Part shown: one piece after another, positions 1-64,000 of the stretch
How positions within the stretch are numbered: position 1 is the stretch's first letter
How the letters are laid out: each line of letters opens with the position of its first letter
Source: Methylophaga sp. 41_12_T18
GTDB taxonomy: Bacteria; Pseudomonadota; Gammaproteobacteria; Nitrosococcales; Methylophagaceae
Direction of reading: 5' to 3'
Length of the DNA: 64,000 bases
Assembly: GCA_002163115.1 (NCBI GenBank)
Contig: MAAI01000076.1
Coordinates: 1-64,000 of the forward strand
Made by a program: the position numbers and the translations under genes
The notes under the pieces: model-generated
Told to the model about the DNA's origin: nothing
The model's database searches: none
Seen by the model: the letters and a program-made list of their open reading frames with translations, nothing else

Positions 1-2352
1 GTCGGTAATACCGTGACCGTTGATGTCGACTTTGCCACTGGCAGTGATACCGAAGATGCTGACTTTATTGTCGCAGCTGAAGCGGCCTTATTAGCGGCGG
101 CTAATGCGACCACCGGCGTGAGCTATGCGGCAGGCACCTTAACCTATAGCGATACCTTTGTCGGAACCGATCTCAACTTTAATGTCACCGCCTTTAATGA
201 TGACTTATTGGATTCACCTGAAACCTTAAACGTGACCTTAGACAATGCCACAGCCGTTAATGGTAGTGCCACAGCAGCGGATTCTGAAAACGTCACCATT
301 ACTGATATTGATAACGCCATTACCTTTGCGATAAATGTGACATCTGAAGATGTCACTGATGATACAGCCAGTCAACAAGCTACAGTGACAGAGGAAAATG
401 ATCTGGACGATGTAGCCACTTTTACTGTCTTAATGACAGGGTTACCATTGCTTGGAGCCAATACAGCTTCTGTTGATGTTAATTTTACTGGCACGGCGGA
501 CGATGCTGATTTTGTGACTGCAGCATTGGCCTCTTTAACAGCTATCGCGGGCAGTACAGCAGGTGTTAGTTTATCTGCAAATACGCTTACCTTTGATAGT
601 AGCTTTGTTGGCTCATCTTTATCATTTTCCGTCGAAGTATTTGATGATGGTGACGATGAAGGTCCAGAAGACCTTATTGCAACTCTAAGTGGTGAAAGTG
701 TACTTAATGGTTCGGCAGCCTTGGTTTCTGGTCAGGAAGCAGCAACGGTTGATATTGATGATGCTGATGCAGATTTCCCTGCAGGTTTGGCATACTCGAT
801 TGCCGGTGGTGGTGGTACTGGTGCATTTTTATACGGTATTGATTTGGCATCAGGTGCAACCTTCCAGATTGGTGCTGTGGTTGTTGATGGTAATGATAAA
901 GCACAATTTTCATCATTAACTTTAAACCCGATAGATGGTTATTTATATGGCTTAGCTGATCAAGGTGGGTTGAACGGTTTTGCTCGAGTCAATGCCGCTA
1001 CAGGTGAAGCTGAATTATTGTTTAGTGACTCATTACTGAATACCAGCACTTCAGGCATGTCATTTGCAACCAATGGTGATTTATACATTGGTATTGATGA
1101 TGAGTTTTATCTGGTTGCTAGTATTGATGTTAGTTCTATTAACGACGTTAGTGACTTAGGTTCGCCAATTGTAACTTTTGATAATAGTGGTGTATCGATA
1201 GACTCTATGGCTTATCAAGTATCAACTGATACCATTTTCTTTATATCAGGTTCTCAGCTTTTTGAAATTGCTGCGGATGGTTCAGAAACAACAGCAACCG
1301 AAGCTCCAATGGCTATTGGCGATACCATTGATGGTCTGTCATTTGATGAAAGTGGCACCTTATGGGGATCAGATAATCTTGGTTCGATTTATCGTATTGA
1401 TACGTTGACGGGGTCAGGAACATTAGTTGCTACAATTAGTAATTCTGATGTGACCAACTCTGGTATTCACTCTCTCGCTATCAGCCAATTGATCCCTGGT
1501 ACCTACGTGACATTGGGTGAAGGTGCTGTCAGTCATACTAATTATTACCTCTATAGTGTTGGTGCTCAGGGTGATGTTTATGATGCAACTGCGTTATCAG
1601 GATTAGGTTTAACCGCTGATAGTGAAGTGACGATAAGTGTTACCGGCCGAACTATTTCAGTCACACAAACTGATACTGCTGATCCGGTAGATGAAGTCGC
1701 AATAAGAGTGGATTCATTTGCCGATATTACAATTGATGGATTTGAACAATCAGATATATTTACTCGGGATGGACTTCCTTCAGTTATCAATATCACCGAT
1801 GGTGAAGGCGGTAATATTCAAACCGGTGAAGCAGATGATGTGGTTAATATCACCTCAGCCGCTACAAGCGGTGGATTGACGGCTGATGAAGAATATACCG
1901 TTAATACGGATGGTGGCGATGATGTGATTACACTAACTGACTTAGTTGATACCTCATACATTCTTAATGTCGGCGAATCATTGGATGCAAATGGTAATTT
2001 GTTGCAAGACCTTACTGACATTGATAGCGTGATTATTGATGATGATCTCAACTTAGGGAGTGGCAATGTTTCGATGAATAATGTCGAAGTATTAGATATC
2101 ACCGGCGCTGGCGATAATACTCTCACCTTAACTGCTTCTGATGTTTTAGATGCATCAGATGATACTAATGTATTGATTGTTAAAGGCGATAGTGGAGACG
2201 CTATAGCCTCATCCGATAGTTGGGCAGCTGGAGCAACTGGTGTGACGGGCATTGATGGTGGCACTTATAATACTTATACCTTTGACACCGGCGGTGGTAT
2301 TGCAACGTTGCTGGTTGATTCTAGTATTAACATTACCAGCATCACTGATTAA
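1..2352 (+). CDS. Large Calx-beta repeat surface/secreted protein, 5' end outside window
   Basis: The frame is open from base 1, so the start codon lies upstream and only the C-terminal ~784 residues are seen. The first ~260 residues hold two Calx-beta-like units, each with an acidic turn of the type FNDD..DSPE or FDDGDDEGPED and closing in an acidic TITDID/DIDDAD segment. Residues of about 265-500 form a beta-propeller-like region with GxLYGI/GYLYGLAD/LYIGID repeats resembling DUF4394. The last ~200 residues are Asp/Thr-rich and end with the pattern NVLIVKGDSGD..W......YNTYT..GG.ATLLVD, which is common at the C-terminus of giant RTX/LapA-like adhesins. Very high Asp and low Lys content fits an exported calcium-binding protein. 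A strong terminator follows the stop. Role inferred: adhesion or matrix; substrate unknown. Confidence 0.75.
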   Translation, partial: VGNTVTVDVDFATGSDTEDADFIVAAEAALLAAANATTGVSYAAGTLTYSDTFVGTDLNFNVTAFNDDLLDSPETLNVTLDNATAVNGSATAADSENVTITDIDNAITFAINVTSEDVTDDTASQQATVTEENDLDDVATFTVLMTGLPLLGANTASVDVNFTGTADDADFVTAALASLTAIAGSTAGVSLSANTLTFDSSFVGSSLSFSVEVFDDGDDEGPEDLIATLSGESVLNGSAALVSGQEAATVDIDDADADFPAGLAYSIAGGGGTGAFLYGIDLASGATFQIGAVVVDGNDKAQFSSLTLNPIDGYLYGLADQGGLNGFARVNAATGEAELLFSDSLLNTSTSGMSFATNGDLYIGIDDEFYLVASIDVSSINDVSDLGSPIVTFDNSGVSIDSMAYQVSTDTIFFISGSQLFEIAADGSETTATEAPMAIGDTIDGLSFDESGTLWGSDNLGSIYRIDTLTGSGTLVATISNSDVTNSGIHSLAISQLIPGTYVTLGEGAVSHTNYYLYSVGAQGDVYDATALSGLGLTADSEVTISVTGRTISVTQTDTADPVDEVAIRVDSFADITIDGFEQSDIFTRDGLPSVINITDGEGGNIQTGEADDVVNITSAATSGGLTADEEYTVNTDGGDDVITLTDLVDTSYILNVGESLDANGNLLQDLTDIDSVIIDDDLNLGSGNVSMNNVEVLDITGAGDNTLTLTASDVLDASDDTNVLIVKGDSGDAIASSDSWAAGATGVTGIDGGTYNTYTFDTGGGIATLLVDSSINITSITD

Positions 2353-2372
2353 TCAATAGACCATGACATAGG

Positions 2373-2403
2373 AAAAAAGCCCCAGCTAATGGGGCTTTTT
2401 TTA
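2373..2403 (+). terminator. Rho-independent terminator of the Calx-beta gene
   Basis: The stem AAGCCCC/GGGGCTT closes a short AGCTAAT loop, is flanked by A and T runs, and starts about 20 bases after the stop codon. It is a typical intrinsic terminator. Confidence 0.9.
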
Positions 2404-2473
2404 TTTTGTACTAGTCTCTATATAAATGACGCAACTTGATGCCATCATTACCTAACTAAAAGATAAAACTGGG

Positions 2474-2701
2474 CTAATGAATCTTAAAATAAGACTTAAG
2501 TTCGCCTTCGGTTGGTACGTGCTGGAAGGCTAGCTTGCCATCAACGATAATGTTAGGTGAATGTCTAATTTTCAATATAGATACAAGTTCAGGCTGTTCC
2601 TCCACAAAATCGACTTGATAATTAATATCGAGATCTTTCAACTCTTGTTCTAAATTTGGCAGGTTGAAGTCTGTTTTAGTCACTAATAGTTTAACTTTCA
2701 T
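2474..2701 (-). CDS. Small thioredoxin/glutaredoxin-fold protein lacking CxxC
   Basis: This 75-residue protein starts at the ATG at 2701, which has AGAGGAG a few bases upstream; the longer open frame to 2869 lacks such a site. It has the beta-alpha-beta layout of small glutaredoxin-like proteins: KLLVTKTDF, then a helix LEQELKDLDI, then a VDFVEEQPEL strand, then a cis-Pro-like SPNIIVDGK segment. The place where CxxC should stand reads TDFNLPN, so no redox cysteines are present. It is divergent from the HugZ-like gene. Redox chemistry is therefore unlikely; a binding role is possible but not known. Confidence 0.7.
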   Translation of the reverse strand: MKVKLLVTKTDFNLPNLEQELKDLDINYQVDFVEEQPELVSILKIRHSPNIIVDGKLAFQHVPTEGELKSYFKIH

Positions 2702-2950
2702 GACGGTTACTCCTCTGTAGAATAAATTCCGATTAGAGTGAAATTGGCTACGACAATTAAACCTAAGGAAGTATTGGCGAGCTGATTTTATGGGGATGGC
2801 GGACTGATTAGTCTTCACAAAAAATCTGGCCACTGAGTTAATTGTAAAACTAGTTGCTGTCCTTTGCACCTAATTTGTATTTGCTAGCAGTTGCCGAAAC
2901 AATTAGGCTAAACTGAATGCAGACTTAGGCGTTAATGAAGGAGTAATTGA

Positions 2951-3667
2951 GTGAGTAAATCAGAACAAGCCGCCAAGCGGGCCAGAGCATTATTGAGCTC
3001 ACAGGATCAAGGCGTCTTATGTACCAACTCTATTGATTTAGCCGGTTATCCCTTTGGGTCTATCACACCTTACTGTCTTAATCGCGATGGTCAGCCAGTG
3101 ATTCTGATTAGTGATCTTGCTCAACATACGCATAACATCAAAGCCAATAATAAAGTGTCTTTAATAGCCAATGAACATGATGTTGCTGATGCTCAGGCAG
3201 CAGCTCGAATTACCTATATTGGCGATGCCAAGCTTGTCGATAAAAGTGATGATGAAACAGCTGAACGTTATTACCGGTACTTCCCAGCCTCACGTGATTT
3301 CCATAAAACCCATGACTTTAATTTTTATACGATTGATTTAGTTCGTGCTCGATATATTGGTGGTTTTGGCAAAATTTATTGGGTCGAACAAGCCGACTTG
3401 TTGAAAGCCAATCCATTTTCTATGCAAGAAGAAAGCGACATGGTCGATCATATGAATAATGATCATCAAGCAGCCATGCAGCATTATTGTGAGTTATTTG
3501 AAATTGCATATGACAAAGATAAACAGCTCAAGATGGTTGGTATTGATAGCGAAGCTTTTTATCTACGCACGGGTGAAAAGTTACACCGGATTGAATTTGA
3601 AACTTCAGTTTCGACGGCACTAGAAGTTCGTCAAGCCATGGTTGAGTTAGCTAAAAGATCTACTTAG
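2951..3667 (+). CDS. HugZ-family haem utilisation / PNPOx-like protein
   Basis: This 238-residue protein starts at a GTG with GAAGGAG just upstream. Residues 1-150 form the split-barrel of the pyridoxamine-phosphate-oxidase-like superfamily (GYPFGSITPYCLN, ISDLAQHTHNIKAN, RARYIGGFGKIYWV). Residues of about 155-235 form the DUF2470 domain with DHMNNDHQAAMQHYC. This two-domain order is that of HugZ, a haem-degrading oxygenase used in iron acquisition in Campylobacter and Helicobacter. No haem transport genes lie next to it, so a general haem- or flavin-binding role is equally open. Confidence 0.85.
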   Translation: MSKSEQAAKRARALLSSQDQGVLCTNSIDLAGYPFGSITPYCLNRDGQPVILISDLAQHTHNIKANNKVSLIANEHDVADAQAAARITYIGDAKLVDKSDDETAERYYRYFPASRDFHKTHDFNFYTIDLVRARYIGGFGKIYWVEQADLLKANPFSMQEESDMVDHMNNDHQAAMQHYCELFEIAYDKDKQLKMVGIDSEAFYLRTGEKLHRIEFETSVSTALEVRQAMVELAKRST

Positions 3668-3791
3668 TTAGTCAACCACTATGCTGGACTTATTTTTATG
3701 AATAGTAAGGACACAAGCCCTAGTTTATAGCTAACTAAAGTTAGTCACGACATAAAGCTTATTCGAATATTACGAGTTAAAGATTAAACTC

Positions 3792-4172
3792 TTATTTATC
3801 TTTAATTCTATTTTTCATCAGAACATTAAATGATTCTGCAAGTTCAGAATTATAGTCAGTTTTACGAAATTGAATGTTAGAGCTAGTTTTTCCTTCAGCA
3901 ACTTCATCCATATGCAGTTGAAGGCGGGAAAGTGGCCCTGCGATACAATTCGTTAGCCTTAAGCCATATAAAATACAAGCAAAATAGGCTACTTGGGTAA
4001 TAAGGACAAGATATTGACCATAGGGGGCAATAATATAACTTTCGTTTGCAATATCGTGACTTAGTACGAGTAGTTGAGAGAAAATACACATGCAGACAAT
4101 ATAAATAATAAGATCTATTTGAATCTTAGAGCCTACAAACCATTTTTTTTTATAAAAAGGGACTTTTTTCAT
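3792..4172 (-). CDS. Small two-TM HAMP-domain membrane protein
   Basis: This 126-residue protein has a basic N-terminus, a first membrane segment at about residues 19-38, a short periplasmic loop, a second membrane segment at about 52-72, and then a HAMP-like linker from about 78 (GPLSRLQLHMDEVAEG...) to FNVLM near the end. No kinase, cyclase or methyl-accepting output domain follows. It reads like the input half of a receptor without output, or a partner that joins other receptors by HAMP dimerisation. It stands alone, with about 120 and 200 bases of non-coding DNA on either side. Function unknown. Confidence 0.7.
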   Translation of the reverse strand: MKKVPFYKKKWFVGSKIQIDLIIYIVCMCIFSQLLVLSHDIANESYIIAPYGQYLVLITQVAYFACILYGLRLTNCIAGPLSRLQLHMDEVAEGKTSSNIQFRKTDYNSELAESFNVLMKNRIKDK

Positions 4173-4259
4173 AAGAACCTCGTCTTTTATAGCGTAAATT
4201 GATTTAGTGACTATGATGCAGAACAGCTTATTTCTTGATGTAAAATACCTTGTAAATTA

Positions 4260-4271
4260 GAGGTATACCTC
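4260..4271. promoter_or_regulatory. 12-bp perfect palindrome upstream of the HAMP gene
   Basis: GAGGTATACCTC is a perfect palindrome about 90 bases upstream of the HAMP gene and about 110 bases downstream of the catalase-like gene stop. It could be a dimeric regulator site, but nothing else in the window shares it, so this is a weak call. Confidence 0.25.
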
Positions 4272-4380
4272 AACTGTAATCCTCTGCAACTGAACAAGCA
4301 ATATGCAGTTTGGGGATTATTAGATGTAGCTCACACAATGAATAATTAACCGGTAATTTAACTAAACTAACGGGGTTTAT

Positions 4381-5448
4381 TTACCAATCTAAGGGTGTTG
4401 GAATTACTGTGTTATTTAGTTGATGCCGATATAATGAGCTGGCCTTGTACACCACTTGTCTAACTCGGTTTAAAGCACCGATAGGTTTATGTTCTGCTAA
4501 CGAATTCCACGGTGAGAAAGATAAATTTTCACAGAACTGTTGTTGTACTGGGCTATCAAATTTTTGCTTGGGAATAGTGATGGTGGCAACAGGGATATAA
4601 GCTGAATCAGTTTCTTGCCACAATACACTTGGGTCTTCGATCGGCATATGTTTTTTACTGTCTTGTAATTGCACTAACAACTGCATACAAGCTTCGCCAC
4701 TTTCTAGTTCTGCTGACAGTGTTTTCTGCAAGAAGTCTTCATTGCTTTGATCTTGGCCATCGGTACTTATAGCGGGCAGGCAGGATTGCACTTTATATTT
4801 AACGTTATGTGGGCCTAACTTATAGGCGGTATTGCTGAAATACTCATCCCATATTGGGCTATAAGGTGGTGGCGCTAGTGTATCCATCACTTGTGACAAT
4901 TCACGTAATCGCCAATTAAAAGGATTGTAGCCGGGGATGAAGTATTTAACTTTATCAGGGCTTTCGACTAATCCGTTGTAATCAGCTAAGTTGATTGAGA
5001 AAAAGGCTGGACTGTTATGTAATAAAAATTCTTGAGTTTGTTGCTCAACATTGAGCAACTTGATCGCAATACCACGTGAATCATTGTCAGCATCAGCAAC
5101 TATATTGGGTGAACCATTGGAAAAGCGTATCCATGATTTATATTGCTGATTAGCTTGTTTAAAAATACCGTGTTGCAGTGTTGGGCTTAGGTCATCATTA
5201 ATATCGAAATAGGCTTTCACACAAGCATGGCCTTTAGCGTGAGCACCTCGGTGGGCTTTATCGGTTCTGAAACTGTCGATGATATTGATGAAGTTATCGA
5301 CAGAACGTTGAATCTGTTGTTCTTCGTCAGCGGAAATAACTTCTTCAGTGGTAACGATGGCATCACTATATGAATAGTATTCATATAATCCAAAGGTTAA
5401 TACTATTAAAAGTAATAGAGAAAACAGTAGTTTTTTAAATAGTTTCAC
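4381..5448 (-). CDS. Membrane-anchored catalase-fold haem protein
   Basis: This 355-residue protein starts at a GTG 5 bases after the acyltransferase stop. An uncleaved signal anchor spans residues 5-25. The catalase-family haem pocket is visible: GAHAKGHACVKAYF (distal His70), RFSNGSP and DSRGIAIKLL, HNSPAFF (distal Asn145) and RQVVY (Arg330-x3-Tyr334, the proximal ligand pattern). It lacks the N-terminal arm and C-terminal flavodoxin-like or extra domains of full catalases, so it is a minicatalase-type protein. The residue before the distal His is Ala, where true catalases have Val and coral allene oxide synthase has Thr. The substrate is therefore more likely an organic (lipid) peroxide than H2O2; this is inference. 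Last gene of a likely operon with the di-heme protein. Confidence 0.85.
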   Translation of the reverse strand: MKLFKKLLFSLLLLIVLTFGLYEYYSYSDAIVTTEEVISADEEQQIQRSVDNFINIIDSFRTDKAHRGAHAKGHACVKAYFDINDDLSPTLQHGIFKQANQQYKSWIRFSNGSPNIVADADNDSRGIAIKLLNVEQQTQEFLLHNSPAFFSINLADYNGLVESPDKVKYFIPGYNPFNWRLRELSQVMDTLAPPPYSPIWDEYFSNTAYKLGPHNVKYKVQSCLPAISTDGQDQSNEDFLQKTLSAELESGEACMQLLVQLQDSKKHMPIEDPSVLWQETDSAYIPVATITIPKQKFDSPVQQQFCENLSFSPWNSLAEHKPIGALNRVRQVVYKASSLYRHQLNNTVIPTPLDW

Positions 5449-5453
5449 GGGGA

Positions 5454-6734
5454 CTAGCGTCTTAAATTCATCACGGGTTTTTCGATAAATAAATACATCA
5501 ATGCAGCGATGGCGAGACTGAGTACAGTGCTAATAACAAAACCAAAAATCAAGGTTTCAGCCATCGACCAAGGATATTCAGTCGGCATAGTGATGGTCAG
5601 ATTAACCAGTGCAGGAATCACTGCTGACATGACTACCAAATGAATCAAGTATAACGAGTACGATAAGGTGGCGAACGGATACCAAAAGGGCAGTGAAAAG
5701 AAGCTACGCATCATAGTTGCTATCAGATGGGTTTGTAGCAACATGGCGATAATAATGATGCCGATACCGACCGAGAATAAGTTGCGGTTGAAGATGTAAT
5801 ACAGCACATGCACAGTTTGATAGTCATCATAAATCGGCAGGTAATTAGCAAAGCCCATAAAGAAAACAACCATAGCGATACCAATTAAGGTCGTGACAAG
5901 ACCCAAACTGGAATTAAAGAAAGCGATTAACTTATCTTTGTGAAAATGGAAGTTATAAGCCGCCATACAGCCAACTAATAAGCTGCCAAACCGAGTATGT
6001 AAGTTGTCATACAATACGGTAAAGAAATGATTGAAGTAGTCATGGTCAAGATACATACGGCTGCCAGGTGAAGTGCGAAGGGCTTCATCTGACATAACAA
6101 TGCCAAAACGCACTATGAGAGATATCACGAATAACCACAGCATGGTGTAGCCGGGTGATTTGGAATATTTCAAGATAGCAATCAATAACAACGGATAGAT
6201 AAAGTAGAACTGCTCTTCAATGGCTAGGCTCCATGTCCAACCTACGGCTTGGCTGCCATAATCTACAAAATTATTGATATAGAGATAGTTAGCCCAAATA
6301 TTTTCGCTATTAGGTCCGTTTAATAACCAATAGACGGTAAGGGTGAAATAGTAGGCAGGGGTTAATCTTAAATAGCGACGAATATAGAAGTTTTTCAAAT
6401 CCATATGGCCGGTTTTGGCAATTTGTCGAAATAAGATGCCTGAGATTAAAAAGCCACTCATGACAAAAAATACATCTACCCCTTTGTCACCGTTTAATGC
6501 CCAGCCCCAACCTGAGCCAAGTTCATTAATCATCGATTCGACGGTGACAGTTGGGTGTACTAATTGATAAACAAAGAAAGTATGAAAAACTAAAACCAAA
6601 ATAATAGAAACAGCTCGAATACCATCAATAGAAGCATAGTTGGAGGCACGGCGAGTATAGATAGAACGAAAATTTTCTTTAAAAGAAAATGCCCGTTGCA
6701 TCGCTGTTTTTGACATATCAACATCGTGAGACAT
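5454..6734 (-). CDS. Acyltransferase-3 (OafA/YrhL-type) membrane protein
   Basis: This 426-residue integral membrane protein has about ten hydrophobic segments. The acyltransferase-3 signature is at residues ~35-55 (SIDGIRAVSIILVLVFHTFF, with the conserved catalytic-type His), followed by the GVDVFFVMSGFLISG and RRYLRLTPAYY motifs. The late motif is LSYSLYLIH. The family moves acyl groups from a cytoplasmic donor onto extracytoplasmic glycans, lipids or peptides. It sits 12 bases after the di-heme cytochrome gene and 5 bases before the catalase-fold gene, so the three are almost surely co-transcribed. The acceptor is unknown. No lipopolysaccharide or polysaccharide genes lie nearby, which makes an O-antigen role less likely. 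Confidence 0.88.
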   Translation of the reverse strand: MSHDVDMSKTAMQRAFSFKENFRSIYTRRASNYASIDGIRAVSIILVLVFHTFFVYQLVHPTVTVESMINELGSGWGWALNGDKGVDVFFVMSGFLISGILFRQIAKTGHMDLKNFYIRRYLRLTPAYYFTLTVYWLLNGPNSENIWANYLYINNFVDYGSQAVGWTWSLAIEEQFYFIYPLLLIAILKYSKSPGYTMLWLFVISLIVRFGIVMSDEALRTSPGSRMYLDHDYFNHFFTVLYDNLHTRFGSLLVGCMAAYNFHFHKDKLIAFFNSSLGLVTTLIGIAMVVFFMGFANYLPIYDDYQTVHVLYYIFNRNLFSVGIGIIIIAMLLQTHLIATMMRSFFSLPFWYPFATLSYSLYLIHLVVMSAVIPALVNLTITMPTEYPWSMAETLIFGFVISTVLSLAIAALMYLFIEKPVMNLRR

Positions 6735-6746
6735 AACCGGCCCTGC

Positions 6747-8447
6747 CTATAAGGTTTTTAAATATTCGATTAAAGCCCAACGCTCGTCTTCTGTCAGAGC
6801 GGCTTGACCATAAGCCCCCGTGCCATATTCATGGCCGGCATTGCTATTGCCAGGTAACGAGGTATCAAATAAAAAACTAGTGTTGGTAGCTTCGTTTACA
6901 TAACCTAAACCTGTAGGGTCATACTCCCAAGAGCCTAAGAAAAACTTCGCATCTCGTTCTACAGCTGGTAATAACAACTGATACATATTGTGAACAGAGC
7001 CGTTGTGCAAATAAGGCGGACTCGACCAAACACCATTTAACGGCCGTGCTTTATAAGCTAATAAAGCGTGATCAGACACTTCTTGGCCATGTTCAATGAT
7101 TTCTCCATCCACATATTTAGGCGGATGAATCACATCTGGGTGACCTAAAGCCTTAGCATCACGTTTGGCTAAGTAGGCTTGCAAGGGATTATTTTTCAAT
7201 ACACCAATCATCACATTATTCGCGATATAGATGGCTCTGTTTTCTTCGCCTAGTTCAGGGCCGGCAAAGTAAAACTGTTTACGGTCTTTAAATATGCCGC
7301 TTTGGCCTCGATGACCAAGTGCATTTTCAGCCATTAAGGGATCAGTATTTATTTCTGCTAAGGTGCTCATCCGAACCTGAATTTTACGTAGCGGATCAGT
7401 GCGGTCGATATCCACATGACAGGCAATGCAATGTTGCTCATATAAAGTTCGTCCAACTTGAACCTGTTGCTGATCAATAGCTGGAAATTGTTCAGGCCAT
7501 AATGGTGAATGTAATTTAGCGGTTATTTTCTCTAAACCACGTAAATTATCAGCCTGAATAGAAGAGGGGTAGCCGCCATCAATAACACCTAACCACTTGG
7601 TGGTTTCGGTTTCAATCTCACCAAATACGCCAATGGCTTCGCCAATATTTCGAGCAAGAGCACCCACGCCACTATTGGCTTGCGAACCATTCCACTCTAC
7701 ATAATCATGTTGTGGAGTGTCCCATATATAAGGAAAGCTAGTGGCAGCATTTGGAGAATTATAATTACCTGGAACTTGAGTTGCCGATAATGCCTTATTC
7801 AAAATCGCACCAAAGGCATCAAGCCGACTAAAACCATAAGGCGTATCAGTATGATTCATGGTGGCGTAATCGATACGCTTACTGAGTTGTTTAACTAATG
7901 CTGCAGTGAGTTCATCTTTTTGTTGTTGGCTAACATCATCACCTAAGATACGACTTTGAAAGCGAGCTAATTTTTCGCTGTCATCAATGGTGGTTTTGAT
8001 TGAAGTGGTTAGCTCAGTTAAGAACAAACGTAGATCGAGAAAACTTTGACCACCATCAATGCGAATAAACTGATCTTTATATTTAAGCTCTTGGGTATGA
8101 CAGGCCGCACAGGTGATGCCCATATGATCGCCGTTTCTAGCTAAACCGATTGGCAGCCCATCAGGGTTACGATCAGATTTCGCTGTTGGCAAAAAACCAA
8201 AGCTCATCATCTTATCGTCAGTTCTTAATAACTCGGTGTTATCGGCTTGTTCGAGGTTGAGAAAAAGAGCATAAGGAACAAGACGAGAGCCTTGATCGGT
8301 GAAATAGAAATAATCACGGTCAGCAGCATCCCAGTTTTGTTCTATGAATATCGTTTCACGCTCACTAACAGTAGCGGAAAAGGCTGGCGATATTGCTCCA
8401 AGGCTGAACAACAGTGATGCAACAATGCCTAACTTAAAATAATACAT
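6747..8447 (-). CDS. Periplasmic di-heme cytochrome c oxygenase-like protein (RoxA / 10S-DOX type)
   Basis: This 566-residue protein has a cleavable signal peptide (residues 1-25, ending PAFSA). It has two c-type haem sites, CAACH at ~112 and CIACH at ~339. Near the C-terminus it carries KARPLNGVWSSPPYLHNGSV, a hallmark of RoxA-like di-haem proteins. It is longer than the two-haem CcpA/MauG peroxidases. Family members include rubber oxygenase RoxA and the Pseudomonas aeruginosa oleate 10S-dioxygenase and diol synthase, which insert O2 into unsaturated lipids. Ribosome site AGGTAAG precedes the ATG. It is the first gene of the three-gene unit and lies downstream of an LCAT-type lipase. A peroxidase role cannot be excluded. 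Confidence 0.82.
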   Translation of the reverse strand: MYYFKLGIVASLLFSLGAISPAFSATVSERETIFIEQNWDAADRDYFYFTDQGSRLVPYALFLNLEQADNTELLRTDDKMMSFGFLPTAKSDRNPDGLPIGLARNGDHMGITCAACHTQELKYKDQFIRIDGGQSFLDLRLFLTELTTSIKTTIDDSEKLARFQSRILGDDVSQQQKDELTAALVKQLSKRIDYATMNHTDTPYGFSRLDAFGAILNKALSATQVPGNYNSPNAATSFPYIWDTPQHDYVEWNGSQANSGVGALARNIGEAIGVFGEIETETTKWLGVIDGGYPSSIQADNLRGLEKITAKLHSPLWPEQFPAIDQQQVQVGRTLYEQHCIACHVDIDRTDPLRKIQVRMSTLAEINTDPLMAENALGHRGQSGIFKDRKQFYFAGPELGEENRAIYIANNVMIGVLKNNPLQAYLAKRDAKALGHPDVIHPPKYVDGEIIEHGQEVSDHALLAYKARPLNGVWSSPPYLHNGSVHNMYQLLLPAVERDAKFFLGSWEYDPTGLGYVNEATNTSFLFDTSLPGNSNAGHEYGTGAYGQAALTEDERWALIEYLKTL

Positions 8448-8564
8448 GTACTTACCTATTCCTTATCACCTATGAGTTGATTCATAAGCCTGTTTGGGTA
8501 AAGCTAAATATAACTTACTGTTCTAATCGACGTAACGAATGGCTAATTGTTACAAATTGTATGG

Positions 8565-9992
8565 TTAGTCTCGTGAAAGTAGGGTGTTTAAGAGGTTATC
8601 TTGAAAGTTAAGATTACCAGTTAAACTATTATGCGAAACACACAAGAAAAATGAGTTTTTTAGTGGGAAGAAACTATACTCATGACGTTTAATACTTGGA
8701 TCTAAAACATTTCGACCTAATAACGAGGCCTTAGTCACCGAACCATCTCCCGGCTCTAATAACAGTGCATCATAATCCACGCCTTCAGTAGGTTGAGTGA
8801 TTTCATCTGGATGCATGCGAATCATTGATTCACCGTTCACTTCTTCCACCACAATACGAGCGGAAGTGAGTGTACAACCACCACCAAATACAGTGAGCTT
8901 AGGATGTTTTTCAGGCAGTGGAACAGTCAGCGACCAAACAAAACGGCGTGCACGTTCTAGGTGTTTTTCAAAGTAAGCATCCAAGTTAGCAAGGTGTTGG
9001 TCGCTTTCCTCTTTAGTATCAAATTTATCGGCGATGCGTTGTCTGACCTCAGGATCAAAGATCGACCACTGAAAACGCTTCCACACATTGACATCAAATA
9101 GATCACGATCCAGTACCTTGCCTTCACTAGTCACAATCCAATCATTTAATGGGTGAGGGAATAATTGATACAAACTAGGCATGGTTGCCAAGGTTTCAGT
9201 GCCAATTGATTTCAAGCCTATTTTGACGCCATCAATAAATAGATTCAGTGTTTTGACCGAACCTAAGTTAGGCGTGCCGAGTAAAATAACCCGACGCACA
9301 CGCTCGCCACCATACATATTAATTTTTTGGTCAAAATCATTACCATCCAAAACATCTTGTTTGCCATAACGAATGAAGTAACGGGTAATGAGTCCGCCCA
9401 TGCTATGAGCAACAATATCGACTTTCAAATCTGGTTTGTCATAATCGATACGGATTTGATCGACTAACTCAGCTAACTGCCGAGCTGAAATCGTATTATC
9501 TTGTCGCCAGTCATAATGAAATACGTAATAGTTTTTCTGTTTAGGATTTACCTTTTTGCCAGCTTTCGCCAACTGATAACCACCGGTATCACCCAATGTT
9601 CGTACAATCTTGCCGTAGAAATCTTTGCCGACTGCACTGTCTGATATTTCATAGGCTTCGGCATGATTAGGCAAAGGATCTAAGGTGTCAGGATCGATCT
9701 CAAACGCAATATCAGCGTAGTCATGCAGGAATAAGCGAGAAGCAGGACCCGGCCAAAGATCTTGCTCGGTTTTCATATCTTTTAACTTACTGCCCAATAC
9801 GCCATGAACAAAAATGACTGGCGGTTGGTCATCGACCATCATGCTTTCCATATAAAGCCGGTGTAAATCAGGTGCAAACACTTTGTTATTGGCAAAAATA
9901 CCAGCAACAAATACAGCCATTAAAATATAAGCTGCAATCGCATATTTGCTGAACAAGAACAACTTAATCGTTTTGTAAGTAAAGCGAATCAT
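8565..9992 (-). CDS. LCAT-family lipase/acyltransferase, alpha/beta hydrolase
   Basis: This 475-residue protein has an N-terminal membrane anchor (about residues 16-34) and an extracytoplasmic alpha/beta-hydrolase domain. The oxyanion segment is VIFVHGVLGSKL, followed by LWPG. The nucleophile elbow is AHSMGG, with Ser at about 197. The LCAT/phospholipase signature continues in RVRRVILLGTPNLGS. A late acidic segment, LLEPGDGSVTKASLLG, matches the Asp region of this family. Known members cut or transfer the acyl chain of phospholipids. It is 117 bases upstream of the di-heme gene on the same strand, and a lipase feeding fatty acids to an oxygenase is an attractive reading, but a separate promoter is possible. 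Confidence 0.85.
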   Translation of the reverse strand: MIRFTYKTIKLFLFSKYAIAAYILMAVFVAGIFANNKVFAPDLHRLYMESMMVDDQPPVIFVHGVLGSKLKDMKTEQDLWPGPASRLFLHDYADIAFEIDPDTLDPLPNHAEAYEISDSAVGKDFYGKIVRTLGDTGGYQLAKAGKKVNPKQKNYYVFHYDWRQDNTISARQLAELVDQIRIDYDKPDLKVDIVAHSMGGLITRYFIRYGKQDVLDGNDFDQKINMYGGERVRRVILLGTPNLGSVKTLNLFIDGVKIGLKSIGTETLATMPSLYQLFPHPLNDWIVTSEGKVLDRDLFDVNVWKRFQWSIFDPEVRQRIADKFDTKEESDQHLANLDAYFEKHLERARRFVWSLTVPLPEKHPKLTVFGGGCTLTSARIVVEEVNGESMIRMHPDEITQPTEGVDYDALLLEPGDGSVTKASLLGRNVLDPSIKRHEYSFFPLKNSFFLCVSHNSLTGNLNFQDNLLNTLLSRD

Positions 9993-10130
9993 AATGACCG
10001 TCTTAGTTAAAGAAAGGGTAGACGCAGTAAAGTCTAAAAAATTACAATTTGCAGTATAACCAGAGTTTGTTGGCGTCGTCAGTTATAAGTATATAGATCG
10101 TTAATTAGGCTGAAACCTACGCAATATTGC

Positions 10131-10529
10131 TTACTTTAAATTTTCTAGCCCACTGGTATCAATGCCTCTCATGATTTCTCGTTCCAGATGATACTGTTCT
10201 TTAAGCTGATTTTGCTTACGCTGTTCGGCTAGTTGCTGTTGTTCAACGGCAATTCTTATTTGTCTAAGCAGTGATTCCTGCTCAGTTTCACATTGTCTGA
10301 AACCATCAGACCAACCTTGAGCATATTGCTTTTCATCATTAAAGCGAACGACATCTTTTTTAAACTGGTCAAATAAACTACCACCGGCTTTGTTACCACT
10401 ATGGCAACCATCGTCAAAGCCTTCAGCATAAGCGAGTGGATAACCTTGTTTAACCATCATCTCTTTTTGAGTGACACAACCACTAACGATGAGTAGTCCG
10501 AGTGTGGCAATAATGAGTTTATAAACCAT
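10131..10529 (-). CDS. Lipoprotein of unknown function
   Basis: This 132-residue protein has a signal peptide with lipobox LIVSGC at residues 14-19, so it is probably lipid-anchored. The mature part carries the repeated pattern YAEGFDDGC and YAQGWSDGFRQC, each of aromatic-x-x-G-(F/W)-x-DG type with a following Cys. The C-terminal third is Gln/Glu/Lys-rich and probably a coiled coil. Ribosome site AAGGGA precedes the ATG. It may share a transcript with the GNAT gene 27 bases upstream. Function unknown. Confidence 0.75.
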   Translation of the reverse strand: MVYKLIIATLGLLIVSGCVTQKEMMVKQGYPLAYAEGFDDGCHSGNKAGGSLFDQFKKDVVRFNDEKQYAQGWSDGFRQCETEQESLLRQIRIAVEQQQLAEQRKQNQLKEQYHLEREIMRGIDTSGLENLK

Positions 10530-10556
10530 TCATAAATCCCTTTATAGTTGAAGTTT

Positions 10557-11084
10557 TTAAGAGTTAAATTCGACAGCTAGCATTGAGTAAATAGCATGAT
10601 CGACAAATCGTGAATATAGCCACTCACATTGCCTTAAACGTGCTTCATAAGTGAAGCCAACCCGCTCAGCAATAGCACGACTTTTATGGTTATCTTCGGC
10701 ACAGCGCAGTTCGACTTTATGTAGCTTTAACTCATCAAAGCCAATTTTCATTAACTCGGCAATCACCTCAGTCATAATGCCGCGGCCGGTATAAACTTCT
10801 GCCAGCCAATAACCAATTGAGGCTTTTCGGTGTTGGTTATCAATTTCATGAAAACCGGCTACGCCACACAGCAGACCTTCGTGAATAACAGCAAAGTGTG
10901 CAGCACTGCCAGCCGTGGCATTGTCCATCGAGGATTGAATAAATCGCTGGGTATCATCGCGAGATTTTATTTGGTCTAGCCACGGCAGCCACATTTTTAG
11001 ATAAGAACGGTTGGCTTCGGTTAGTTCATATAGTTCTTGAGTGTGACTTAAACTCAAGCTCTCTATTCTGATTTCCGGTTTCAT
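10557..11084 (-). CDS. RimJ/RimL-type GNAT N-acetyltransferase
   Basis: This 175-residue single-domain protein shows the GNAT fold in order: IRIESLSLSHTQELYELT, the WLPWLD motif typical of ribosomal-protein Ser/Ala acetyltransferases, GYWLAEVYTGRGIMTEV (acetyl-CoA loop), KVELRCAEDNHKSRAIAERVGF and a closing EWLYSRFVDHAIYSML. This is the RimL/YdaF group, which acetylates the N-terminus of ribosomal proteins L7/L12 or unrelated small amines. The exact substrate cannot be told. Confidence 0.88.
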   Translation of the reverse strand: MKPEIRIESLSLSHTQELYELTEANRSYLKMWLPWLDQIKSRDDTQRFIQSSMDNATAGSAAHFAVIHEGLLCGVAGFHEIDNQHRKASIGYWLAEVYTGRGIMTEVIAELMKIGFDELKLHKVELRCAEDNHKSRAIAERVGFTYEARLRQCEWLYSRFVDHAIYSMLAVEFNS

Positions 11085-11207
11085 TCGCTAGTCCATGATG
11101 GCAATGCATTTAAAGAAGTCTTCGTCTTTACCTGAGCTTAATTGGTTCACCAGCTTGAGCGTGTAAAATACATACTACCTAACTTACGTTAATTTGGAAA
11201 AACAACA

Positions 11208-11750
11208 ATGGTGATGAAAACATTTCGTGGACACACACCGCAACTAGGGCAACGTGTCTGGCTTGATGACAGCGCCGTCATTATTGGCGATGTCACGATT
11301 GGTGATGACTGCTCTATATGGCCATTGGTATCTATTCGTGGCGACATGCACCATATTCGCATCGGTGCTCGCACCAGTATTCAAGATAACTCCTGTCTGC
11401 ACATTACCCATGCCAGTGACTATAAACCTGCAGGCCATCCGTTGATTATTGGTGATGATGTCACTGTCGGTCATATGGTGATGTTGCACGGCTGCACTAT
11501 TGGTAATCAAGTGTTGGTGGGCATGTCGTCAACGATTCTTGATGGCGCTGTGATTGAAGATAAAGTGCTTATCGGTGCAGGCTCTTTAGTGCCACCAGGA
11601 AAAAGACTTGAAACAGGCTTTTTATATCACGGCTCACCGGTTAAAAAAGTCCGTGCGTTAACAGAAGAAGAACTGACATATTTTCAATATGCAGGAAAAA
11701 ACTATATTAAATTGAAGGATGAATATTTAGCAGAAGCAGCCGACAATTAA
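11208..11750 (+). CDS. yrdA: Gamma-carbonic-anhydrase-like hexapeptide protein
   Basis: This 180-residue left-handed beta-helix protein is built of isoleucine-rich hexapeptide turns (VIIGDVTIGDDCSIWP, IRIGARTSIQDNSCLHI, LIIGDDVTVGHMVMLHGCTIGNQVLVG). The metal-binding histidines of the gamma class are visible in CLHIT, VGHMVM and LHGC. The length and the C-terminal helix (TEEELTYFQYAGKNYIKL) fit the YrdA/CaiE group. Its stop codon overlaps the stop of the next, convergent gene in the shared bases TTAA (11747-11750). A carbonic anhydrase role is plausible but has been shown for few family members. Confidence 0.88.
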   Translation: MVMKTFRGHTPQLGQRVWLDDSAVIIGDVTIGDDCSIWPLVSIRGDMHHIRIGARTSIQDNSCLHITHASDYKPAGHPLIIGDDVTVGHMVMLHGCTIGNQVLVGMSSTILDGAVIEDKVLIGAGSLVPPGKRLETGFLYHGSPVKKVRALTEEELTYFQYAGKNYIKLKDEYLAEAADN

Positions 11751-12148
11751 AGGGCATTTGCCTTCAACGGTGGCAATGGGCCATAACAGCTAATCCATTC
11801 AAATGCTTTTTCAGGATCATGGAAAGAACGCACGTCGACATGACTCAAATATGAATTATCGGCATACGTAGATAACACAGTGTCAACTTCTGAGCGGTCA
11901 ATGAAAGCGACAGCTTTTACTCTGGTTCCGGCCCCTATAAACATCATTTTTTGGGCTCCGGCCGACATTGAGTATTCATCGTTATCTCGGGTCACAAAGA
12001 GAGAAACCTTGCCATCATATTTCTCAATATAAGTTTGAATAAGAGCCATGTCCTCTTCAAGAACTTCGCCATTTTCATACAATGAAAAATGAAGGCACAT
12101 GCCTTTCATTGGTTTTAGGCGTACTCGCCCTGTGTCAAGAATACTCAT
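11747..12148 (-). CDS. SpoIIAA/STAS-like small protein
   Basis: This 133-residue soluble protein has the strand-helix pattern of SpoIIAA-like (STAS-related) proteins: GMCLHFSLYENGEVLEED, VSLFVTRDNDEY, KAVAFIDRSEVDTVLSTY, and a closing RSFHDPEKAFEWIS. That last motif, an aromatic followed by E/D and AFEWI, is typical of the end of this fold. There are no transmembrane segments and no signal peptide. It converges on the yrdA-like gene with a 4-base overlap. The exact role is unknown. Confidence 0.65.
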   Translation of the reverse strand: MSILDTGRVRLKPMKGMCLHFSLYENGEVLEEDMALIQTYIEKYDGKVSLFVTRDNDEYSMSAGAQKMMFIGAGTRVKAVAFIDRSEVDTVLSTYADNSYLSHVDVRSFHDPEKAFEWISCYGPLPPLKANAL

Positions 12149-12210
12149 AAATAGATCTCTGTGGTTTGAGTGAAGTATAACGTCTAAGAAACAACAGGAA
12201 CATACTCTTG

Positions 12211-12600
12211 TTAATTTGTTAGCCCATTCATGTTACGAACTTTAGCGATTCGTTTGAGAATTTTGTTGGGATTTTTAAACTTATATTCTTCCACTTCAAT
12301 CGTGATTAAATCTGTAGGTGTGAATACCATTTGCGATAAATGTTGGTATTGAAGCAGCTCTTGTTTAGCTCTTTCCAGCTTGTCTACTCGTTGATTGGTA
12401 GCGGCCACAGCATTTTCACGATCAATGGCATGGATCTGCTTTAAGGCAAACAAGGGCACAGATATCAATACAGAATGTGTTCTTTTACGATGGATATCAA
12501 GAACCACTTTAGCTAACAAGGCATCCTTGGCTTCCAAATCTTTTAGTTCGGATGACTTGCCAATAAAGTATTTTATAAAGACACTTATTTTATTAAACAT
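12211..12600 (-). CDS. Hypothetical helical protein
   Basis: This 129-residue protein has no recognised family. The middle (residues ~55-90, AIDRENAVAATNQRVDKLERAKQELL) is a predicted amphipathic coiled coil, and the C-terminus is basic (KFKNPNKILKRIAKVR). There is no signal peptide. The ribosome site is weak. The open frame and ordinary base use support a real gene. Confidence 0.5.
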   Translation of the reverse strand: MFNKISVFIKYFIGKSSELKDLEAKDALLAKVVLDIHRKRTHSVLISVPLFALKQIHAIDRENAVAATNQRVDKLERAKQELLQYQHLSQMVFTPTDLITIEVEEYKFKNPNKILKRIAKVRNMNGLTN

Positions 12601-12735
12601 CTTTAGTTAGTAAAACGTGAACTTGTTCATCGGATGTTGGTTAAGGCACTTAAATTTGTATCAAGCCGGTTAATGACTATGTTGTTGATAGCGATACTAG
12701 GCCACTGAATTATTTAAAGTCAATTTTGGCAAAAT

Positions 12736-14550
12736 TTACAAAAACTCAAATCGATTACGACCATTGCTCTTGGCTAGATAAAGCGCTTCATCGGCGCGGT
12801 GCAGTAAGGCTTCGAGGTGGTCATCTTGTGCTGACATGGCACTGATACCGAAACTAGCTGTCACCTTGATTGCTCCTAATGTGCTTGCTACCGCTGTTCC
12901 TTCGATATCTTTTCGTAACCTTTCAACAAAGATCTTAGCTTCATCCAGGTTCGTTCCCATAAGGATACAAGCGAACTCTTCGCCACCGATTCGACCATGA
13001 ATATCGGTGGAACGTAGTCGTTGTTTACAGGTTTCAGCAACGTGTTTGATGACAATATCACCAGCAGCATGACCGTTGGTATCATTTATCTTTTTAAAGT
13101 GATCAATATCGATCATCACCAGAGATAGCGGTTGTTCAAGTCGTTTGGCTAGTTGCAGTGCCTCTTCGCCACGCGAGAAGAAAAAGCGGCGATTACCAAT
13201 ACCAGTTAATACATCAGTTTCAGCCATCGATACGGCTTCTTGATGAGCGAGTTCTAGTTCGGCGGTACGAGCCTGTACTTTCTCTTCCAATAAAGTGTTG
13301 GCATTTTCAAGTGAGGCAATGAGCTTGTCTTCTGAATTTTGTTTCTCTTTACGTAAGACATTGACATGATCAATCAATGCTAAGCCGAGCAATACGGTTT
13401 GCAGTAATAGTCCCATACGCGAAATCCACAGTACCAGATCACTCATTTCCACCACACCGGCCAAGCGAGTGACGATAACAATCATCGACACACTCCATAC
13501 CGACCAAGCATAGACATACCAACGAGCATCACTTCGCTTGAGTACTTTCCATGCCCATAAGCCGATAAGCGGCATGACAGCTAACAGTATTGAAGTGAGC
13601 ATTAACAGCTTGCCAGACAAACCACGATAGCCACTTAAATAAAACAGAATACTGCTAATAGCCAAAGCAATTAGAAACTTAAGTAAATAATCCGCTCTAG
13701 GCATGAACTGTTTGGTTTGTAGAAATATACGATTAAATTGCAGGGCACAAATGAAGGCAAAAGCAGTGATTATTATATGGGCCGAATCAGTTAAATAGGC
13801 TGAGTCATGCCACATAAACCGATGTCCCAAGCCGGTGTTGGCTAGAGAGTTAGCCAGTACAAAAGTGAGATAAGCGATATACCAATAATATTCAGGAAGC
13901 CGAGTGGGGATATGAACAATCAGGGTGAAGATGATGACAAATAAACCGGCACCGAATAAGCAGCCATAAAAGTAATAAGTAAAGGAACTGTGATTATGGA
14001 AGGCTACTTTTTCCCAAGCACGAGTAGATAATTCAATCATGCCAATTTCATGATAGGCAAAGCGCATCACGATTTTTTCTTGGGAGTTTTCAGCAGTGGT
14101 GAAGGGAAAAGCAAAGGACTCAGAAGCGATAGGACGATTACTAAATGCTCGTTTGTCACCAGTTAACAGCATCGTCACAACCCCATCACTATCGATGTGG
14201 TAAAGATTGAGGTAGTCGGTGTGGGTATAAATAGCTTCTAAAACCCAAGTAATCGGCAAGCTAGTCTGGTTTTCAACATCCAACATTACCCACCAGGCAG
14301 ATGTACTCATGCCTTTGACGGTTTTATTGGGTTCCTGTGGTTTGAACTCTGCCCAATCTTTTTTAACAATGTCATCAATGGTTAGCTGCCGATTGGCATC
14401 TTCAATGACACTGGCTTCATTCATAATCGACAGGCCCGCCATTTCTGGCGTTAGCTGAAACTTAGCAAATGCAGACGGGGCAACAAATAAGCACAAAGCG
14501 AATAGTGCTAGTAATCGTAAAGCAGATAAGTGAGTGATAAATTGAGGCAA
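12736..14550 (-). CDS. 7TMR-DISM diguanylate cyclase
   Basis: This 604-residue protein starts at a TTG; no ATG or GTG lies before the signal peptide in the frame. The order is signal peptide (1-29), periplasmic 7TMR-DISMED2 sensor domain (~35-175), seven membrane segments (~180-395), a coiled coil (~400-435) and a GGDEF domain (~440-604). The active-site loop reads GGEEF at about 520, which is compatible with cyclic-di-GMP synthesis. An RSTD inhibitory I-site stands exactly five residues before it, so product inhibition is expected. The sensor family binds carbohydrate or other periplasmic ligands. No phosphodiesterase is adjacent. Confidence 0.93.
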   Translation of the reverse strand: MPQFITHLSALRLLALFALCLFVAPSAFAKFQLTPEMAGLSIMNEASVIEDANRQLTIDDIVKKDWAEFKPQEPNKTVKGMSTSAWWVMLDVENQTSLPITWVLEAIYTHTDYLNLYHIDSDGVVTMLLTGDKRAFSNRPIASESFAFPFTTAENSQEKIVMRFAYHEIGMIELSTRAWEKVAFHNHSSFTYYFYGCLFGAGLFVIIFTLIVHIPTRLPEYYWYIAYLTFVLANSLANTGLGHRFMWHDSAYLTDSAHIIITAFAFICALQFNRIFLQTKQFMPRADYLLKFLIALAISSILFYLSGYRGLSGKLLMLTSILLAVMPLIGLWAWKVLKRSDARWYVYAWSVWSVSMIVIVTRLAGVVEMSDLVLWISRMGLLLQTVLLGLALIDHVNVLRKEKQNSEDKLIASLENANTLLEEKVQARTAELELAHQEAVSMAETDVLTGIGNRRFFFSRGEEALQLAKRLEQPLSLVMIDIDHFKKINDTNGHAAGDIVIKHVAETCKQRLRSTDIHGRIGGEEFACILMGTNLDEAKIFVERLRKDIEGTAVASTLGAIKVTASFGISAMSAQDDHLEALLHRADEALYLAKSNGRNRFEFL

Positions 14551-14633
14551 ATTAACCGTTCTTTAAGAGTTAAATTAAATCCAACAGCACATTTTATCAG
14601 GTTTTTAAAAACACAGCTAAGTCATTAAAATAC

Positions 14634-15047
14634 TTACCAATCCATGACCTCATCAGAGCCACCAAATGAAGCAGGAAAACCTGTGTAATGAGGTAAATCA
14701 TCGATCACCGGTAAAATCGAATGCTGGCATTGAATATGACAAGATGCTTTGAACAGATCCTGAGGCAATAGCGTTTGGTTAATGCCTCTAAAATAAGCCC
14801 CTTCAGGCTGAGTAAAAACTATCGTGCCGCACTTGTTACAAATTCGACGCGGGTTGGATTTATAAGTCCAAACAGTCGGTGTGCCCTCGGTGATGGTGAC
14901 TGATTCGGTTGGATATAAAGCCAAGCCAACATAAGCACCACCAAAGGCGGCCTGACAATCATCACAATGGCAATAAACCTGAGCAATAGGCTTGCCTTTA
15001 ATCGTCGCCTTGATTTCACCGCATAAACAATTAATTTCAATACTCAT
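14634..15047 (-). CDS. GFA-family zinc-binding protein
   Basis: This 137-residue protein starts at the ATG at 15047, which has GGAGAAA upstream; the ATG 12 bases earlier has none. The CLCGE, CHCDDC and CNKCG motifs supply the two zinc sites of the Gfa/CENP-V fold. The name-giving member was proposed to join glutathione with formaldehyde, but most homologues have no proven function. There is no formaldehyde dehydrogenase nearby, so a methylotrophic role is not supported. Confidence 0.88.
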   Translation of the reverse strand: MSIEINCLCGEIKATIKGKPIAQVYCHCDDCQAAFGGAYVGLALYPTESVTITEGTPTVWTYKSNPRRICNKCGTIVFTQPEGAYFRGINQTLLPQDLFKASCHIQCQHSILPVIDDLPHYTGFPASFGGSDEVMDW

Positions 15048-15272
15048 TCGTTTCTCCATAAAAAAATGTGTCTGATAATTGAGGTTTAAAACGCTAAGTT
15101 TAGCCTAGATAATTTTGTTTTACGCCTGTTATTTTTACTCGAATTTGATATTTACTGTAACAAAATAGCTGGTTGATGCGTCTTAAATATCACTTGGCCA
15201 TGAACGGAACAAAATAAAACGGTTCTTCAATTGGCCGACGGTTTGTTAACTATATCAATAGAGAGAAATAAG

Positions 15273-15671
15273 ATGCGATCTTTGTACAAAATTTTTACGC
15301 CGGTTTTCTTATTATTTATGTTTGCCAGCTCACAAGTGTTCGCTAAAGAAGCCTACAGCCAACAACGTTTTGATGCCTTACAACAAGCAGGCGAAGTGGT
15401 GTTAGTAGATGTGTATGCGCCGTGGTGTCCAACCTGTAGACAACAGCAACATGCGATTGAAGCGTATCGCAAAGCCAATCCGGGCAAAGACTTTTATGTA
15501 TTAGTCGTTGATTTCGACGAAGATAAGCATCTTGTTCGTCAGTTTCGTGCACCACGCCAATCGACATTATTGATCTACAAAAATAACGAACGAGTGTGGT
15601 TCAGTGTCGCTGAAACACGTGCTGAAGTCATAGCAAAAGAACTCGATAAAGCTATCGGCACACAAGGCTAA
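15273..15671 (+). CDS. Periplasmic thioredoxin-like protein
   Basis: This 132-residue protein starts at the ATG at 15273, which begins a proper signal peptide (MRSLYKIF...ASSQVFA); the upstream in-frame start would bury it. The thioredoxin motif YAPWCPTCRQQQ stands near residue 45, and the fold ends in the APRQSTLLIYKN cis-Pro strand. It is 2 bases upstream of a CcdA/DsbD-like membrane gene, so the pair looks like a split DsbD: a membrane electron relay and its periplasmic thioredoxin partner. Likely targets are apocytochrome c cysteines or oxidised periplasmic proteins. Confidence 0.9.
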   Translation: MRSLYKIFTPVFLLFMFASSQVFAKEAYSQQRFDALQQAGEVVLVDVYAPWCPTCRQQQHAIEAYRKANPGKDFYVLVVDFDEDKHLVRQFRAPRQSTLLIYKNNERVWFSVAETRAEVIAKELDKAIGTQG

Positions 15672-15673
15672 TC

Positions 15674-16384
15674 ATGGGCTTAGAACTCGCATCCATCCCA
15701 CTCGCTTGGTTAGCAGGCATATTGAGTATCTTATCGCCTTGCGTGTGGCCATTAGTGCCAGTGGTGATGACATCTGCAGCTGGTCAAGGCCGGCAAGGGC
15801 CAGTTTATTTTGCATTAGGACTTAGCTGTGCATTTGCACTCGCTGGTGGTTTACTGACTTTTGTCTTACTAAACTCAGGTTTGAATCCTGATGCCTTTCG
15901 TTGGTTTGCCGCCGCCATGTTGGTATTGGTCGGGATGATATTGATCATCAAACCGTTATCAGATTGGGTCAGTTTACGTTTATCGCTGCTCAGCAGTCGC
16001 TTAAACATTGGTAACCCTGAAGCAAGCTCAGCCATCGGTCAGTTCGGTGTCGGCATGTTATTAGGCCTAGTTTGGTTACCTTGTGTGGGGCCAACATTAG
16101 GGGCTGCCATTGCGCTGGCTTCAGTCGGTCAAGACTTAGGCACAGCCTTTATCATTATGTTTGCTTTTGGCATCGGCACAGCCTTAGCGTTGATAGCCGC
16201 TGCATTTTTGTCTGGCAAACTGTTAAACAGCTTTCGACCACAACTGCTTAGTAATGTAGGCACAGTCAAAATCATGCTTGGCTGGTCATTATTATTACTC
16301 GGCCTAATGGTATTTACCGGCATCGATAAAGTATTAGAAATCTTTGCTTTGCAATACCTACCAGATTGGTCAGTGTCGTTTTAA
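15674..16384 (+). CDS. CcdA/DsbD-type transmembrane thiol electron carrier
   Basis: This 236-residue protein has six to seven membrane segments and the two redox cysteines of the CcdA family, in SPCVWPLVP near residue 22 and LPCVGPTLG near 137. It would pass electrons from cytoplasmic thioredoxin to the periplasmic thioredoxin encoded just upstream. At least two c-type cytochromes are encoded in the window, which gives such a system clients. Convergent with the YoeB gene, with a hairpin between. Confidence 0.9.
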   Translation: MGLELASIPLAWLAGILSILSPCVWPLVPVVMTSAAGQGRQGPVYFALGLSCAFALAGGLLTFVLLNSGLNPDAFRWFAAAMLVLVGMILIIKPLSDWVSLRLSLLSSRLNIGNPEASSAIGQFGVGMLLGLVWLPCVGPTLGAAIALASVGQDLGTAFIIMFAFGIGTALALIAAAFLSGKLLNSFRPQLLSNVGTVKIMLGWSLLLLGLMVFTGIDKVLEIFALQYLPDWSVSF

Positions 16385-16394
16385 CTTCAAAACA

Positions 16395-16422
16395 ACTAGG
16401 AGCTAATTATTCGGCTCCTAGT
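16395..16422. terminator. Bidirectional terminator between ccdA-like and yoeB
   Basis: The inverted repeat ACTAGGAGC/GCTCCTAGT, with a 10-base loop, lies in the 44-base gap between two convergent stops. The T tract is short, so it is a probable rather than a textbook terminator. Confidence 0.7.
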
Positions 16423-16428
16423 ATTTCA

Positions 16429-16692
16429 TTAATAATGATATCGGCAAGAAATGATAGTGATGACATTGTCATCAACGGCATACACAAGCCGGTTGGTATC
16501 ATCAATACGACGAGACCAAAACCCAGTTAAGTTTTCCTTCAGCGGTTCAGGTTTACCGATTCCATCAAAAGGTGAACGTTTCACATCATTGATGAGTTTA
16601 TTAATGCGTTTAAGTGTTTTTTTGTCCTGTGTTTGCCAATAAACGTAGTCAGCCCAAGCATCATTCGTCCAAGCAAGCAGGCGGCTAGTCAT
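16429..16692 (-). CDS. yoeB: YoeB/Txe-family mRNA interferase toxin
   Basis: This 87-residue protein matches YoeB along its whole length: DYVYWQTQDKKTLKRINKLI, the GKPEPLKENLTGFWSRRID block, NRLVYAV and the C-terminal CRYHY. The Glu, Arg and His residues that form the endoribonuclease site in YoeB are kept (EPL, SRRI, RYHY). It cleaves mRNA on the ribosome when free of antitoxin. It overlaps its antitoxin gene by 8 bases, so translation is coupled. Confidence 0.95.
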   Translation of the reverse strand: MTSRLLAWTNDAWADYVYWQTQDKKTLKRINKLINDVKRSPFDGIGKPEPLKENLTGFWSRRIDDTNRLVYAVDDNVITIISCRYHY

Positions 16693-16939
16693 CCGCTAAG
16701 GCTCTTTGAGTGACCTTACCTGATTTATATTGTTCAATAGAACGATTCAAATGTTTGGAGTTAGCAGGCGAGCGGAGTAGATGAACGGTTTCCATCAGAC
16801 TATTGTAATAATCCAAAGACATGACAACCGCATCCTCAGAGTCTCGGCGAGTGATCACTGTGGTGTCAGCATCATTCACAACGTTATCTAAAACGGCTTT
16901 TAAGCCATTGCGTGCTTCAGTAAAAGAGACGATTCTCAT
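16685..16939 (-). CDS. yefM: YefM/Phd-family antitoxin of YoeB
   Basis: This 84-residue protein starts at the ATG at 16939, preceded by ATGGAGGTTCT; the longer open frame to 17077 runs through the promoter. The N-terminal DNA-binding fold reads RIVSFTEARNGLKAVLDNV, followed by VITRRDSEDAVVMSLDYYNSL. The C-terminal tail is the toxin-wrapping part. The two TGTACAGTT boxes upstream fit autorepression. Confidence 0.95.
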   Translation of the reverse strand: MRIVSFTEARNGLKAVLDNVVNDADTTVITRRDSEDAVVMSLDYYNSLMETVHLLRSPANSKHLNRSIEQYKSGKVTQRALADD

Positions 16940-16951
16940 AGAACCTCCATA

Positions 16952-17000
16952 TGTACAGTTAATAAGACAAGTATAGAGAAAAAAATAGACTTGTACAGTT
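16952..17000. promoter_or_regulatory. YefM operator boxes (TGTACA) in the yefM-aldehyde dehydrogenase gap
   Basis: TGTACAGTT occurs at 16952-16960 and again at 16992-17000, 40 bases apart and about four helical turns. The E. coli YefM-YoeB operator has the same TGTACA core, so self-repression is likely. The remainder of this 329-base gap (16940-17268) is AT-rich and must hold the divergent promoters of yefM and the aldehyde dehydrogenase. I see no gene there. Confidence 0.75.
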
Positions 17001-17268
17001 TGTTGAACATAAGTTGTGTTTTGTCGTTTAACTTGTCTGAAAATCCCAAGCCAAAAAAAATAAATATTTACAGCCAATTACATATTTTTATCTGTTGCTA
17101 CTATCTATCTCGCCCAATTTGGGGCAATTATTTAAAACGGCTTACACACCGTCATTTGGCATGAAAGTGGTTTTAAATAAGTCTGCGCAGGTTTTCGCAC
17201 AGGCTAACAAACTGAGCCTGAAAACGGCGTCCATCATTAATTACATTACCAAAATTGGAGACACCGTA

Positions 17269-18660
17269 ATGGCCTATGCAACACGAGATCCGTATAGCGG
17301 AGAATTGATACAGACTTTTCCCAATGCAACAGATGCAGAAGTAGAACAAGCGATCACCGAGGCACATGACGCTTTTCTACAATGGCGTGAAACCAGTGCC
17401 GAAGACAAAGCGACTATTTTGCAAAAAGCAGCCAACTTGCTGCGTGAAAATAGTCAAACTCATGCTCAACTGCTTACCATTGAAATGGGCAAGTTGATTG
17501 GCGAAGCTAAGGCAGAAGTCGAGTTATCAGCACAAATCTTAGAATATTACGTCAACAACGCAGCTGAATTACTCAAGCCACAAGTGATCGAGTCGGCAGA
17601 TCCCGCCATTAAAAAAGCCCAGATCATTAATGAGCCTCTTGGTGTTTTACTCGCGATTGAACCGTGGAACTTCCCTTATTACCAAATCGCCCGCATCCTT
17701 GCACCACAGCTTTCGGCTGGTAACACGCTGTTATTGAAACACGCATCCAATGTGCCGCAATGTGCTGACACTTTCCAACAACTGATGATTGATGCTGGTC
17801 TACCAAAAGGTGTATTTCGTAACCTGTATGCCACACGTGATCAGGTCAACACCATTATTGCCGACTCGCGCGTACGAGGTGTGGCATTAACCGGTTCTGA
17901 AGGTGCAGGCCAAGTGGTCGCATCACAAGCGGGCAAGGCGATGAAAAAGTCGACATTAGAACTCGGTGGTGCCGATGCCTTTGTTGTATTGGCTGATGCT
18001 GAGCTAGAAAAAACCGTCAAATGGGCGGTATTCGGACGTCATTGGAATGCAGGACAAGTGTGCGTGTCTTCCAAACGGATGATCATCGTCGACAGTGTTT
18101 ATGATGAGTTTATGGAACGTTATGCCAACGGCGTAGCATCGTTGCGTACAGGTGACCCGATGAATCCAGCAACCACACTGGCACCATTATCATCACAAGG
18201 CGCTGCTGATGAAGTTAAAGACAACATTAAGAAAGCTGTTGAGTTTGGTGCAACGGCAACCGAAGTAGGGCCAAACGTGCCAACCAAAGGTGCTTTTGTA
18301 CAACCAACTATTTTGACTAACATCACACCCGACAACCCAGCTTATTACTGGGAGTTCTTCGGCCCTGTATCAATGATATTCAGAGCAAAAGACGAAGCCG
18401 ATGCCGTGCGTATCGCCAATGATTCACCGTTTGGTCTTGGTGGTTCAGTGTTTGGTCAAAATGAAGATCACGCTGAAAAAGTGGCTAAACAAATCTCTAC
18501 CGGCATGGTTTATGTTAATCACCCAACCGCAGTCAAAGCCGACCTACCTTTCGGTGGTGTGCGTAACTCAGGTTATGGCCGTGAATTGATTGATTTAGGC
18601 TTGAAAGAGTTTGTAAATCACAAGCTAGTAGCCGTGACAGATATTGATGGTAATTTTTAA
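17269..18660 (+). CDS. NAD(P)-dependent aldehyde dehydrogenase, succinate-semialdehyde type
   Basis: The start is taken at the ATG at 17269, which has GGAG 8 bases upstream; the 58 preceding in-frame codons have no family match. The 463-residue protein follows the short Sad/YneI group: IEPWNFPYYQIARILAP (cofactor entry), LTGSEGAGQVV, LELGGADAF with the catalytic Glu, AGQVCVSSKR with the catalytic Cys, and a closing DLPFGGVRNSGYGRE. It probably oxidises succinate semialdehyde or a similar short aldehyde. It is bracketed by two YefM/YoeB modules, and a 96-base near-copy of its 3' end lies at 19401-19496. Confidence 0.92.
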   Translation: MAYATRDPYSGELIQTFPNATDAEVEQAITEAHDAFLQWRETSAEDKATILQKAANLLRENSQTHAQLLTIEMGKLIGEAKAEVELSAQILEYYVNNAAELLKPQVIESADPAIKKAQIINEPLGVLLAIEPWNFPYYQIARILAPQLSAGNTLLLKHASNVPQCADTFQQLMIDAGLPKGVFRNLYATRDQVNTIIADSRVRGVALTGSEGAGQVVASQAGKAMKKSTLELGGADAFVVLADAELEKTVKWAVFGRHWNAGQVCVSSKRMIIVDSVYDEFMERYANGVASLRTGDPMNPATTLAPLSSQGAADEVKDNIKKAVEFGATATEVGPNVPTKGAFVQPTILTNITPDNPAYYWEFFGPVSMIFRAKDEADAVRIANDSPFGLGGSVFGQNEDHAEKVAKQISTGMVYVNHPTAVKADLPFGGVRNSGYGRELIDLGLKEFVNHKLVAVTDIDGNF

Positions 18661-18685
18661 CGGTTAGTTTTATTAGTTTGAAATG

Positions 18686-18722
18686 AAAAGGCCTTCAATG
18701 TTTCTAGTGAAGGCCTTTTTTT
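18686..18722 (+). terminator. Terminator of the aldehyde dehydrogenase gene
   Basis: A perfect 12-base stem, AAAAGGCCTTCA with TGAAGGCCTTTT around a 10-base loop, is followed by a T run. It begins 25 bases after the stop. Confidence 0.92.
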
Positions 18723-18810
18723 AGTTTACTAACTGTCAAAATGAAATAATTAAGTTACTTCATTGATATATCTTTATTTTTAAATGACTTAAAATATGTT
18801 TTACGATAAC

Positions 18811-18831
18811 ATGTACGACATTACCGTACAT
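18811..18831. promoter_or_regulatory. Operator palindrome of the second yefM-yoeB module
   Basis: ATGTACG and CGTACAT form a perfect 7-base inverted repeat with a 7-base spacer, ending 17 bases before the antitoxin start. The core resembles the TGTACA boxes of the first module but is not identical, so cross-regulation is possible but not shown. Confidence 0.7.
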
Positions 18832-18848
18832 AACTTAGGTGGTTAATT

Positions 18849-19121
18849 ATGGATAGCATTAGCGTAAACAAATTTAGAGACAATTTAAAAACATATGTTG
18901 AGCAAACCGTCAGTGAGCATGAACCAATAAAAGTGACCAGACGAGCTGGCGAAGACTTTATTGTCATGAGTGCTGATGATTGGGAAAGAGAACAAGAGAC
19001 TCTTCATGTTTTGCAAAGCAGTGACTTAATGAAGCAAATTGCTGAATCGATGAAAACGCATCAAAGCGAAACTGGCTATAAACCAACGCAAGAGCAATTA
19101 AATGAGATCACTCGTTTTTGA
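18849..19121 (+). CDS. yefM: YefM/Phd-family antitoxin, second module
   Basis: This 90-residue protein shows the Phd/YefM N-terminal domain (SISVNKFRDNLKTYVEQTV, VTRRAGEDFIVMSADDWE) and an acidic/polar toxin-binding tail. It overlaps its toxin gene by 20 bases. Its sequence is clearly different from the first module's antitoxin, so the two modules are separate arrivals rather than a recent copy. Confidence 0.92.
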   Translation: MDSISVNKFRDNLKTYVEQTVSEHEPIKVTRRAGEDFIVMSADDWEREQETLHVLQSSDLMKQIAESMKTHQSETGYKPTQEQLNEITRF

Positions 19122-19371
19122 AGGAAAGACTTGGCTAGTTTATGAGCAGCTTAGAGAAAAAGATAAAAAACTGCACAAGGCTTTATGTCAGGTTTTAAAA
19201 GAAATGTTACGTTCAGATCCTGCTGGCGGCTTAGGCAAACCAGAGCCGTTAAAACATAACCTATCAGGATTATGGTCTAAACGAATTTCTCAGAAAGATA
19301 GGCTGATTTATAAGTTTGATGATGAAAATATTTATATTTTCGCGATTGGTGGTCATTACGATGAGCATTAA
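19102..19371 (+). CDS. yoeB: YoeB/Txe-family toxin, second module
   Basis: This 89-residue YoeB relative has WLVYEQLREKDKKLHKALCQ, then the GKPEPLKHNLSGLWSKRIS block and DRLIYKFD. The usual C-terminal CRYHY is replaced by AIGGHYDEH; the catalytic His-Tyr pair is kept as HY, but the Arg before it is not, and three residues follow. This may lower or alter the nuclease. Confidence 0.9.
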   Translation: MRSLVFEGKTWLVYEQLREKDKKLHKALCQVLKEMLRSDPAGGLGKPEPLKHNLSGLWSKRISQKDRLIYKFDDENIYIFAIGGHYDEH

Positions 19372-19400
19372 AATGTCACGCCACTTTCATCGACAATGGC

Positions 19401-19496
19401 AACTCAGGTTATGGTCGTGAATTGATTGATTTAGGTTTGAAAGAGTTTGTAAATCACAAGCTCGTCGCCGTGACAGATATTGATGGTGGTTTTTAA
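19401..19496 (+). pseudogene. Duplicated 3' end of the aldehyde dehydrogenase gene
   Basis: These 96 bases match 18565-18660, the last 31 codons and stop of the dehydrogenase, with six mismatches by eye. Four are silent third-position changes; the other two turn the penultimate Asn codon into Gly. Homology starts abruptly in AACTCAGG and ends at the TAA. There is no upstream part, so it is a tail fragment. It lies just beyond the second toxin gene, making a direct repeat around the module. The rest of the 341-base gap (19372-19712) holds the terminator and the dinJ-type operator listed below, and otherwise nothing recognisable. Confidence 0.9.
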
Positions 19497-19536
19497 CTAT
19501 TTAAGTAATAGCGACGAAATTTAAAACTAAAAGAAT

Positions 19537-19575
19537 AAGGGCAACCAATATGAAAGTATTGAATGCCCTTTTTTA
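19537..19575 (+). terminator. Terminator after the duplicated dehydrogenase tail
   Basis: An outer stem AAGGGCA/TGCCCTT and an inner stem CAATA/TATTG are separated by a small internal loop and followed by TTTTTT. The sequence differs from the terminator of the intact gene. Confidence 0.8.
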
Positions 19576-19665
19576 ATATCCATTGCTACTGCACAAATGC
19601 TGAGATTGGTTGAAGGGCCAGACTCTTATTAACGCTCTGTTTTTGTTAACTTGTACTGATGATTG

Positions 19666-19683
19666 TATACCAAACGGTGTATA
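19666..19683. promoter_or_regulatory. Candidate operator of the dinJ-yafQ-like module
   Basis: TATAC and GTATA are inverted around an 8-base spacer, 30 bases before the antitoxin start. A GAGGGG ribosome site follows at 19701-19706. Autorepression by the ribbon-helix-helix antitoxin is likely, but the exact site is a guess. Confidence 0.45.
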
Positions 19684-19712
19684 TTGTTGGTATGTCGAAT
19701 GAGGGGTAATTT

Positions 19713-19952
19713 ATGGCCAAAATACAAACCAGTCTTAGAATAGAAGAGAAGTCACTTAAAGAAGCAAAGGTGATTCTTAATTCTTTAGGAATGAACTTTT
19801 CTGAAGCTGTGAATGTGTTTACCAGCATGGTCGTGCAAACTAAGGGACTGCCATTTGAGGTTAAGATCCCCAATAAGTTAACATCTAAGGTGATTCAAGA
19901 AGCTAAACTTGGCGTTAATGTCGATGAGTTTTCAGTTGATGAAATACGATGA
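19713..19952 (+). CDS. RelB/DinJ-family antitoxin
   Basis: This 79-residue protein begins with a ribbon-helix-helix: KIQTSLRIEEKSLKEAKVILNSLGMNFSEAVNVF, typical of RelB/DinJ. The C-terminal half, VKIPNKLTSKVIQEAKLG, would bind the toxin. Its stop overlaps the next start as ATGA. Confidence 0.92.
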   Translation: MAKIQTSLRIEEKSLKEAKVILNSLGMNFSEAVNVFTSMVVQTKGLPFEVKIPNKLTSKVIQEAKLGVNVDEFSVDEIR

Positions 19953-20215
19953 AGCTTAGGCGACATAAAGTTTTTTTAAAAGATATTAAAAAAGAAAAAT
20001 TAGCCGATTCACAATTTGAAAAATTTATTTATTACATCAACCTTCTTAGGGAAGGAGGTGTTTTACCTCTCGAGTCACGTGACCATGCACTTTTAGGTGA
20101 ATATAAGGATTGTAGGGAATTTCATCTAGGTGGAGATATGTTAGTTATTTATCTCGTCGAAGCCGAGCAAATTACTCTGCTACGGATTGGCACACATACA
20201 CAACTATTCAAGTAA
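19949..20215 (+). CDS. YafQ/RelE-family mRNA interferase toxin
   Basis: This 88-residue RelE-fold protein has the YafQ pattern RDHALLGEYKDCREFHLGGD, then MLVIYLV and LLRIGTHTQLF. The His residues and the late Thr-His-Gln-Leu-Phe block correspond to the conserved catalytic end of YafQ. It would cleave mRNA on the ribosome. It forms an operon with the DinJ-type antitoxin through a 4-base overlap. Confidence 0.92.
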   Translation: MKLRRHKVFLKDIKKEKLADSQFEKFIYYINLLREGGVLPLESRDHALLGEYKDCREFHLGGDMLVIYLVEAEQITLLRIGTHTQLFK

Positions 20216-20220
20216 GAACT

Positions 20221-20317
20221 GAGAAAACAAATAGCTCCAGACTCTCAGTCGCGTATAACCTTGGCTTTGAATACCCACAATACTTTGCCTGATTATTCAA
20301 AAAGTACCTAAAAGGGG
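20221..20317 (+). pseudogene. Fragment of an AraC-family regulator gene (C-terminal HTH)
   Basis: Read in the frame of 20248, this stretch gives LSVAYNLGFEYPQYFA, then a TGA, then LFKKYLK. This is the recognition-helix signature of AraC/XylS regulators (usually GFEYPQYFSRLFKK) with the Arg codon turned into a stop. Nothing of the rest of such a gene is present, and the REP hairpin begins at its end. It is a decayed remnant. Confidence 0.6.
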
Positions 20318-20333
20318 ACGCAACCCTTTTAGG
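20307..20333 (+). repeat. REP-like hairpin upstream of the RAYT gene
   Basis: CCTAAAAGGG and CCCTTTTAGG are perfect 10-base arms around the loop GACGCAA. The core GGGGACGCAACCC recurs inverted after the transposase gene, and with one base changed, twice inside recB. The arrangement is that of a REP element and its tyrosine transposase. Confidence 0.85.
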
Positions 20334-20399
20334 AGTATTATTTATTCTGATCAATGTGTTAGTGTATTTATATCAAGGATTGATAAGAGGTTTTAGCTT

Positions 20400-21068
20400 A
20401 TGCCAAGGACAAGGCGTCATGTATTTCCAACTATCCCGCATCATATTACCCAGCGTGGTAATCGTCGAGAAGATGTATTTTTCAATGACGACGACAAACA
20501 GCTCTATCTGGAATGGCTGACAGATTACTGTAAGAAATATCAAGTTGAGTTATTGTCATACTGCCTGATGGATAATCATATTCACTTAATTATGACGCCA
20601 CAGACTCATGACGGACTACATAATGTCTTAAAGCCTCTCCATATGCGTTACGCACAATACATCAATAGAAGACATGGATGGTCGGGGCATTTGTGGCAAG
20701 GTCGTTTTTTTTCATCCGCATTGGATGAAGCACACACCCATGCAGCCATTCGTTATGTTGAAAGAAACCCTGTGGAAGCTGGCATGGTAGAAAAATCGGA
20801 AGACTATCCTTGGTCAAGTGCCGCACACCATTGTGGTCAAACAGTAAATGACTTTTTGATGAATCGAGCGAATAAAATCACGGGAATAACTGAAGATAAA
20901 TGGTCTGACTGGCTAGCGATTATTGTGCGTGAAGGGCTAACACAAGTATTGGAGCGAAATATTGAGAAAGGCTTACCTTGTGGATCTGATAACTTCATAG
21001 AACGCTTAGAAAAATTAGCTGATAGATCTTTACAATATCGGCCTCAGGGTAGGCCATCAAAGGGGTAA
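20400..21068 (+). mobile_element. REP-associated tyrosine transposase (RAYT, TnpA_REP)
   Basis: This 222-residue protein is a Y1/HUH single-strand transposase of the REP group. It opens with PRTRRHVFPTIPHHITQRGN, carries the HUH metal motif as NHIHLIM near residue 60 and the nucleophile Tyr in RYVERNPVEAG near 119. The C-terminal basic tail (RPQGRPSKG) follows. Such proteins bind and cut REP hairpins, and are usually single-copy and domesticated. Inverted REP hairpins stand on both sides, and its start lies 66 bases after the left hairpin. The frame is intact. Confidence 0.93.
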
Positions 21069-21089
21069 AAAGGGTTGCGTCCCCTTAAA
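21067..21089 (-). repeat. REP-like hairpin downstream of the RAYT gene, inverted
   Basis: AAGGG-TTGCGTC-CCCTT with A-rich flanks is the reverse complement of the core of the left element. Its arms are shorter than those of the left copy. The left arm begins right at the transposase stop codon. Confidence 0.85.
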
Positions 21090-21144
21090 TCCTGGGATTA
21101 CTTCATTTCTGCTAAACGTTGTGATCTAAATGCTAGGTCTTTGG

Positions 21145-22095
21145 TTATTTAGGCTCATCATCGAGAGCTTTAAAAAAACTGTCATCAGGTTGAGCCACTC
21201 TGAATGTGGTTAATGATTTATCCATTACGTGAACTCCTGAAAAAACCATGGCATCGCCAAGGCGCGGCACATAAATAATAGAGTTTTCATCTTCCGTAAG
21301 TTTGAAACCGATAGTCTGTATGCGTTTTCTCATATATGGATAATATCCTTGAACCATTGTTAGTTCATTTTCATCGCGAGGATATGGTGAAGAGACATCA
21401 TTAAGCATGAGTTTTATCGAGCTTTGTAAATTATCTGAAAGGTACTGCTTTAATTCAACGCCTTCATTTTCTGTCCAACTTCCATCACCTACCAACGGTT
21501 TTGCTGCTCCTGTCGATGACATGTAGCGAGTGTTCCAGATCGGGGCTGTTTCATTGGGTTTTGTCATACTTGCTTGTAGCAAAACATAAGGCCGGACATT
21601 TTCATCAGAGACAAAAGTTAATATGACAGCAGTTCTAACTTTTAACTGAGGTAAGCTGGGTGTACTTAATGTTGTGAATTCCTTCCTCAAATTAGAGGTT
21701 TGAAGCAACTCTTGTGTGATTTTTTCAGCTTCGTTGGTTAGAGTTATATTCAATATGTGTTGTGACTTATCACTGGCGCTAGAGCCTATACTGGAGTCCA
21801 CTCCATCTTGAATTAACATTCCTAATGGCCCAAATAGAACACCGACTAGGCCACTTGATTGATGTCCTGAAATGATAACTTGGCTATCAGGGATACGGTG
21901 GATACCAGGTGGTAAATCAGACCAGCCAGATAGTTCTTGATCGATAAAATCGATAGCGATAGCTTCTTCAATAGGAGGCGCTGGTTTAATTCTATTACTT
22001 GAAATACAACCTGTGAGTTGCGTCGCGATGATTAAAAATAGAAGTTGTAGGCTGTATTTTTTGAACTTTGTGTGATTTATTACATTGGTACGCAA
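21145..22095 (-). CDS. Lipoprotein of unknown function
   Basis: This 316-residue protein starts at a TTG with AAAGGA 8 bases upstream. A signal peptide ends in the lipobox QLTGC at residues 26-30. The mature part has a Gly-rich hydrophobic hairpin (GHQSSGLVGVLFGPLGMLIQDG) near 75-97, which could insert into a membrane, and a long hydrophilic remainder with alternating strands. No known family recognised. It is alone on its strand next to the mobile region. Confidence 0.7.
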   Translation of the reverse strand: MRTNVINHTKFKKYSLQLLFLIIATQLTGCISSNRIKPAPPIEEAIAIDFIDQELSGWSDLPPGIHRIPDSQVIISGHQSSGLVGVLFGPLGMLIQDGVDSSIGSSASDKSQHILNITLTNEAEKITQELLQTSNLRKEFTTLSTPSLPQLKVRTAVILTFVSDENVRPYVLLQASMTKPNETAPIWNTRYMSSTGAAKPLVGDGSWTENEGVELKQYLSDNLQSSIKLMLNDVSSPYPRDENELTMVQGYYPYMRKRIQTIGFKLTEDENSIIYVPRLGDAMVFSGVHVMDKSLTTFRVAQPDDSFFKALDDEPK

Positions 22096-22276
22096 TTTAT
22101 AATCCTTTTAGCGTTGTGTTGCACAATATCCGTATTTTTTCTTTAAAAAAGAAATCGTGAGCAATGGTATTTAGTAAATAGTTTTAAGTCAATTTTGCTA
22201 GCACCCACTTGTATGTAAAAATGCAGCTTTAGTTTTCGCTTTGTCGAAACGGTCATTTTTAGGGATAGCTTCTTTT

Positions 22277-25200
22277 ATGCTCAACGTTGTATACAGTAAC
22301 GATATGGTGCAGTTGGCTGCACAACTTGCTGAGATACAACACAGCGATCCGTTGCCTCCGTTAGAAGCGGAAACGGTGATTGTGCAGAGTAATGAGTTGG
22401 CGCGTTGGTTGTCGTTGTTTTTGGCACAACATCAGGGCGTGGCGAGCAATATTGAGTTTCCTTATCCTTCGGCTTATATCTGGACTTTGTTTCGTCGGGT
22501 GTTGTCGGGTGTGCCTAAGCAATCACCTTTTTCGACCGATGCGATGGCGTGGCGAATCTTTGAGTTGTTGCCGCAGTGCCAACATTTGCCTAAGTTTGAG
22601 CCGATTAATGCCTATTTAGGTTCGCAGGATGATCCTTTAAAACGTTATGCCATTTCCCATCGTATTGCGGATAGTTTTGACCAATATTTGATGTATCGAC
22701 CGGATTGGTTGCAGGCGTGGGAGCAAGGCGAAACACCGCATTGGCAAGCTTTGTTGTGGCAACAGCTGACGGCGGGTGAAGATGCGTCATTGCATCGTGC
22801 GAGTTTGTTGCAACAGTTGCATGATTATTTATTGTCTACCGATCAACGTCCTGCTGGTTTGCCTCGTCGTTTAGCGATTATTGGTGTATCGGCCTTGCCG
22901 CCGGTGTATTTGAAGATCTTTGAATTGATGGCGCGTCATTGCGATATCACCTTGATGTTCTTTTCGCCGAGTGAGGCGTATTGGGGCGATGTGGTTGACA
23001 AAAAAACACAGGCCAAACGCTTGGCTGAGTCGCAAGAAGAAGACTTGTATTTCAATAGTGGTCATCCCTTGTTAGCGAGCTTGGGCAAGCAAGGCCAAGA
23101 GATGTTTGAGCAGTTGCAAGAGTGCGAACACGAACAACAACATCTGTTTAATCCACCACAACAAACCAGTTTATTAGGCTGTTTGCAGCATGATATTTAT
23201 GCCTTGAATGATCCAGAGTTGGTGGAAGATAAGCAGGTTATTTCGGTTGAGGATGATTCGATTCAGGCACATGCCTGCCATAGTGCGATGCGTGAGATTG
23301 AAGTATTGCATGATCAGTTATTGGCCTTGTTTGAACGGCATCCTGATTTATCGCCGACCGATGTGGTGGTGATGACACCGGATATTGAGGTGTATGCACC
23401 TTGGATTGATGCAGTGTTTGCCCGTGTTGAGGGCGAGGCGAGTCAACGTTATATTCCTTATGGCATTGCTGATTGTGGCGTGCGTTATCAAAGTCCGGTG
23501 TTGAATGCGTTTATCACTTTACTAGGCTTGCCGCAGTCACGATTTGATGTGGAAACGGTGTTGAGTTTATTAGAGTGTCAGGCGATACAACATCGTTTTG
23601 CACTTGATGATGAACAGCTGACGGTGATTCGCACTTGGTTGGCAGAGACACAAACACGTTGGGCTTTGTCGGGTGAAGATAAAGCTAAGTTTGATTTGCC
23701 AGAAACGGATAACAATACTTGGCGAGCGGGTTTAGATCGTTTGTTATTAGGTTTTGCCATGCCATTAACCGAGCAAGGCGAAGACTTACGTTTATTTGAA
23801 CAACAGTTGGCTTTTGACGGCATCAGCGGTGAACGTGCAGCAACTATGGCGCAATTATGTGCATTTGTTGATAGTTTGGATAAGTTGCGTAATCACTTAA
23901 ACCGACCTCGCACCGCCGAGCAATGGCAGCAAACCCTAAATGAATGTTTGGATAATGTGTTTTTGCCGATGGGCAATGATAACCATGATGAATCTGAATT
24001 ATTGTTGCTGCGTAAAACTATCGATAAGTTGGTGGAAACTACTGAGCTGGCAGGCTTTGAACAAACCTTGTCATTGGCCTTGGTGACCGATTGGTTGAAT
24101 GGACATTTGGATACCAGCCAAACATTGAGCCGTTTTATGGGCCATGGTGTGACCTTTTGTGGCATGGTGCCGATGCGAAGTATTCCGTTTGATGTTGTGT
24201 GTTTGATAGGGATGAATGACGATAGTTATCCACGTCGTCAGCCAACAGCCGGTTTTGATTTGTTATCACATGATTATCGCTTGGGTGATCGCTCACGTCG
24301 TGATGATGATCGTTATCTGTTTTTAGAAGCCTTGTTGTCATGCCAACGTCATTTGTATTTGAGTTATGTCGGCGCGAGCATTCATGATAATGCCACCATT
24401 CCACCGTCGGTATTGGTCAGTGATCTGCGTGATGTGTTAAAGCAAAGTTATCAGGCAGAACATGACGAAGATATTTGGTCACAACTATTAACGCAACATC
24501 CTTTGCAGGCATTTAGTCCGCGTTATTTTGATGGTGTTGATCCGAAGTTATTTAGTTTTGAACAAGCACAGTGCCCGAATGCTCAGGCAGTGGAGGTGGA
24601 TGATTGGTTTGCCACGCCGCTGCCAGAAGTGGATGCCTCATGGCGACAAGTGAGTTTAAGTCAATTGTTGAACTTCTTCCGTCATCCAGCTCGATATTTA
24701 ATGCGTGAACGCATGGGCATACGATTGGAAATGTCGGATGACCAGTTGGAAACACGTGAGCCGTTTGCCTTAGATGGTTTGCAAGCATGGCAGCTGCGCC
24801 AACAGCTATTAACATCACGCTTAAACGACACGGCCTTGGCCGAGATGTTGCCTTTAGTGCAGGCGACCGGTGTATTGCCACAAGGCATTATGGGTGAACA
24901 TATTTTTGACAACCAAGCCGGTCAGGTGAATGAGTTTGCTGATAAGTTGAGCGAACGTTATCCCGACTCGTTTGAGAACCCAGCATCGTTTGAGTTGAAA
25001 CTGGGCGAGTTTTATTTAAGCGGCCAATTAGAACAACTGCATGAAGGCGGCATATTCCAATATCGAATGGCAAAAACCAAAGGTAATGATCTGTTGGCCT
25101 TGTGGCTGCAACACTTGGTATTGAACTGTGTGCAACCGAAAGGCATCGCCAAATCGAGCCAGTTGTTTACCGAAGATAATGAATATGAATTTGCACCCGT

Positions 25201-25504
25201 GGCGGAGGCAGAAAGCCACTTGTCGACCTTGTTGGACTATTACTGGCAAGGCTTGCACCAACCTTTGGCTTATATCCCCAACAGCAGCTTTGCCTTTGCC
25301 AAAGCAAGTTTAAATAGTGGCAAAGCATCACCTGATAACAAGATGTTTGACGCATGGAATGGCGGTCAATTTTCTAACGGCGATGTAGGCGATGATTATT
25401 ATCAACAAATCTACCAAACCGCACCGTTAGATGAACATTTCAAACAACTGGCCATGGCGATATTTGAACCGATTCAAGAACATCTTGTGGGAGGCAAACT
25501 GTGA
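22277..25504 (+). CDS. recC: Exodeoxyribonuclease V subunit gamma, RecC
   Basis: The start is taken at the ATG at 22277 (MLNVVYSND), since RecC normally opens MLxVYxSN; the frame could begin at a TTG 36 bases earlier. At 1075 residues it is slightly shorter than the E. coli protein. It shows the family landmarks: LSLFLAQHQGVASNIEFPYPSAYIW near the start, VVVMTPDIEVYAPWIDAVF and FCGMVPMRSIPFDVVCLIGMND. RecC splits the strands and recognises Chi. Its stop overlaps the recB start as GTGA. Leucine codons are mostly TTG by eye, as in recB and recD. Confidence 0.95.
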   Translation: MLNVVYSNDMVQLAAQLAEIQHSDPLPPLEAETVIVQSNELARWLSLFLAQHQGVASNIEFPYPSAYIWTLFRRVLSGVPKQSPFSTDAMAWRIFELLPQCQHLPKFEPINAYLGSQDDPLKRYAISHRIADSFDQYLMYRPDWLQAWEQGETPHWQALLWQQLTAGEDASLHRASLLQQLHDYLLSTDQRPAGLPRRLAIIGVSALPPVYLKIFELMARHCDITLMFFSPSEAYWGDVVDKKTQAKRLAESQEEDLYFNSGHPLLASLGKQGQEMFEQLQECEHEQQHLFNPPQQTSLLGCLQHDIYALNDPELVEDKQVISVEDDSIQAHACHSAMREIEVLHDQLLALFERHPDLSPTDVVVMTPDIEVYAPWIDAVFARVEGEASQRYIPYGIADCGVRYQSPVLNAFITLLGLPQSRFDVETVLSLLECQAIQHRFALDDEQLTVIRTWLAETQTRWALSGEDKAKFDLPETDNNTWRAGLDRLLLGFAMPLTEQGEDLRLFEQQLAFDGISGERAATMAQLCAFVDSLDKLRNHLNRPRTAEQWQQTLNECLDNVFLPMGNDNHDESELLLLRKTIDKLVETTELAGFEQTLSLALVTDWLNGHLDTSQTLSRFMGHGVTFCGMVPMRSIPFDVVCLIGMNDDSYPRRQPTAGFDLLSHDYRLGDRSRRDDDRYLFLEALLSCQRHLYLSYVGASIHDNATIPPSVLVSDLRDVLKQSYQAEHDEDIWSQLLTQHPLQAFSPRYFDGVDPKLFSFEQAQCPNAQAVEVDDWFATPLPEVDASWRQVSLSQLLNFFRHPARYLMRERMGIRLEMSDDQLETREPFALDGLQAWQLRQQLLTSRLNDTALAEMLPLVQATGVLPQGIMGEHIFDNQAGQVNEFADKLSERYPDSFENPASFELKLGEFYLSGQLEQLHEGGIFQYRMAKTKGNDLLALWLQHLVLNCVQPKGIAKSSQLFTEDNEYEFAPVAEAESHLSTLLDYYWQGLHQPLAYIPNSSFAFAKASLNSGKASPDNKMFDAWNGGQFSNGDVGDDYYQQIYQTAPLDEHFKQLAMAIFEPIQEHLVGGKL

Positions 25505-28500
25505 GCAAGTTTGATGCAAAAACAGTCGCCTTGGCAGGCACTAACTTAATTGAAGCCAGTGCTGGGACGGGTAAAACCTATACCTTGGCAGAGTTGTATT
25601 TACGTTTGGTGATGGAGCAAGATTTAACAGTCGATAAGATCTTGGTGGTGACTTATACCCGAGCAGCGACGGAAGAGTTGCGTGATCGTTTGCGTCAAAA
25701 GCTGGTGGATGCACGTGATGAGCTTATAAAAGGGGACGCTACCCTTTTATCAAAGGGTAGCGTCCCCTTTTATAAATTGACCTTGGCGATTCAGAGCTTT
25801 GACCAAGCAGCGATTTACACCATTCATGGGGTTTGTCAGCGTGTATTGACCGACTTTGCCTTTGAAAGTGGCTTGCGTTTTGATGTCAGTTTGATGGGTG
25901 ACGAAGTCGATATTTTGCAATCGGTGACCGATGACTTTTGGCGCTGTGAAGTGCATAAAATGAGTGATGACTTTAGTGCTTATTTATTGTCACGCAGTGA
26001 AACGCCTGAAACTTTATTAAAGTCTGTTCGCAGTTTGATTGGTAAGCCTTATCTGCATTATTTACCGTTGCCAGAGATAGATTTAGATCGTTTTCATGCC
26101 ACGGTGAATGAGCAGTTTAAGCAAGTGAAAGCAGTGTGGTTGGAAGAGCAAGATCATGTTGTTGCTACTTTGCAGAATAAGGAACTGCTGAACGGCAATA
26201 AATACCGCAAAACCAGTGTTGAGAAGTGGTTGATTCAACTGGCGGCGATGTTGCAGCTAGATTCTGTTCCGGCCAAGTTGATGGATAACTTTGATCGGTT
26301 CACGCCGACTAAGTTAGAAGATGCTTTGAAAAAAGGCCAACAGCTACCCGAGTTAACGTTTTGGTCTGCGTGTGAGTTGTTGATGGATGCCCAAACGCAG
26401 TTGCAGACAGCGCGCGATGTGCAGTTGCAAAACTTACGTTTGGCTTTGTTGAGCTATATCAATCAGAAAGTGCCTGAGCAGAAACAGCAGCAACAAGTGC
26501 AATCGTATGATGATTTGTTGATTAACCTTGAGCGGGCATTAAATGCCGAACAGGGCGATGTGCTGGTGGAGCAGTTACGTGAGCAATATCAGGCGGCATT
26601 GATAGATGAGTTTCAAGATACGGATCAGGTGCAATACGATAGTTTTAGTCGTATTTATGCCAAAAGTGGTTTGCCGACCTTTTATGTCGGCGATCCGAAA
26701 CAGGCGATTTATAGCTTTCGTGGTGCAGATGTTTTCACTTATTTACATGCGAAATCAGAAGCTGAAATTGAACATACCTTAGGCACCAACTGGCGATCGC
26801 ATCCGCATTTGGTGACGGCGGTGAACAGTTTGTTTGAACGTCGTGATAAGCCGTTTGTTTATGAACAGATCCCATTCATTGCTGTTGGGGCTGCACGTGA
26901 ACAGGAACCGGCCTTGCAAGTGGATGAAGGTGATGATGCAGCGATGCAATTGTTATGGGCGGCCAGTGCGAAGGCGATTACCAAAAAAGACATGGGTTTG
27001 CTGGCGGCGACAGCGACTGCCAATGAGATTGCTCGCTTATTAAACTTGGCACAACAGGGCAAGGCGAGACTGAAGGTGGATGAGGAGTTTCGTGCTTTAT
27101 CCGGTGGTGATATTGCGGTGTTGGTGCGTAATCATCGCCAAGCACAGGAGATTCAACAAAGCTTGCACCTGCGAGGCATTAATAGTGTGCAGCAGGGCAG
27201 AGAGAATGTGTTTGCTACGCCAGAGGCTATGTTATTAGAACGCTTATTGTTGGCGGTGGCTGAGCCGAATAATGAAAGTCGGGTGTGTGCCGTGTTGATT
27301 TCACCGTTGTTTGGTTTATCGGCTGCTGATTTATATGAGTTGCAACAACAAGAACAGGATTGGTTGCAGCAACTCGACTTCTTCCATGACTTGCATCAAA
27401 TGTGGTTGAAACAAGGGTTTATGACCATGTTTCGCTACATTATGGTGGCAAAAACAGTGCAACAACGTTTATTAGCCATGCCAAATGGCGAACGTCGCTT
27501 GACCAACTTAACCCATTTAGCTGAGTTGATTCAGGACTTTTGTAGTCGCCAGAAGAGCACGATTGATGCGGTATTAAATTGGTTAGCATCACATCGTTTA
27601 GCACAAGATGGCGATGATGAAACGGCACAATTACGCTTAGAAAGTGATGAGCAGTTGGTGAAGATCATCACTATTCATAAGAGTAAGGGCTTGGAATATC
27701 CGATCGTGTTTTGTCCGTATTTGTGGAATGCCAATCTACGTTCTGCCAAAGATGATGTGGTGCGTTTTCATGATCCTGAACACAATAATGCTGCCCATGT
27801 CGCCTTTGTTGAACCGGCATTAACCTATGCTCGCGAACAAGTGCAACAAGAAGAGTTAGCCGAAGATTTACGTTTGCTTTATGTGGCGTTAACCCGTGCC
27901 AGAGAACGTTGTATTATTGCTTGGGGGGCAGCAAAGTCGGTTGAAGACTCAGCCTTATTCCAGTTATTGCATCCAACGATAAGCAGTGTGGATAATGCGG
28001 TGATGTCGGCAGATATGCAGCAGTTGGCTGATAACCATGCACCGCTAATGTCTGTGACAGCCTTGACTGAACAAGCTCGAATAAATCTAACTGAGGTTGA
28101 CGATGATGGCGTGCAGTTAGCAGCTAGGAAGTTTGCTGGCAACATTGCTCGCCCTTGGCGAATTGGTAGTTTCAGTGCCTTAACCGCAGGCCATGATGCT
28201 GAGTTGCCTGATTATGATGCTTATAGTGCTGCTGAGTTGAAGTTGCAGGCAGAGAACAGAGTGCAACATTCACAAGATCGCTTTGGTTTCCCACGTGGTG
28301 CACAGGCGGGAACGTGTTTGCATACGATGTTTGAGCTATGGGATTTTAATGTTGATGACCAGGCGGGCTTGCAACATTTAGTCACTCGCACCTTGTCACA
28401 ATATGGTTTTGAACAACGTTGGCAGCCAGTGGTGTGTCAGTGGTTAACTGAGATTGTTAATACGCGATTCAGCGCAGACAGTGACTTTTGTTTAGCCTCT

Positions 28501-29010
28501 TTGCAACCAGCACAGCGTTTGGATGAAATGTCATTTTATTTCCCGGTGGCGCAGTTATCGGTGACAAAGCTAAAGCAGCAGTTATTGCCTCATTTGAATG
28601 ACGGTGATGTGTTGCAGACCTTAATGGCGCAGCTGGATTTTTATGATTTGACTGGCTTTATGAAAGGCTTCATTGATTTGGTTTATGAAGACCAAGGCCG
28701 TTTTTATGTGGTGGATTATAAGTCGAACTTTTTAGGTTATGTCGCTGATGATTATGATGTTTCGGCCTTAGATGAAGCGATGTTGTCACATGCGTATCCG
28801 CTGCAATATTTGATCTATAGCTTGGCCTTGCATCGTTATTTACGTTTGCGAGTGCCGGATTATGATCCGGATCTGCATTTTGGTGGGGTCTATTACTTAT
28901 TCTTGCGTGGCATGCATCCTGAGTGGGGCCAGTCTGGTGTCTATGCTGATCGACCTTCGGCGACATTATTAGATGCACTGGATGCATTGTTACAAGGCAA
29001 TGAATCATGA
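25501..29010 (+). CDS. recB: Exodeoxyribonuclease V subunit beta, RecB helicase-nuclease
   Basis: This 1169-residue protein begins at a GTG overlapping the recC stop. Walker A ASAGTGKT stands at residues 19-26, motif Ia in VVTYTRAATEELRDR, motif II as LIDEFQDTD, motif III at YVGDPKQAIYSFRGAD and motif VI near LLYVALTRARER. The nuclease domain carries GFIDLVYED near 1055 and DYKSN near 1073. Residues ~75-92 (KGDATLLSKGSVPFY) are encoded by an inserted REP palindrome and lie in a region that is a variable linker in other RecB proteins. The frame is unbroken, so the protein is probably active. It joins RecC and RecD for double-strand break repair. Confidence 0.96.
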   Translation: MSKFDAKTVALAGTNLIEASAGTGKTYTLAELYLRLVMEQDLTVDKILVVTYTRAATEELRDRLRQKLVDARDELIKGDATLLSKGSVPFYKLTLAIQSFDQAAIYTIHGVCQRVLTDFAFESGLRFDVSLMGDEVDILQSVTDDFWRCEVHKMSDDFSAYLLSRSETPETLLKSVRSLIGKPYLHYLPLPEIDLDRFHATVNEQFKQVKAVWLEEQDHVVATLQNKELLNGNKYRKTSVEKWLIQLAAMLQLDSVPAKLMDNFDRFTPTKLEDALKKGQQLPELTFWSACELLMDAQTQLQTARDVQLQNLRLALLSYINQKVPEQKQQQQVQSYDDLLINLERALNAEQGDVLVEQLREQYQAALIDEFQDTDQVQYDSFSRIYAKSGLPTFYVGDPKQAIYSFRGADVFTYLHAKSEAEIEHTLGTNWRSHPHLVTAVNSLFERRDKPFVYEQIPFIAVGAAREQEPALQVDEGDDAAMQLLWAASAKAITKKDMGLLAATATANEIARLLNLAQQGKARLKVDEEFRALSGGDIAVLVRNHRQAQEIQQSLHLRGINSVQQGRENVFATPEAMLLERLLLAVAEPNNESRVCAVLISPLFGLSAADLYELQQQEQDWLQQLDFFHDLHQMWLKQGFMTMFRYIMVAKTVQQRLLAMPNGERRLTNLTHLAELIQDFCSRQKSTIDAVLNWLASHRLAQDGDDETAQLRLESDEQLVKIITIHKSKGLEYPIVFCPYLWNANLRSAKDDVVRFHDPEHNNAAHVAFVEPALTYAREQVQQEELAEDLRLLYVALTRARERCIIAWGAAKSVEDSALFQLLHPTISSVDNAVMSADMQQLADNHAPLMSVTALTEQARINLTEVDDDGVQLAARKFAGNIARPWRIGSFSALTAGHDAELPDYDAYSAAELKLQAENRVQHSQDRFGFPRGAQAGTCLHTMFELWDFNVDDQAGLQHLVTRTLSQYGFEQRWQPVVCQWLTEIVNTRFSADSDFCLASLQPAQRLDEMSFYFPVAQLSVTKLKQQLLPHLNDGDVLQTLMAQLDFYDLTGFMKGFIDLVYEDQGRFYVVDYKSNFLGYVADDYDVSALDEAMLSHAYPLQYLIYSLALHRYLRLRVPDYDPDLHFGGVYYLFLRGMHPEWGQSGVYADRPSATLLDALDALLQGNES
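25724..25775. repeat. REP palindrome inserted in frame in recB
   Basis: Two 24-base arms are perfect reverse complements around the 4-base loop TATC. Each arm contains GGGGACGCTACCC, one base away from the hairpins around the RAYT gene (GGGGACGCAACCC). It is a two-unit, inverted BIME-like element. It sits wholly inside recB and is translated through. Confidence 0.95.
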
Positions 29011-30755
29011 GTCAGTTACTGACAGTATTACGCCAAGCAGGATTTAGTGAGTTGGCTTGTCAGTTTGCTAGTTATATTCAACGTATTGATAACAGTGACG
29101 ATGAGTTAGTGCCGTTAACCGCAGGTTTGTTAACTGAGGCGGTGGCACAAGGCCATGTTTGTTTGAACTTGTTGCGTATCGATAGCTGGACTCAAAAGGT
29201 AATGACTTTATTGCCTGAGCAACATGAAGAATGGCTGGCTCGCTTGCAGAAAAGTAATGTGGTCGGCGTTGATGGCGACTACAAACCGTTGATCCTAGAT
29301 AACAATGGTCAGTTGTATTTGTATCGACATTGGCAGGATGAAAAGTCGGTAGCAAATGCTATCTTGCAGCGTAGCCAACACATTGAGTTAAACGATAGTG
29401 ATGCCTTGCAAGCTGACTTTGCTAAATGGCCGAGTTCGGTTGATGGCATTGATTGGCAGAAAGTCGCGGTGTTGATGGCGATGACGCGCCAGTTCTGTGT
29501 TATTTCTGGTGGCCCTGGCACAGGTAAAACGACGATCGTTTTACGGATATTGCAAAGTTTAAAACATCAACATAATGGGGTGCGTATTGCTTTGGCTGCA
29601 CCGACCGGTAAAGCGGCTGCACGCTTGCAGCAATCAGTTGCCCAAGCGGATGACAATGGCATTCAGGCGAAGACATTGCATCGTTTATTAGGCATTACGC
29701 CTGATAATGATCAAGGCCGTTATAACGCCAGTCGACCGTTGCCATTTGATGTGGTGGTGGTGGATGAAGCATCGATGATTGATATTAGTTTGATGGCGAA
29801 ACTACTGAAAGCCTTGTCGGCTAAAGCACGGTTGATTTTGTTAGGTGACAGTCAGCAACTGGCATCGGTAGAGTCGGGTGCGGTATTGGCTAATTTATGT
29901 CAGCAACAAATGATATTTGATCAGACATTTAGCCAACAGTTACAGCTGCTGGCTGGGCAAACTTTAGACGAGCAGTTTGTCAGCGACACCGGCAGTGTTT
30001 TAACCAACAGTGTGGTGCAGCTGCAGCATAGTTACCGCTTTGCTCATGACAGTGTGATTGGTCAATTAGCGAAGTCGGTGCAGACTAAAAATAGTGATGA
30101 CATTATTGCTGACTTTACTCAGTTAAAAGAGACGGTATGGCAGTCTGCTGATGCAGCAAACATCGCCACTCAGATCATGGCTGGCTATCAAGCGTATTTT
30201 GATACGGTGATGTCGTCGGTGAGTCCGGAGCAGTGTTTACAGGCCTTTGATCAGTTTCGGGTGTTGTGTGCCTTAAAACAGGGGCCACAATCCGTTACCT
30301 CAGTGAATAATATGATTGAACGTCATCTTAATAAACAAGGTTGGCGCAGCTTGCAGGATTTTTATCATGGCCGGCCGATCATGGTCACGCGCAATGATTA
30401 TCGTCAGCAGTTATTTAATGGTGATATCGGCATTATTCTCTATGACCCAAAACGGGTATTACGAGCTCATTTTATGATTGATAATGAGGTGCGTGAAATT
30501 CCGATTGCTCGCTTGCCTGCTCATGAAACGGCCTATGCGATGACAGTACATAAGAGTCAGGGTTCGGAGTTTGAGCAAGTCTGTGTATTACTACCAGATG
30601 AAGAGGCGACTATTTTGACCCGTGAGTTACTTTATACCGCACTGACACGGGCTAAAAATCAGTTGATGATTATGGCGGATGAATCGATCATCCGTAGTAC
30701 GGTGGCCAATCAACATACCCGTGAAACAGGTTTGGCTGATATTTTATTAGCTTAG
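29007..30755 (+). CDS. recD: Exodeoxyribonuclease V subunit alpha, RecD helicase
   Basis: This 582-residue protein begins with ATG overlapping the recB stop (ATGA). Walker A GGPGTGKTT is near residue 168; then come AAPTGKAAARL, VVVDEASMIDISLM, LLGDSQQLASVESGAV and the C-terminal YAMTVHKSQGSEFE and LLYTALTRAK blocks. It is the fast 5'-3' helicase of RecBCD. The stop codon overlaps the convergent histidine kinase stop (TTAG). Confidence 0.95.
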   Translation: MSQLLTVLRQAGFSELACQFASYIQRIDNSDDELVPLTAGLLTEAVAQGHVCLNLLRIDSWTQKVMTLLPEQHEEWLARLQKSNVVGVDGDYKPLILDNNGQLYLYRHWQDEKSVANAILQRSQHIELNDSDALQADFAKWPSSVDGIDWQKVAVLMAMTRQFCVISGGPGTGKTTIVLRILQSLKHQHNGVRIALAAPTGKAAARLQQSVAQADDNGIQAKTLHRLLGITPDNDQGRYNASRPLPFDVVVVDEASMIDISLMAKLLKALSAKARLILLGDSQQLASVESGAVLANLCQQQMIFDQTFSQQLQLLAGQTLDEQFVSDTGSVLTNSVVQLQHSYRFAHDSVIGQLAKSVQTKNSDDIIADFTQLKETVWQSADAANIATQIMAGYQAYFDTVMSSVSPEQCLQAFDQFRVLCALKQGPQSVTSVNNMIERHLNKQGWRSLQDFYHGRPIMVTRNDYRQQLFNGDIGIILYDPKRVLRAHFMIDNEVREIPIARLPAHETAYAMTVHKSQGSEFEQVCVLLPDEEATILTRELLYTALTRAKNQLMIMADESIIRSTVANQHTRETGLADILLA

Positions 30756-33673
30756 ATATATTTCTTTAATACTTCGGTTAACTCAGTGAAGTTAACCGGC
30801 TTAGTAATATATTGGTCAAATAAACCGGCTGAGCGAGCAATATCATTTTTCATCGCTGCGGCAGTGATAGCAATAATCGGCATGTTTCTAAACTTATCTT
30901 GCTTACGTAATACTTCAGTTAATTCATTACCATTTTGGCCGGGTAAATGGATATCCATCAGTATTAGATCATAGTTATTATCTATTAACATTAACTGTGC
31001 TATTTCGGCTGTTTCAGCCATTTCTAAGTTCAGATGATCATGCCATTTATCAAAATAGGATTCCATCAACATCCGGTTGGCGGGGTTGTCTTCAACATAA
31101 AGAATATTTTTGTATTGGCTGTCTGCTTGTTCGAATAAGTTGGGGATTTCAGTTTGAATATTACTGGAGTCATGTTCAGGCAAGCTGTCGATCGAGCTAT
31201 CAGCTAACGGCAATTGAAACCAAAAGGTTGAGCCTTGACCTTCAATACTTTCAAAACCAATAGTCCCGCCCATGAGTTCAACCAAGTCTTTGGTCACTAC
31301 GAGCCCAATGCCGGTGCCTTCAATCATCGACGCTTCTTGGCCTAGGCGGTTAAAGGCATCAAATACATGGTGCTGATCACTTTTAGGAATACCAATGCCA
31401 GTATCGATAATTTTGATTTTCACTTGGTTATTATTCGTCAGAGACCAATCGATACGAACTTTACCATTGGCACGATTATATTTAATCGCATTACTGATTA
31501 AATTTAATAACACTTGTTCGAGTTTGGTGAAGTCAGCAATAACAGTGGCATCTATATTTGATATGACTTTAAGTTCTATGCCCGCTTGCTCAGCGATGGT
31601 CGTGACTAAAGATAAGGTTAGATCAACAATAGAGCGGACTTGAATCATCTCTAATGATAATTCTGTCTTACCGGCTTCTATCGCCGACAGTTCAAGTACT
31701 TGATTAATTAACGCTAACAAATGTTTACCGCTATCAACAATAAAATGCATATTGTCTTTTTGTGGCGCTGTTAGTGGTGATTCTGAATCACTTTCTAATA
31801 ACTGACTAAAGCCTAAAATAGCATTGAGTGGCGTGCGTAACTCATGACTCATTGAGGATAGAAATTCAGACTTAGCCAGGTTAGCTTGTTCGGCATTGGC
31901 TTTTTCGGCTAGCAAAGCTTCTCTAATTTGTTCGTTGGCGATAGCCATTCCTATAATCTGAGCAACATTATTGAGGATATTGAGACTAGTAGCATCCTGA
32001 CTACTATTATCTTCAATGAATAACACTAAGATGCCTAAGTTTTTATCAGCATATTTGAGTGGCACAATATATTTGTTTGCAATGCTGAAAGGCCGATCAA
32101 TTTTTGCGCAGTCAATATCGACAAGGCAGTCTTTATTCATCTTGCCGTAACAGGCAAATAGATGAAAAGTATGGTCGTTGTTTGAGGATAAAAATATGCC
32201 TAATTCTTCTTTTATATGTAGATGTTCAAAACGACAGATAATGGCTAAAACTTGTTCTAATAAGCCTTCTAAGCGAGAAGGTTCCTGTAGCTTTTCAGAA
32301 ATTTGTGCACGTAATTCCAGTTCAAACTTTGAAATAGTAAGATCATTGTGGATGTTATTAAATAAGCGAACCAGTACACCGAGTTCACTCTTGTCCGTTG
32401 TTTGAATATCTTGATGAGATTGGCCACCATCATCTTGGCTAATGAGTTGTGCTGTGATGTGGGTGACACGGCGGATAAAGAATAAGTGAACGAATAAATA
32501 GATCAGGCCGATAATCACAGCTGCCATTATTATTAACGGCCATAACAGTTGGCTAAGAGATTCGGTGACTGCGTTAGTAATTTGAGAGTAGGGCATCACC
32601 GTAATCACTTTCCAGTGGGTATTTGGCATGTCGGCAATGGAGATAAAACTAGCTTCGGCTACAAATGGAGCGGCATCGACTTTGAAGTTACTGCTGTGAA
32701 ATTCCGCTTGGCCTGAAATCTCCTTAGGCTGTTGAATGATGGCAGAGATTAATGTCGCTTCGGTGTCAGCTATTTGATAGCTACTTTGGGCTATTTGTGA
32801 CTGAATGTTGCTATCGAATGTCGGATTAAGGTTACCCAGTAAAATTTGTTCATTTAAATAACCTACTTCATCAATGATCGGCTGAAAAAGAGCATCATGA
32901 GTAACCAAGTTATTAAGCTCGGCATAGTCATCATCGATAGCAGCAATGTCGTGAGCCAATGTTGATATCAGTTTGCCATTTCTATCTACTACAAAAGTAT
33001 AACCACTGATATCACTGGCCCAAGTGGCCACGAGTTTATCTAAACCTGATAGGTTCATATCTACAGTAGACACACCAAAAAACTGCTGCTGTTTGAAGAT
33101 GGGAACAGTGACGGTCACCATCGGTTCAAGTGAATAAGGATCGATATAAGACCCTGACCACATTAAGTCGCCTTGTTGTTGATAACGTGCTGGTACGTAC
33201 CAAGCTTCATTGTGGTAACCCTTGCCGGCAGGATCGTTGTAGTCATCGAAAAACTGTAGTTTTCGTTGCTGATCTTTACCCCAAAAGAAACTACTTCGTT
33301 GTTTGTTTGAGTCGAACAAATAGGGTTCAGGCCAAATACCACCACCGGCCAGTAAGTGTTGACTGGGTGCATCGGCAAATAGGTTTTTAAAAATGGTTTG
33401 GTAAGTCGTGTTATCAGTAGGAATTGAGCGGGCAGCACTGGCCATGGCATAAGCTAAAGAACTTGCGACCGTGGTTTTTTGTTGTAAGGCTTCAACAATA
33501 GCTCGGTTAGCCAGCTCAATGCGTTGCCATTCACGTTTTTCTAATTCGTTACGTGCTTCGGTTTGAACTAAAGAAAATGCCAAAAATAAAAATACGGCAA
33601 GACTAATGACTAAACTAGTGACTAATCTAAAACCAAGTTTATTCCACCATGAAAGTGGCGAGAGGTTTGACAT
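30752..33673 (-). CDS. Hybrid sensor histidine kinase with Cache sensor and receiver
   Basis: The start is taken at the ATG at 33673, with GGAG 11 bases upstream; it begins the first membrane segment after a short tail. The 973-residue order is TM (~14-36), a large periplasmic Cache domain with PYSLEPMVTVTVP and GVSTVDMNLSGL, a second TM (~300-320), HAMP, a GAF-like region (~385-530), coiled coil, HisKA with [20 protein letters not shown] (His ~610), HATPase (NLISNAIKYN, DTGIGIP, GTGIGLVV) and a receiver with NILYVEDNPAN, LILMDIHLPG (Asp ~906) and KPVNF. No response regulator or Hpt gene adjoins it, so the phosphorelay partner is elsewhere. Confidence 0.94.
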   Translation of the reverse strand: MSNLSPLSWWNKLGFRLVTSLVISLAVFLFLAFSLVQTEARNELEKREWQRIELANRAIVEALQQKTTVASSLAYAMASAARSIPTDNTTYQTIFKNLFADAPSQHLLAGGGIWPEPYLFDSNKQRSSFFWGKDQQRKLQFFDDYNDPAGKGYHNEAWYVPARYQQQGDLMWSGSYIDPYSLEPMVTVTVPIFKQQQFFGVSTVDMNLSGLDKLVATWASDISGYTFVVDRNGKLISTLAHDIAAIDDDYAELNNLVTHDALFQPIIDEVGYLNEQILLGNLNPTFDSNIQSQIAQSSYQIADTEATLISAIIQQPKEISGQAEFHSSNFKVDAAPFVAEASFISIADMPNTHWKVITVMPYSQITNAVTESLSQLLWPLIIMAAVIIGLIYLFVHLFFIRRVTHITAQLISQDDGGQSHQDIQTTDKSELGVLVRLFNNIHNDLTISKFELELRAQISEKLQEPSRLEGLLEQVLAIICRFEHLHIKEELGIFLSSNNDHTFHLFACYGKMNKDCLVDIDCAKIDRPFSIANKYIVPLKYADKNLGILVLFIEDNSSQDATSLNILNNVAQIIGMAIANEQIREALLAEKANAEQANLAKSEFLSSMSHELRTPLNAILGFSQLLESDSESPLTAPQKDNMHFIVDSGKHLLALINQVLELSAIEAGKTELSLEMIQVRSIVDLTLSLVTTIAEQAGIELKVISNIDATVIADFTKLEQVLLNLISNAIKYNRANGKVRIDWSLTNNNQVKIKIIDTGIGIPKSDQHHVFDAFNRLGQEASMIEGTGIGLVVTKDLVELMGGTIGFESIEGQGSTFWFQLPLADSSIDSLPEHDSSNIQTEIPNLFEQADSQYKNILYVEDNPANRMLMESYFDKWHDHLNLEMAETAEIAQLMLIDNNYDLILMDIHLPGQNGNELTEVLRKQDKFRNMPIIAITAAAMKNDIARSAGLFDQYITKPVNFTELTEVLKKYI

Positions 33674-33847
33674 TATATGTTTAAAGCTCCGAACTGTTGT
33701 AGCTGCACACGTTATTTGTGTGTGGCTATATATGACTCCATTGGCCAAATACTAACATATTAGTGAGAGTGCAAAATAGTTCTAGTTTACGTTGGAGTCT
33801 ATAAGTCATTGGCGTAGAATAGTGGCGACCTAGAACAGGAGAATAAC

Positions 33848-34084
33848 ATGTTAGATCCTAAAAAGATCGAAGAAATGGTACAAGGATTATCTGGCGCGTT
33901 ACCGCCCGGTTTAACAGGCTTTCAACAAGATATTGAAAAGAACGTTCGAGCAGCCTTATCTGCCACCTTTGCTAAATTAGACTTAGTAACTCGAGAAGAA
34001 TTTGATGTGCAGACTCAAGTATTGCTGCGTACCCGTGAAAAGCTAGAAGCATTAGAACAGCGGGTCGCTGAGCTAGAAAAGTAG
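33848..34084 (+). CDS. ubiK: UbiK, ubiquinone biosynthesis accessory factor
   Basis: This 78-residue protein has the BMFP (YqiC) pattern: an N-terminal amphipathic helix MLDPKKIEEMVQGLSGALP and a C-terminal coiled coil VLLRTREKLEALEQRVAELE. UbiK forms trimers that bind lipid and the UbiJ scaffold and aids aerobic ubiquinone synthesis. AGGAG stands before the start. Confidence 0.93.
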   Translation: MLDPKKIEEMVQGLSGALPPGLTGFQQDIEKNVRAALSATFAKLDLVTREEFDVQTQVLLRTREKLEALEQRVAELEK

Positions 34085-34181
34085 CATTGCTTTAGCTGAC
34101 TAGAACAACCTTCCCAACACAGTGAGTTGCTGATTTTGATAATGCAGTTCTCACCATCATATTAAGAGTATTAAACGCAAC

Positions 34182-34496
34182 ATGTCTGAATTTAATAATG
34201 TCACTATCACCCGTGAAGCCAACGTCTATTTTGATGGCAATGTCACAAGTCGTACTGTCACCTTTGCTGATGGCACTACCAAAACCTTAGGCATCATGAT
34301 GCCAGGTGAATACACCTTTGGCACTGCCAAAGCAGAGTTAATGGAAATTATGGCTGGTGAGTTAACCTATCGTATTGCTGGCACAGAACAGTGGTTAACA
34401 ATCAAAGGTGGCGAATCGTTTAACGTGCCTGCTGATTCATCATTTGATTTAAAAGTGAGCCAATTAGCTGATTATTGTTGTTCTTATATCGACTAA
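34182..34496 (+). CDS. ppnP: PpnP, pyrimidine/purine nucleoside phosphorylase
   Basis: This 104-residue cupin contains NVYFDGNVTSRTV, LGIMMPGEYTFGTAKAELMEI, EQWLTIKGGESFNVPA and the C-terminal DYCCSYI of the YaiE/PpnP family. These enzymes phosphorolyse a wide set of nucleosides. It lies 97 bases after ubiK; coupling is uncertain. Confidence 0.95.
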   Translation: MSEFNNVTITREANVYFDGNVTSRTVTFADGTTKTLGIMMPGEYTFGTAKAELMEIMAGELTYRIAGTEQWLTIKGGESFNVPADSSFDLKVSQLADYCCSYID

Positions 34497-34565
34497 TATC
34501 TGAACAATTATGGATATGACACCAAGGAGGGTGATTAACAAAATAGAGCGATGTTCTTACCTACA

Positions 34566-35708
34566 TCACTCGTCTGCTGATGTTTCCTCATCTGTATCTA
34601 AACGCTGGTAGATTCCTTTAATATTTAAAGTGATTGTGACTGGAAACTCAGACTCATTATTCCAGTACCAACCATGAGTACCTGCAAATGGGGCCGTTAA
34701 GCTGCCACTTGCCTGACTATCTGTGTGTTCTTGGTAGCTTTTGAAATAGCCAGTCGTATCACCTGCTGGTTCGCCATGAAAATCAAAAAACAATGCCTGA
34801 CCATCTGTTTGCCATGCGTAGTCTAGTGCTGCACCTTTTTCGAGGTACAACTTGTATTCGAGGTAATCACTAGCAGGAATTGTAATGCTGATCGAATCTT
34901 GCCATGGCTGCTTTATAGCTGATTCCGAATCATTTTCTATTGCAACAAATTCAGCATCAGTCATCTCGTTAGCGTTAGCAGCAGACACATTAAACTCTTC
35001 GGAATTAGTGCTATGTTGATAGCCGTGCATCTGCATAAGGAAAAGCAATGCGCCTAATAGAATGAGGCCGTAGTTTGAAAGCAGACTAAATGTTTTGAAG
35101 GCAGCACTTTTTCGCCAAGCAGCAAGCAGAATAAGCATTAGAGCTAAAGCGCTGATCTGACCTAGTTCGATGCCGATATTAAACGAGATGATATTAAGTA
35201 ATAAATGATCTGCACTTAATGGTAACTCTTGTAAGCGAGTGGACAGACCAAAACCGTGTATTAGCCCAAGACCCACAATCATTAGCATCATATTAGGTGG
35301 GCTAATATTGAGGATCTTTCGGAAACCATCAAGGTTGGCGAAGGCAATATAACAAACACTCAGAGCAATTACGGCATCGATAATAAAGTAATTAAGTTGA
35401 ATCCCATTAAAGGTAGCGAAGATCAGGGTAATACTATGGCCAACAGTAAATGCGGTGACATATTTGGCAATGTCACGGAATGTGGTTAGGAAGAATATGA
35501 TCCCGAATACAAATGCCAGGTGGTCGTAGCCAGATAACATGTGAGTAGCACCCAGCCATAGATAGGATAGATTGCCCCCTGAAACTATTGACAGCTTTTC
35601 AGCTTCAGACATGCCGTGCGAATAGGCTAGCTGTGAAAATAGACTCAATATGAGTAGAGCTGCAGTTAAGTGAAGACTACGGCTAAAGAAATGTGGTGTG
35701 GGTAGCAT
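34566..35708 (-). CDS. HupE/UreJ-type metal permease fused to periplasmic anchor-protein domain
   Basis: This 380-residue protein starts at an ATG with AAGGAG upstream. A signal-like N-terminus ends near YSHG, and residues ~45-235 hold about six to seven membrane segments with HMLSGYDHLAFVFG and GLGLIHGFGLSTRL, the His-rich motifs of HupE/UreJ-2. Residues ~275-370 are a soluble domain (YKLYLEKGAALDYAWQTDG, FDFHGEP, FAGTHGWYWNNESEFPVTITL). In other proteobacteria this same domain is carried by a separate small protein annotated as a transmembrane anchor protein, commonly beside HupE. The fusion places it in the periplasm next to the transporter. The metal (nickel, cobalt, zinc or other) cannot be told. 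Confidence 0.85.
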   Translation of the reverse strand: MLPTPHFFSRSLHLTAALLILSLFSQLAYSHGMSEAEKLSIVSGGNLSYLWLGATHMLSGYDHLAFVFGIIFFLTTFRDIAKYVTAFTVGHSITLIFATFNGIQLNYFIIDAVIALSVCYIAFANLDGFRKILNISPPNMMLMIVGLGLIHGFGLSTRLQELPLSADHLLLNIISFNIGIELGQISALALMLILLAAWRKSAAFKTFSLLSNYGLILLGALLFLMQMHGYQHSTNSEEFNVSAANANEMTDAEFVAIENDSESAIKQPWQDSISITIPASDYLEYKLYLEKGAALDYAWQTDGQALFFDFHGEPAGDTTGYFKSYQEHTDSQASGSLTAPFAGTHGWYWNNESEFPVTITLNIKGIYQRLDTDEETSADE

Positions 35709-35755
35709 TTATGATGCTCCTTATACATATGTTTAAGGACTGGACTTCCAGAGTA

Positions 35756-35780
35756 AAAATACTCTTTTTGTGAGTATTTT
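35756..35780. promoter_or_regulatory. Inverted repeat in the hupE-comM intergenic region
   Basis: AAAATACTC and GAGTATTTT form a perfect 9-base inverted repeat with a 7-base spacer, 48 bases upstream of the HupE start. The position fits a repressor operator over the HupE promoter, possibly metal-responsive. The rest of the 350-base gap (35709-36058) is AT-rich and must also hold the comM promoter. I see no gene or other element there. Confidence 0.45.
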
Positions 35781-36058
35781 AATTTAATGAAAATGAATCA
35801 ACGGCACACTATAAGTTAATATATTTTCAATCACAACTAAGCTAAATTTTGTCCCAAATTAAGACTTTGGCTAAGCCGGTTTAAAATTGTTATCAGATAG
35901 GAATAGTTTATAAAGCAGACTATTTAGAATGACTGATTTAATAAGAAACCACTGGATTATCGTTGATACATGGTATAAATAAAGCTTCACTCAATGAAGA
36001 AATACTTTAGCTAGTCGGTTATAAGTTGAAGTGTTTATTCAAAACCAAGGATGGTTCA

Positions 36059-37555
36059 ATGAATATAGCGACGGTCTATAGCCGAGCAATTACCGGTATC
36101 AATGCTCAACTGGTGACAGTTGAAGTACATATTTCAAATGGACTGCCACAACTTTCTATCGTAGGCATGGCTGAAACCGCTGTTAAAGAAAGTAAAGATC
36201 GAGTGCGTTCAGCACTATTAAATTCTCAGTTCACTTTTCCACAACAACGGATCACCATCAATCTTGCTCCAGCTGACTTGCCTAAAGAAGGCGGGCGTTT
36301 TGACTTGCCTATTGCTTTGGGAATCCTGGCTGCATCAGGCCAAATTCCATTAAAGTCGTTAGCAGATAAAGAATTTATTGGTGAATTAGGTTTAACCGGG
36401 GAGCTGAGAACAGTGCGCGGTGTTTTACCTACTACATTAGCGGTAACTGCAGAGAATAGAGAGTTGGTATTGCCAGCCGTAAATGCTAATGAAGCAGCGT
36501 TAATCAATAATGCCAAGAGTTATGGTGCTAATCATTTATTAGAAGTGTGCGCCCATTTGCATGGCCAACAAGCTTTAGCCTTAGCTGTGCAGTCAGATAA
36601 TACGACAACTAATCTATATGAAGATCTTGCTGATGTCCGTGGCCAAGCTCATGCTCGGCGAGCACTAGAAGTGGCTGCAGCTGGACAACATAGCCTATTA
36701 TTTTCGGGGCCACCAGGCACGGGTAAAACGATGTTAGCCAGTCGGTTGCCAGGAATTTTATCTGCTATGAGCGAACAAGAGGCGGTAGAGTCTGCCACTG
36801 TGCATTCAATATCCAGCCATGGTTTTAAAGTTGAACAATGGCGACAACGACCTTTTAGGTCTCCGCATCATACTGCTTCGGCAGTCGCTCTGGTTGGTGG
36901 TGGTAGTCAACCAAAGCCAGGAGAAATTTCTCTCGCTCATAATGGCGTATTGTTTTTAGATGAGTTGCCAGAATTTGACCGACGGGTATTAGATGTTTTA
37001 CGTGAACCTATTGAATCTGGAAAAATCACCATTTCTCGGGCGGCACACCAAGCTGAGTTTCCAGCTCGATTTCAATTAGTCGCTGCGATGAATCCGTGCC
37101 CATGTGGTTATTTAGGTGAAACACGTTGTCACTGTACTGAAGAGCAAGTACGTCGTTATCGAGCAAAGATATCTGGCCCGCTGATGGATAGGATTGATAT
37201 GTTGGTAGAAGTGCCAACAGTTGCTCAATCTTTATTACGACCTAATGCCGATGCTGTTCAGCAAGAAAGCAGTGCCGTGGTACAAGAACGAGTAAGTGTT
37301 GCTAAGCAAAGGCAGGTCAAGCGTACAGGTAAAGCCAATTATTTGCTGCAGGGCAAAGAAATAGAAACGCACTGTGAATTGCAAGACAGTGATTATCAAT
37401 TATTAGAGCAAGCGATTAGCCGGTTCGGATTATCTGCTAGGGCATATAACCGTATTTTGAAAGTAGCACGTACTATTGCCGACTTGGCTGATTCGCAACA
37501 TATTCAAACCAGTCATCTAAGTGAGGCCATTGGCTATCGGCGGTTAGATAAATAA
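36059..37555 (+). CDS. comM: ComM/YifB-family Mg-chelatase-like AAA+ ATPase
   Basis: This 498-residue protein starts at the ATG at 36059, with AAGGA upstream, giving the usual MNIATVYSRA opening. It has the Lon-like N-terminal domain (VEVHISNGLPQLSIVGM), Walker A SGPPGTGKTM near 235, LFLDELPEF (Walker B) and the NPCPCGY zinc-like loop. ComM is a hexameric helicase that aids branch migration in natural transformation, which suggests competence in this organism. Confidence 0.95.
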   Translation: MNIATVYSRAITGINAQLVTVEVHISNGLPQLSIVGMAETAVKESKDRVRSALLNSQFTFPQQRITINLAPADLPKEGGRFDLPIALGILAASGQIPLKSLADKEFIGELGLTGELRTVRGVLPTTLAVTAENRELVLPAVNANEAALINNAKSYGANHLLEVCAHLHGQQALALAVQSDNTTTNLYEDLADVRGQAHARRALEVAAAGQHSLLFSGPPGTGKTMLASRLPGILSAMSEQEAVESATVHSISSHGFKVEQWRQRPFRSPHHTASAVALVGGGSQPKPGEISLAHNGVLFLDELPEFDRRVLDVLREPIESGKITISRAAHQAEFPARFQLVAAMNPCPCGYLGETRCHCTEEQVRRYRAKISGPLMDRIDMLVEVPTVAQSLLRPNADAVQQESSAVVQERVSVAKQRQVKRTGKANYLLQGKEIETHCELQDSDYQLLEQAISRFGLSARAYNRILKVARTIADLADSQHIQTSHLSEAIGYRRLDK

Positions 37556-37779
37556 TAAAGTTTTATTTTAGATCGCTGTTTTCATCTTTCAAGTTGATCG
37601 TAAATCAGCCTTAAGTTTATGATTAGTGGTTATAGTTTTATCTTCACAAATTAAGCAAAATATTATGCCTTGCAAATCTGCTCAATCAGGCTACCATTAG
37701 CGACATTTCTGCTGTTAAACAGCGATGCTCAATCTTTATTTTTTATCCTTAAATCTAGTGTTTTCAGAGGTTTCCATTA

Positions 37780-39798
37780 GTGAAAGATCTTAATCCGCAG
37801 CAGAGAGAAGCTGCGCGTCATATTGATGGACCTTTACTTGTTTTAGCGGGGGCTGGTAGTGGTAAAACCCGTGTTATCACTCGAAAAATTGCCTATTTGA
37901 TCGAGCAGTGCAATATTCCTGCTCGTAATATTGCTGCGGTGACCTTTACCAATAAAGCGGCGCGTGAGATGAAAAGTCGTGTGGCTGAGTTGATGGCATC
38001 ACGAAACTCGTCGGCTCGAGGTTTGATGGTATCGACCTTTCATAACTTGGGTTTAAATATCTTACGCAAAGAGCATAAGAGTTTAGGTTATCGTCCGGGT
38101 TTTTCTATCTTTGATCAGCAAGATAGTTTGGCGGTATTACGTGATTTGATGGGCCGTGATTTTGCTGCCGATAGTGAACATGCTGAGAATTGTCAGTGGC
38201 AGATTTCCAACTGGAAAAATCAGTTAATTATGCCGGCGCAGGCAACACTTATTGCTGAAGATGAACAGCAAGTGGCGGCTGCAAAAGTGTATCACCGTTA
38301 TGTTGAAGCATTATTAGCTTATAACGCTGTTGATTTTGATGATTTGATTTTAATGCCAGTTTTGTTATTTCGCGATCACGATGAGGTTTTAAAACGCTGG
38401 CAAGCACGTATTCATTATTTGCTGGTCGATGAATATCAAGATACCAACGGTTGTCAGTATGAACTGGTCAAGCAGTTGGTCGGTATTCGTGAAGCGTTGA
38501 CCGTGGTAGGTGATGATGATCAATCAGTCTATTCATGGCGTGGTGCTCGACCTGAAAACCTAGTGCAATTACAACAAGATTTCCCTAGATTAACCTTGAT
38601 CAAGCTTGAGCAAAACTATCGCTCGATGGGCCGCATACTTCGTGTAGCCAATCAATTGATCAGTAATAACCCACATATCTTCGAGAAGAAATTGTGGAGT
38701 GCGATGGGTGAGGGTGATCCGATTCGGGTAATTGGTTGTCGTGATGATGACCATGAGTCAGATAAAGTGGTATCAGAACTGCTTTATCACAAGTTGAAAC
38801 ATCAGGCTAAGTTTAAAGACTATGCCATTTTGTACCGTAGTAATCATCAATCTCGGCCGATAGAACGGGTATTACGCGAGCATAATGTGCCGTATATTTT
38901 AACCGGCGGCACCTCCTTTTTCTCTCGTGTTGAAGTCAAAGATATCATGGCTTACTTACGCTTACTGGCTAATCAAGATGATGATAATGCCTTCTTAAGG
39001 GTAATTAATACGCCTCGTCGAGGCATAGGAGCCAGCACTTTACTTGCCTTGGGGAATTATGCTGCTCAACGTGACACCAGTTTATTTGGTGCTTGTTTTG
39101 AGATGGGCTTAGCAGAACAATTATCTGAGCAAGCGATGCATCGATTAGATCATTTTAGTAAATGGCTGGTGGATATTGCTGATCGTGCTAAGCGTGGTGA
39201 TTTACAAGAAGCTATTCGCGATATGATCGAAGAAATTGATTATCGAGCTTGGTTGGAAGAAGTCACCGGCGATCCTAATCAAGCACAACGCCGCATGGAA
39301 AACGTCGAAGAGTTGCTGAACTGGATCGGTCGTATCATTGATAATGACACTTCGACCGAAGAGCAAAATATTGGTGATATTGCTGCTCGTTTAACTTTAA
39401 TGGATATGTTGGAACGGCAAGAAGATGAAAACCAAGATGATGCTGTGCAAATGATGACCTTGCATGCCGCGAAAGGATTGGAATTCCCTCATGTCTTTAT
39501 TGTGGGTATGGAGGAGGAAATATTACCCCACCGTACCAGTATTGAAGAAGATAGTATTGAAGAAGAGCGTCGCCTAGCTTATGTGGGTATCACCCGAGCA
39601 CAACGTAGTTTAGTCTTTACATTGGCTAATACACGTAAGCGTTATGGTGAAAAAATGGAATGTGAAGAAAGTCGATTTTTACGTGAATTACCAGCGGAAG
39701 ATCTGGTGTGGACTTCAGAGAAAACACAAGTTGATCCGGAAGAACGTAAACAGCGTGGCAAGGCTCATTTAACCAATATTCGCGATATGTTGAAATAG
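37780..39798 (+). CDS. rep: ATP-dependent DNA helicase Rep
   Basis: This 672-residue UvrD/Rep family protein starts at GTG (MKDLNPQQREAARHIDGP). Motifs in order are AGAGSGKTRVI, AVTFTNKAAREMK, STFHNLGLNILR, LLVDEYQDTNGCQYE, VGDDDQSVYSWRGA and VGITRAQRSLVF. ARGLMVSTFHNLGL and the overall length fit Rep better than UvrD. Rep clears protein blocks ahead of replication forks. Confidence 0.95.
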   Translation: MKDLNPQQREAARHIDGPLLVLAGAGSGKTRVITRKIAYLIEQCNIPARNIAAVTFTNKAAREMKSRVAELMASRNSSARGLMVSTFHNLGLNILRKEHKSLGYRPGFSIFDQQDSLAVLRDLMGRDFAADSEHAENCQWQISNWKNQLIMPAQATLIAEDEQQVAAAKVYHRYVEALLAYNAVDFDDLILMPVLLFRDHDEVLKRWQARIHYLLVDEYQDTNGCQYELVKQLVGIREALTVVGDDDQSVYSWRGARPENLVQLQQDFPRLTLIKLEQNYRSMGRILRVANQLISNNPHIFEKKLWSAMGEGDPIRVIGCRDDDHESDKVVSELLYHKLKHQAKFKDYAILYRSNHQSRPIERVLREHNVPYILTGGTSFFSRVEVKDIMAYLRLLANQDDDNAFLRVINTPRRGIGASTLLALGNYAAQRDTSLFGACFEMGLAEQLSEQAMHRLDHFSKWLVDIADRAKRGDLQEAIRDMIEEIDYRAWLEEVTGDPNQAQRRMENVEELLNWIGRIIDNDTSTEEQNIGDIAARLTLMDMLERQEDENQDDAVQMMTLHAAKGLEFPHVFIVGMEEEILPHRTSIEEDSIEEERRLAYVGITRAQRSLVFTLANTRKRYGEKMECEESRFLRELPAEDLVWTSEKTQVDPEERKQRGKAHLTNIRDMLK

Positions 39799-39823
39799 TG
39801 TCTTAATTGATAAGGAAGTAATA

Positions 39824-40342
39824 ATGAAAAAGTTAGTGCTATTAATAGCCTTCAGTTTGCCATCACTTGCTTCGGCACATGCCGTGTTAGAGCAGAAAGA
39901 GGTAGAAACTGGCTCATATTACAAAGCTGTTTTAGGTATAGGTCATGGTTGTGACGGCGCTACCACAACGAAGATCACCATTGAGTTGCCGGAAGGAGTG
40001 CACCGAGCTAAGCCAATGCCCAAAGCCGGTTGGCAAGTAGAGACTGTGGTTGAGTCAATAGCAATACCTTATACATCGTATGGTAAACAAGTGACGGAAG
40101 ATGTGACTAAAATTATTTGGTCTGGTGGTGAGCTGTTAGATAGTCATTTTGATGAGTTTGTTTTTAAAGCCAAAATAGATGCCCAGCCACAAACCCTATT
40201 TTTCACTACCAAACAACAATGTGCAGTGGGGGAAATTAATTGGGCTGAAATACCGGCTAAAGGTAAAACAACCCATGACTATAAATATCCTGCACCAGCG
40301 TTAAAAGTCATTAACAAAACAAAATCTGGTCATCACCACTAA
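39824..40342 (+). CDS. Periplasmic YcnI-family (DUF1775) protein
   Basis: This 172-residue protein has a signal peptide ending at about residue 18 (LASA). The mature protein would then begin with His (HAVLEQ), which is the free N-terminal histidine that binds copper in YcnI proteins. The Glu a few residues on and the WSGG motif are also kept. The C-terminus adds SGHHH, three more His. It has AAGGAAG before the start. Role is probably copper binding or delivery; no copper transport gene is adjacent. Confidence 0.85.
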   Translation: MKKLVLLIAFSLPSLASAHAVLEQKEVETGSYYKAVLGIGHGCDGATTTKITIELPEGVHRAKPMPKAGWQVETVVESIAIPYTSYGKQVTEDVTKIIWSGGELLDSHFDEFVFKAKIDAQPQTLFFTTKQQCAVGEINWAEIPAKGKTTHDYKYPAPALKVINKTKSGHHH

Positions 40343-40348
40343 ACCTAG

Positions 40349-41110
40349 TTATAAATAACCACCTGTTGCTTGAATAATAGCTTGAGAATCTATTATTGAT
40401 AACCAGACCACAAGGGCGCTTTGTTGTTGTCCACTGGTAGGAATAGTGGGAAGTTCTAACTGCCAGTTCTGTTGGTTTAGTTCAGACTTCATGCTGACAG
40501 TTTGTTGCTGATGATTTAAGACTACAAAATCATGCTTTAAGACTTGGCCACGATTTTCACCATCTTTGATTTCATTGCTTAAGCCTATGCCCAATATGGC
40601 AATATTTAATTGCATGGATGGTTCGATAATTTTGCTATCGGCGGTATAGCTAATATTGAGTTGATTAGTGTCGGTGTTGTGATTGACCTTGAGTATGCCG
40701 ACCTTTTCTTGAGCTTTGCTCCAGTCTTGTCTGTTACTGTACCAGCCACGCCATTCCTTATTATTTAACATCACACCAGGGGTATAAACTTGGCTGATGT
40801 GGCCTTGTTGTTGATGCTGATACTGACGTTGTGAATTGGCTTTATTAGAAAATCGATCAGTCCAACCGAGTTGATTCCAATAATCGACATGGAATGCCAT
40901 AGGGATAAATTTGGTGAATAGCCCAGGTTTTGATTTTAATTGGCTTAACCATTGATCGGCTGGCGGGCAACTACTACAACCTTCAGATGTATATAATTCA
41001 ATCACATGGGTAGCGGAGTTTTGACTGCTGTAGTCTTTTGCTAATGCGGGTTGCAAGCACATAATAACAAACAATAAAATGAACGTGCTTAATCGAAACT
41101 TGGCTGGCAT
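40349..41110 (-). CDS. DUF1223 thioredoxin-like periplasmic protein
   Basis: This 253-residue protein starts at the ATG at 41110, with GAAGGA 8 bases upstream; the frame extends to a TTG with no good site. A signal peptide (MPAKFRL...QPALA) is followed by VIELYTSEGCSSCPPADQWL, the family's CSSC thioredoxin-like site, then AFHVDYWNQLGWTDRFS. It faces the YcnI-type gene tail to tail, 6 bases apart. Redox function is likely but not proven in the family. Confidence 0.88.
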   Translation of the reverse strand: MPAKFRLSTFILLFVIMCLQPALAKDYSSQNSATHVIELYTSEGCSSCPPADQWLSQLKSKPGLFTKFIPMAFHVDYWNQLGWTDRFSNKANSQRQYQHQQQGHISQVYTPGVMLNNKEWRGWYSNRQDWSKAQEKVGILKVNHNTDTNQLNISYTADSKIIEPSMQLNIAILGIGLSNEIKDGENRGQVLKHDFVVLNHQQQTVSMKSELNQQNWQLELPTIPTSGQQQSALVVWLSIIDSQAIIQATGGYL

Positions 41111-41179
41111 ATCACTGTCCTTCAAATAAGCTAAAGTGTTTGTTAGAAGGGTTAGGTAGCTGATAGTTCCCAGTTTAGA

Positions 41180-41857
41180 TTATGAGCTGTATGCCACTAA
41201 CATTTGGGTTGCACCTTGCTGAAATTGGTAAGCAACTGTTTGTAGTTCAGTATGGATATGTTGTTGCTTGAGAGTCTGTCTGACTTGTTCAAGGTGAGGG
41301 GATAGTTGGTTATCTAAGCTTAATAGTGGATAGATACGAACTTGTTTGCCAACTCGACATAACTCAACGATGGAGTCTATATGTTGCTGTAGTGAAAAAT
41401 GGTCACTGTATAAAAATAGAAAGTGCGAACACAATACCAAGTCAAACTGCTGATCGGAAAAATCTAGAACGGGCAGTGAGCCGGTGATATAACGACCTTG
41501 CTGTTTACCTTTATCGTAATCAGCTAAAAAGTCGTTCATGGCCTGCATGCGAATTTGGCCTAGTTCAGTAACGGATTTGATCGTATCCCAGACAAAATTA
41601 TTTTTATGGGCTGCAACTTGAGCTAAAACCTCATCATAGATGGCATCGATACGGTGTTTTAATTCTAAACGACTAAACTGATAGATAGGATCAACAGACT
41701 GGACTGTGCCACCTAGTTTGTTAAGTTGATAGTTAAAGGCGGCCGGCCCATCACCACAGCCCAGTATCGTTTTTTGTAAGTCAGCCTCACTAAGCTGAAA
41801 CATGGCTTTGTATTCAGCAAACGAGCGGCCCCAAGGCACGATATGGTCAAGTTCCAC
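41180..41857 (-). CDS. SAM-dependent methyltransferase-like protein
   Basis: This 225-residue protein starts at a GTG that shares its G with the upstream TAG stop. It has a class I methyltransferase motif I variant, ILGCGDGPAAFN (residues ~31-42), a motif II acid in VQSVDPIY and the LVLCSHFLFLYSD segment. The opening PWGRSFAEYKAMF is characteristic of this group. Substrate unknown. It is translationally coupled to the tautomerase-like gene. Confidence 0.78.
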   Translation of the reverse strand: MELDHIVPWGRSFAEYKAMFQLSEADLQKTILGCGDGPAAFNYQLNKLGGTVQSVDPIYQFSRLELKHRIDAIYDEVLAQVAAHKNNFVWDTIKSVTELGQIRMQAMNDFLADYDKGKQQGRYITGSLPVLDFSDQQFDLVLCSHFLFLYSDHFSLQQHIDSIVELCRVGKQVRIYPLLSLDNQLSPHLEQVRQTLKQQHIHTELQTVAYQFQQGATQMLVAYSS

Positions 41858-42240
41858 TAGACGTTGACTTGGTAACTCAGTTTAGCTTCATCGCCAGTGA
41901 TGCCTCGAAATCCCCAGCAATGGGCAGGCTGCTCTTTGATGGTGATTTCAATATCCGTAGGCGAAATACCAATTTGTTGTTCAATTTCTTTAAACAAGGT
42001 TTTTATTAAGCGCTTGAGGGTATCTTGTTCTCGGCCTGCCATCATATTAATTTCAATAACGGTATAGGCATCACTACGATCATCAGGATAATAAAAATCA
42101 TCAGCATCCATCGGGATAAACCGATGGGCGCGTTTACCTTCTGGCATGCCCAATACTGATTGCATGCAAGCATGAATTGTCTCTGACAGTTGGGCCTTAA
42201 TTGGGTTTAACTGCTGTTTGATACCGTAGATAACTATCAT
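41857..42240 (-). CDS. Tautomerase-family protein without Pro-1
   Basis: This 127-residue protein has the tautomerase/MIF layout (KAQLSETIHACMQSVLG, TVIEINMMAGR, KRLIKTLFKEIEQQIGI, DIEITIKEQPAHCWGFRG). The protein starts MIVIYG, so the amino-terminal proline that acts as catalytic base in this superfamily is missing. The family-wide end motif HCWGFRG is present. It overlaps the methyltransferase-like gene by one base. Enzymatic tautomerase activity is doubtful. Confidence 0.82.
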   Translation of the reverse strand: MIVIYGIKQQLNPIKAQLSETIHACMQSVLGMPEGKRAHRFIPMDADDFYYPDDRSDAYTVIEINMMAGREQDTLKRLIKTLFKEIEQQIGISPTDIEITIKEQPAHCWGFRGITGDEAKLSYQVNV

Positions 42241-42258
42241 GATTGCGTGTTTAAACGT

Positions 42259-42792
42259 TTAGTCTTTTTTGTTCCAATCAAAGGCTGGCTTTTCTTCTAC
42301 TTCTGTTTCTAGTTCAGGTTCTTCTGCTTCTGCGCTACTACGGAATTTTAATTGTAAGCCTTTAATGAAGTTACGAAGAATTTGATCTTTACACTTTCGG
42401 AAGTGCTTGTGATCTGGCTTACGGAAGAAGGCACTTAGCTCATGTTTGCTAATGGTTAAATCTGCCAATGCCATGATAGCTAAGACATCTTCAGCTTGCA
42501 TGTTTAAGGCGATTTTTAGCTTTCTAAAGACGATATTATTGTTTAAGCTTTTTTCTGGTTTAGGCTGAGGGCCATCTTTCTTACCACGTTTGTCGGTAAT
42601 TAAACCATTTAAGAACGAGGCAAGTTGGACATCGCTACAGTTGGTGTAGTCAGGATCTTCGTCGCGTTTTAACCAGTTACTGATTTGTTCACGGTTAACC
42701 GTTACCTCTGCGATCGCAAATAATTCGATCATTTTTGAATCGCTGTAATCGAAGGTGTAGCGTAGTCTGCGTAGGATATCGTTATTTGTCAT
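42259..42792 (-). CDS. YehS/DUF1456 family protein
   Basis: This 177-residue protein consists of two DUF1456 repeats: residues ~1-68 (NNDILRRLRYTFDYSDSKM...LASFLNGLI) and ~85-150 (NNNIVFRKLKIALNMQAED...LRNFIKGLQ), joined by a charged linker. The C-terminus is a Glu-rich tail. This is the YehS family of unknown function, probably cytoplasmic and helical. Confidence 0.92.
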   Translation of the reverse strand: MTNNDILRRLRYTFDYSDSKMIELFAIAEVTVNREQISNWLKRDEDPDYTNCSDVQLASFLNGLITDKRGKKDGPQPKPEKSLNNNIVFRKLKIALNMQAEDVLAIMALADLTISKHELSAFFRKPDHKHFRKCKDQILRNFIKGLQLKFRSSAEAEEPELETEVEEKPAFDWNKKD

Positions 42793-42824
42793 TATATAAA
42801 GTTACTATGTAAGTGAGTGAGATT

Positions 42825-43112
42825 TTATAACGGCCAAAGGGCGATGCCGAGATAAAGAAAGCGTGCGGCTAATAAAGCACACAGCAAAGTGGTAATAGTA
42901 TAAACCGCCTGAAAGCCAGCCGCTTTAATTTGTTTAATACCGATGAAAACAGCAATAGCATTTACAAAAAAACAAAATTCGCTGACCACAAGTAAGGTTA
43001 GCAATGGCATGGTAGTTTCACCGCTGGCATCTAAGACACTGCCTTTCATTACTACAGTAAGTAATAACAGGCCTAATGCTGCAGCAATGTAAGGGAAGTT
43101 AATTGTTTTCAT
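42825..43112 (-). CDS. Small membrane protein, unknown
   Basis: This 95-residue protein has about three hydrophobic segments (residues ~6-25, 37-57 and 70-92) with few charged residues. No family recognised. It is 55 bases downstream of the cytochrome c5 gene on the same strand, so they may be co-transcribed. Confidence 0.65.
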   Translation of the reverse strand: MKTINFPYIAAALGLLLLTVVMKGSVLDASGETTMPLLTLLVVSEFCFFVNAIAVFIGIKQIKAAGFQAVYTITTLLCALLAARFLYLGIALWPL

Positions 43113-43167
43113 ATTATTATTTGTCTGAAAATAAAAAGCTCGTTATCGACCGGCTTGATAAACAGTG

Positions 43168-43638
43168 TTATTTAACCAGTGACAACATGTGATCAACAGC
43201 CGCTTTAACATCATCATCACTTAAATCAGGACGACCACCACGAGCTGGCATCATGTTAATGCCGTTAATTGCATTTTGATATAAGGTCTCGATACCTTGC
43301 TCGATACGAGGCGCCCAATCTTTAGCCTTGCCTAGTTTCGGAGAGCTCATCATGCCAGTAGCGTGACACATAGCACACACTTGAGTTACCACTTGTGCGC
43401 CACCACCAACACTATCTTCTTCGATAGGCGCAGCTACGACGACGGGGGCTTCACCAATATAGGCTTGGGCTACTGGATTAATACGAGTAGCGATGTCATC
43501 TTCAGACATGCTTGCGGGCGCTACGACATTTTTGCCAATATCTTGCATGGTATTTAGGATGATTTTAACCAAGCCGAAAATAATTAAAAATGTAATTATG
43601 CTGCCTACAAAAAATTTACTCGTTTTTTGGGTATCCAT
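43168..43638 (-). CDS. Membrane-anchored cytochrome c5
   Basis: This 156-residue protein has an N-terminal signal anchor (residues ~9-28), a periplasmic linker of about 50 residues and a class I cytochrome with CAMCH near 88 and the Met ligand in NMMPARGG. The late DDDVKAAVDHML helix is standard for c5 types. It would shuttle electrons from the bc1 complex to an oxidase or peroxidase. Confidence 0.9.
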   Translation of the reverse strand: MDTQKTSKFFVGSIITFLIIFGLVKIILNTMQDIGKNVVAPASMSEDDIATRINPVAQAYIGEAPVVVAAPIEEDSVGGGAQVVTQVCAMCHATGMMSSPKLGKAKDWAPRIEQGIETLYQNAINGINMMPARGGRPDLSDDDVKAAVDHMLSLVK

Positions 43639-43715
43639 ATTTAAACCTTAAGTTAATAATTATTAATAACAGACAGCAAATTATACGGCTTTATTAGCTT
43701 TTGGGCTATGTTAGC

Positions 43716-44732
43716 TTATTGGTCAATTGCGGTAAGCGCAAGTTTACCAATCGTTGTTCCACTGGTTAAGCGACGGTGTGCTTCAGCAATATTTTCTACT
43801 GATATAGCGCCTAGTGTAGCGGTTAAGGTAGTCACTAATGTTTCATTATCAATCAGCTTGCTAATGCTGTTAAGTAAATGATGCTGACTGATCATATCGT
43901 CGGTTTTGAACATCGGGCGGCTGAACATAAACTCCCAGACTAGACCGGCACTTTTGTTTTTTAGTAAATCAAGATCGTGCTTTTGTTTGCTGCCAACGAT
44001 AGTACAAATCATGCCTTGAACAGCAATAAGTTCAGCCATATCGGTAAAGTAGCTATCGGTATCACTGAGGCATAAAATATAATCAGGGTCCATTATCGAT
44101 AAGCTACGGTAGTTTTCAACTAGATTGCCTTGATGACTAATAACATGATCAGCGCCTAATTTGGTACACCATTGCTGAGACTCTGGTCGGGAAGCCGTTG
44201 CCACAACATTAAGCTTAGCCACTGCTTTAGCCAGTTGAATGGCAATTGAACCTACGCCACCGGCAGCTCCAATAATAAGGATTGTTTTGCCTGCATCGAT
44301 GTCGGCGATGATTTTAAGTCGTGAAAATATGGCTTCCCAGGCAGTGATAGACGTTAGAGGCAATGCTGCTGCTTCGACAGAAGTAAGACTATTAGGTTTA
44401 TGGCCGACGATACGTTCATCGACAAGTTGATGGGAGCTATAACAACCAGGTCGAGTGACATCACCGGCATAAAAAACCTTATCACCAATATTAAACAACT
44501 CAACGTCATCACCAACGGCGATAACGCTACCACTGACATCCCAACCGACTATTTTTGGAGCAGTTAAGTTACCTTGTATTCCAGCTATAACCTTGGTATC
44601 TACGGGATTGACGGCAATAGCATCAATCTTAATTAATAAATCTTTGCCCTGTGGAGCTGAAATGATTTGTGTCAGCAATGTTGGCTTGGCGTTGGCACTA
44701 TTAAAACCAATAGCTTGAATGGATTGTGTCAT
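43716..44732 (-). CDS. Zinc-free MDR-family NADPH:quinone/alkenal oxidoreductase
   Basis: This 338-residue MDR protein contains AVNPVDTKV, GWDVSGSVIAVGDDV, the cofactor site IIGAAGGVGSIAIQLAKAV and a C-terminal GKLAL. The catalytic zinc cysteines and the structural zinc lobe are absent, so it belongs to the quinone-reductase branch. Substrate unknown, perhaps reactive enals or quinones. Confidence 0.85.
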   Translation of the reverse strand: MTQSIQAIGFNSANAKPTLLTQIISAPQGKDLLIKIDAIAVNPVDTKVIAGIQGNLTAPKIVGWDVSGSVIAVGDDVELFNIGDKVFYAGDVTRPGCYSSHQLVDERIVGHKPNSLTSVEAAALPLTSITAWEAIFSRLKIIADIDAGKTILIIGAAGGVGSIAIQLAKAVAKLNVVATASRPESQQWCTKLGADHVISHQGNLVENYRSLSIMDPDYILCLSDTDSYFTDMAELIAVQGMICTIVGSKQKHDLDLLKNKSAGLVWEFMFSRPMFKTDDMISQHHLLNSISKLIDNETLVTTLTATLGAISVENIAEAHRRLTSGTTIGKLALTAIDQ

Positions 44733-44860
44733 TGCATAGTTACCTATAAGTGAGTGGTCAGACGATAGCGCCGGGTTTCAATATAACGTAGTTATCAGTT
44801 AAAAAATTATTGCAGGAACATGAGATTAGATATAGGTGGGATATGCGTAGCATTCCATGT

Positions 44861-45295
44861 TCATTTAGCTGCCGTTAATAAATTTTGTAAGGCTACAAGG
44901 TAATCACTTTCAGAAGGAGGCCGATTATTACGCTGTGCTAACCAAAGTGATTCGGTTAAACATTCCATCATTTGATGCTCTGTTTCATGGGCGTCAGCAA
45001 ATTTAACCAGAAGTTGTTGGTATAGAGCCCGTATTCCTGCCGGTCTGTCGGTGGTGATTTGCTCATGTAAAGATAGATGTAAACCCATATGTAGGAAAGG
45101 GTTAGTCTGGCCATCTTCGACAAAATACTCTTGCTCTAAACTGGCATCACTATTGAAAATTTGGTGATATTCGCTATGAGTTTCTATTACCTGTGCTATC
45201 GATGTTTCAAGTGCATTAAGTTGCTGCTGTGCCTGCTTCTTTTGCCAGACATCGTGATAAAACTGGCGTAGTTGTTGTCGGTTTTGGCCAAACAT
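44861..45295 (-). CDS. DUF1841 family protein
   Basis: This 144-residue soluble protein opens MFGQNRQQLRQFYHDVW, and has HPF-like NPFLHMGLHLSLHEQITTDRPAG and a closing H-rich DAHETEHQMMECL. These are the marks of DUF1841, whose function is unknown. Its start overlaps the nth stop by one base, so it belongs to the rsx-nth operon here. Confidence 0.92.
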   Translation of the reverse strand: MFGQNRQQLRQFYHDVWQKKQAQQQLNALETSIAQVIETHSEYHQIFNSDASLEQEYFVEDGQTNPFLHMGLHLSLHEQITTDRPAGIRALYQQLLVKFADAHETEHQMMECLTESLWLAQRNNRPPSESDYLVALQNLLTAAK

Positions 45296-45948
45296 TAGCG
45301 TTTTTCCACTTTTTTGAGTTGACGACGATGCTCATCGCAGACATGTGAAACAACACATTGTTCACATTTTGGTTTGCGTGCAGTACAAACATAGCGACCA
45401 TGCAGAATAAGCCAGTGATGAGCATCTTGCATGAATTCTGCTGGCACTACTTTCACTAATTTGTCTTCAACGGCGCGGACAGTTTTACCTTTAGCCAAGC
45501 CAGTGCGGTTGGAAAGTCGATATAAATGTGTATCAACAGCAATGACAGGGTGTTTGAATACGGTATTAAGGATAACGTTGGCTGTTTTTCTGCCGACACC
45601 AGGCAATGCTTCAAGTGCTTCTCGATCATCTGGCACTTCAGACTGGTGTAATTCGATTAATTGCCGACAGGTTTTAATAACGTTTTCTGCTTTGCTATTA
45701 AAAAGGCCAATGGTTTTGATGTAGGTTTTTAAGCCGTCTACGCCCAAGTCTAATATCGTTTGTGGTGTATTAGCGATGGGATAAAGTTTATCGGTTGCTT
45801 TGTTAACACCGACATCAGTGGCTTGAGCAGAAAGAATAACGGCAATGAGTAACTCAAATGTTGAGCTGTAATTAAGCTCAGTAGTTGGGTTTGGGTTTTG
45901 TTGCTGTAGTGTTGCAAAAAACTCATGCCGTTGTGTCTTGTTCATCAT
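45295..45948 (-). CDS. nth: Endonuclease III
   Basis: This 217-residue DNA glycosylase/AP lyase has the helix-hairpin-helix LPGVGRKTANVILN, the catalytic Lys within that loop and Asp in VDTHLYRLSNR. The 4Fe-4S cluster cysteines are seen in CTARKPKCEQCVVSHVC. Its first ATG overlaps the rsxE stop by one base; a second ATG follows at once. The rsx-nth order is widely conserved. Confidence 0.96.
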   Translation of the reverse strand: MMNKTQRHEFFATLQQQNPNPTTELNYSSTFELLIAVILSAQATDVGVNKATDKLYPIANTPQTILDLGVDGLKTYIKTIGLFNSKAENVIKTCRQLIELHQSEVPDDREALEALPGVGRKTANVILNTVFKHPVIAVDTHLYRLSNRTGLAKGKTVRAVEDKLVKVVPAEFMQDAHHWLILHGRYVCTARKPKCEQCVVSHVCDEHRRQLKKVEKR

Positions 45949-46637
45949 TAACTCGTGGTAACTGGCTCGGTGATCAACTCTTCTGCTGTAGCTTGACTGG
46001 TCGTTTGACGAGCATCAATGATATTTTTCAATGCCACGATTAACCCTAGACCAATAAAAGCACCTGGCGGTAATAATGCCATTAAAAAGCCGCGATATTC
46101 ATCAAATACAACAATTGAGAAACCACGTGCTGCTTCACCAAACATAAGGTGAGCCTCACTAAACAGTGTGCCCATACCAATTAACTCACGCATGGCACCC
46201 AGCAAAACTAATACGGCAGTAAAACCGATGCCCATCATGAAACCATCAACTAAGGCTGGGCCGACAGGGTTACGAGCAGCAAAAGCTTCAGCTCTACCTG
46301 TGATGGCACAGTTAGTTACGATTAAAGGAATGAAAATACCAAGTATTAAATACAGTTCATGGAACCACGCATTCATCGATAGCTCGATTACCGTAACGAT
46401 AGACGCAATAATGAGTACAAATACCGGCAAGCGTGCTTCATCTGGAATCTGTTTACGCAGTAGAGAGACTAAACCATTAGATGCAACCAAGGTGATGATC
46501 GTTGCTAGGCCGAGACCTAAGCCATTGATTACCGTATTTGAAACCGCTAACAGTGGACATAAACCTAGTAATTGCACCAGTGCTGGATTATTTTTCCATA
46601 AGCCATCGCGAATAATAGGACCGTAAATGGTATTCAT
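45948..46637 (-). CDS. rsxE: Rsx/Rnf electron transport complex subunit E
   Basis: This 229-residue membrane protein has six hydrophobic segments with [35 protein letters not shown] and [14 protein letters not shown]-type features of RsxE/RnfE. The Cys residues in segments matching LGLCPLLA and TNCAIT are those thought to carry an iron-sulphur cluster between RnfA and RnfE. Stop overlaps nth. Confidence 0.96.
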
Positions 46638-47269
46638 TATTTTGTCTCCGTCAGCGCAAATAATTCATCTCTATGGCTATCAAAGTAGAGCAGGGATTTT
46701 TTCACTGCACTGACTACAGCGCGTGGCGTGATAGTCGCACCGGTAAATTGATCAAATTGACCACCATCTTTTTTAACTTTCCACCTGCTTTGCTGTGGTT
46801 GAGTTAATGATAAGCCATTGAAGGTGAATATCCAGTCTGCTTTCTTGGCATCAATTTTATCACCAAGGCCAGGTGTTTCTTTATGATTGATAACCCGTAC
46901 GCCGGTTAAGCTACCATCATAGCCGATGCCAACTAATAACTTTATTTTACCGTTATAACCGTTAGGGGCGATGGCGGTCAGTGCCACTGCAACAGGCGTA
47001 TTACCATTACGAGCACGGTAAACTGTCGTTGCCTCTTTGGTCGCTAATTCACTCTGTGCTGGTAATAATAAAGTGTCGGTTATTATTTCATTGTTGTAAC
47101 TATCTTGCGCAATGACAGCATTGATAGCGTTTAATAATGTTTGACGTTCATTATCAATAATTTTGTCATGTGTTTGTTCTTCGGTTACAACGACTATGCT
47201 GGTCGCACCGATTGCAAAGGCGGCTAATAATAGGCCGACACGTAACATATGATCTTTGAAAATATTCAT
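46637..47269 (-). CDS. rsxG: Rsx/Rnf complex subunit G
   Basis: This 210-residue protein has one N-terminal membrane segment and a periplasmic FMN domain. The flavin is attached by phosphodiester at the Thr in [11 protein letters not shown] near residue 180. [13 protein letters not shown] is the conserved flavin-pocket stretch. The gene sits between rsxD and rsxE as usual. Confidence 0.96.
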
Positions 47270-48294
47270 GACTTCAACGAACCATACACTTTAGGTTGAG
47301 TGTAATAATCGATCAGCGGTACCAACATATTCATTAACAAGATGGCAAACGCAATACCATCTGGGTAACCACCCCAAGCACGAATAATATAAGTTAGTAG
47401 TCCAACCCCTGCACCAAAAATAAGGCGACCTTTGATAGTAGTGGTTGCTGTTACTGGATCCGTTGCAATGAAAAATGCACCAATCATGGTGCCACCGCTT
47501 AATAAATGGAAAAGTGGACTTGCAGCTGACTCCGGACTAATTAAGTAAGTAATAGCGCTAATAGTAAGTAAGCCGGTAAGCATTGCCACTGGAATATGCC
47601 AGCTAATGACACGCTGATACATTAGGTACAAACCACCGATAGCAAACCAGATGTTGATCCATTCCCAACCCAGGCCACCAAAGATGCCAAATAATGGCTG
47701 CTCAATGATAAAGTTAGGTAGTTGTGCCAGGCCAATTTGGGTTTTCATCGCATCTAACGGCGTAGCACCAGATAAGGTATCTATAGCTGCACCATTAGCT
47801 AACTGACCATTAAAAATCAATTCGAAGGCAGAGCCGAAAGTTAATGCTTGCTCAGCTAAAGCTGCTGCCGGCAACCACGTCGTCATTTCTAATGGAAATG
47901 ATAGTAGCAATAGTACGTAAGCCACCATCGCGGGATTAAACGGGTTATAGCCCAAACCACCAAACAGATGTTTGGCAAAGACAATGGCAAATACAATACC
48001 CACTACCGTGATCCACCATGGTGACAGTGGTGGAATAGCCATAGCAAATAACACCGCAGTAACAATCGCGCTGCCATCAGTTAAAAATGGTTTTAAAGGC
48101 CGATGGCGTAATTTAAGCATGACGGCTTCAGTAGCTAAGGCGGTAACAACAGCCAAGCTAATATTAATTAAAACGCCAGGACCAAAGAAAAAAACTAATG
48201 CAATTAACGCAGGTACTAATGCTAATAATAATTGCATCATGTGCAAGGTGACACGACGCGTACCTGATAAAAAAGGAGGGCTAAGCCTAAACAT
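47266..48294 (-). CDS. rsxD: Rsx/Rnf complex subunit D
   Basis: This 342-residue membrane protein has about nine to ten hydrophobic segments and the covalent-FMN motif LSGATPLDAMKT near residue 178. Also seen are YNPFNPAMVAYVLLLLSFP and FFIATDPVTATT. Its end overlaps the rsxG start by 4 bases. Confidence 0.96.
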   Translation of the reverse strand: MFRLSPPFLSGTRRVTLHMMQLLLALVPALIALVFFFGPGVLINISLAVVTALATEAVMLKLRHRPLKPFLTDGSAIVTAVLFAMAIPPLSPWWITVVGIVFAIVFAKHLFGGLGYNPFNPAMVAYVLLLLSFPLEMTTWLPAAALAEQALTFGSAFELIFNGQLANGAAIDTLSGATPLDAMKTQIGLAQLPNFIIEQPLFGIFGGLGWEWINIWFAIGGLYLMYQRVISWHIPVAMLTGLLTISAITYLISPESAASPLFHLLSGGTMIGAFFIATDPVTATTTIKGRLIFGAGVGLLTYIIRAWGGYPDGIAFAILLMNMLVPLIDYYTQPKVYGSLKS

Positions 48295-48296
48295 GG

Positions 48297-49844
48297 TTAT
48301 TTCTCCGCATCATTATCGGTTGCTGGTTCAGAGCTATCTTTAGCGGCCTCAGCTGCAGCAAGTTCAGCATCTTTCTTAGCTTTAGCTGCTTTTGTTGCTG
48401 CTAAAGCTGCTTTACGTTTACGTTGTTTTTCAGCTTTTTCTACGCGTTCACGTTCTTGACGTTCTTGTCTATTTTCATGACGAATACGTGCGGCATCAGA
48501 TTTTTTACGCTCTTGTTCTTGATTCATTGTTTCTGTTTTAGCAAAACGGAAATACTGAACCAAGGGAATTTCACTTGGACAAACATAGCTGCAACAGCCA
48601 CATTCAATACAATCAAATAAATTGTATTCCTGGGTTTTTTCTAAATCTTTGGCGCGTGAATGCCAGTACAGTTGTTGAGGCAATAAACTAACAGGGCAGG
48701 CAGCAGCACAATCACCACAACGAATACATGGCAACGGATCGTTTGCTTGGGTCGCATTATCAACGCCAACTAGAATACAGTTAGCGGTTTTAGTCACCGG
48801 TAAGTTATCGCCAGCAAGGTTGTAACCCATCATTGGCCCGCCTTGAATGAACGGCTCATCTTGTTGGCGCTTGGTTTCACAAAAGCTTAATAATTCGTGG
48901 ATGGGTGTGCCAAATAAGGTTTCAAAATTACCTGCATGTTTCACGTCTGTACCGGTAACGGTCACAATACGAGAAATGAGCGGTTCACCGTGTTTGATTG
49001 CACGACCGACTGCGTAGGCGGTACCTACATTGTGTAAAACGATGCCAATATCAATTGGTAAACCGCTTTTTGGCACTTGCTTGCCGGTGACAACTTGAAT
49101 CAGTTGCTTCTCGCTACCAGTAGGGTAACGTGTCGGGATCACCATGACTGAGGTTGATGTTAAGTGACTGCGAGAAGCTAGGGCTAATTCCATTGCTGAA
49201 ATAGCTTCAGGCTTGTTATCCTCGATAGCGATAACGCAATTATTTACACGCAAGGCGTGCTGCATTATCTCGATGCCATCTAATATACCTTGGCTACGTT
49301 CACGCAGTAGCATGTCGTCACAGGTTATATAGGGCTCACATTCAGCACCATTCAAAATCAAAGTATCAACATGATGATGGATGCCGGGGTTCAGTTTTAT
49401 AAAGCTGGGAAAGCCTGCACCACCTAAACCAACAATACCGGCATCACGAATAATTTGGCGTACATCATGATCGGTGCATTGAGTGAAGTCTGCTGTAACT
49501 TTGCGCTCTATCCACTGATCTTCGCCATCAGTTTCAATGATGATACAAGGTGCCGATAAGCCCGATGGATGTGGGATAGGTTTATCTTCAATAGCGGTGA
49601 CGATACCTGAGCTTGGCGCATGTAAAGCAACTGAAACATGACCATTAGGCGTAGCAATTCGTTGACCCTTTAGGACTTTGTCGCCTACTTTTACAATAGG
49701 CACTGCTGCCGAACCAATATGCTGTTGCAGTGGCAATATCAATTGCTCACTCAACGGCATTTTGCGGATAGGTGTTTGGGTAGATCGTTTCTTCTGACCA
49801 GCTAGTTTTAAACCACCTGGGAATGATCCGAGTGGCTGACTCAT
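48297..49844 (-). CDS. rsxC: Rsx/Rnf complex subunit C
   Basis: This 515-residue protein holds the NADH/FMN-type fold ([28 protein letters not shown]) and two 4Fe-4S motifs, [12 protein letters not shown] and [12 protein letters not shown], near residues 375 and 412. The C-terminal ~80 residues are an Ala/Lys/Glu-rich coiled extension, much shorter than the repeats in E. coli RsxC. RsxC is the soluble entry point for electrons. Confidence 0.96.
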
Positions 49845-50404
49845 AACTGTTGTTCCTCAGCTTTAACAATTGTCTGGGTTGGATCGGGCCAACGCCAGGT
49901 ATTTGGATTTGGCGCCGTTTCAACCATATCGATACAATCTACTGGGCAAGGCTCAAGACACAACTCACAACCAGTACATTCATCTGAAATAACGGTGTGC
50001 ATATGTTTAGCTGCACCAAGAATTGCGTCAACAGGGCAAGCTTGGATGCACAAGGTGCAACCGATGCAACGGTCTTCAACAATCACCGCTAATGTCTTTG
50101 GTTTTTCTTCGCCGCATTCATCATCGAGTGGTTTAATTTCAACTTCTAATAAATCAGCTAATGCTTGTATGGTCGGTTCACCACCGGGCGGGCAACGGTT
50201 AATGTCTGCTTCACCATTGGCAATCGCCTCTGCATAAGGACGGCAACCGGCAAAACTACATTGACCACACTGTGTTTGCGGTAACAGCTTGTCGATTTGA
50301 TCAACAACAGGATCACCTTCAACTTTGAAATAAATCGCAGCAAAGCCTAATAATAATCCAAAGAGTAACGCGAGTAGCGCTATAGCTAAAATTGCAGTGA
50401 ACAT
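49841..50404 (-). CDS. rsxB: Rsx/Rnf complex subunit B
   Basis: This 187-residue ferredoxin-like protein has an N-terminal membrane anchor, a CGQC-x4-C-x15-C cluster domain ([16 protein letters not shown]) and two 4Fe-4S motifs, [12 protein letters not shown] and [12 protein letters not shown]. It overlaps rsxC by 4 bases. Confidence 0.96.
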
Positions 50405-50407
50405 GGT

Positions 50408-50989
50408 TTAGACCTTTACAAGACCAGTAAAGCCCATAAAGGCCATAGACATTAAACCTGCAGTGATCAATGCAATTGCGGCACCTTTGAATGGAACAGG
50501 TACGTCAGCAACATCAATACGTTCACGCATAGCTGCAAAAATAACTAATACCATTGAAAAGCCAATGGCGGCACCAAAACCATAGAGTGCTGATTCTAAA
50601 AACCCATGTTGTTCTTGTACGTTCAATAATGCGACCCCTAATACGGCACAGTTAGTGGTGATAAGAGGTAGGAAAATACCCAATACTTGATAGAGTAATG
50701 GACTGGTTTTGTGGACGACAAGTTCAGTAAACTGCACAACAACGGCAATAACAAAAATAAAGCTGATAGTGCGGAGAAACTCGATATGGAGTGGGGCGAG
50801 CAAGTACTCATTAATCAGGTAACTGCAAACTGATGATAATGTCAGTACAAACGTTGTCGCCAAGCCCATGCCTATTGCTGTTTCTAATTTACGAGAAACA
50901 CCCATAAACGGGCATAGTCCTAGAAATTTAACTAAGACGATATTATTGACCAAAATGGTACTAATCAAAATGAGGGCATAATCTGCCAT
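50408..50989 (-). CDS. rsxA: Rsx/Rnf complex subunit A
   Basis: This 193-residue protein of six membrane segments contains [20 protein letters not shown] and [11 protein letters not shown], the paired Cys motifs mirrored in RsxE. It is the first gene of the operon. The 176 bases upstream to the DAHP synthase stop presumably hold the promoter. A short hairpin, GTGG/CCAC, is the only element noticed there. Confidence 0.96.
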
Positions 50990-51165
50990 GCAATAACCTA
51001 CTTGTTTTAACGGAAGCGAACCGTATTTAACGATCGGAAATGTGGTTTTTCCACTTATTCAACAGGGCATTATAGCTGAATATAGTAGCTTTACGAAGCA
51101 TTAATACCGGGCTAGATCGCGCTTAAAAGACTCTATTTGTTCTTTGACAAGATCTCAGCGCTATT

Positions 51166-52227
51166 TTACGAATTATGTTGGCGACGTTGGCGAACAGCAG
51201 CGGCCAGTTCTTGTAATAAAACTTCGCTGTTATCCCAAGCCATACAAGCATCAGTGATACTTTGGCCATAGACCAGTTCTTTGCCTGCTTCAGTATTTTG
51301 ACGACCAGCGATAAGGTTGCTTTCTAACATCACACCCATAATACGTTTTTCATTATTGGCGATTTGTGTAGCCACATCACGACAAACAACTTCTTGTTGT
51401 ATATGACTTTTACCACTATTTGCGTGACTACAATCAATCATCAGGTGAGTATTTTGGCCGGTACGGCCAATAATTACCGCGGCTTCATTAACACTTTTGG
51501 CATCGTAATTAGGTGTTTTACCACCACGTAAGATGACATGACAATCAGGATTGCCTGTAGTTGAAAATATTGCCGAATGACCTGACTTGGTGACCGACAT
51601 GAAATGGTGTGACTTTGATGCAGATAATGTTGCATCAACTGCGATTTGCAAGCCGCCATCGGTGGCATTTTTAAAGCCAACAGGACATGAAAGGCCAGAA
51701 GCTAATTCTCGATGGGCTTGGCTTTCGGTAGTACGAGCACCAATTGCTCCCCAAGCGATGAGATCAGAAATATATTGTGGGCTGATTAAATCAAGGTATT
51801 CAGTGGCCGATGCAACGCCTGTTTCAGCAAGATCAAGCAACAGCTTGCGTGAAATATGCAAACCATCATTAATCTTGAAACTACCATCTAAATAAGGGTC
51901 ATTGATAAGACCTTTCCAACCCACTACAGAGCGAGGCTTTTCAAAGTAAACACGCATGATGATATGTAAATCATCTTTTAGTTCAGTGATCAGTGGTTTT
52001 AGACGAGAGGCATACTCACGAGCCGCTTTTGGATCGTGAATAGAACAAGGGCCAATAATGACCATTAAACGGTCATCCTTGCCGTGAAGAATATTTTGGG
52101 TGGCTGTACGTGCGTTAAATACTGTCTCAGATGCCTGATCGGTAAGTGGCAGTTCTTCATGTAATTGTGCTGGCGGAATAACTTCCTGAATGCCAGTGAT
52201 CCGCAAATCATCAGTGCTATACAGCAT
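51166..52227 (-). CDS. 3-deoxy-7-phosphoheptulonate synthase, class I
   Basis: This 353-residue enzyme makes DAHP from PEP and erythrose 4-phosphate, the first step to aromatic amino acids. It has VIIGPCSIHDPKAAREY, MRVYFEKPRS, KGLINDPYLDGSF, GARTTESQAHRE and DCSHANSGK, all conserved in the AroF/AroG/AroH group. Which amino acid inhibits it cannot be read safely. No attenuator or TyrR box was recognised upstream. Confidence 0.95.
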   Translation of the reverse strand: MLYSTDDLRITGIQEVIPPAQLHEELPLTDQASETVFNARTATQNILHGKDDRLMVIIGPCSIHDPKAAREYASRLKPLITELKDDLHIIMRVYFEKPRSVVGWKGLINDPYLDGSFKINDGLHISRKLLLDLAETGVASATEYLDLISPQYISDLIAWGAIGARTTESQAHRELASGLSCPVGFKNATDGGLQIAVDATLSASKSHHFMSVTKSGHSAIFSTTGNPDCHVILRGGKTPNYDAKSVNEAAVIIGRTGQNTHLMIDCSHANSGKSHIQQEVVCRDVATQIANNEKRIMGVMLESNLIAGRQNTEAGKELVYGQSITDACMAWDNSEVLLQELAAAVRQRRQHNS

Positions 52228-52422
52228 GGAGCCATCTACTCAAAAAATTCAAATGCTTATTCTACCTGTTGAGTACTATTTCTGCCATGATTGAAACGGT
52301 CAATCTTAATTAGTGACGAAATAGTGTCATTTTTTTTGTGAAGAAACTGTTTTATGGATAAAGTGAAAAACGGTGTACCGGATTAATTGAATGGTTGATG
52401 CTGGCAAAAAAGGAAGTTTGAT

Positions 52423-53091
52423 ATGCGAGTGGCAGATTTTATTAGAGATAATCGACTAAAAGCACGTGCAGCACAGAACCAGCTAATAGATAAATTTGAA
52501 CCAACATTCAGAACATGGTCTGGCAATGTGAATAAAAAATGGGCTGAAGCCGTTGCGATGCGATCATATTTACACTTTTTTGATGCAGGTAACGAACAAC
52601 AAAATCTATGGTTAGCCCAGTGCCCAGTATTAGATGAAACCTATAAAAAACTGCAAAACAAGCTGGGTGAAGAAACCTATATAGGTGAATGGTATACCGT
52701 TGATCAAACGGGTATTGATCAATTTGCCGCTGCCACGGGTGATCAGCAATGGATACATACGGATCCTAAACGTGCTGAACAGGAATCGCCTTATAAGACG
52801 ACCATTGCGCATGGCTTTCTAACCTTGGCACTCATTCCGATGCTGACTGAGAGTGTAGCTGTAACGAAAACGAATTATTCGGCAGCCAAAATGGTGGTTA
52901 ATTACGGACTTAATCGAGTACGATTTCCTAGTCCTGTTAAAGAGGGAAAAAGAATTCGAGCGCGCAGCCGAGTAATAAATTTGCTGCCGTTAAAACGAGG
53001 GTTAGAAGTGGTCAAAGAAGTGACCATTGAAGTTGAAAATAGTAATCGTATTGCCTGTGTGGCAGATACGGTGGTACGTCTCTACTTTTAA
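52423..53091 (+). CDS. MaoC-like hot-dog hydratase with N-terminal extension
   Basis: This 222-residue protein carries the R-hydratase hot-dog domain from about residue 80: VDQTGIDQFAAATGDQQWIHTDPKRA and TIAHGFLTLALIP, which is the hydratase-2 motif with catalytic Asp and His. The first ~80 residues are a helical extension that most single-domain family members do not have. It would hydrate an enoyl-CoA. No beta-oxidation or polyhydroxyalkanoate gene lies nearby. Confidence 0.88.
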   Translation: MRVADFIRDNRLKARAAQNQLIDKFEPTFRTWSGNVNKKWAEAVAMRSYLHFFDAGNEQQNLWLAQCPVLDETYKKLQNKLGEETYIGEWYTVDQTGIDQFAAATGDQQWIHTDPKRAEQESPYKTTIAHGFLTLALIPMLTESVAVTKTNYSAAKMVVNYGLNRVRFPSPVKEGKRIRARSRVINLLPLKRGLEVVKEVTIEVENSNRIACVADTVVRLYF

Positions 53092-53097
53092 ATCAAA

Positions 53098-53132
53098 GCA
53101 CCGGCCAGTTAATTACGATAACTGGCCGGTGC
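53098..53132. terminator. Bidirectional terminator between the MaoC-like gene and nhaD
   Basis: GCACCGGCCAGTTA and its exact reverse complement form a 14-base stem around a 7-base loop in the 57-base gap between two convergent genes. This is one of the strongest hairpins in the window. Confidence 0.9.
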
Positions 53133-53148
53133 ATTATCATCTTATATT

Positions 53149-54603
53149 CTAAAATCCACCCATATTGAGCCACATATGTAGGGCGATACTTGCGGCATAA
53201 CCTAATGCTATAGCCCAAGCCCATTTTAAATGAGCAAAGAAGGTATAAATACCACGGGCTTGTCCCATCACCGCCACACCCGCAGCTGAACCAATCGATA
53301 ATAATGAGCCACCTACACCAGCTGTTAATGTCACCAGTAGCCATTGACCATGATCCATTTCTGGCATCATGGATAACACGGCAAACATCACCGGGATGTT
53401 GTCGATAATGGCAGATAAGAAGCCAACTAAAATATTAGCATTAGTAGTACCTAGTCCGTCATACATAAGGGTTGATAACACACCTAAATAGCCGATAGTA
53501 CCTAGACCACCAACACACATAATGATGCCGTAGAAGAACATTAATGTATCCCACTCAGCTTGTTCAAGCTGTTGAAATATATTAAAGGGTTCTTTTTTCT
53601 TACCACCGATGCCTTCAATAGTCATCGTTGTTTCGCCACCATCGAGCATAGGTTGGACTTTTTTATCACGCATTTTGATTCGGTAGCCGTACAGTTTTAA
53701 TAAACCTAGCCCGGTCATCATGCCCATTACTGGTGGAATGTGTAAGAAGTTATGAGCACAAACAGCCATTGTGATAGTCAGTAAGAACAGACCCACTACG
53801 ACAAATGCACCTCGTTTCAAGGTTGCTGTTTCTTTTAATGCTTCCGGTTTTTCACTTGAAACTGCCATAGACATGATGGCGGCAGGAATTAACCAGTTGA
53901 CCACTGACGGGAAAAATAATGCGAAAAACTCTTGGAATTGAACAATACCTTTTTGCCAAACCATTAACGTTGTAATATCACCAAATGGGCTAAAGGCGCC
54001 GCCGGCATTGGCTGCAACAACGATATTTATACAGGCTATTGCTACAAATTTGTGGTTGCTACCACCAACGGCCATAGCCACTGTAGCCATTAATAAAGCT
54101 GTAGTTAAATTATCGGCGATAGGGGAGATGAAGAAGGCAAGTAAGCCTGTTAGCCAAAAAATAGACCGTAATGAAAAGCCTTGGTTAACTAGCCAACTTC
54201 GCAATGCATCAAATACACCGCGTTCGCCCATGGTATTAATGTATGTCATCGCTGCTAATAGGAATAAAAATAACTCAGCGTACTCTAATAAGTTATGACG
54301 AATCATTTGTTCAGCAGTGTGGTGATAGGCGGTATCAACTTGTTGTGCATAGACCACGGCGACCAGCGCCCAAATAATACCAGCAGCGACCATTACCGGT
54401 TTGGACTTACGCATGTGAATTTCTTCTTCAGCGATGACCAAAATATAAGCCACAACAAAGATAGCGATCGAAACATAACCAACCCAATGGTTAGTCAAGT
54501 CTAGAAACTTAACATCTCCCGAGGCTAAAGCTAACTGCGGAAATGAAAATAACAACAAACTAAAAAGTATTGCTGTAATGGGATTTTTGATGTTTTTAAG
54601 CAT
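53149..54603 (-). CDS. nhaD: NhaD-type Na+/H+ antiporter
   Basis: This 484-residue protein has about twelve membrane segments and the ion-transporter-superfamily signs of NhaD: FLLAAMTYINTMGERGVFD, ISPIADNLTTALLMATV, NAGGAFSPFGDITTLMVW and AIIDNIPVMFAVLSM. NhaD exports Na+ or Li+ and is common in marine and haloalkaliphilic bacteria. AAGGA precedes the start. No partner gene is needed. Confidence 0.95.
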   Translation of the reverse strand: MLKNIKNPITAILFSLLLFSFPQLALASGDVKFLDLTNHWVGYVSIAIFVVAYILVIAEEEIHMRKSKPVMVAAGIIWALVAVVYAQQVDTAYHHTAEQMIRHNLLEYAELFLFLLAAMTYINTMGERGVFDALRSWLVNQGFSLRSIFWLTGLLAFFISPIADNLTTALLMATVAMAVGGSNHKFVAIACINIVVAANAGGAFSPFGDITTLMVWQKGIVQFQEFFALFFPSVVNWLIPAAIMSMAVSSEKPEALKETATLKRGAFVVVGLFLLTITMAVCAHNFLHIPPVMGMMTGLGLLKLYGYRIKMRDKKVQPMLDGGETTMTIEGIGGKKKEPFNIFQQLEQAEWDTLMFFYGIIMCVGGLGTIGYLGVLSTLMYDGLGTTNANILVGFLSAIIDNIPVMFAVLSMMPEMDHGQWLLVTLTAGVGGSLLSIGSAAGVAVMGQARGIYTFFAHLKWAWAIALGYAASIALHMWLNMGGF

Positions 54604-54680
54604 AAATATCCTTACCTAATTGTTTTTATAGTGATACGGACAATCATACCTTGCCAGTAGCGGATAGCAAGTATTAGCAG

Positions 54681-55151
54681 TTATGATATTACGGATTGAT
54701 AGAAACCTTGCGAGGCATCTTCAACTAAATCAAAGACATGTTCAAAACCATTTTGGCCCCCGTAATAAGGATCCGGCACGTCATTTTCTTCGCGTTCAGG
54801 GGCGTATTCAAGAAATAACTTCACTTTATGCTTATATTCACTGGGGCTGGCATTTAATAGACTTTGATAATTATCGTTATCCATAGCCAAAATATAGTCG
54901 AAATGCTCATAGTCTGATGGCGAGACTTTGCGAGCACGAATTTCTGTCAATGATACGCCCCGTTTCTGTGCTGTTTGCTGCGCTCTTGAATCAGGGCTTT
55001 CACCCACGTGATAGGCATGAGTACCAGCTGAATCAACTAGAAAACGGTTAGCCGTTCCTAAATCAGCAAGCAATTTATTAAATACACCTTCTGCAGTAGG
55101 CGAACGACAAATATTGCCCATGCAGACAAATAACACTTTGATTTTACTCAT
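54681..55151 (-). CDS. Low-molecular-weight protein tyrosine phosphatase
   Basis: This 156-residue protein has the P-loop VCMGNICRSPTAEGVF (Cys, Arg and Ser of the CxGNxCRSP motif) near residues 9-24 and the general-acid Asp in VPDPYYGG near 125. No tyrosine kinase gene is adjacent. The target could be a bacterial tyrosine kinase or a small phosphometabolite. Confidence 0.94.
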   Translation of the reverse strand: MSKIKVLFVCMGNICRSPTAEGVFNKLLADLGTANRFLVDSAGTHAYHVGESPDSRAQQTAQKRGVSLTEIRARKVSPSDYEHFDYILAMDNDNYQSLLNASPSEYKHKVKLFLEYAPEREENDVPDPYYGGQNGFEHVFDLVEDASQGFYQSVIS

Positions 55152-55203
55152 TTACATAATTCTCTTTGTAGACTAAAAATAGGACCTAATCACAACAGGC
55201 TTA

Positions 55204-55698
55204 TTATTTTGACCCTGTTAAGACATCTAAAATTACACCTGTTGCATCCATTACACGAACGACTTTGTCTTCAATTCGCCGAATGGAGGTGCCGTCCGGA
55301 CTTGTCGGTAAGATATCAATAATATCGCTCGGTAAGCGTGTTGATGAATTATAAAGCTCACCGTCTAATACTTCACCTCGCGCCACTTTCTTTTGCCAGC
55401 CGGGTGGAAGTTGTCCGCCTCGCGCTACTTTTTTTTGCAGTCCAGGTGGCAAGGCTTTTTTCTTGTTATCTTTTTTATGTTTCTTGTTGTCATATTCACT
55501 ATCGTGCTTATTAGATACGCTGCTACGTAGATAGTCATGGAGTATGGAGCGCTCTTCTGTTGAGAAAAGATTGTCTGCTGCAATATCAGTTATCGCTTCC
55601 TCTGCTGAGTTCCAAAACTGCCACCAAGACTGATTGCTTTCAGACAACGCTGGTAATGAAATAGAAAGTAATAATAAGGAAAAAAGTATTTTTTTCAT
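55204..55698 (-). CDS. CigR/RcnB-like exported protein
   Basis: This 164-residue protein has a signal peptide (1-19). The middle contains a Lys-rich stretch and a tandem repeat, LPPGLQKKVARGGQLPPGWQ and KKVARGEVL, the Pro-Pro-Gly-Lys-Lys repeat of CigR/RcnB-like proteins. The end, RRIEDKVVRVMDATGVILDVL, is the conserved C-terminal domain of the CigR group. Family role is poorly known (an anti-virulence effector in Salmonella). Confidence 0.72.
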   Translation of the reverse strand: MKKILFSLLLLSISLPALSESNQSWWQFWNSAEEAITDIAADNLFSTEERSILHDYLRSSVSNKHDSEYDNKKHKKDNKKKALPPGLQKKVARGGQLPPGWQKKVARGEVLDGELYNSSTRLPSDIIDILPTSPDGTSIRRIEDKVVRVMDATGVILDVLTGSK

Positions 55699-55756
55699 GT
55701 GCCACCAACTTTAGATATTTAGCTAAGAAAATAATAGATGCTGCCAATTTAAGAGC

Positions 55757-56638
55757 TTAGGTTTCAGCAAGTAATTGGTCAATCATAGATTCAGCTTGAG
55801 CGCTATAACTGCCGCCAAAGAGGTTGAAGTGATTGAGGATATGATAAAGATTATAAAGCGTTTTTCGAATTTTATAACCAGGGTCTAAAGGGGTTTCAGC
55901 TTGGTAAGCAGAATAAAAGTCATTATTAAAGCCACCAAATAGTTCGGTCATAGCAAGATCTGCTTCACGATCACCATAGTAGCTAGCAGGGTCAAAAATA
56001 ACCGGGTTACCTCGGCTGTCTGCTGCAGCATTTCCTGCCCATAGATCACCATGTAATAGTGCAGGGCTAGGACTATAGTTATCGAAAAACACAGCGATAC
56101 TTTCTGTTAGCTTCGCCCCTTTATCTTGGATACGTTTTGCTAAACCATTTTGTTGAGCTAACTGAAACTGAGGTTGTAAGCGTTGTTGTTGCCAAAAGCT
56201 TAACCAATCATGGTGTCGCTGGTTAGCTTGAGGTGTGCTGCCAATGGTATTGTCTAGTTGCCAGCCAAAAAAATCTTGTTGTTGGTGGTGCTGTTGGGCT
56301 AATTGCTGACCAAGTTGACTAGCTGACTGATTATTTAATGGTGATAACTCAATATATTCCATTGCTATATAGCTATGCTGCTCTGTTTTGCCATAGCAAA
56401 CAACGTCGGGTACACGTACCGCTTTCAGTACTGACAGTTGTTGTAAGCCGATGACTTCAGCTTCAAACATATGCAATAAAGAGGGCTGGTTAAGTTTTAT
56501 AAAGATGTCCGTGGCTGGTGCAGTCAATTTATATGCTGAATTGATGCAGCCACCACCAATAGATATCGCACTATAATTAGTCAACCGCAGTCCGGTTTGC
56601 ATTTCAATATCATGGACGATGTTATCTAGTGTCGACAT
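55757..56638 (-). CDS. Fructosamine kinase-like protein
   Basis: This 293-residue protein has an aminoglycoside-phosphotransferase fold: IFIKLNQPSLLHMFEAEVIGL, LLHGDLWAGN (catalytic loop), FDPASYYGDREADLAM (metal DxD-like), and the family marker NHFNLFGGSY. These enzymes phosphorylate ketoamines for removal from glycated proteins. In bacteria many act on ribulosamines. It is alone on its strand here. Confidence 0.93.
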   Translation of the reverse strand: MSTLDNIVHDIEMQTGLRLTNYSAISIGGGCINSAYKLTAPATDIFIKLNQPSLLHMFEAEVIGLQQLSVLKAVRVPDVVCYGKTEQHSYIAMEYIELSPLNNQSASQLGQQLAQQHHQQQDFFGWQLDNTIGSTPQANQRHHDWLSFWQQQRLQPQFQLAQQNGLAKRIQDKGAKLTESIAVFFDNYSPSPALLHGDLWAGNAAADSRGNPVIFDPASYYGDREADLAMTELFGGFNNDFYSAYQAETPLDPGYKIRKTLYNLYHILNHFNLFGGSYSAQAESMIDQLLAET

Positions 56639-56796
56639 GGCTAACCTTTTTTTAAAGTTAATATAGATGAATTATTGTGTTAAATATTAAGTTGCTTATT
56701 ATAGTGCTGTGGTAGCTTGAAGCAATATGATGATTATGGATTTCATAACGAGCTACAAACCTAAACGCTTAGCTTCTCTAGATTGAGATTAGAATA

Positions 56797-58170
56797 ATGG
56801 AAAAGTCACAAAAAAAGTTTGTTTTAGACTTATCGGTAATTGAGCCGACTGCGCTAATTAAGCAGTTAGAGGCCAACTTATTTTCTAGTGTATTTCTTAC
56901 TGTTGCAGTCGTTATAGTGAGCTTTTTGGTTTTGTGGCCGACAGTTCCAATATTGATACTTAGTATTTGGGCTAGTAGCCAACTTGGTTTTGCACTGTTA
57001 AGAATCCAGTATGTAAAAAAAATGGCTAAACCGAAATTGTCTAACCAGCAGTTTTTGAAAGTAAAACAAATTTATAGTCTGATTATGTTATTTGTTGGTT
57101 TGTTATGGGGCTGCATCAGTATTTTGGCTTTTGCTTATTCAGATGAGATGACCTTGGTCTTTAGTGTTCTGATTATTGCCGGTGTTACTGCGGGATCTGT
57201 TGCGACCTTAACTTTTGTTTTTTCAGGTTATGCAGCTTTTTTTCTTGGCTCAACAATCCCTATGTTCTTCATATTGTTGTCCTCTGAAAACACGACGATC
57301 CTTGCTATGGCCCCTATTGCATTGATATACATTGTTATTGTGTATTTATCAGGACAAAAACTTTATTTAAGTTTGTTGAAAGCGAATAATTTAACGCAGG
57401 AGTTACAACAACTAAACGACGTCGTTGTGCATCAAAAAGAAATGGCGGAACAAGCCAATATTGCCAAGTCGACATTTTTATCTAGTATGAGTCATGAGCT
57501 GCGTACTCCCCTTAATGCGATATTGGGCTTTTCACAACTATTAAAAATGGATGAGTTAAATCCACAACAAAGTCAAAATATAGAAGAAATTCATAAGGCT
57601 GGTCATCATTTACTCGGACTAATTAATGAAATATTAGATTTATCAAAAGTTGAATCGGGCGAGTTAGACTTAGATTTAAAACCAGTATTTATTAATGACA
57701 GTATTCAACGCTGTATCAACATGATTCTGCCATTAGCTAGCCAGAGAGACATAACTGTTACGCTGCAAGATTTGCAAAGTGATTGGCATGTTCAAGCTGA
57801 TCAGAAACGTGTTCAACAAGTAATATTAAACCTGTTATCCAATGCGATTAAATATAATAAAGATGCCGGCACTGTCATCATCAAATGCGAACCGACTACT
57901 GGTGATTTATTAAGAATTTCTATTACGGATACTGGCTTGGGCATTGCAGCCGAGAAGTACGATGATATTTTTCGTCCTTTTCAACGATTAGGGTTAGAGG
58001 CTGGGATGATTGAAGGCACAGGAATCGGCTTGTTTTTCTCAAGAAAACTAACGGAGTTGATGGGCGGCAAGATTGATTTTGTCAGTGAACTTGGAGTGGG
58101 CTCAACTTTTTGGTGCGAGTTACCATTGGTTGAACCAGATGAAACAGTGACTTTAAACGCACTAAATTAA
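56797..58170 (+). CDS. Membrane sensor histidine kinase
   Basis: This 457-residue protein has six membrane segments in the first ~190 residues with almost no periplasmic loop. A coiled coil follows, then HisKA with [20 protein letters not shown] (His ~233) and HATPase with [17 protein letters not shown] and [11 protein letters not shown]. It has no receiver domain. Its HisKA region matches that of the hybrid kinase at 30752-33673 almost residue for residue. It lies 13 bases upstream of rpiA, so these two probably share a transcript. No response regulator is adjacent. Confidence 0.93.
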
Positions 58171-58183
58171 GGTGAAATAAGTA

Positions 58184-58864
58184 ATGGCAGATAACGATAA
58201 AAAAAATAGTGCACTAAAAGCGGCCTCTTTAGTTGAAAGTGACATGGTTGTTGGCCTAGGTACAGGCTCAACTGCTAATTACTTTATTGAAGCGATTGCT
58301 GAAAGAAAGAACAATGAAGGTTTAAAGGTGACTACGGTGGCGAGTTCTATTGTTAGTGCACGCATTGCTAAACAGTATGGTTTAGAAGTAGTGGCGATAG
58401 AAAACTTATCTTCAATTGATATTTATGTTGATGGCGCAGATGAAGTAACCGCTGATATGACCTTATTAAAAGGCCGTGGCTCGGATTTGGTTCGAGAAAA
58501 ATTATTAGCCAATGCCAGTCAGCAGTTTTATGTATTGGTTGATGACAGTAAGTTAGTTAAAAATATTGGTGATAATTTTCCTATACCAATTGAAGTGATG
58601 CCGTTTGCTTGGCAAATGGTATTAACTGATCTAGAAAACAGTGGTGGAGTAGGTGGTTTGCGTGAAAATGCTTCAGGCGATGGTTTAGCCGTAACTTCAC
58701 ATGGTAGCTTAGTGTTGGATATGCACTTTAATGATAAAAGTAGCGATGAGTTAAATAGTTTATTAAATGCAGCGCCAGGTGTGGTTGAACATGGCATTTT
58801 TGCTGATTTAGCCACAACGGTTTTTATTGGTAAAAATGGCATTGTCGAATTACTAAAAAAATAA
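58184..58864 (+). CDS. rpiA: Ribose-5-phosphate isomerase A
   Basis: This 226-residue protein has GLGTGSTANYFIEAI, IDIYVDGADEVT, KGRGSDLVREKLLA and DMHFND, all conserved in RpiA, including the catalytic Asp and Lys. It interconverts ribose 5-phosphate and ribulose 5-phosphate. AAGGTGA stands before the start. Confidence 0.96.
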   Translation: MADNDKKNSALKAASLVESDMVVGLGTGSTANYFIEAIAERKNNEGLKVTTVASSIVSARIAKQYGLEVVAIENLSSIDIYVDGADEVTADMTLLKGRGSDLVREKLLANASQQFYVLVDDSKLVKNIGDNFPIPIEVMPFAWQMVLTDLENSGGVGGLRENASGDGLAVTSHGSLVLDMHFNDKSSDELNSLLNAAPGVVEHGIFADLATTVFIGKNGIVELLKK

Positions 58865-58887
58865 GCCGGTAGGTGAATACCGGCTTA
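58862..58887. terminator. Hairpin between rpiA and the peroxiredoxin gene
   Basis: TAAGCCGGTA and TACCGGCTTA form a perfect 10-base stem around GGTGAA in the gap between two convergent genes. It begins in the rpiA stop codon. The T tract is weak, so it is a probable terminator. Confidence 0.75.
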
Positions 58888-58901
58888 CATTCATTTTAAA
58901 G

Positions 58902-59408
58902 TTACAGTTGTTCTAATATAGTTTCAGCTTTTGATACGCCAAACTCGCCTGAGCCTTCAACACCAAGGTATTCAACGACGCCATTATCAACAATCATCGC
59001 AAAACGGAAACAACGAATACCCATGCCACCGCCAGTTAAATCACGATCTAAACCTAATGCTTTGGTATAGAGTGCACTGCCATCCGCCATCATGCGGACT
59101 TTAGTATCAACCTTATTTTCACGTCCCCAAGAAGCCATTACAAAAGCATCGTTGACTGACATGCACCAAATTTCATCCACACCTTTGGCTTTAATTTGTT
59201 CTGCTAGAGCAACATAAGAAGGCAAATGTTGTGAAGAGCAAAGAGGGGTATAAGCACCCGGTACGCCGAACAGTACAATTTTTTTACCAGCAGCAAGCTC
59301 AGTTACGTCGAGAGCTTGTGGGTTAGTCGGGCATGAATGTTCTTCGTCGAACTCATTGCATTCTGTAAGCGTGCCATGAGGTAAAGCTTGACCAACTTCA
59401 ATCGTCAT
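58902..59408 (-). CDS. Peroxiredoxin, Prx5 type
   Basis: This 168-residue protein has the peroxidatic Cys in PGAYTPLCSSQHLPSY near residue 57 and the VNDAFVMASWGRE helix of Prx5 proteins. The remainder (LGLDRDLTGGGMGIRCFRFAMIVDNG) is family-typical. It reduces organic peroxides with glutaredoxin or thioredoxin. No glutaredoxin domain is fused. Confidence 0.93.
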   Translation of the reverse strand: MTIEVGQALPHGTLTECNEFDEEHSCPTNPQALDVTELAAGKKIVLFGVPGAYTPLCSSQHLPSYVALAEQIKAKGVDEIWCMSVNDAFVMASWGRENKVDTKVRMMADGSALYTKALGLDRDLTGGGMGIRCFRFAMIVDNGVVEYLGVEGSGEFGVSKAETILEQL

Positions 59409-59561
59409 AATCTGTCCTTTATGTCAGTAGATAAAATGTATGTGTCGAGAATACGGTAAAAAGGCTGAGATAAAAACACTGATAAGACTAAGGTTTTAAA
59501 ATGATCGCAATGCAAAACCTAACTGTTTAATATAGTAACAAATAATTTTAAGGTAGAAATC

Positions 59562-60569
59562 ATGAGTCAATCAGTATTACGTTGGGCAATATTAGGTGCG
59601 GCGCGCGTTAATGAACGGTTAATGCCAGCGATAGTGGCTGCCAAGAATGCTGAGTTAATTGCTATAGCCAGTCGACGTGAAGGTGCGGCCGCGGAAACAT
59701 TGACTAAATATGCACCGGAGCTAAAAGCAGTAAGAACGACGGATACACCAGAACAGCTATTAGCTAGCGATGATATTGATGCTATTTATTTACCGATGGC
59801 CAATGATGAACATTATGAGTGGGCGTTAAAGGCGATAGCACAAGGCAAACATGTGTTGATTGAAAAGCCGATGGCTTTAAAGCATGAGCATATTGAAGAG
59901 ATAGAAGCTGCAGCAATCAAACAAAACGTTGTGGTAATGGAAGGCTTTATGTACTGCTTCCATCCACAACATGCTTATGTGCAAGAGTTGATTGATTCAG
60001 GTGTGATTGGTGAAGTACGTACTGTTAGAACCAGCTTTTCTTTTCCAATGAAACCAGCACGCATGTATCGCCTAGAAAAGAACATTGAAAATGGTGGCGG
60101 TGCGATGTGGGACATCGGCCCTTATGCAATTCATACCGCACGAAAATGGTTTGATGGTGAGCCAAACTCAGTGACTGCGATGGCGAAGTTTATCGACAGT
60201 GGTGCTGATACGAGTTTCAGTGGCATCTATGATTATGGTGATGGTCGCTACAGCCACTTTGACATGAGCTTTGAACGTGCAAGGCGTAGTGAATATGAAA
60301 TCATTGGTACCTTAGGCGGTATTAAATGCCATACCGTGTGGCAAAACCCAGAAGAGAAGCCAGTTATTTCATGGTGGACTGATGCCGGTGAGCAACATCA
60401 GGTGGAGCTAGATAAGGCCAATCATTTTGATTTGGAAATAGAACACTTTAGTGATTGTGTACTGAATGATAATAAGCCTGCTTTAACGTTGGCTGATGCT
60501 AAAGGTAACTGCAAAGCGACTGAAGCTGCCATACAGTCGGCCAAGCAAGGAATAACAATCAGTATTTAG
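59562..60569 (+). CDS. Gfo/Idh/MocA-family oxidoreductase
   Basis: This 335-residue protein has the N-terminal Rossmann start WAILGAARVNERLMPAI, IYLPMANDEHYEWALKAI and the EKPMALKHEH motif with the catalytic Lys. The C-terminal domain has GGGAMWDIGPYAIHTARKW with the Asp and His. It oxidises or reduces a sugar or cyclitol with NAD(P). Substrate unknown. Confidence 0.92.
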   Translation: MSQSVLRWAILGAARVNERLMPAIVAAKNAELIAIASRREGAAAETLTKYAPELKAVRTTDTPEQLLASDDIDAIYLPMANDEHYEWALKAIAQGKHVLIEKPMALKHEHIEEIEAAAIKQNVVVMEGFMYCFHPQHAYVQELIDSGVIGEVRTVRTSFSFPMKPARMYRLEKNIENGGGAMWDIGPYAIHTARKWFDGEPNSVTAMAKFIDSGADTSFSGIYDYGDGRYSHFDMSFERARRSEYEIIGTLGGIKCHTVWQNPEEKPVISWWTDAGEQHQVELDKANHFDLEIEHFSDCVLNDNKPALTLADAKGNCKATEAAIQSAKQGITISI

Positions 60570-60597
60570 CTTGAGCTTGCGGTGTTTTTGAGGGAGT

Positions 60598-60632
60598 TGA
60601 ATGGCTGCTTACGTGCCAAAATCGGTCATTCA
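60598..60632. repeat. Degenerate palindrome, third member of a repeat set
   Basis: TGAATGGCTGCTT and AATCGGTCATTCA form an imperfect inverted repeat in the 79-base gap between the Gfo/Idh gene and the next. Its ends (TGAATG...CATTCA) are well paired and the inner part is poor. It resembles the clearer elements at 61473-61490 and 62452-62477 in size and position, so it may be a decayed member. Confidence 0.4.
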
Positions 60633-60648
60633 TTTAACACTTATCGCT

Positions 60649-61071
60649 CTAGATTCCCTTTGGAGTCAAGTGCTCCTCAATACTCTGTAGCCATGGCTCT
60701 ATTGCATCATTCCAAGTAGGTGAGATTTTTTGTATAAGGACTAGTGATTTTTTTGTTTCTACAAAATCTCCTAGCTGATCATAGGCCTTAGCCAAATACC
60801 AATGAGCCCATGGCTCATTCGGGTGACTTATTGTCCATTCCTGAGCAGTAAACTTTGCTGCTACAGCATCTCCTTTAGCCAGCATTTCTTCTAACTCGGC
60901 ACTTCTTTCTTTATGTTTTACCTTTTTCCCAATAGCCCCAGTTTCTTTTGTGAGCTTGTTTAGTGCATAGAAGAAATAGAACGTGAAATGTAAAGCAACG
61001 ACTACAAGTACAACTAAAAGCCATTTTATTGTCTGAAGTTCAGATAATATTCCTTGTGGTAATTCTTCCAT
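60649..61071 (-). CDS. Membrane protein with C-terminal TPR-like part, unknown
   Basis: This 140-residue protein has one membrane segment (residues ~15-38), a charged stretch, and helical pairs of TPR type (AAKFTAQEWTISHPNEPWAHWYLAKAYDQLGDF...). No named family. It sits in the small accessory patch upstream of the attC-like ends. Confidence 0.65.
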   Translation of the reverse strand: MEELPQGILSELQTIKWLLVVLVVVALHFTFYFFYALNKLTKETGAIGKKVKHKERSAELEEMLAKGDAVAAKFTAQEWTISHPNEPWAHWYLAKAYDQLGDFVETKKSLVLIQKISPTWNDAIEPWLQSIEEHLTPKGI

Positions 61072-61085
61072 TTTATTTCTATCTT

Positions 61086-61160
61086 GTTAACAGTATATGA
61101 GTCCATTCTTCACTACGAAGCATAGTGTTTGTCCGTTCCTTTTGATTGCCTTGTTATATG
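61086..61160 (-). other. attC-like half-site downstream of the Imm32-like gene
   Basis: On the minus strand the Imm32-like stop is followed by CATATAACAAGGCAATC. About 60 bases on stands TACTGTTAAC. Upstream of the same gene is ACTGTTATATG. CATATAAC and GTTATATG are exact reverse complements, as expected of the R'' and R' boxes of a cassette when circular. A hairpin CACTA-CGAAGCA-TAGTG stands inside (61111-61127). The two halves are not otherwise complementary, so this is at best a worn attC. Confidence 0.35.
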
Positions 61161-61168
61161 TTGAGGTG

Positions 61169-61405
61169 CTACATACTTGGGTTTACAACAATAAACTCAG
61201 GTGAGTCATTTGCGATCGAGTTATCACAATCTGCAAGGTGTTCATGTTCAAAGTTGGCGTTATCATTTGAACTTAATTTATTAGCACAATCGGTAAGAAA
61301 AGAAGCCATTGAAAGTAAGTCTTCGGGTTTACCTGAAACAGTAACCTCTTTCATTTCTAACAAACCACCTTCAAACTCTTTATTGGCATATCCATAAAAT
61401 TTCAT
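61169..61405 (-). CDS. Imm32-like immunity protein family member
   Basis: This 78-residue protein opens MKFYGYANKEFEGG and has LLEMKEVTVSGKPEDLLSMA, CANKL and the central HEHLAD with a closing SPEFIVVN. This pattern is that of Imm32, a family predicted as immunity proteins for polymorphic toxins. No toxin gene is seen beside it, so it would be an orphan immunity gene. It lies in a cassette-like unit. Confidence 0.6.
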   Translation of the reverse strand: MKFYGYANKEFEGGLLEMKEVTVSGKPEDLLSMASFLTDCANKLSSNDNANFEHEHLADCDNSIANDSPEFIVVNPSM

Positions 61406-61440
61406 TCGATAATCCTTTATACATATAACAGTATGTTTTG

Positions 61441-61499
61441 AGGTCGCTTGTCATCATATCAACTATGTCGACTGTCCGCTTTGGGTCGAACAGCGACCT
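61441..61499. repeat. Palindromic repeat between the Imm32-like gene and rsuA
   Basis: AGGTCGCT at 61441-61448 and AGCGACCT at 61492-61499 form a long-range inverted repeat. Between them, 61473-61490 holds TGTCCGCTTTGGGTCGAA, identical over 18 bases to the element at 62452. The two copies flank rsuA. Confidence 0.6.
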
Positions 61500-61532
61500 T
61501 TAAACAATTCGTCGCTAAAGCCGTTAATATTA

Positions 61533-62228
61533 TTAATCGTTAACTGAAAGCTCTTCAACTTCTGCTTGAGTTAAGCTGCGCCAATGACCAATATCTACAT
61601 CCAATTCTAGGTTACCGATTTGCTGGCGGTGCAGTGATTTAACTCTATTGCCGATGGAGGAAAACATACGTTTTACCTGATGAAAGCGACCTTCAGTTAG
61701 GGTTAAAAATACGTTATATGAGTCAATAATGTGTAATTTCGCGGGAAGAGTTAGATTTGATTCACCTTGAAGAAGAATTCCTTCCAGAAAATGCTTAGTC
61801 GCGTCAGATGATATTGGCCGAGATAACAACACCTTATACACTTTTTCGCATTTATTCTTGGGCGATGTTAAATTAAAAGACCAGTGCCCATCATCTGTAA
61901 TCAGCACGAGGCCGGTAGTATCCGCATCCAAACGCCCTGCTATGTGCAGTTCAGTCACTCTATCTACATCAAGGAGATTGAGTACAGATGGATACTTCTC
62001 ATCAACGTTAGAACAAATCATATTAACCGGTTTATTCAGTAATAAATATCGAGAACTTCTTGATGTTAATATTTCACCATCAAGCGTCACAACATTATTT
62101 TTGTGTACTTGATGGGACGCCCCGATTGCAATAATACCGTTGACGACAACACTTCTATTTTCGATTAACGCTAAGGCATCAACCAAAGAGTATTCTGTGC
62201 TTTTACATATAAATTTATCTAAACGCAT
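61533..62228 (-). CDS. rsuA: 16S rRNA pseudouridine(516) synthase, RsuA family
   Basis: This 231-residue protein has an N-terminal S4-like RNA-binding part (MRLDKFICKSTEYS), LLLNKPVNMICS and the catalytic GRLDADTTGLVLITDDGHWS with the active-site Asp. The end, EGRFHQVKRMFSSIGNRV, is typical. It makes pseudouridine in the small-subunit rRNA. It stands between two copies of a palindromic repeat. Confidence 0.92.
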   Translation of the reverse strand: MRLDKFICKSTEYSLVDALALIENRSVVVNGIIAIGASHQVHKNNVVTLDGEILTSRSSRYLLLNKPVNMICSNVDEKYPSVLNLLDVDRVTELHIAGRLDADTTGLVLITDDGHWSFNLTSPKNKCEKVYKVLLSRPISSDATKHFLEGILLQGESNLTLPAKLHIIDSYNVFLTLTEGRFHQVKRMFSSIGNRVKSLHRQQIGNLELDVDIGHWRSLTQAEVEELSVND

Positions 62229-62330
62229 AACATCAATTAATACGTGCCTGTCCTGTTGTATTTTTCAATTGTCACCCCAGATGCATAACTTGCTGTTAAG
62301 GGACATAGTCTTTCCCTGTAATACATATAA

Positions 62331-62385
62331 GGACTCTAATTCCTAGTAAGTCGATAATCAAGACAAAAAAGGGAATTACGAGTCC
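62331..62385. ncRNA. Possible structured element upstream of rsuA
   Basis: GGACTCTAATTCC (62331-62343) and GGAATTACGAGTCC (62372-62385) pair with a one-base bulge around a 28-base loop. No open frame covers it. It could be a terminator, a leader hairpin or a relic of a mobile element. The 265-base gap (62229-62493) holds nothing else except the palindrome listed next. Confidence 0.3.
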
Positions 62386-62451
62386 ACCAGCTTACTTCCC
62401 TTTATCCTATGCTATATAGTGCTTTGCCTAAGCTCATAGATTGAGATGGGA

Positions 62452-62477
62452 TGTCCGCTTTGGGTCGAAAGCGGACA
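62452..62477. repeat. Perfect palindromic repeat between rsuA and mfd
   Basis: TGTCCGCTTT-GGGTCG-AAAGCGGACA has 10-base arms and a 6-base loop, 16 bases before the mfd stop. The first 18 bases recur at 61473-61490. It may act as a terminator for mfd. Confidence 0.75.
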
Positions 62478-62493
62478 GTCATTTTATATACGA

Positions 62494-64000
62494 CTACTGA
62501 GTTTTTTGTAACTGTTCTAGTAATTTATTTAATACAATCAATCGACTATCTGCATCTGGCATGTCATCAATGAAGCGTAATTTATCTTGGCCATCAACTT
62601 TGAACCGACTCGGCTGCTTTTGAATCAGTTGAATGATGTTCATTGGATCAATGTTTGGTTCTTTATCAAAGATGATGCGACCACCTTGGTCATAAACATC
62701 AATTTTACGAATACCGATCGCTTTAGCTTTGAAACGCAGTTCATGGATAGCAAATAAGGTTTGGACTTGCTCAGGCAGTAATCCAAAACGATCTATCATC
62801 TCAACTTGTAATTCATGTAAGGCATCATTGTCTTTGGCTGCCGAGATACGTTTGTATAAGACTAAACGGCTATGAACATCAGGTAGGTAGTCATTCGGAA
62901 TCAAGGCGGGAACATGTAGATCAATTTCAATAAATTGACGTTGGTCTAATTGTGAGCCCATGTCTTTACCAGACTTAAGTGCATTGACTGCTCGCTCTAA
63001 TAATTCGTTATAAAGACTGAAACCAATCTGTTGCATTTGACCACTTTGATCATCACCTAGTAACTCACCGGCACCACGAATTTCCATATCATGTGTTGCC
63101 AAGGTGAAACCGGCACCGAGATCTTCAATTGATTCGATTGCTTCTAAGCGTTTGACTGCATCTTTAGTCATCGCTTTTTGAGGTGGCACTATTAAATAAG
63201 CATAAGCACGATGATGGGAGCGACCAACACGGCCACGAATTTGATAAAGCTGCGCTAGACCTAGTTTATCAGCGCGATCGATAAAGATAGTATTTGCAGA
63301 GGGGATATCAATTCCGGTTTCGATGATCGTTGTGCAGACTAAGACATTGAAGCGTTGATGGTAGAAGTCGAGCATCACTTGTTCGAGTTCACGTTCACGC
63401 ATTTGACCATGAGCAACACCTACTTTTGCTTCAGGTAATAATTGCTCAATTTCGCGTGCTACACGGTCAATATCATCTACTTTGTTGTGGAGGAAGTAGA
63501 CTTGGCCACCACGTTTAATTTCACGCAACATACCTTCGCGAATTTGCTCGCCGTCCCATTGTTGAACAAAGGTTTTAATGGCTAAGCGGCGTGCTGGTGG
63601 TGTGGCAATGATCGATAAATCACGAATACCTGAAATAGACATATTTAAGGTACGCGGGATCGGTGTCGCTGTTAGGGTTAATACGTCAATTTCACTACGG
63701 AAGCGTTTGATTTGTTCTTTTTGCGTGACACCAAAGCGATGTTCTTCATCCAAAACAAACAAACCAAGACGTTTCGGATCGATATCTTGTTGGATGATTT
63801 TATGGGTACCAATGATGATATCAGCGGTACCATCAGTTAATGCCGACTTAACAGCATCAATTTGTTTTTTAGAGCGAAAGCGTGACATCACTTCGACATT
63901 GATTGGCCAATCCGCAAAACGATCTTTGAAGTTTTCATAATGTTGCTGCGCTAATAAGGTGGTCGGTACTAATACCATCACTTGTTTGCCAGCTTGCACT
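62494..64000 (-). CDS. mfd: Transcription-repair coupling factor, 5' end outside window
   Basis: The C-terminal 501 residues are seen; the gene continues beyond the right edge. The helicase domains carry MVLVPTTLLAQQHYENF, DEEHRFGVTQKEQIK (motif II), LTATPIPRTLN, VGVAHGQMRERELEQVM and QIRGRVGRSHHRAYAYL. The TRCF C-terminal domain closes the protein with EVEMIDRFG-type LQVEMIDRFGLLPEQV. Mfd lifts stalled RNA polymerase and recruits UvrA. Confidence 0.96.
   Translation of the reverse strand, partial: VQAGKQVMVLVPTTLLAQQHYENFKDRFADWPINVEVMSRFRSKKQIDAVKSALTDGTADIIIGTHKIIQQDIDPKRLGLFVLDEEHRFGVTQKEQIKRFRSEIDVLTLTATPIPRTLNMSISGIRDLSIIATPPARRLAIKTFVQQWDGEQIREGMLREIKRGGQVYFLHNKVDDIDRVAREIEQLLPEAKVGVAHGQMRERELEQVMLDFYHQRFNVLVCTTIIETGIDIPSANTIFIDRADKLGLAQLYQIRGRVGRSHHRAYAYLIVPPQKAMTKDAVKRLEAIESIEDLGAGFTLATHDMEIRGAGELLGDDQSGQMQQIGFSLYNELLERAVNALKSGKDMGSQLDQRQFIEIDLHVPALIPNDYLPDVHSRLVLYKRISAAKDNDALHELQVEMIDRFGLLPEQVQTLFAIHELRFKAKAIGIRKIDVYDQGGRIIFDKEPNIDPMNIIQLIQKQPSRFKVDGQDKLRFIDDMPDADSRLIVLNKLLEQLQKTQ

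Follow-up and report, generated by a model that had tools for sequence, protein, structure and literature searches.

The conserved core of the gene unit described here is a pair comprising a secreted di-haem cytochrome c (DIHEME) and a catalase-fold haem protein (CAT), which occurs far beyond the methylotrophs and to which the methylotroph version adds an LCAT-type lipase (LCAT) and an acyltransferase-3 membrane protein (AT3). We assign a probability of roughly 50% to the complete LCAT-DIHEME-AT3-CAT set being a periplasm-facing fatty-acid oxygenation unit. Recognition of DIHEME-CAT as the core is what is new here; neither the pair nor the four-gene set was found described in the titles, abstract beginnings and passages of the open-access literature.

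The window is a 64,000-nucleotide stretch from a Methylophagaceae genome, and an ORF check placed all four genes, in the order LCAT-DIHEME-AT3-CAT, on its minus strand at positions 4381-9992:

8565..9992, minus strand: LCAT-type serine lipase/acyltransferase (LCAT), 475 aa; PF02450, 2e-13
8448..8564, minus strand: LCAT-DIHEME gap, 117 bases
6747..8447, minus strand: DIHEME, secreted di-haem cytochrome c, RoxA-like, 566 aa; NF040606 family
5454..6734, minus strand: AT3, acyltransferase-3 integral membrane protein, 426 aa; PF01757, 7e-26
4381..5448, minus strand: CAT, membrane-anchored catalase-fold haem protein, 355 aa; GTG start; PF00199, 6.6e-10

The families, coordinates and short spacers (12 bases for DIHEME-AT3, 5 bases for AT3-CAT) that an earlier note had read from this DNA were all re-found in the ORFs and family searches. 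No terminator-like site was found in the 117-base LCAT-DIHEME gap, and the corresponding gap measured at most 25 bases in 10/10 related loci, as judged from first-start ORF calls, in which starts may sit too early. By hydropathy, CAT and LCAT each have a single N-terminal hydrophobic segment (residues 11-29 in LCAT), which we read as an anchor, DIHEME has a signal-peptide-like N-terminus, and AT3 has several membrane segments.

The full order was present in 8 of the 13 methylotroph records read (Methylophaga group/Methylophagaceae and Methylotenera), and its occurrence in seven further loci argues that the arrangement is not due to chance. Across 57 family genomes, the four genes come together, all-or-none: LCAT was present in eight, AT3 in the same eight (truncated in G001 and incomplete at a contig end in G793; one extra weak match lay outside this set), and CAT in six of them. 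A search of 24 g2 genomes for LCAT, AT3 and CAT returned none (0/24). The earlier note had staked its proposal on the four families co-occurring elsewhere, and since the same order recurs, the proposal survives on this point.

Beyond the methylotrophs, DIHEME adjoins CAT on the same strand in 19 of the 40 loci of a phylum-wide draw made with CAT profiles blind to neighbours, the neighbour counts keeping all reading frames. This draw left out extra CAT matches of G680, G532 (two), G540 (two) and G563; a class draw comprised 15 CAT-bearing genomes, with the fragmentary matches G105, G124 and G212 left out, and the neighbour reading omitted locus L114. One CAT clade (29 rows including that of the window; support 99/96) is DIHEME-paired throughout, f161 being the largest paired group. 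A single DIHEME clade of the 12 methylotroph rows and 20 rows from the other paired group was rejected (delta lnL 109.7, AU p 3.8e-8). When methylotroph loci were compared with the phylum-wide CAT loci, LCAT and AT3 were observed in the methylotroph version only.

DIHEME matches the entire NF040606 model, di-heme-cytochrome C peroxidase (positions 1-524 of 524; 553.7 bits, cut-off 150), and PF21419, RoxA-like (47.4 bits, cut-off 26.7). Six Pfam families matched at E<=0.1, and CCP_MauG, the family of classical bacterial cytochrome c peroxidase/MauG, was not one of them. With RoxA-group models matching and this family missing, the grouping with classical cytochrome c peroxidases that the earlier note had named as a counter-argument did not appear. 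The two haem motifs are CAACH (113-117, His117) and CIACH (340-344, His344); a PYLHNGSV motif includes His481, and the C-terminal His539 aligns with RoxA His641. The second haem is probably bis-histidine. The C-terminal half resembles RoxB-like proteins (hhalign probability 99.6%), and DIHEME shares this half and the equivalents of His641 and Trp302 with RoxA/RoxB (PDB 4b2n). It differs from them in its predicted cationic pocket, in scoring only 45.5-55.2 bits with the RoxA, RoxB and RoxC equivalog models (cut-offs 900-1000), and in falling within a separate clade of a tree from which the divergent or fragmentary rows L123_3080, L124_8973, L124_10525, L125_4420 and L182_4750 had been removed beforehand. 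On these cut-offs and pocket residues, we reject RoxA-type rubber cleavage by DIHEME.

The pocket was mapped by sequence alignment across a divergent region, hhalign covering the C-terminal half only. On this mapping, Arg208, Arg266 and Gln/Glu251 are each kept in 57/57 rows, against Ala/Gly, Ala and Phe at the corresponding positions of RoxB-like rows; RoxA itself has alanine at both arginine positions, and the equivalent of RoxA Phe317 is Asn267 in 56/57. An AlphaFold2 model of DIHEME (A3, 15 rows; mean pLDDT 59.5) was too low in confidence for judging the pocket, and a Foldseek search with it gave no match below E 0.001. Among characterised fatty-acid enzymes, the closest are those of the Pseudomonas aeruginosa PA2077/PA2078 system (FadCcp), an oleate diol synthase of secreted di-haem RoxA-group proteins (PMC4496055). 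DIHEME resembles FadCcp in its two CXXCH motifs, its MauG-type PYxHNGSV and its C-terminal axial His (features as in Table 1 of PMC4496055). In P. aeruginosa 10S-DOX, the positions equivalent to DIHEME 251 and 266 are reported to carry F301Q and A316K (PMC4496055); as compared through published residue statements only, DIHEME agrees with PA2077 in its Trp302 equivalent, and it too replaces Phe301 by Gln/Glu and Ala316 by a cationic residue. In contrast to FadCcp, the Phe317 equivalent is Asn267, and the second step, which in FadCcp falls to another di-haem protein, would here fall to a catalase-fold protein.

CAT matches PF00199 (Catalase) with 39.1 bits (cut-off 25) over residues 60-151 only. 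It has the catalase distal and Arg-x3-Tyr-x6-Arg proximal haem-site pattern (Arg67, His70, Arg108, Asn145, Arg330, Tyr334, Arg341), and among 66 rows the four arginines are invariant (66/66), Tyr334 is kept in 63, His70 in 56 and Asn145 in 46. As a short catalase-fold protein matched over most of its length, it resembles PDB 3e4w, presumably the minimal catalase MAP2744c, whose entry bears the title 'Putative uncharacterized protein'. An AlphaFold2 model (A2, 9 rows; mean pLDDT 47.4) was too low in confidence for judging the pocket. Like coral allene oxide synthase (AOS)/hydroperoxide lyase (1u5u; PMC5617202), CAT belongs to the catalase family, and R64, H67, R102, N137, Y353 and R360 of the coral enzyme have counterparts in it, although the profile match to 1u5u is weak (E 0.0073). 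CAT lacks the lipoxygenase fusion, and coral Thr66 corresponds to Ala69 (Val in three Methylophilaceae rows). The specific analogy with coral AOS drawn in the earlier note is not supported at this residue; its overall route, from lipase via a di-haem-made hydroperoxide and a catalase-fold protein to an acyltransferase, remains plausible and draws partial support from the co-occurrence and the DIHEME-CAT pairing.

LCAT (PF02450, 50.8 bits, cut-off 21) carries AHSMGG around Ser197, Asp416 within GDGSV, and His454, conserved in 9/9 rows except for an X in L046; we take these three residues to be its catalytic triad. AT3 (PF01757, Acyl_transf_3, 91.4 bits, cut-off 31) has an invariant Arg40 and His51 in the alignment, presumably the RX10H motif. 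In the proposed mechanism, the anchored LCAT would cleave a membrane lipid and so free one of its acyl chains. The pocket arginines of DIHEME may then hold an unsaturated fatty acid by its carboxylate, and the enzyme would add O2 to this fatty acid to yield a hydroperoxide. CAT, with a predicted Tyr-ligated haem and a His/Asn distal site, would convert this hydroperoxide as a lyase, isomerase or peroxygenase. In what is the most speculative step, AT3 might acylate an acceptor with the product, or else protect or export it.

The neighbours point to an acyl-lipid substrate: besides the lipase of the window locus, a lipoxygenase gene overlaps DIHEME at L118, and a patatin-like gene closes the NGR234 plasmid order of diheme fragment, catalase, hypothetical, diheme and patatin-like. 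Set against this, recognised lipid partners were absent near many DIHEMEs (L048-L052, Rhizobium, with S8 peptidases instead, and Ruegeria), and a recognised partner was absent at 13 of the 40 phylum-wide CAT loci. P450s beside other DIHEMEs keep ETT and FGxGxHxCLG and have no signal segment by eye; with these ordinary monooxygenase motifs retained, CYP74-like hydroperoxide-using P450s are unsupported. CAT relatives are fused to a COX-like (animal-type) haem peroxidase in L109 and adjacent to one in L130, L105 and L181; L130 belongs to the pair of rows that is sister to the DIHEME-paired CAT clade. Together with the wide occurrence of DIHEME-CAT, the presence of COX-like haem peroxidases next to CAT relatives strengthens the idea of a dioxygenase followed by a catalase-type enzyme. 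As related in an excerpt of PMC13049297, Nostoc punctiforme has such a pair, 10S-DOX and a catalase-related 10S-hydroperoxide lyase (Brash et al. 2014), and the Nostoc member of the COX-like haem peroxidase family makes hydroperoxides. Both systems join a bacterial dioxygenase to a separately encoded catalase-related protein, and CAT relatives adjoin COX-like peroxidases; in the present cluster, however, the putative oxygenase is a di-haem cytochrome c that bears no relation to the Nostoc dioxygenase, the predicted location is periplasm-facing, and lipase and acyltransferase genes are part of the set.

It is quite possible, if somewhat short of an even chance, that DIHEME-CAT constitutes a widespread, unrecognised bacterial oxylipin system, in which the fatty-acid hydroperoxide formed by a periplasmic cytochrome c dioxygenase is the substrate from which a dedicated catalase-fold enzyme produces a signal, a volatile or a defence compound; CAT would have been kept within one clade and DIHEME exchanged between lineages, and methylotrophs would have added the lipase and acyltransferase to form a self-contained unit. 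Most descriptions of bacterial oxylipins known to us come from P. aeruginosa and cyanobacteria. If the reading is correct, the conserved pair would make fatty-acid hydroperoxide chemistry common in the periplasm across Pseudomonadota, suggest a likely shared function for two large families labelled 'peroxidase' and 'catalase family protein', and provide a compact unit for testing lipase-oxygenase-hydroperoxide enzyme coupling. Alongside lipoxygenase-CYP74, and the teaming of catalase-related enzymes with a lipoxygenase or a COX-like dioxygenase, it would represent one more solution. Bacteria may thus have a so far unrecognised way of making signals or defences from oxidised lipids, which can now be put to the test.

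An unlikely but serious alternative is detoxification rather than synthesis, namely the repair of membrane lipid peroxides: LCAT would excise peroxidised chains, DIHEME reduce lipid hydroperoxides with cytochrome c electrons, CAT remove H2O2 or organic peroxide, and AT3 re-acylate, making DIHEME-CAT a dedicated envelope lipid-peroxide system. The four-gene set also fits this reading, the NCBI name for DIHEME is peroxidase, its distal arginines could serve peroxidase chemistry too, and DyP-like proteins, of a peroxide-using family, accompany other CAT relatives in 6 of the 40 phylum-wide loci. The Ala/Val at the coral Thr66 position is also compatible, T66V conferring some catalase activity on coral AOS according to an excerpt of PMC5617202. 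Yet DIHEME belongs to the RoxA group, whose named characterised members are oxygenases or a hydroperoxide isomerase (PMC4496055), the L130 CAT sits beside a relative of the hydroperoxide-forming Nostoc enzyme (excerpt of PMC13049297), and patchiness (8/57 family genomes) is unusual for general stress repair.

Oxidative attack on another hydrophobic substrate, such as an isoprenoid, a polyene or a hydrocarbon of exogenous origin, in which CAT would scavenge peroxide and so protect the oxygenase, appears improbable: polyisoprene-cleaving RoxA/RoxB share their C-terminal domain with DIHEME and rhizobial DIHEMEs occur without lipid genes nearby, but the Rox equivalog cut-offs are missed widely, the DIHEME pocket is predicted to be polar and cationic, in contrast to the hydrophobic residues of RoxA-like rows, and the lipase, patatin-like and lipoxygenase neighbours point to acyl lipids. 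Slighter still is the chance of an envelope-modification operon, with LCAT and AT3 acylating a glycan or lipid of the envelope and the haem proteins contributing a redox function only loosely tied to it. In its favour, surface-glycan acylation is established for the AT3 family and both genes are confined to the methylotroph version as observed; against it, the conservation of DIHEME-CAT without them makes the redox pair central. Against fatty-acid oxygenation as the preferred reading, the CAT relatives fused to LodA (L110, L198) suggest that some members serve H2O2 producers; a simple H2O2-catalase explanation built on these fusions is weakened by the Phe that both have in place of the distal His.

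ORF calling and family profiles confirmed the four minus-strand genes at 4381-9992 and their family assignments: an LCAT-type lipase (LCAT), a RoxA-like di-haem cytochrome c of the NF040606 family (DIHEME), an acyltransferase-3 membrane protein (AT3) and an anchored catalase-fold haem protein (CAT). The window is part of contig C93 in a draft genome of 2.43 Mb; among named genomes, MAGs of Methylophaga sp. and Piscirickettsiaceae are closest to it (scaffold names of some read Methylophagaceae). Hydropathy indicated an N-terminal hydrophobic segment common to LCAT, DIHEME and CAT, and AT3 to be a multi-pass membrane protein, making the inner membrane or the outside a possible site for all four. 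The intergenic gaps measure 117, 12 and 5 bases, and no terminator-like site was found in them by a scan that counts promoter- and terminator-like sites about as often in shuffled sequence. At window positions 3792-4172, a 126-aa protein has two hydrophobic stretches (by eye), no output domain and a HAMP-like C-terminus (E 0.03, under Pfam's cut-off).

Scanning contigs with the DIHEME alignment yielded 17 loci, 12 of them in methylotroph records (59-82% identity) and five distant (L048-L052; 30-37%), the latter with none of LCAT, AT3 or CAT. Among the 13 methylotroph records (the 12 scan loci plus the window), eight carry the complete order LCAT-DIHEME-AT3-CAT: the window, L037, L038, L040, L041, L043, L045 and L047, the last counted as complete though its DIHEME is split over two frames and there are N stretches in the locus. 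As for the others, the contig end falls inside AT3 in L039 and L046, L036 lacks CAT and its AT3 is truncated, L044 begins within DIHEME with CAT following directly without AT3, and L042 has DIHEME with just a weak LCAT-like fragment. With eight of 13 records complete, the co-occurrence elsewhere that the earlier note proposed to check is borne out: the set is real and moves as a block. Methylotenera/Methylophilaceae and Methylophagaceae fall into separate proteobacterial classes under NCBI usage, so the block is either old or was transferred between them.

Across 57 genomes of the family, presence is all-or-none. LCAT occurs in eight (G000, G001, G016, G018, G022, G029, G785, G793) and AT3 in the same eight, with a weak hit in G795; AT3 is incomplete in G001 (97 residues only) and G793 (ended by the contig edge). 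CAT is present in six, the LCAT carriers G001 and G793 being without it. A DIHEME search of 58 genomes, 35 in the family, matched G000, G001, G016, G018, G022 and G029 there. None of the 24 genomes of group g2 had LCAT, AT3 or CAT. In the four loci fetched for group g4 (L031-L034), the block adjoins a recC-like/recB-like gene run; in the window this run is located elsewhere, and the block's genomic site thus varies by genus. In G001, of the same genus as the window (L030:9902-14575; L036), AT3 stops after ~97 codons, CAT is gone and an adhesin-like ORF comes next, possibly through deletion or misassembly.

The DIHEME-CAT pair is the core of the four-gene set. A class-wide draw of 369 genomes gave 15 with a match to CAT profile A2 and 19 with an NF040606 score over the cut-off; six genomes had both (G000, G095, G182, G231, G294, G390), and in four of these the genes are adjacent (G000, with AT3 between, G182, G294 and G390), stop and start almost touching in the last three. 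With DIHEME over cut-off in only ~5% of genomes, chance adjacency to CAT should be very rare. A phylum-wide draw (398 genomes) was searched with the broader CAT profile A7, which hit 42 genomes at E<=1e-15; 40 of these gave the loci used (10-19 kb around the best CAT per genome; G000 and G051 left out). DIHEME is a same-strand neighbour of CAT in 19 of the 40, a count to be read knowing that A7 was built with rows from DIHEME-paired loci and may favour the paired subfamily; loci were chosen regardless of adjacency. It lies upstream in 18 of the 19 and downstream in L165. Other CAT neighbours were DyP-like (six loci) and LodA (two), and 13 loci had no recognised partner. An SMP-30/gluconolactonase-like gene lies directly upstream of DIHEME-CAT in five loci (L100-L102, L162, L164).

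Phylogeny bears on this pairing. The CAT tree (66 rows) contains a 29-row clade (support 99/96) that includes the window and whose every member is DIHEME-paired; its sister pair comprises L130, adjoining a COX-like peroxidase, and the DIHEME-paired L165. In the DIHEME tree (61 rows, RoxB-like outgroup), the methylotroph group (12 rows, 100/100) is separate from the second main group of paired DIHEMEs (20 rows, 97/91). Uniting methylotroph and other paired DIHEMEs as one clade was rejected (delta lnL 109.7, p-AU 3.8e-8, the latter optimistic because the constrained group was chosen after viewing an earlier quick tree), and the paired state requires at least five changes over 53 rows. CAT thus retains a di-haem partner although the lineages of these partners differ, a pattern that speaks for functional coupling of the two.

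DIHEME has the haem motifs CAACH117 and CIACH344 and the motif PYLHNGSV (His481), and its His539 aligned to RoxA His641. RoxA numbering was carried over via RoxB-like proteins as a bridge and a MAFFT alignment (57 rows). The RoxA Trp302 equivalent is Trp252 (43 Trp, 14 Tyr), that of Phe301 is Glu251 (45 Gln, 12 Glu), and those of Ala316, Phe317 and Ala251 are Arg266 (57/57), Asn267 (56/57) and Arg208 (57/57). PMC4496055 reports F301Q for both P. aeruginosa enzymes, A316K with Trp kept for PA2077, and loss of PA2077 oleate turnover upon change of either haem His. Judged against these residues, the cationic pocket is nearer the fatty-acid than the rubber enzyme, Asn267 being the exception to the likeness. 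CAT was compared with coral AOS residues from PMC5617202. The window's CAT keeps R67, H70, R108, N145, R330, Y334 and R341. Across the 66 rows none of the four arginines varies, Tyr334 is found in 63 and His70 in 56, replaced by Asn in five DyP-linked, Gln in two peroxidase-linked and Phe in three LodA-linked rows.

The earlier note had the lipase free a fatty acid, DIHEME form a hydroperoxide, CAT rearrange it and AT3 attach or export the product. The two middle steps are strengthened; the AT3 step is the weakest. Fatty-acid oxygenation, a chemistry predicted from sequence, is plausible, its main rival being lipid-peroxide detoxification instead of synthesis. Dioxygenase plus catalase-fold enzyme is an already known bacterial kind: Nostoc punctiforme is reported to have a 10S-DOX that works with a catalase-related 10S-hydroperoxide lyase encoded separately (Brash et al. 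2014, as cited in PMC13049297), and PMC11719350 mentions an Anabaena catalase-LOX fusion. No description of a di-haem cytochrome c as the dioxygenase with lipase and acyltransferase was found in the literature searched, mainly open-access.

Both genes have further partners. CAT adjoins an animal-type haem peroxidase in L130 (Methylobacterium currus), L105 and L181, in the last, a DyP-type locus, as a second CAT. At L109:9356-12622, a CAT domain is N-terminal in a fusion with an animal haem peroxidase (PF03098), a single-chain form of dioxygenase plus catalase-fold enzyme. At L118:8964-12550, a lipoxygenase gene (PF00305, E 9.5e-59) overlaps DIHEME, and the Sinorhizobium fredii NGR234 symbiotic plasmid pNGR234a (L125:4423-11934) reads truncated diheme, catalase, hypothetical, intact diheme, patatin-like phospholipase. 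Across the 19 class-draw DIHEME genomes, a P450-type ORF adjoins in five (G090, G095, G180, G231, G333), a lipoxygenase in one (G322) and CAT in four; for the remaining nine, eight neighbourhoods were inspected by eye, with L114 left out. The P450s near di-haem genes, which retain ordinary monooxygenase motifs, are as follows.

L035:11749-12951, P450-type gene beside NF040606 di-haem gene
L073:1-1203, P450-type gene beside NF040606 di-haem gene
L111:11563-12888, P450-type gene beside NF040606 di-haem gene
L120:11434-12699, P450-type gene beside NF040606 di-haem gene
L121:1531-2787, P450-type gene beside NF040606 di-haem gene
L122:7861-9120, P450-type gene beside NF040606 di-haem gene
L126:8043-9335 (Methylobacterium oryzae), P450-type gene near di-haem gene, regulator in between

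There are counter-cases: a Rhizobium DIHEME adjoins S8 peptidases, a Ruegeria DIHEME stands alone, and CAT is fused with LodA-type lysine epsilon-oxidase domains, with Phe at the distal His, at L110:2-2923 and L198:6851-9808. A catalase-fold gene accompanies a DyP-like gene at L105, L106, L166, L180, L181, L190, L199 and L200, all but L200 with a relative of a ~434-aa protein (the L106 copy without a Pfam match). The distal His is replaced by Asn in five of these eight loci, which look like a separate uncharacterised cluster.

Follow-up and report, generated by a model that had tools for sequence, protein, structure and literature searches.

Palindromic repeats that lie within protein-coding genes are already known. 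Intragenic REPs, including copies in recBCD genes, were described in 2013, and those in recB of Xanthomonas campestris and X. oryzae occupy approximately the same site as each other (PMC3733652). The same study (Di Nocera 2013) described RAYT-like transposases whose flanking inverted repeats share a GGGGWSAS core and in part also occur as dimers; these are the TIRs and their TIRYTs, and the TIRYTs mostly correspond to subclass 2.1, that is, RAYT group 1 (PMC6006769). Rickettsia palindromic elements of ~150 bp (Ogata 2000/2002, cited in PMC10969869) are found in frame in unrelated protein genes and are translated.

Here we describe a translated palindrome in recB, located in a 64,000-nt stretch of DNA from Methylophaga sp. 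41_12_T18 (“the window”; features in Table 1). With a probability of roughly 85%, we interpret it as a minimal, gene-less copy of a Y1-transposase element that entered recB recently, in frame, as a tolerated and most likely near-neutral insertion. This would make it a clear recent case in which mobile DNA has come to encode part of an important DNA-repair protein whose relatives lack the element.

Table 1. Coordinates of the features discussed, in the window and, for other translated repeat pairs, in the loci named (all in frame).
Feature	Locus	Position	Strand	Remarks
Left terminal repeat of full-length element	Window	20309..20331	+	TAAAAGGGGACGCAACCCTTTTA
Y1 (HUH) transposase, REP-associated/TIRYT kind	Window	20400..21068	+	222 aa; Pfam Y1_Tnp, E 1.3e-17
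Right terminal repeat of full-length element	Window	21066..21088	-	
recC	Window	22241..25504	+	Intact
recB	Window	25501..29010	+	Intact; GTG start overlaps recC stop codon; TIGR00609 973.8 bits (cut-off 696)
Perfect inverted repeat	Window	25724..25775	unstranded	2 x 24-nt arms, TATC loop; read as (I)KGDATLLSKGSVPFY, ~RecB residues 76-91
Left terminal-repeat unit	Window	25727..25749	+	TAAAAGGGGACGCTACCCTTTTA; self-hairpin AAAGGG/CCCTTT, loop GACGCTA; 22/23 identical to 20309-20331
Right terminal-repeat unit, inverse orientation	Window	25752..25772	-	Outer CTTTTA overlaps native recB CTTTTATAAA seen in L005
recD	Window	29007..30755	+	Intact
Pair in hemW	L095			Pfam-supported
Pair in MfnB/4HFCP synthase	L117			Pfam-supported
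Pair in pgeF	L120			Pfam-supported
Pair in cysS, first MAG	L148	4353-4396		GGGGACGC core; loop before DALR_2 domain
Pair in cysS, second MAG	L174	2077-2120		GGGGACGC core; same loop as in L148
Pair in VWA_CoxE protein	L169			Pfam-supported
Pair in transporter N-terminus	L182			Pfam-supported; start codon uncertain
Pair in glyS	L189			Pfam-supported
Pair in pstC (pstC-like permease)	L197	2007-2053		Unit cluster read as repeated KGDATLF peptides
Sister element in recD of genome G136	L208	6041-6107		GGGGTCAGAGTC core; 67-nt inverted pair, 29-nt arms

The arms of the recB palindrome (25724-25747 and 25752-25775) are 100% complementary and stand 4 nt apart, exactly as a first-pass annotation of the window had reported. 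By chance, such a repeat with a loop of at most 12 nt is expected ~3e-9 times in 64 kb. The palindrome consists of a pair of terminal repeats placed head to head, and each unit, (T)AAAGGGGACGCTACCCTTT(A), is a small hairpin by itself. The annotation had also matched the arms, with one base different, to the hairpins beside the transposase gene 4.7 kb upstream. The single mismatch stands; however, what the palindrome and the transposase flanks share is a unit of ~23 nt and not the whole 24-nt arm. Judging from base counts around 42 distinct copies, in which conservation stops at about TW before AAAGGGG, the mobile part of the palindrome spans ~25727-25772 (46 nt), which leaves 3 bp at either extremity outside the family consensus. 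The 222-aa transposase is the likely source of transposition activity for this repeat family. The recB copy carries CTACCC, which is usual in the family, whereas the resident transposase element has CAACCC at both ends; thus, the resident element was not the direct donor. A sequence search returned no solved structure for the transposase.

When the 52-mer is read in its three forward frames, only the one used in recB lacks stop codons. The palindrome falls in the length-variable linker that separates helicase motif Ia from the TIHG block. In an AlphaFold2 model of RecB residues 1-330 (mean pLDDT 82), the block with the palindrome-encoded residues scores lower (67), and most of these residues fall after helix 54-78 and before helix 88-98. 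Since the E. coli protein has a longer segment here and the model positions the residues between helices, a tolerant interhelical loop is the simplest reading of the segment.

We compared this linker across relatives, with ~30 linkers from the family, delimited as the stretch from TRAATEELR to AIQSF, and ~70 further linkers from the class. The family linkers are 30 residues long in 25 loci and 31-45 in the others, and 34 in the window recB. None of the other family linkers contains a long palindrome (arms of at most 8 nt vs 24 nt in the window), and in the ~70 class linkers, which vary in length, the best arm is 10 nt with a 29-nt loop. The pattern used for the class missed 18 loci. A looser pattern made 13 of these readable, again without an insert of this sort, and when these loci were all scanned for palindromes without restriction, the linker contained none. 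Because the palindrome is absent from ~100 other recB linkers of the family and class, we conclude that it is not ancestral. The linker does vary in length, and the residues DEL and FYKLTL alongside the palindrome are native, as would also be seen if ancestral coding sequence had become palindromic by accident; given the empty linkers, the match to the transposase flanks and the minute chance expectation, we regard this origin as practically negligible. Thus, the first-pass description of an in-frame, transposase-associated insert in a variable linker is supported, and the palindrome is absent from related recB genes.

The same description envisaged plain insertion accompanied by a target duplication, and here the comparison with relatives differs. 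In the closest relative, from the same genus (L005), the linker reads GATGAG-33 nt-TTTTATAAA, whereas the window has GATGAG-45 nt-TTTTATAAA (in protein, DELLAEPELNQKDFYKLTL vs DELIKGDATLLSKGSVPFYKLTL), a net gain of 12 nt rather than 52. The right-hand TTTTATAAA is native recB sequence, as is the outermost part of the palindrome on that side, and DEL and FYKLTL were assigned as native by this comparison. Since the linker has grown by only four codons, about 10 native codons appear to have been lost and replaced by 14. The exact junctions and the identity of the lost codons are deduced from diverged genes, the nearest recB being 71% identical in protein and no same-species empty site being available. 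No target duplication was seen, and none is expected for Y1 transposases (PMC2817692). As an alternative, a single unit could have arrived first, and a template switch (hairpin copying) could then have created the second arm at the expense of native linker codons. The gain of only 12 nt is compatible with this, and the arms run 3 bp past the family consensus (TTATAA) beside a native right flank, as though one side were a copy of the other. However, this extension amounts to a 1 in 64 coincidence, and the repeat family often forms inverted pairs whose spacers vary (86 stretches), so that both units could have been transferred together. We consider the template switch unlikely.

In the insertion reading that we prefer, two terminal hairpin repeats joined head to head would form a TIR dimer with a REPIN-like organisation. 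Acting in trans, a Y1 transposase like the one upstream would have moved a family copy of this form into the variable stretch that joins motif Ia to the TIHG block. There, in the sole frame that stays open, the linker would have gained four codons net, ~10 native ones having been displaced either by the insertion itself or later. The resulting peptide, KGDATLLSKGSVPF, would form an interhelical loop, and RecB is still full length.

As RNA, the palindrome is computed to fold at -39.9 kcal/mol (z = -12.6), with a stem of 23-24 bp located ~220 nt into the recB ORF. A structure of this stability might delay ribosomes or be cleaved by RNase III, and selection for this early in the recB mRNA could keep RecB below RecC. 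The great stability of the hairpin and its still perfect arms fit a regulator, but a recent insertion would also have perfect arms. Elongating ribosomes usually unwind such stems. Moreover, the recB element is confined to one species, and members of the family in unrelated genes (hemW, cysS, glyS, pstC) do not suggest a recB-specific role. A selected regulator is thus improbable.

The repeat family is sparse in the window genome and wider in its distribution. The genome-wide count proposed in the first-pass annotation gave 5 close matches, and 12 at 3 or fewer mismatches, in 2.43 Mb. On contigs C73, C13, C16, C27 and C85 of this genome (L079-L083) we observed single diverged units, 0 of which lie inside ORFs of at least 80 aa. 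The unit is present in 15 of 57 family genomes, and in three of these (G029, G012, G023) two units 716 bp apart surround a homologous transposase gene. Paired units were recovered from GTDB genomes (the 86 stretches mentioned above). For the intergenic copies of G023 we found no clean empty sites, synteny being broken at the element or the sequences too diverged. The pair was also seen in MAGs labelled Omnitrophota, Deltaproteobacteria and SAR324 (L137, L144, L155, L163), either through horizontal spread or because contigs were mis-binned.

The first-pass annotation treated a location within a gene as exceptional, a view countered both by the published intragenic REPs (PMC3733652) and by at least seven further cases found here (Table 1). 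Host genes were retained only where supported by Pfam; many repeat-covering ORFs of GC-rich MAGs were dropped as probably spurious. Within the family, short pairs lie in verified genes in 3 of 7 cases vs 0 of ~28 for single units (Fisher p 0.005, indicative given hand-made counts and a small sample). The two cysS pairs could reflect either shared descent or repeated targeting of the same loop. The MfnB protein is 12 residues longer than its relatives. Two MfnB homologues (L322 in G001, L323 in G010) each have one in-frame stop in the matched stretch, which may represent decay or an alignment end effect. These copies also bear on whether the recB palindrome could be an assembly artefact. The genome is a draft of 94 contigs, but recB is normal on both sides of the palindrome and in one frame, unlike a fold-back chimera, and many independently assembled genomes have genes with an in-frame member of the same family; we give an artefact very little credence.

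One transposase-linked hairpin family is translated within several housekeeping genes. None of its Pfam-supported hosts hemW, MfnB, pgeF, cysS, glyS, pstC and the VWA protein acts in repair; this tells against a preference of such insertions for repair genes, as has been proposed in the literature, yet the sister element lies in recD of G136. The least expected point is a repeated sign that native loop codons were replaced rather than added to: 10 out and 14 in for recB, 4 and 16 for MfnB, and 4 and 28 for hemW, while the recD loop with the sister element is shorter than in the sister species (net loss ~10). In hemW, the site without the element in G018 (92% identical) is 24 residues shorter and four native residues are displaced; in the other cases the sign comes from more diverged relatives. 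Tentatively, and with rather more doubt than belief, these elements might swap native surface loops through integration coupled to target loss, unlike clean IS200/IS605 insertion. If true, this transposon family would be a recurrent source of protein loop replacement.

Regarding known repeat families, the term REP used in the first-pass annotation does not apply strictly. The recB palindrome fits better as a TIR of TIRYT/RAYT group 1 transposases than as a GTAG/CGTC REP, because its ends are untagged and each genome contains few copies. The ends are TWAAAGGGG, with no unpaired GTAG or CGTC tag, and these letters occur only across stem and loop. As with TIRs (PMC3733652), the window repeats are inverted around a Y1 transposase gene and short inverted dimers also occur away from it. 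The GGGGACGC core agrees with GGGGWSAS at 7 of 8 positions, a partial match. Unlike the TIRs of TIRYTs, the window unit is self-complementary, and a literature search for palindromes with the GGGGACGC core returned nothing relevant. Membership of the transposase in TIRYT/RAYT group 1, and hence its subclass, is probable rather than proven, since it scores 75.5 bits against NCBIfam REP_Tyr_transpos, slightly short of the cut-off of 80, and no HTH domain was found with Pfam at E 1e-3, a search that a weak or unmodelled HTH could escape. In this it differs from subclass 2.1 TIRYTs, all of which bear an HTH (PMC6006769), a criterion that bears on the transposase subclass and not on the repeat.

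The family also differs from GTAG/CGTC REPs, which are high in copy number and mostly intergenic, whereas here copies are few and the recB copy is intragenic. With REPINs (PMC3116915) it shares two short inverted hairpin units, a short spacer and a tie to a Y1 transposase, but not the GTAG/CGTC tag, high copy number or intergenic setting of REPINs and REPs with RAYTs. Like the Rickettsia palindromic elements, the recB palindrome lies in frame within a conserved protein gene, although they are ~150 bp long vs 46-52 nt here and probably of different sequence. The Xanthomonas recB REPs are likewise palindromic repeats in frame in recB, and the palindrome described here places a different repeat family in that same gene.
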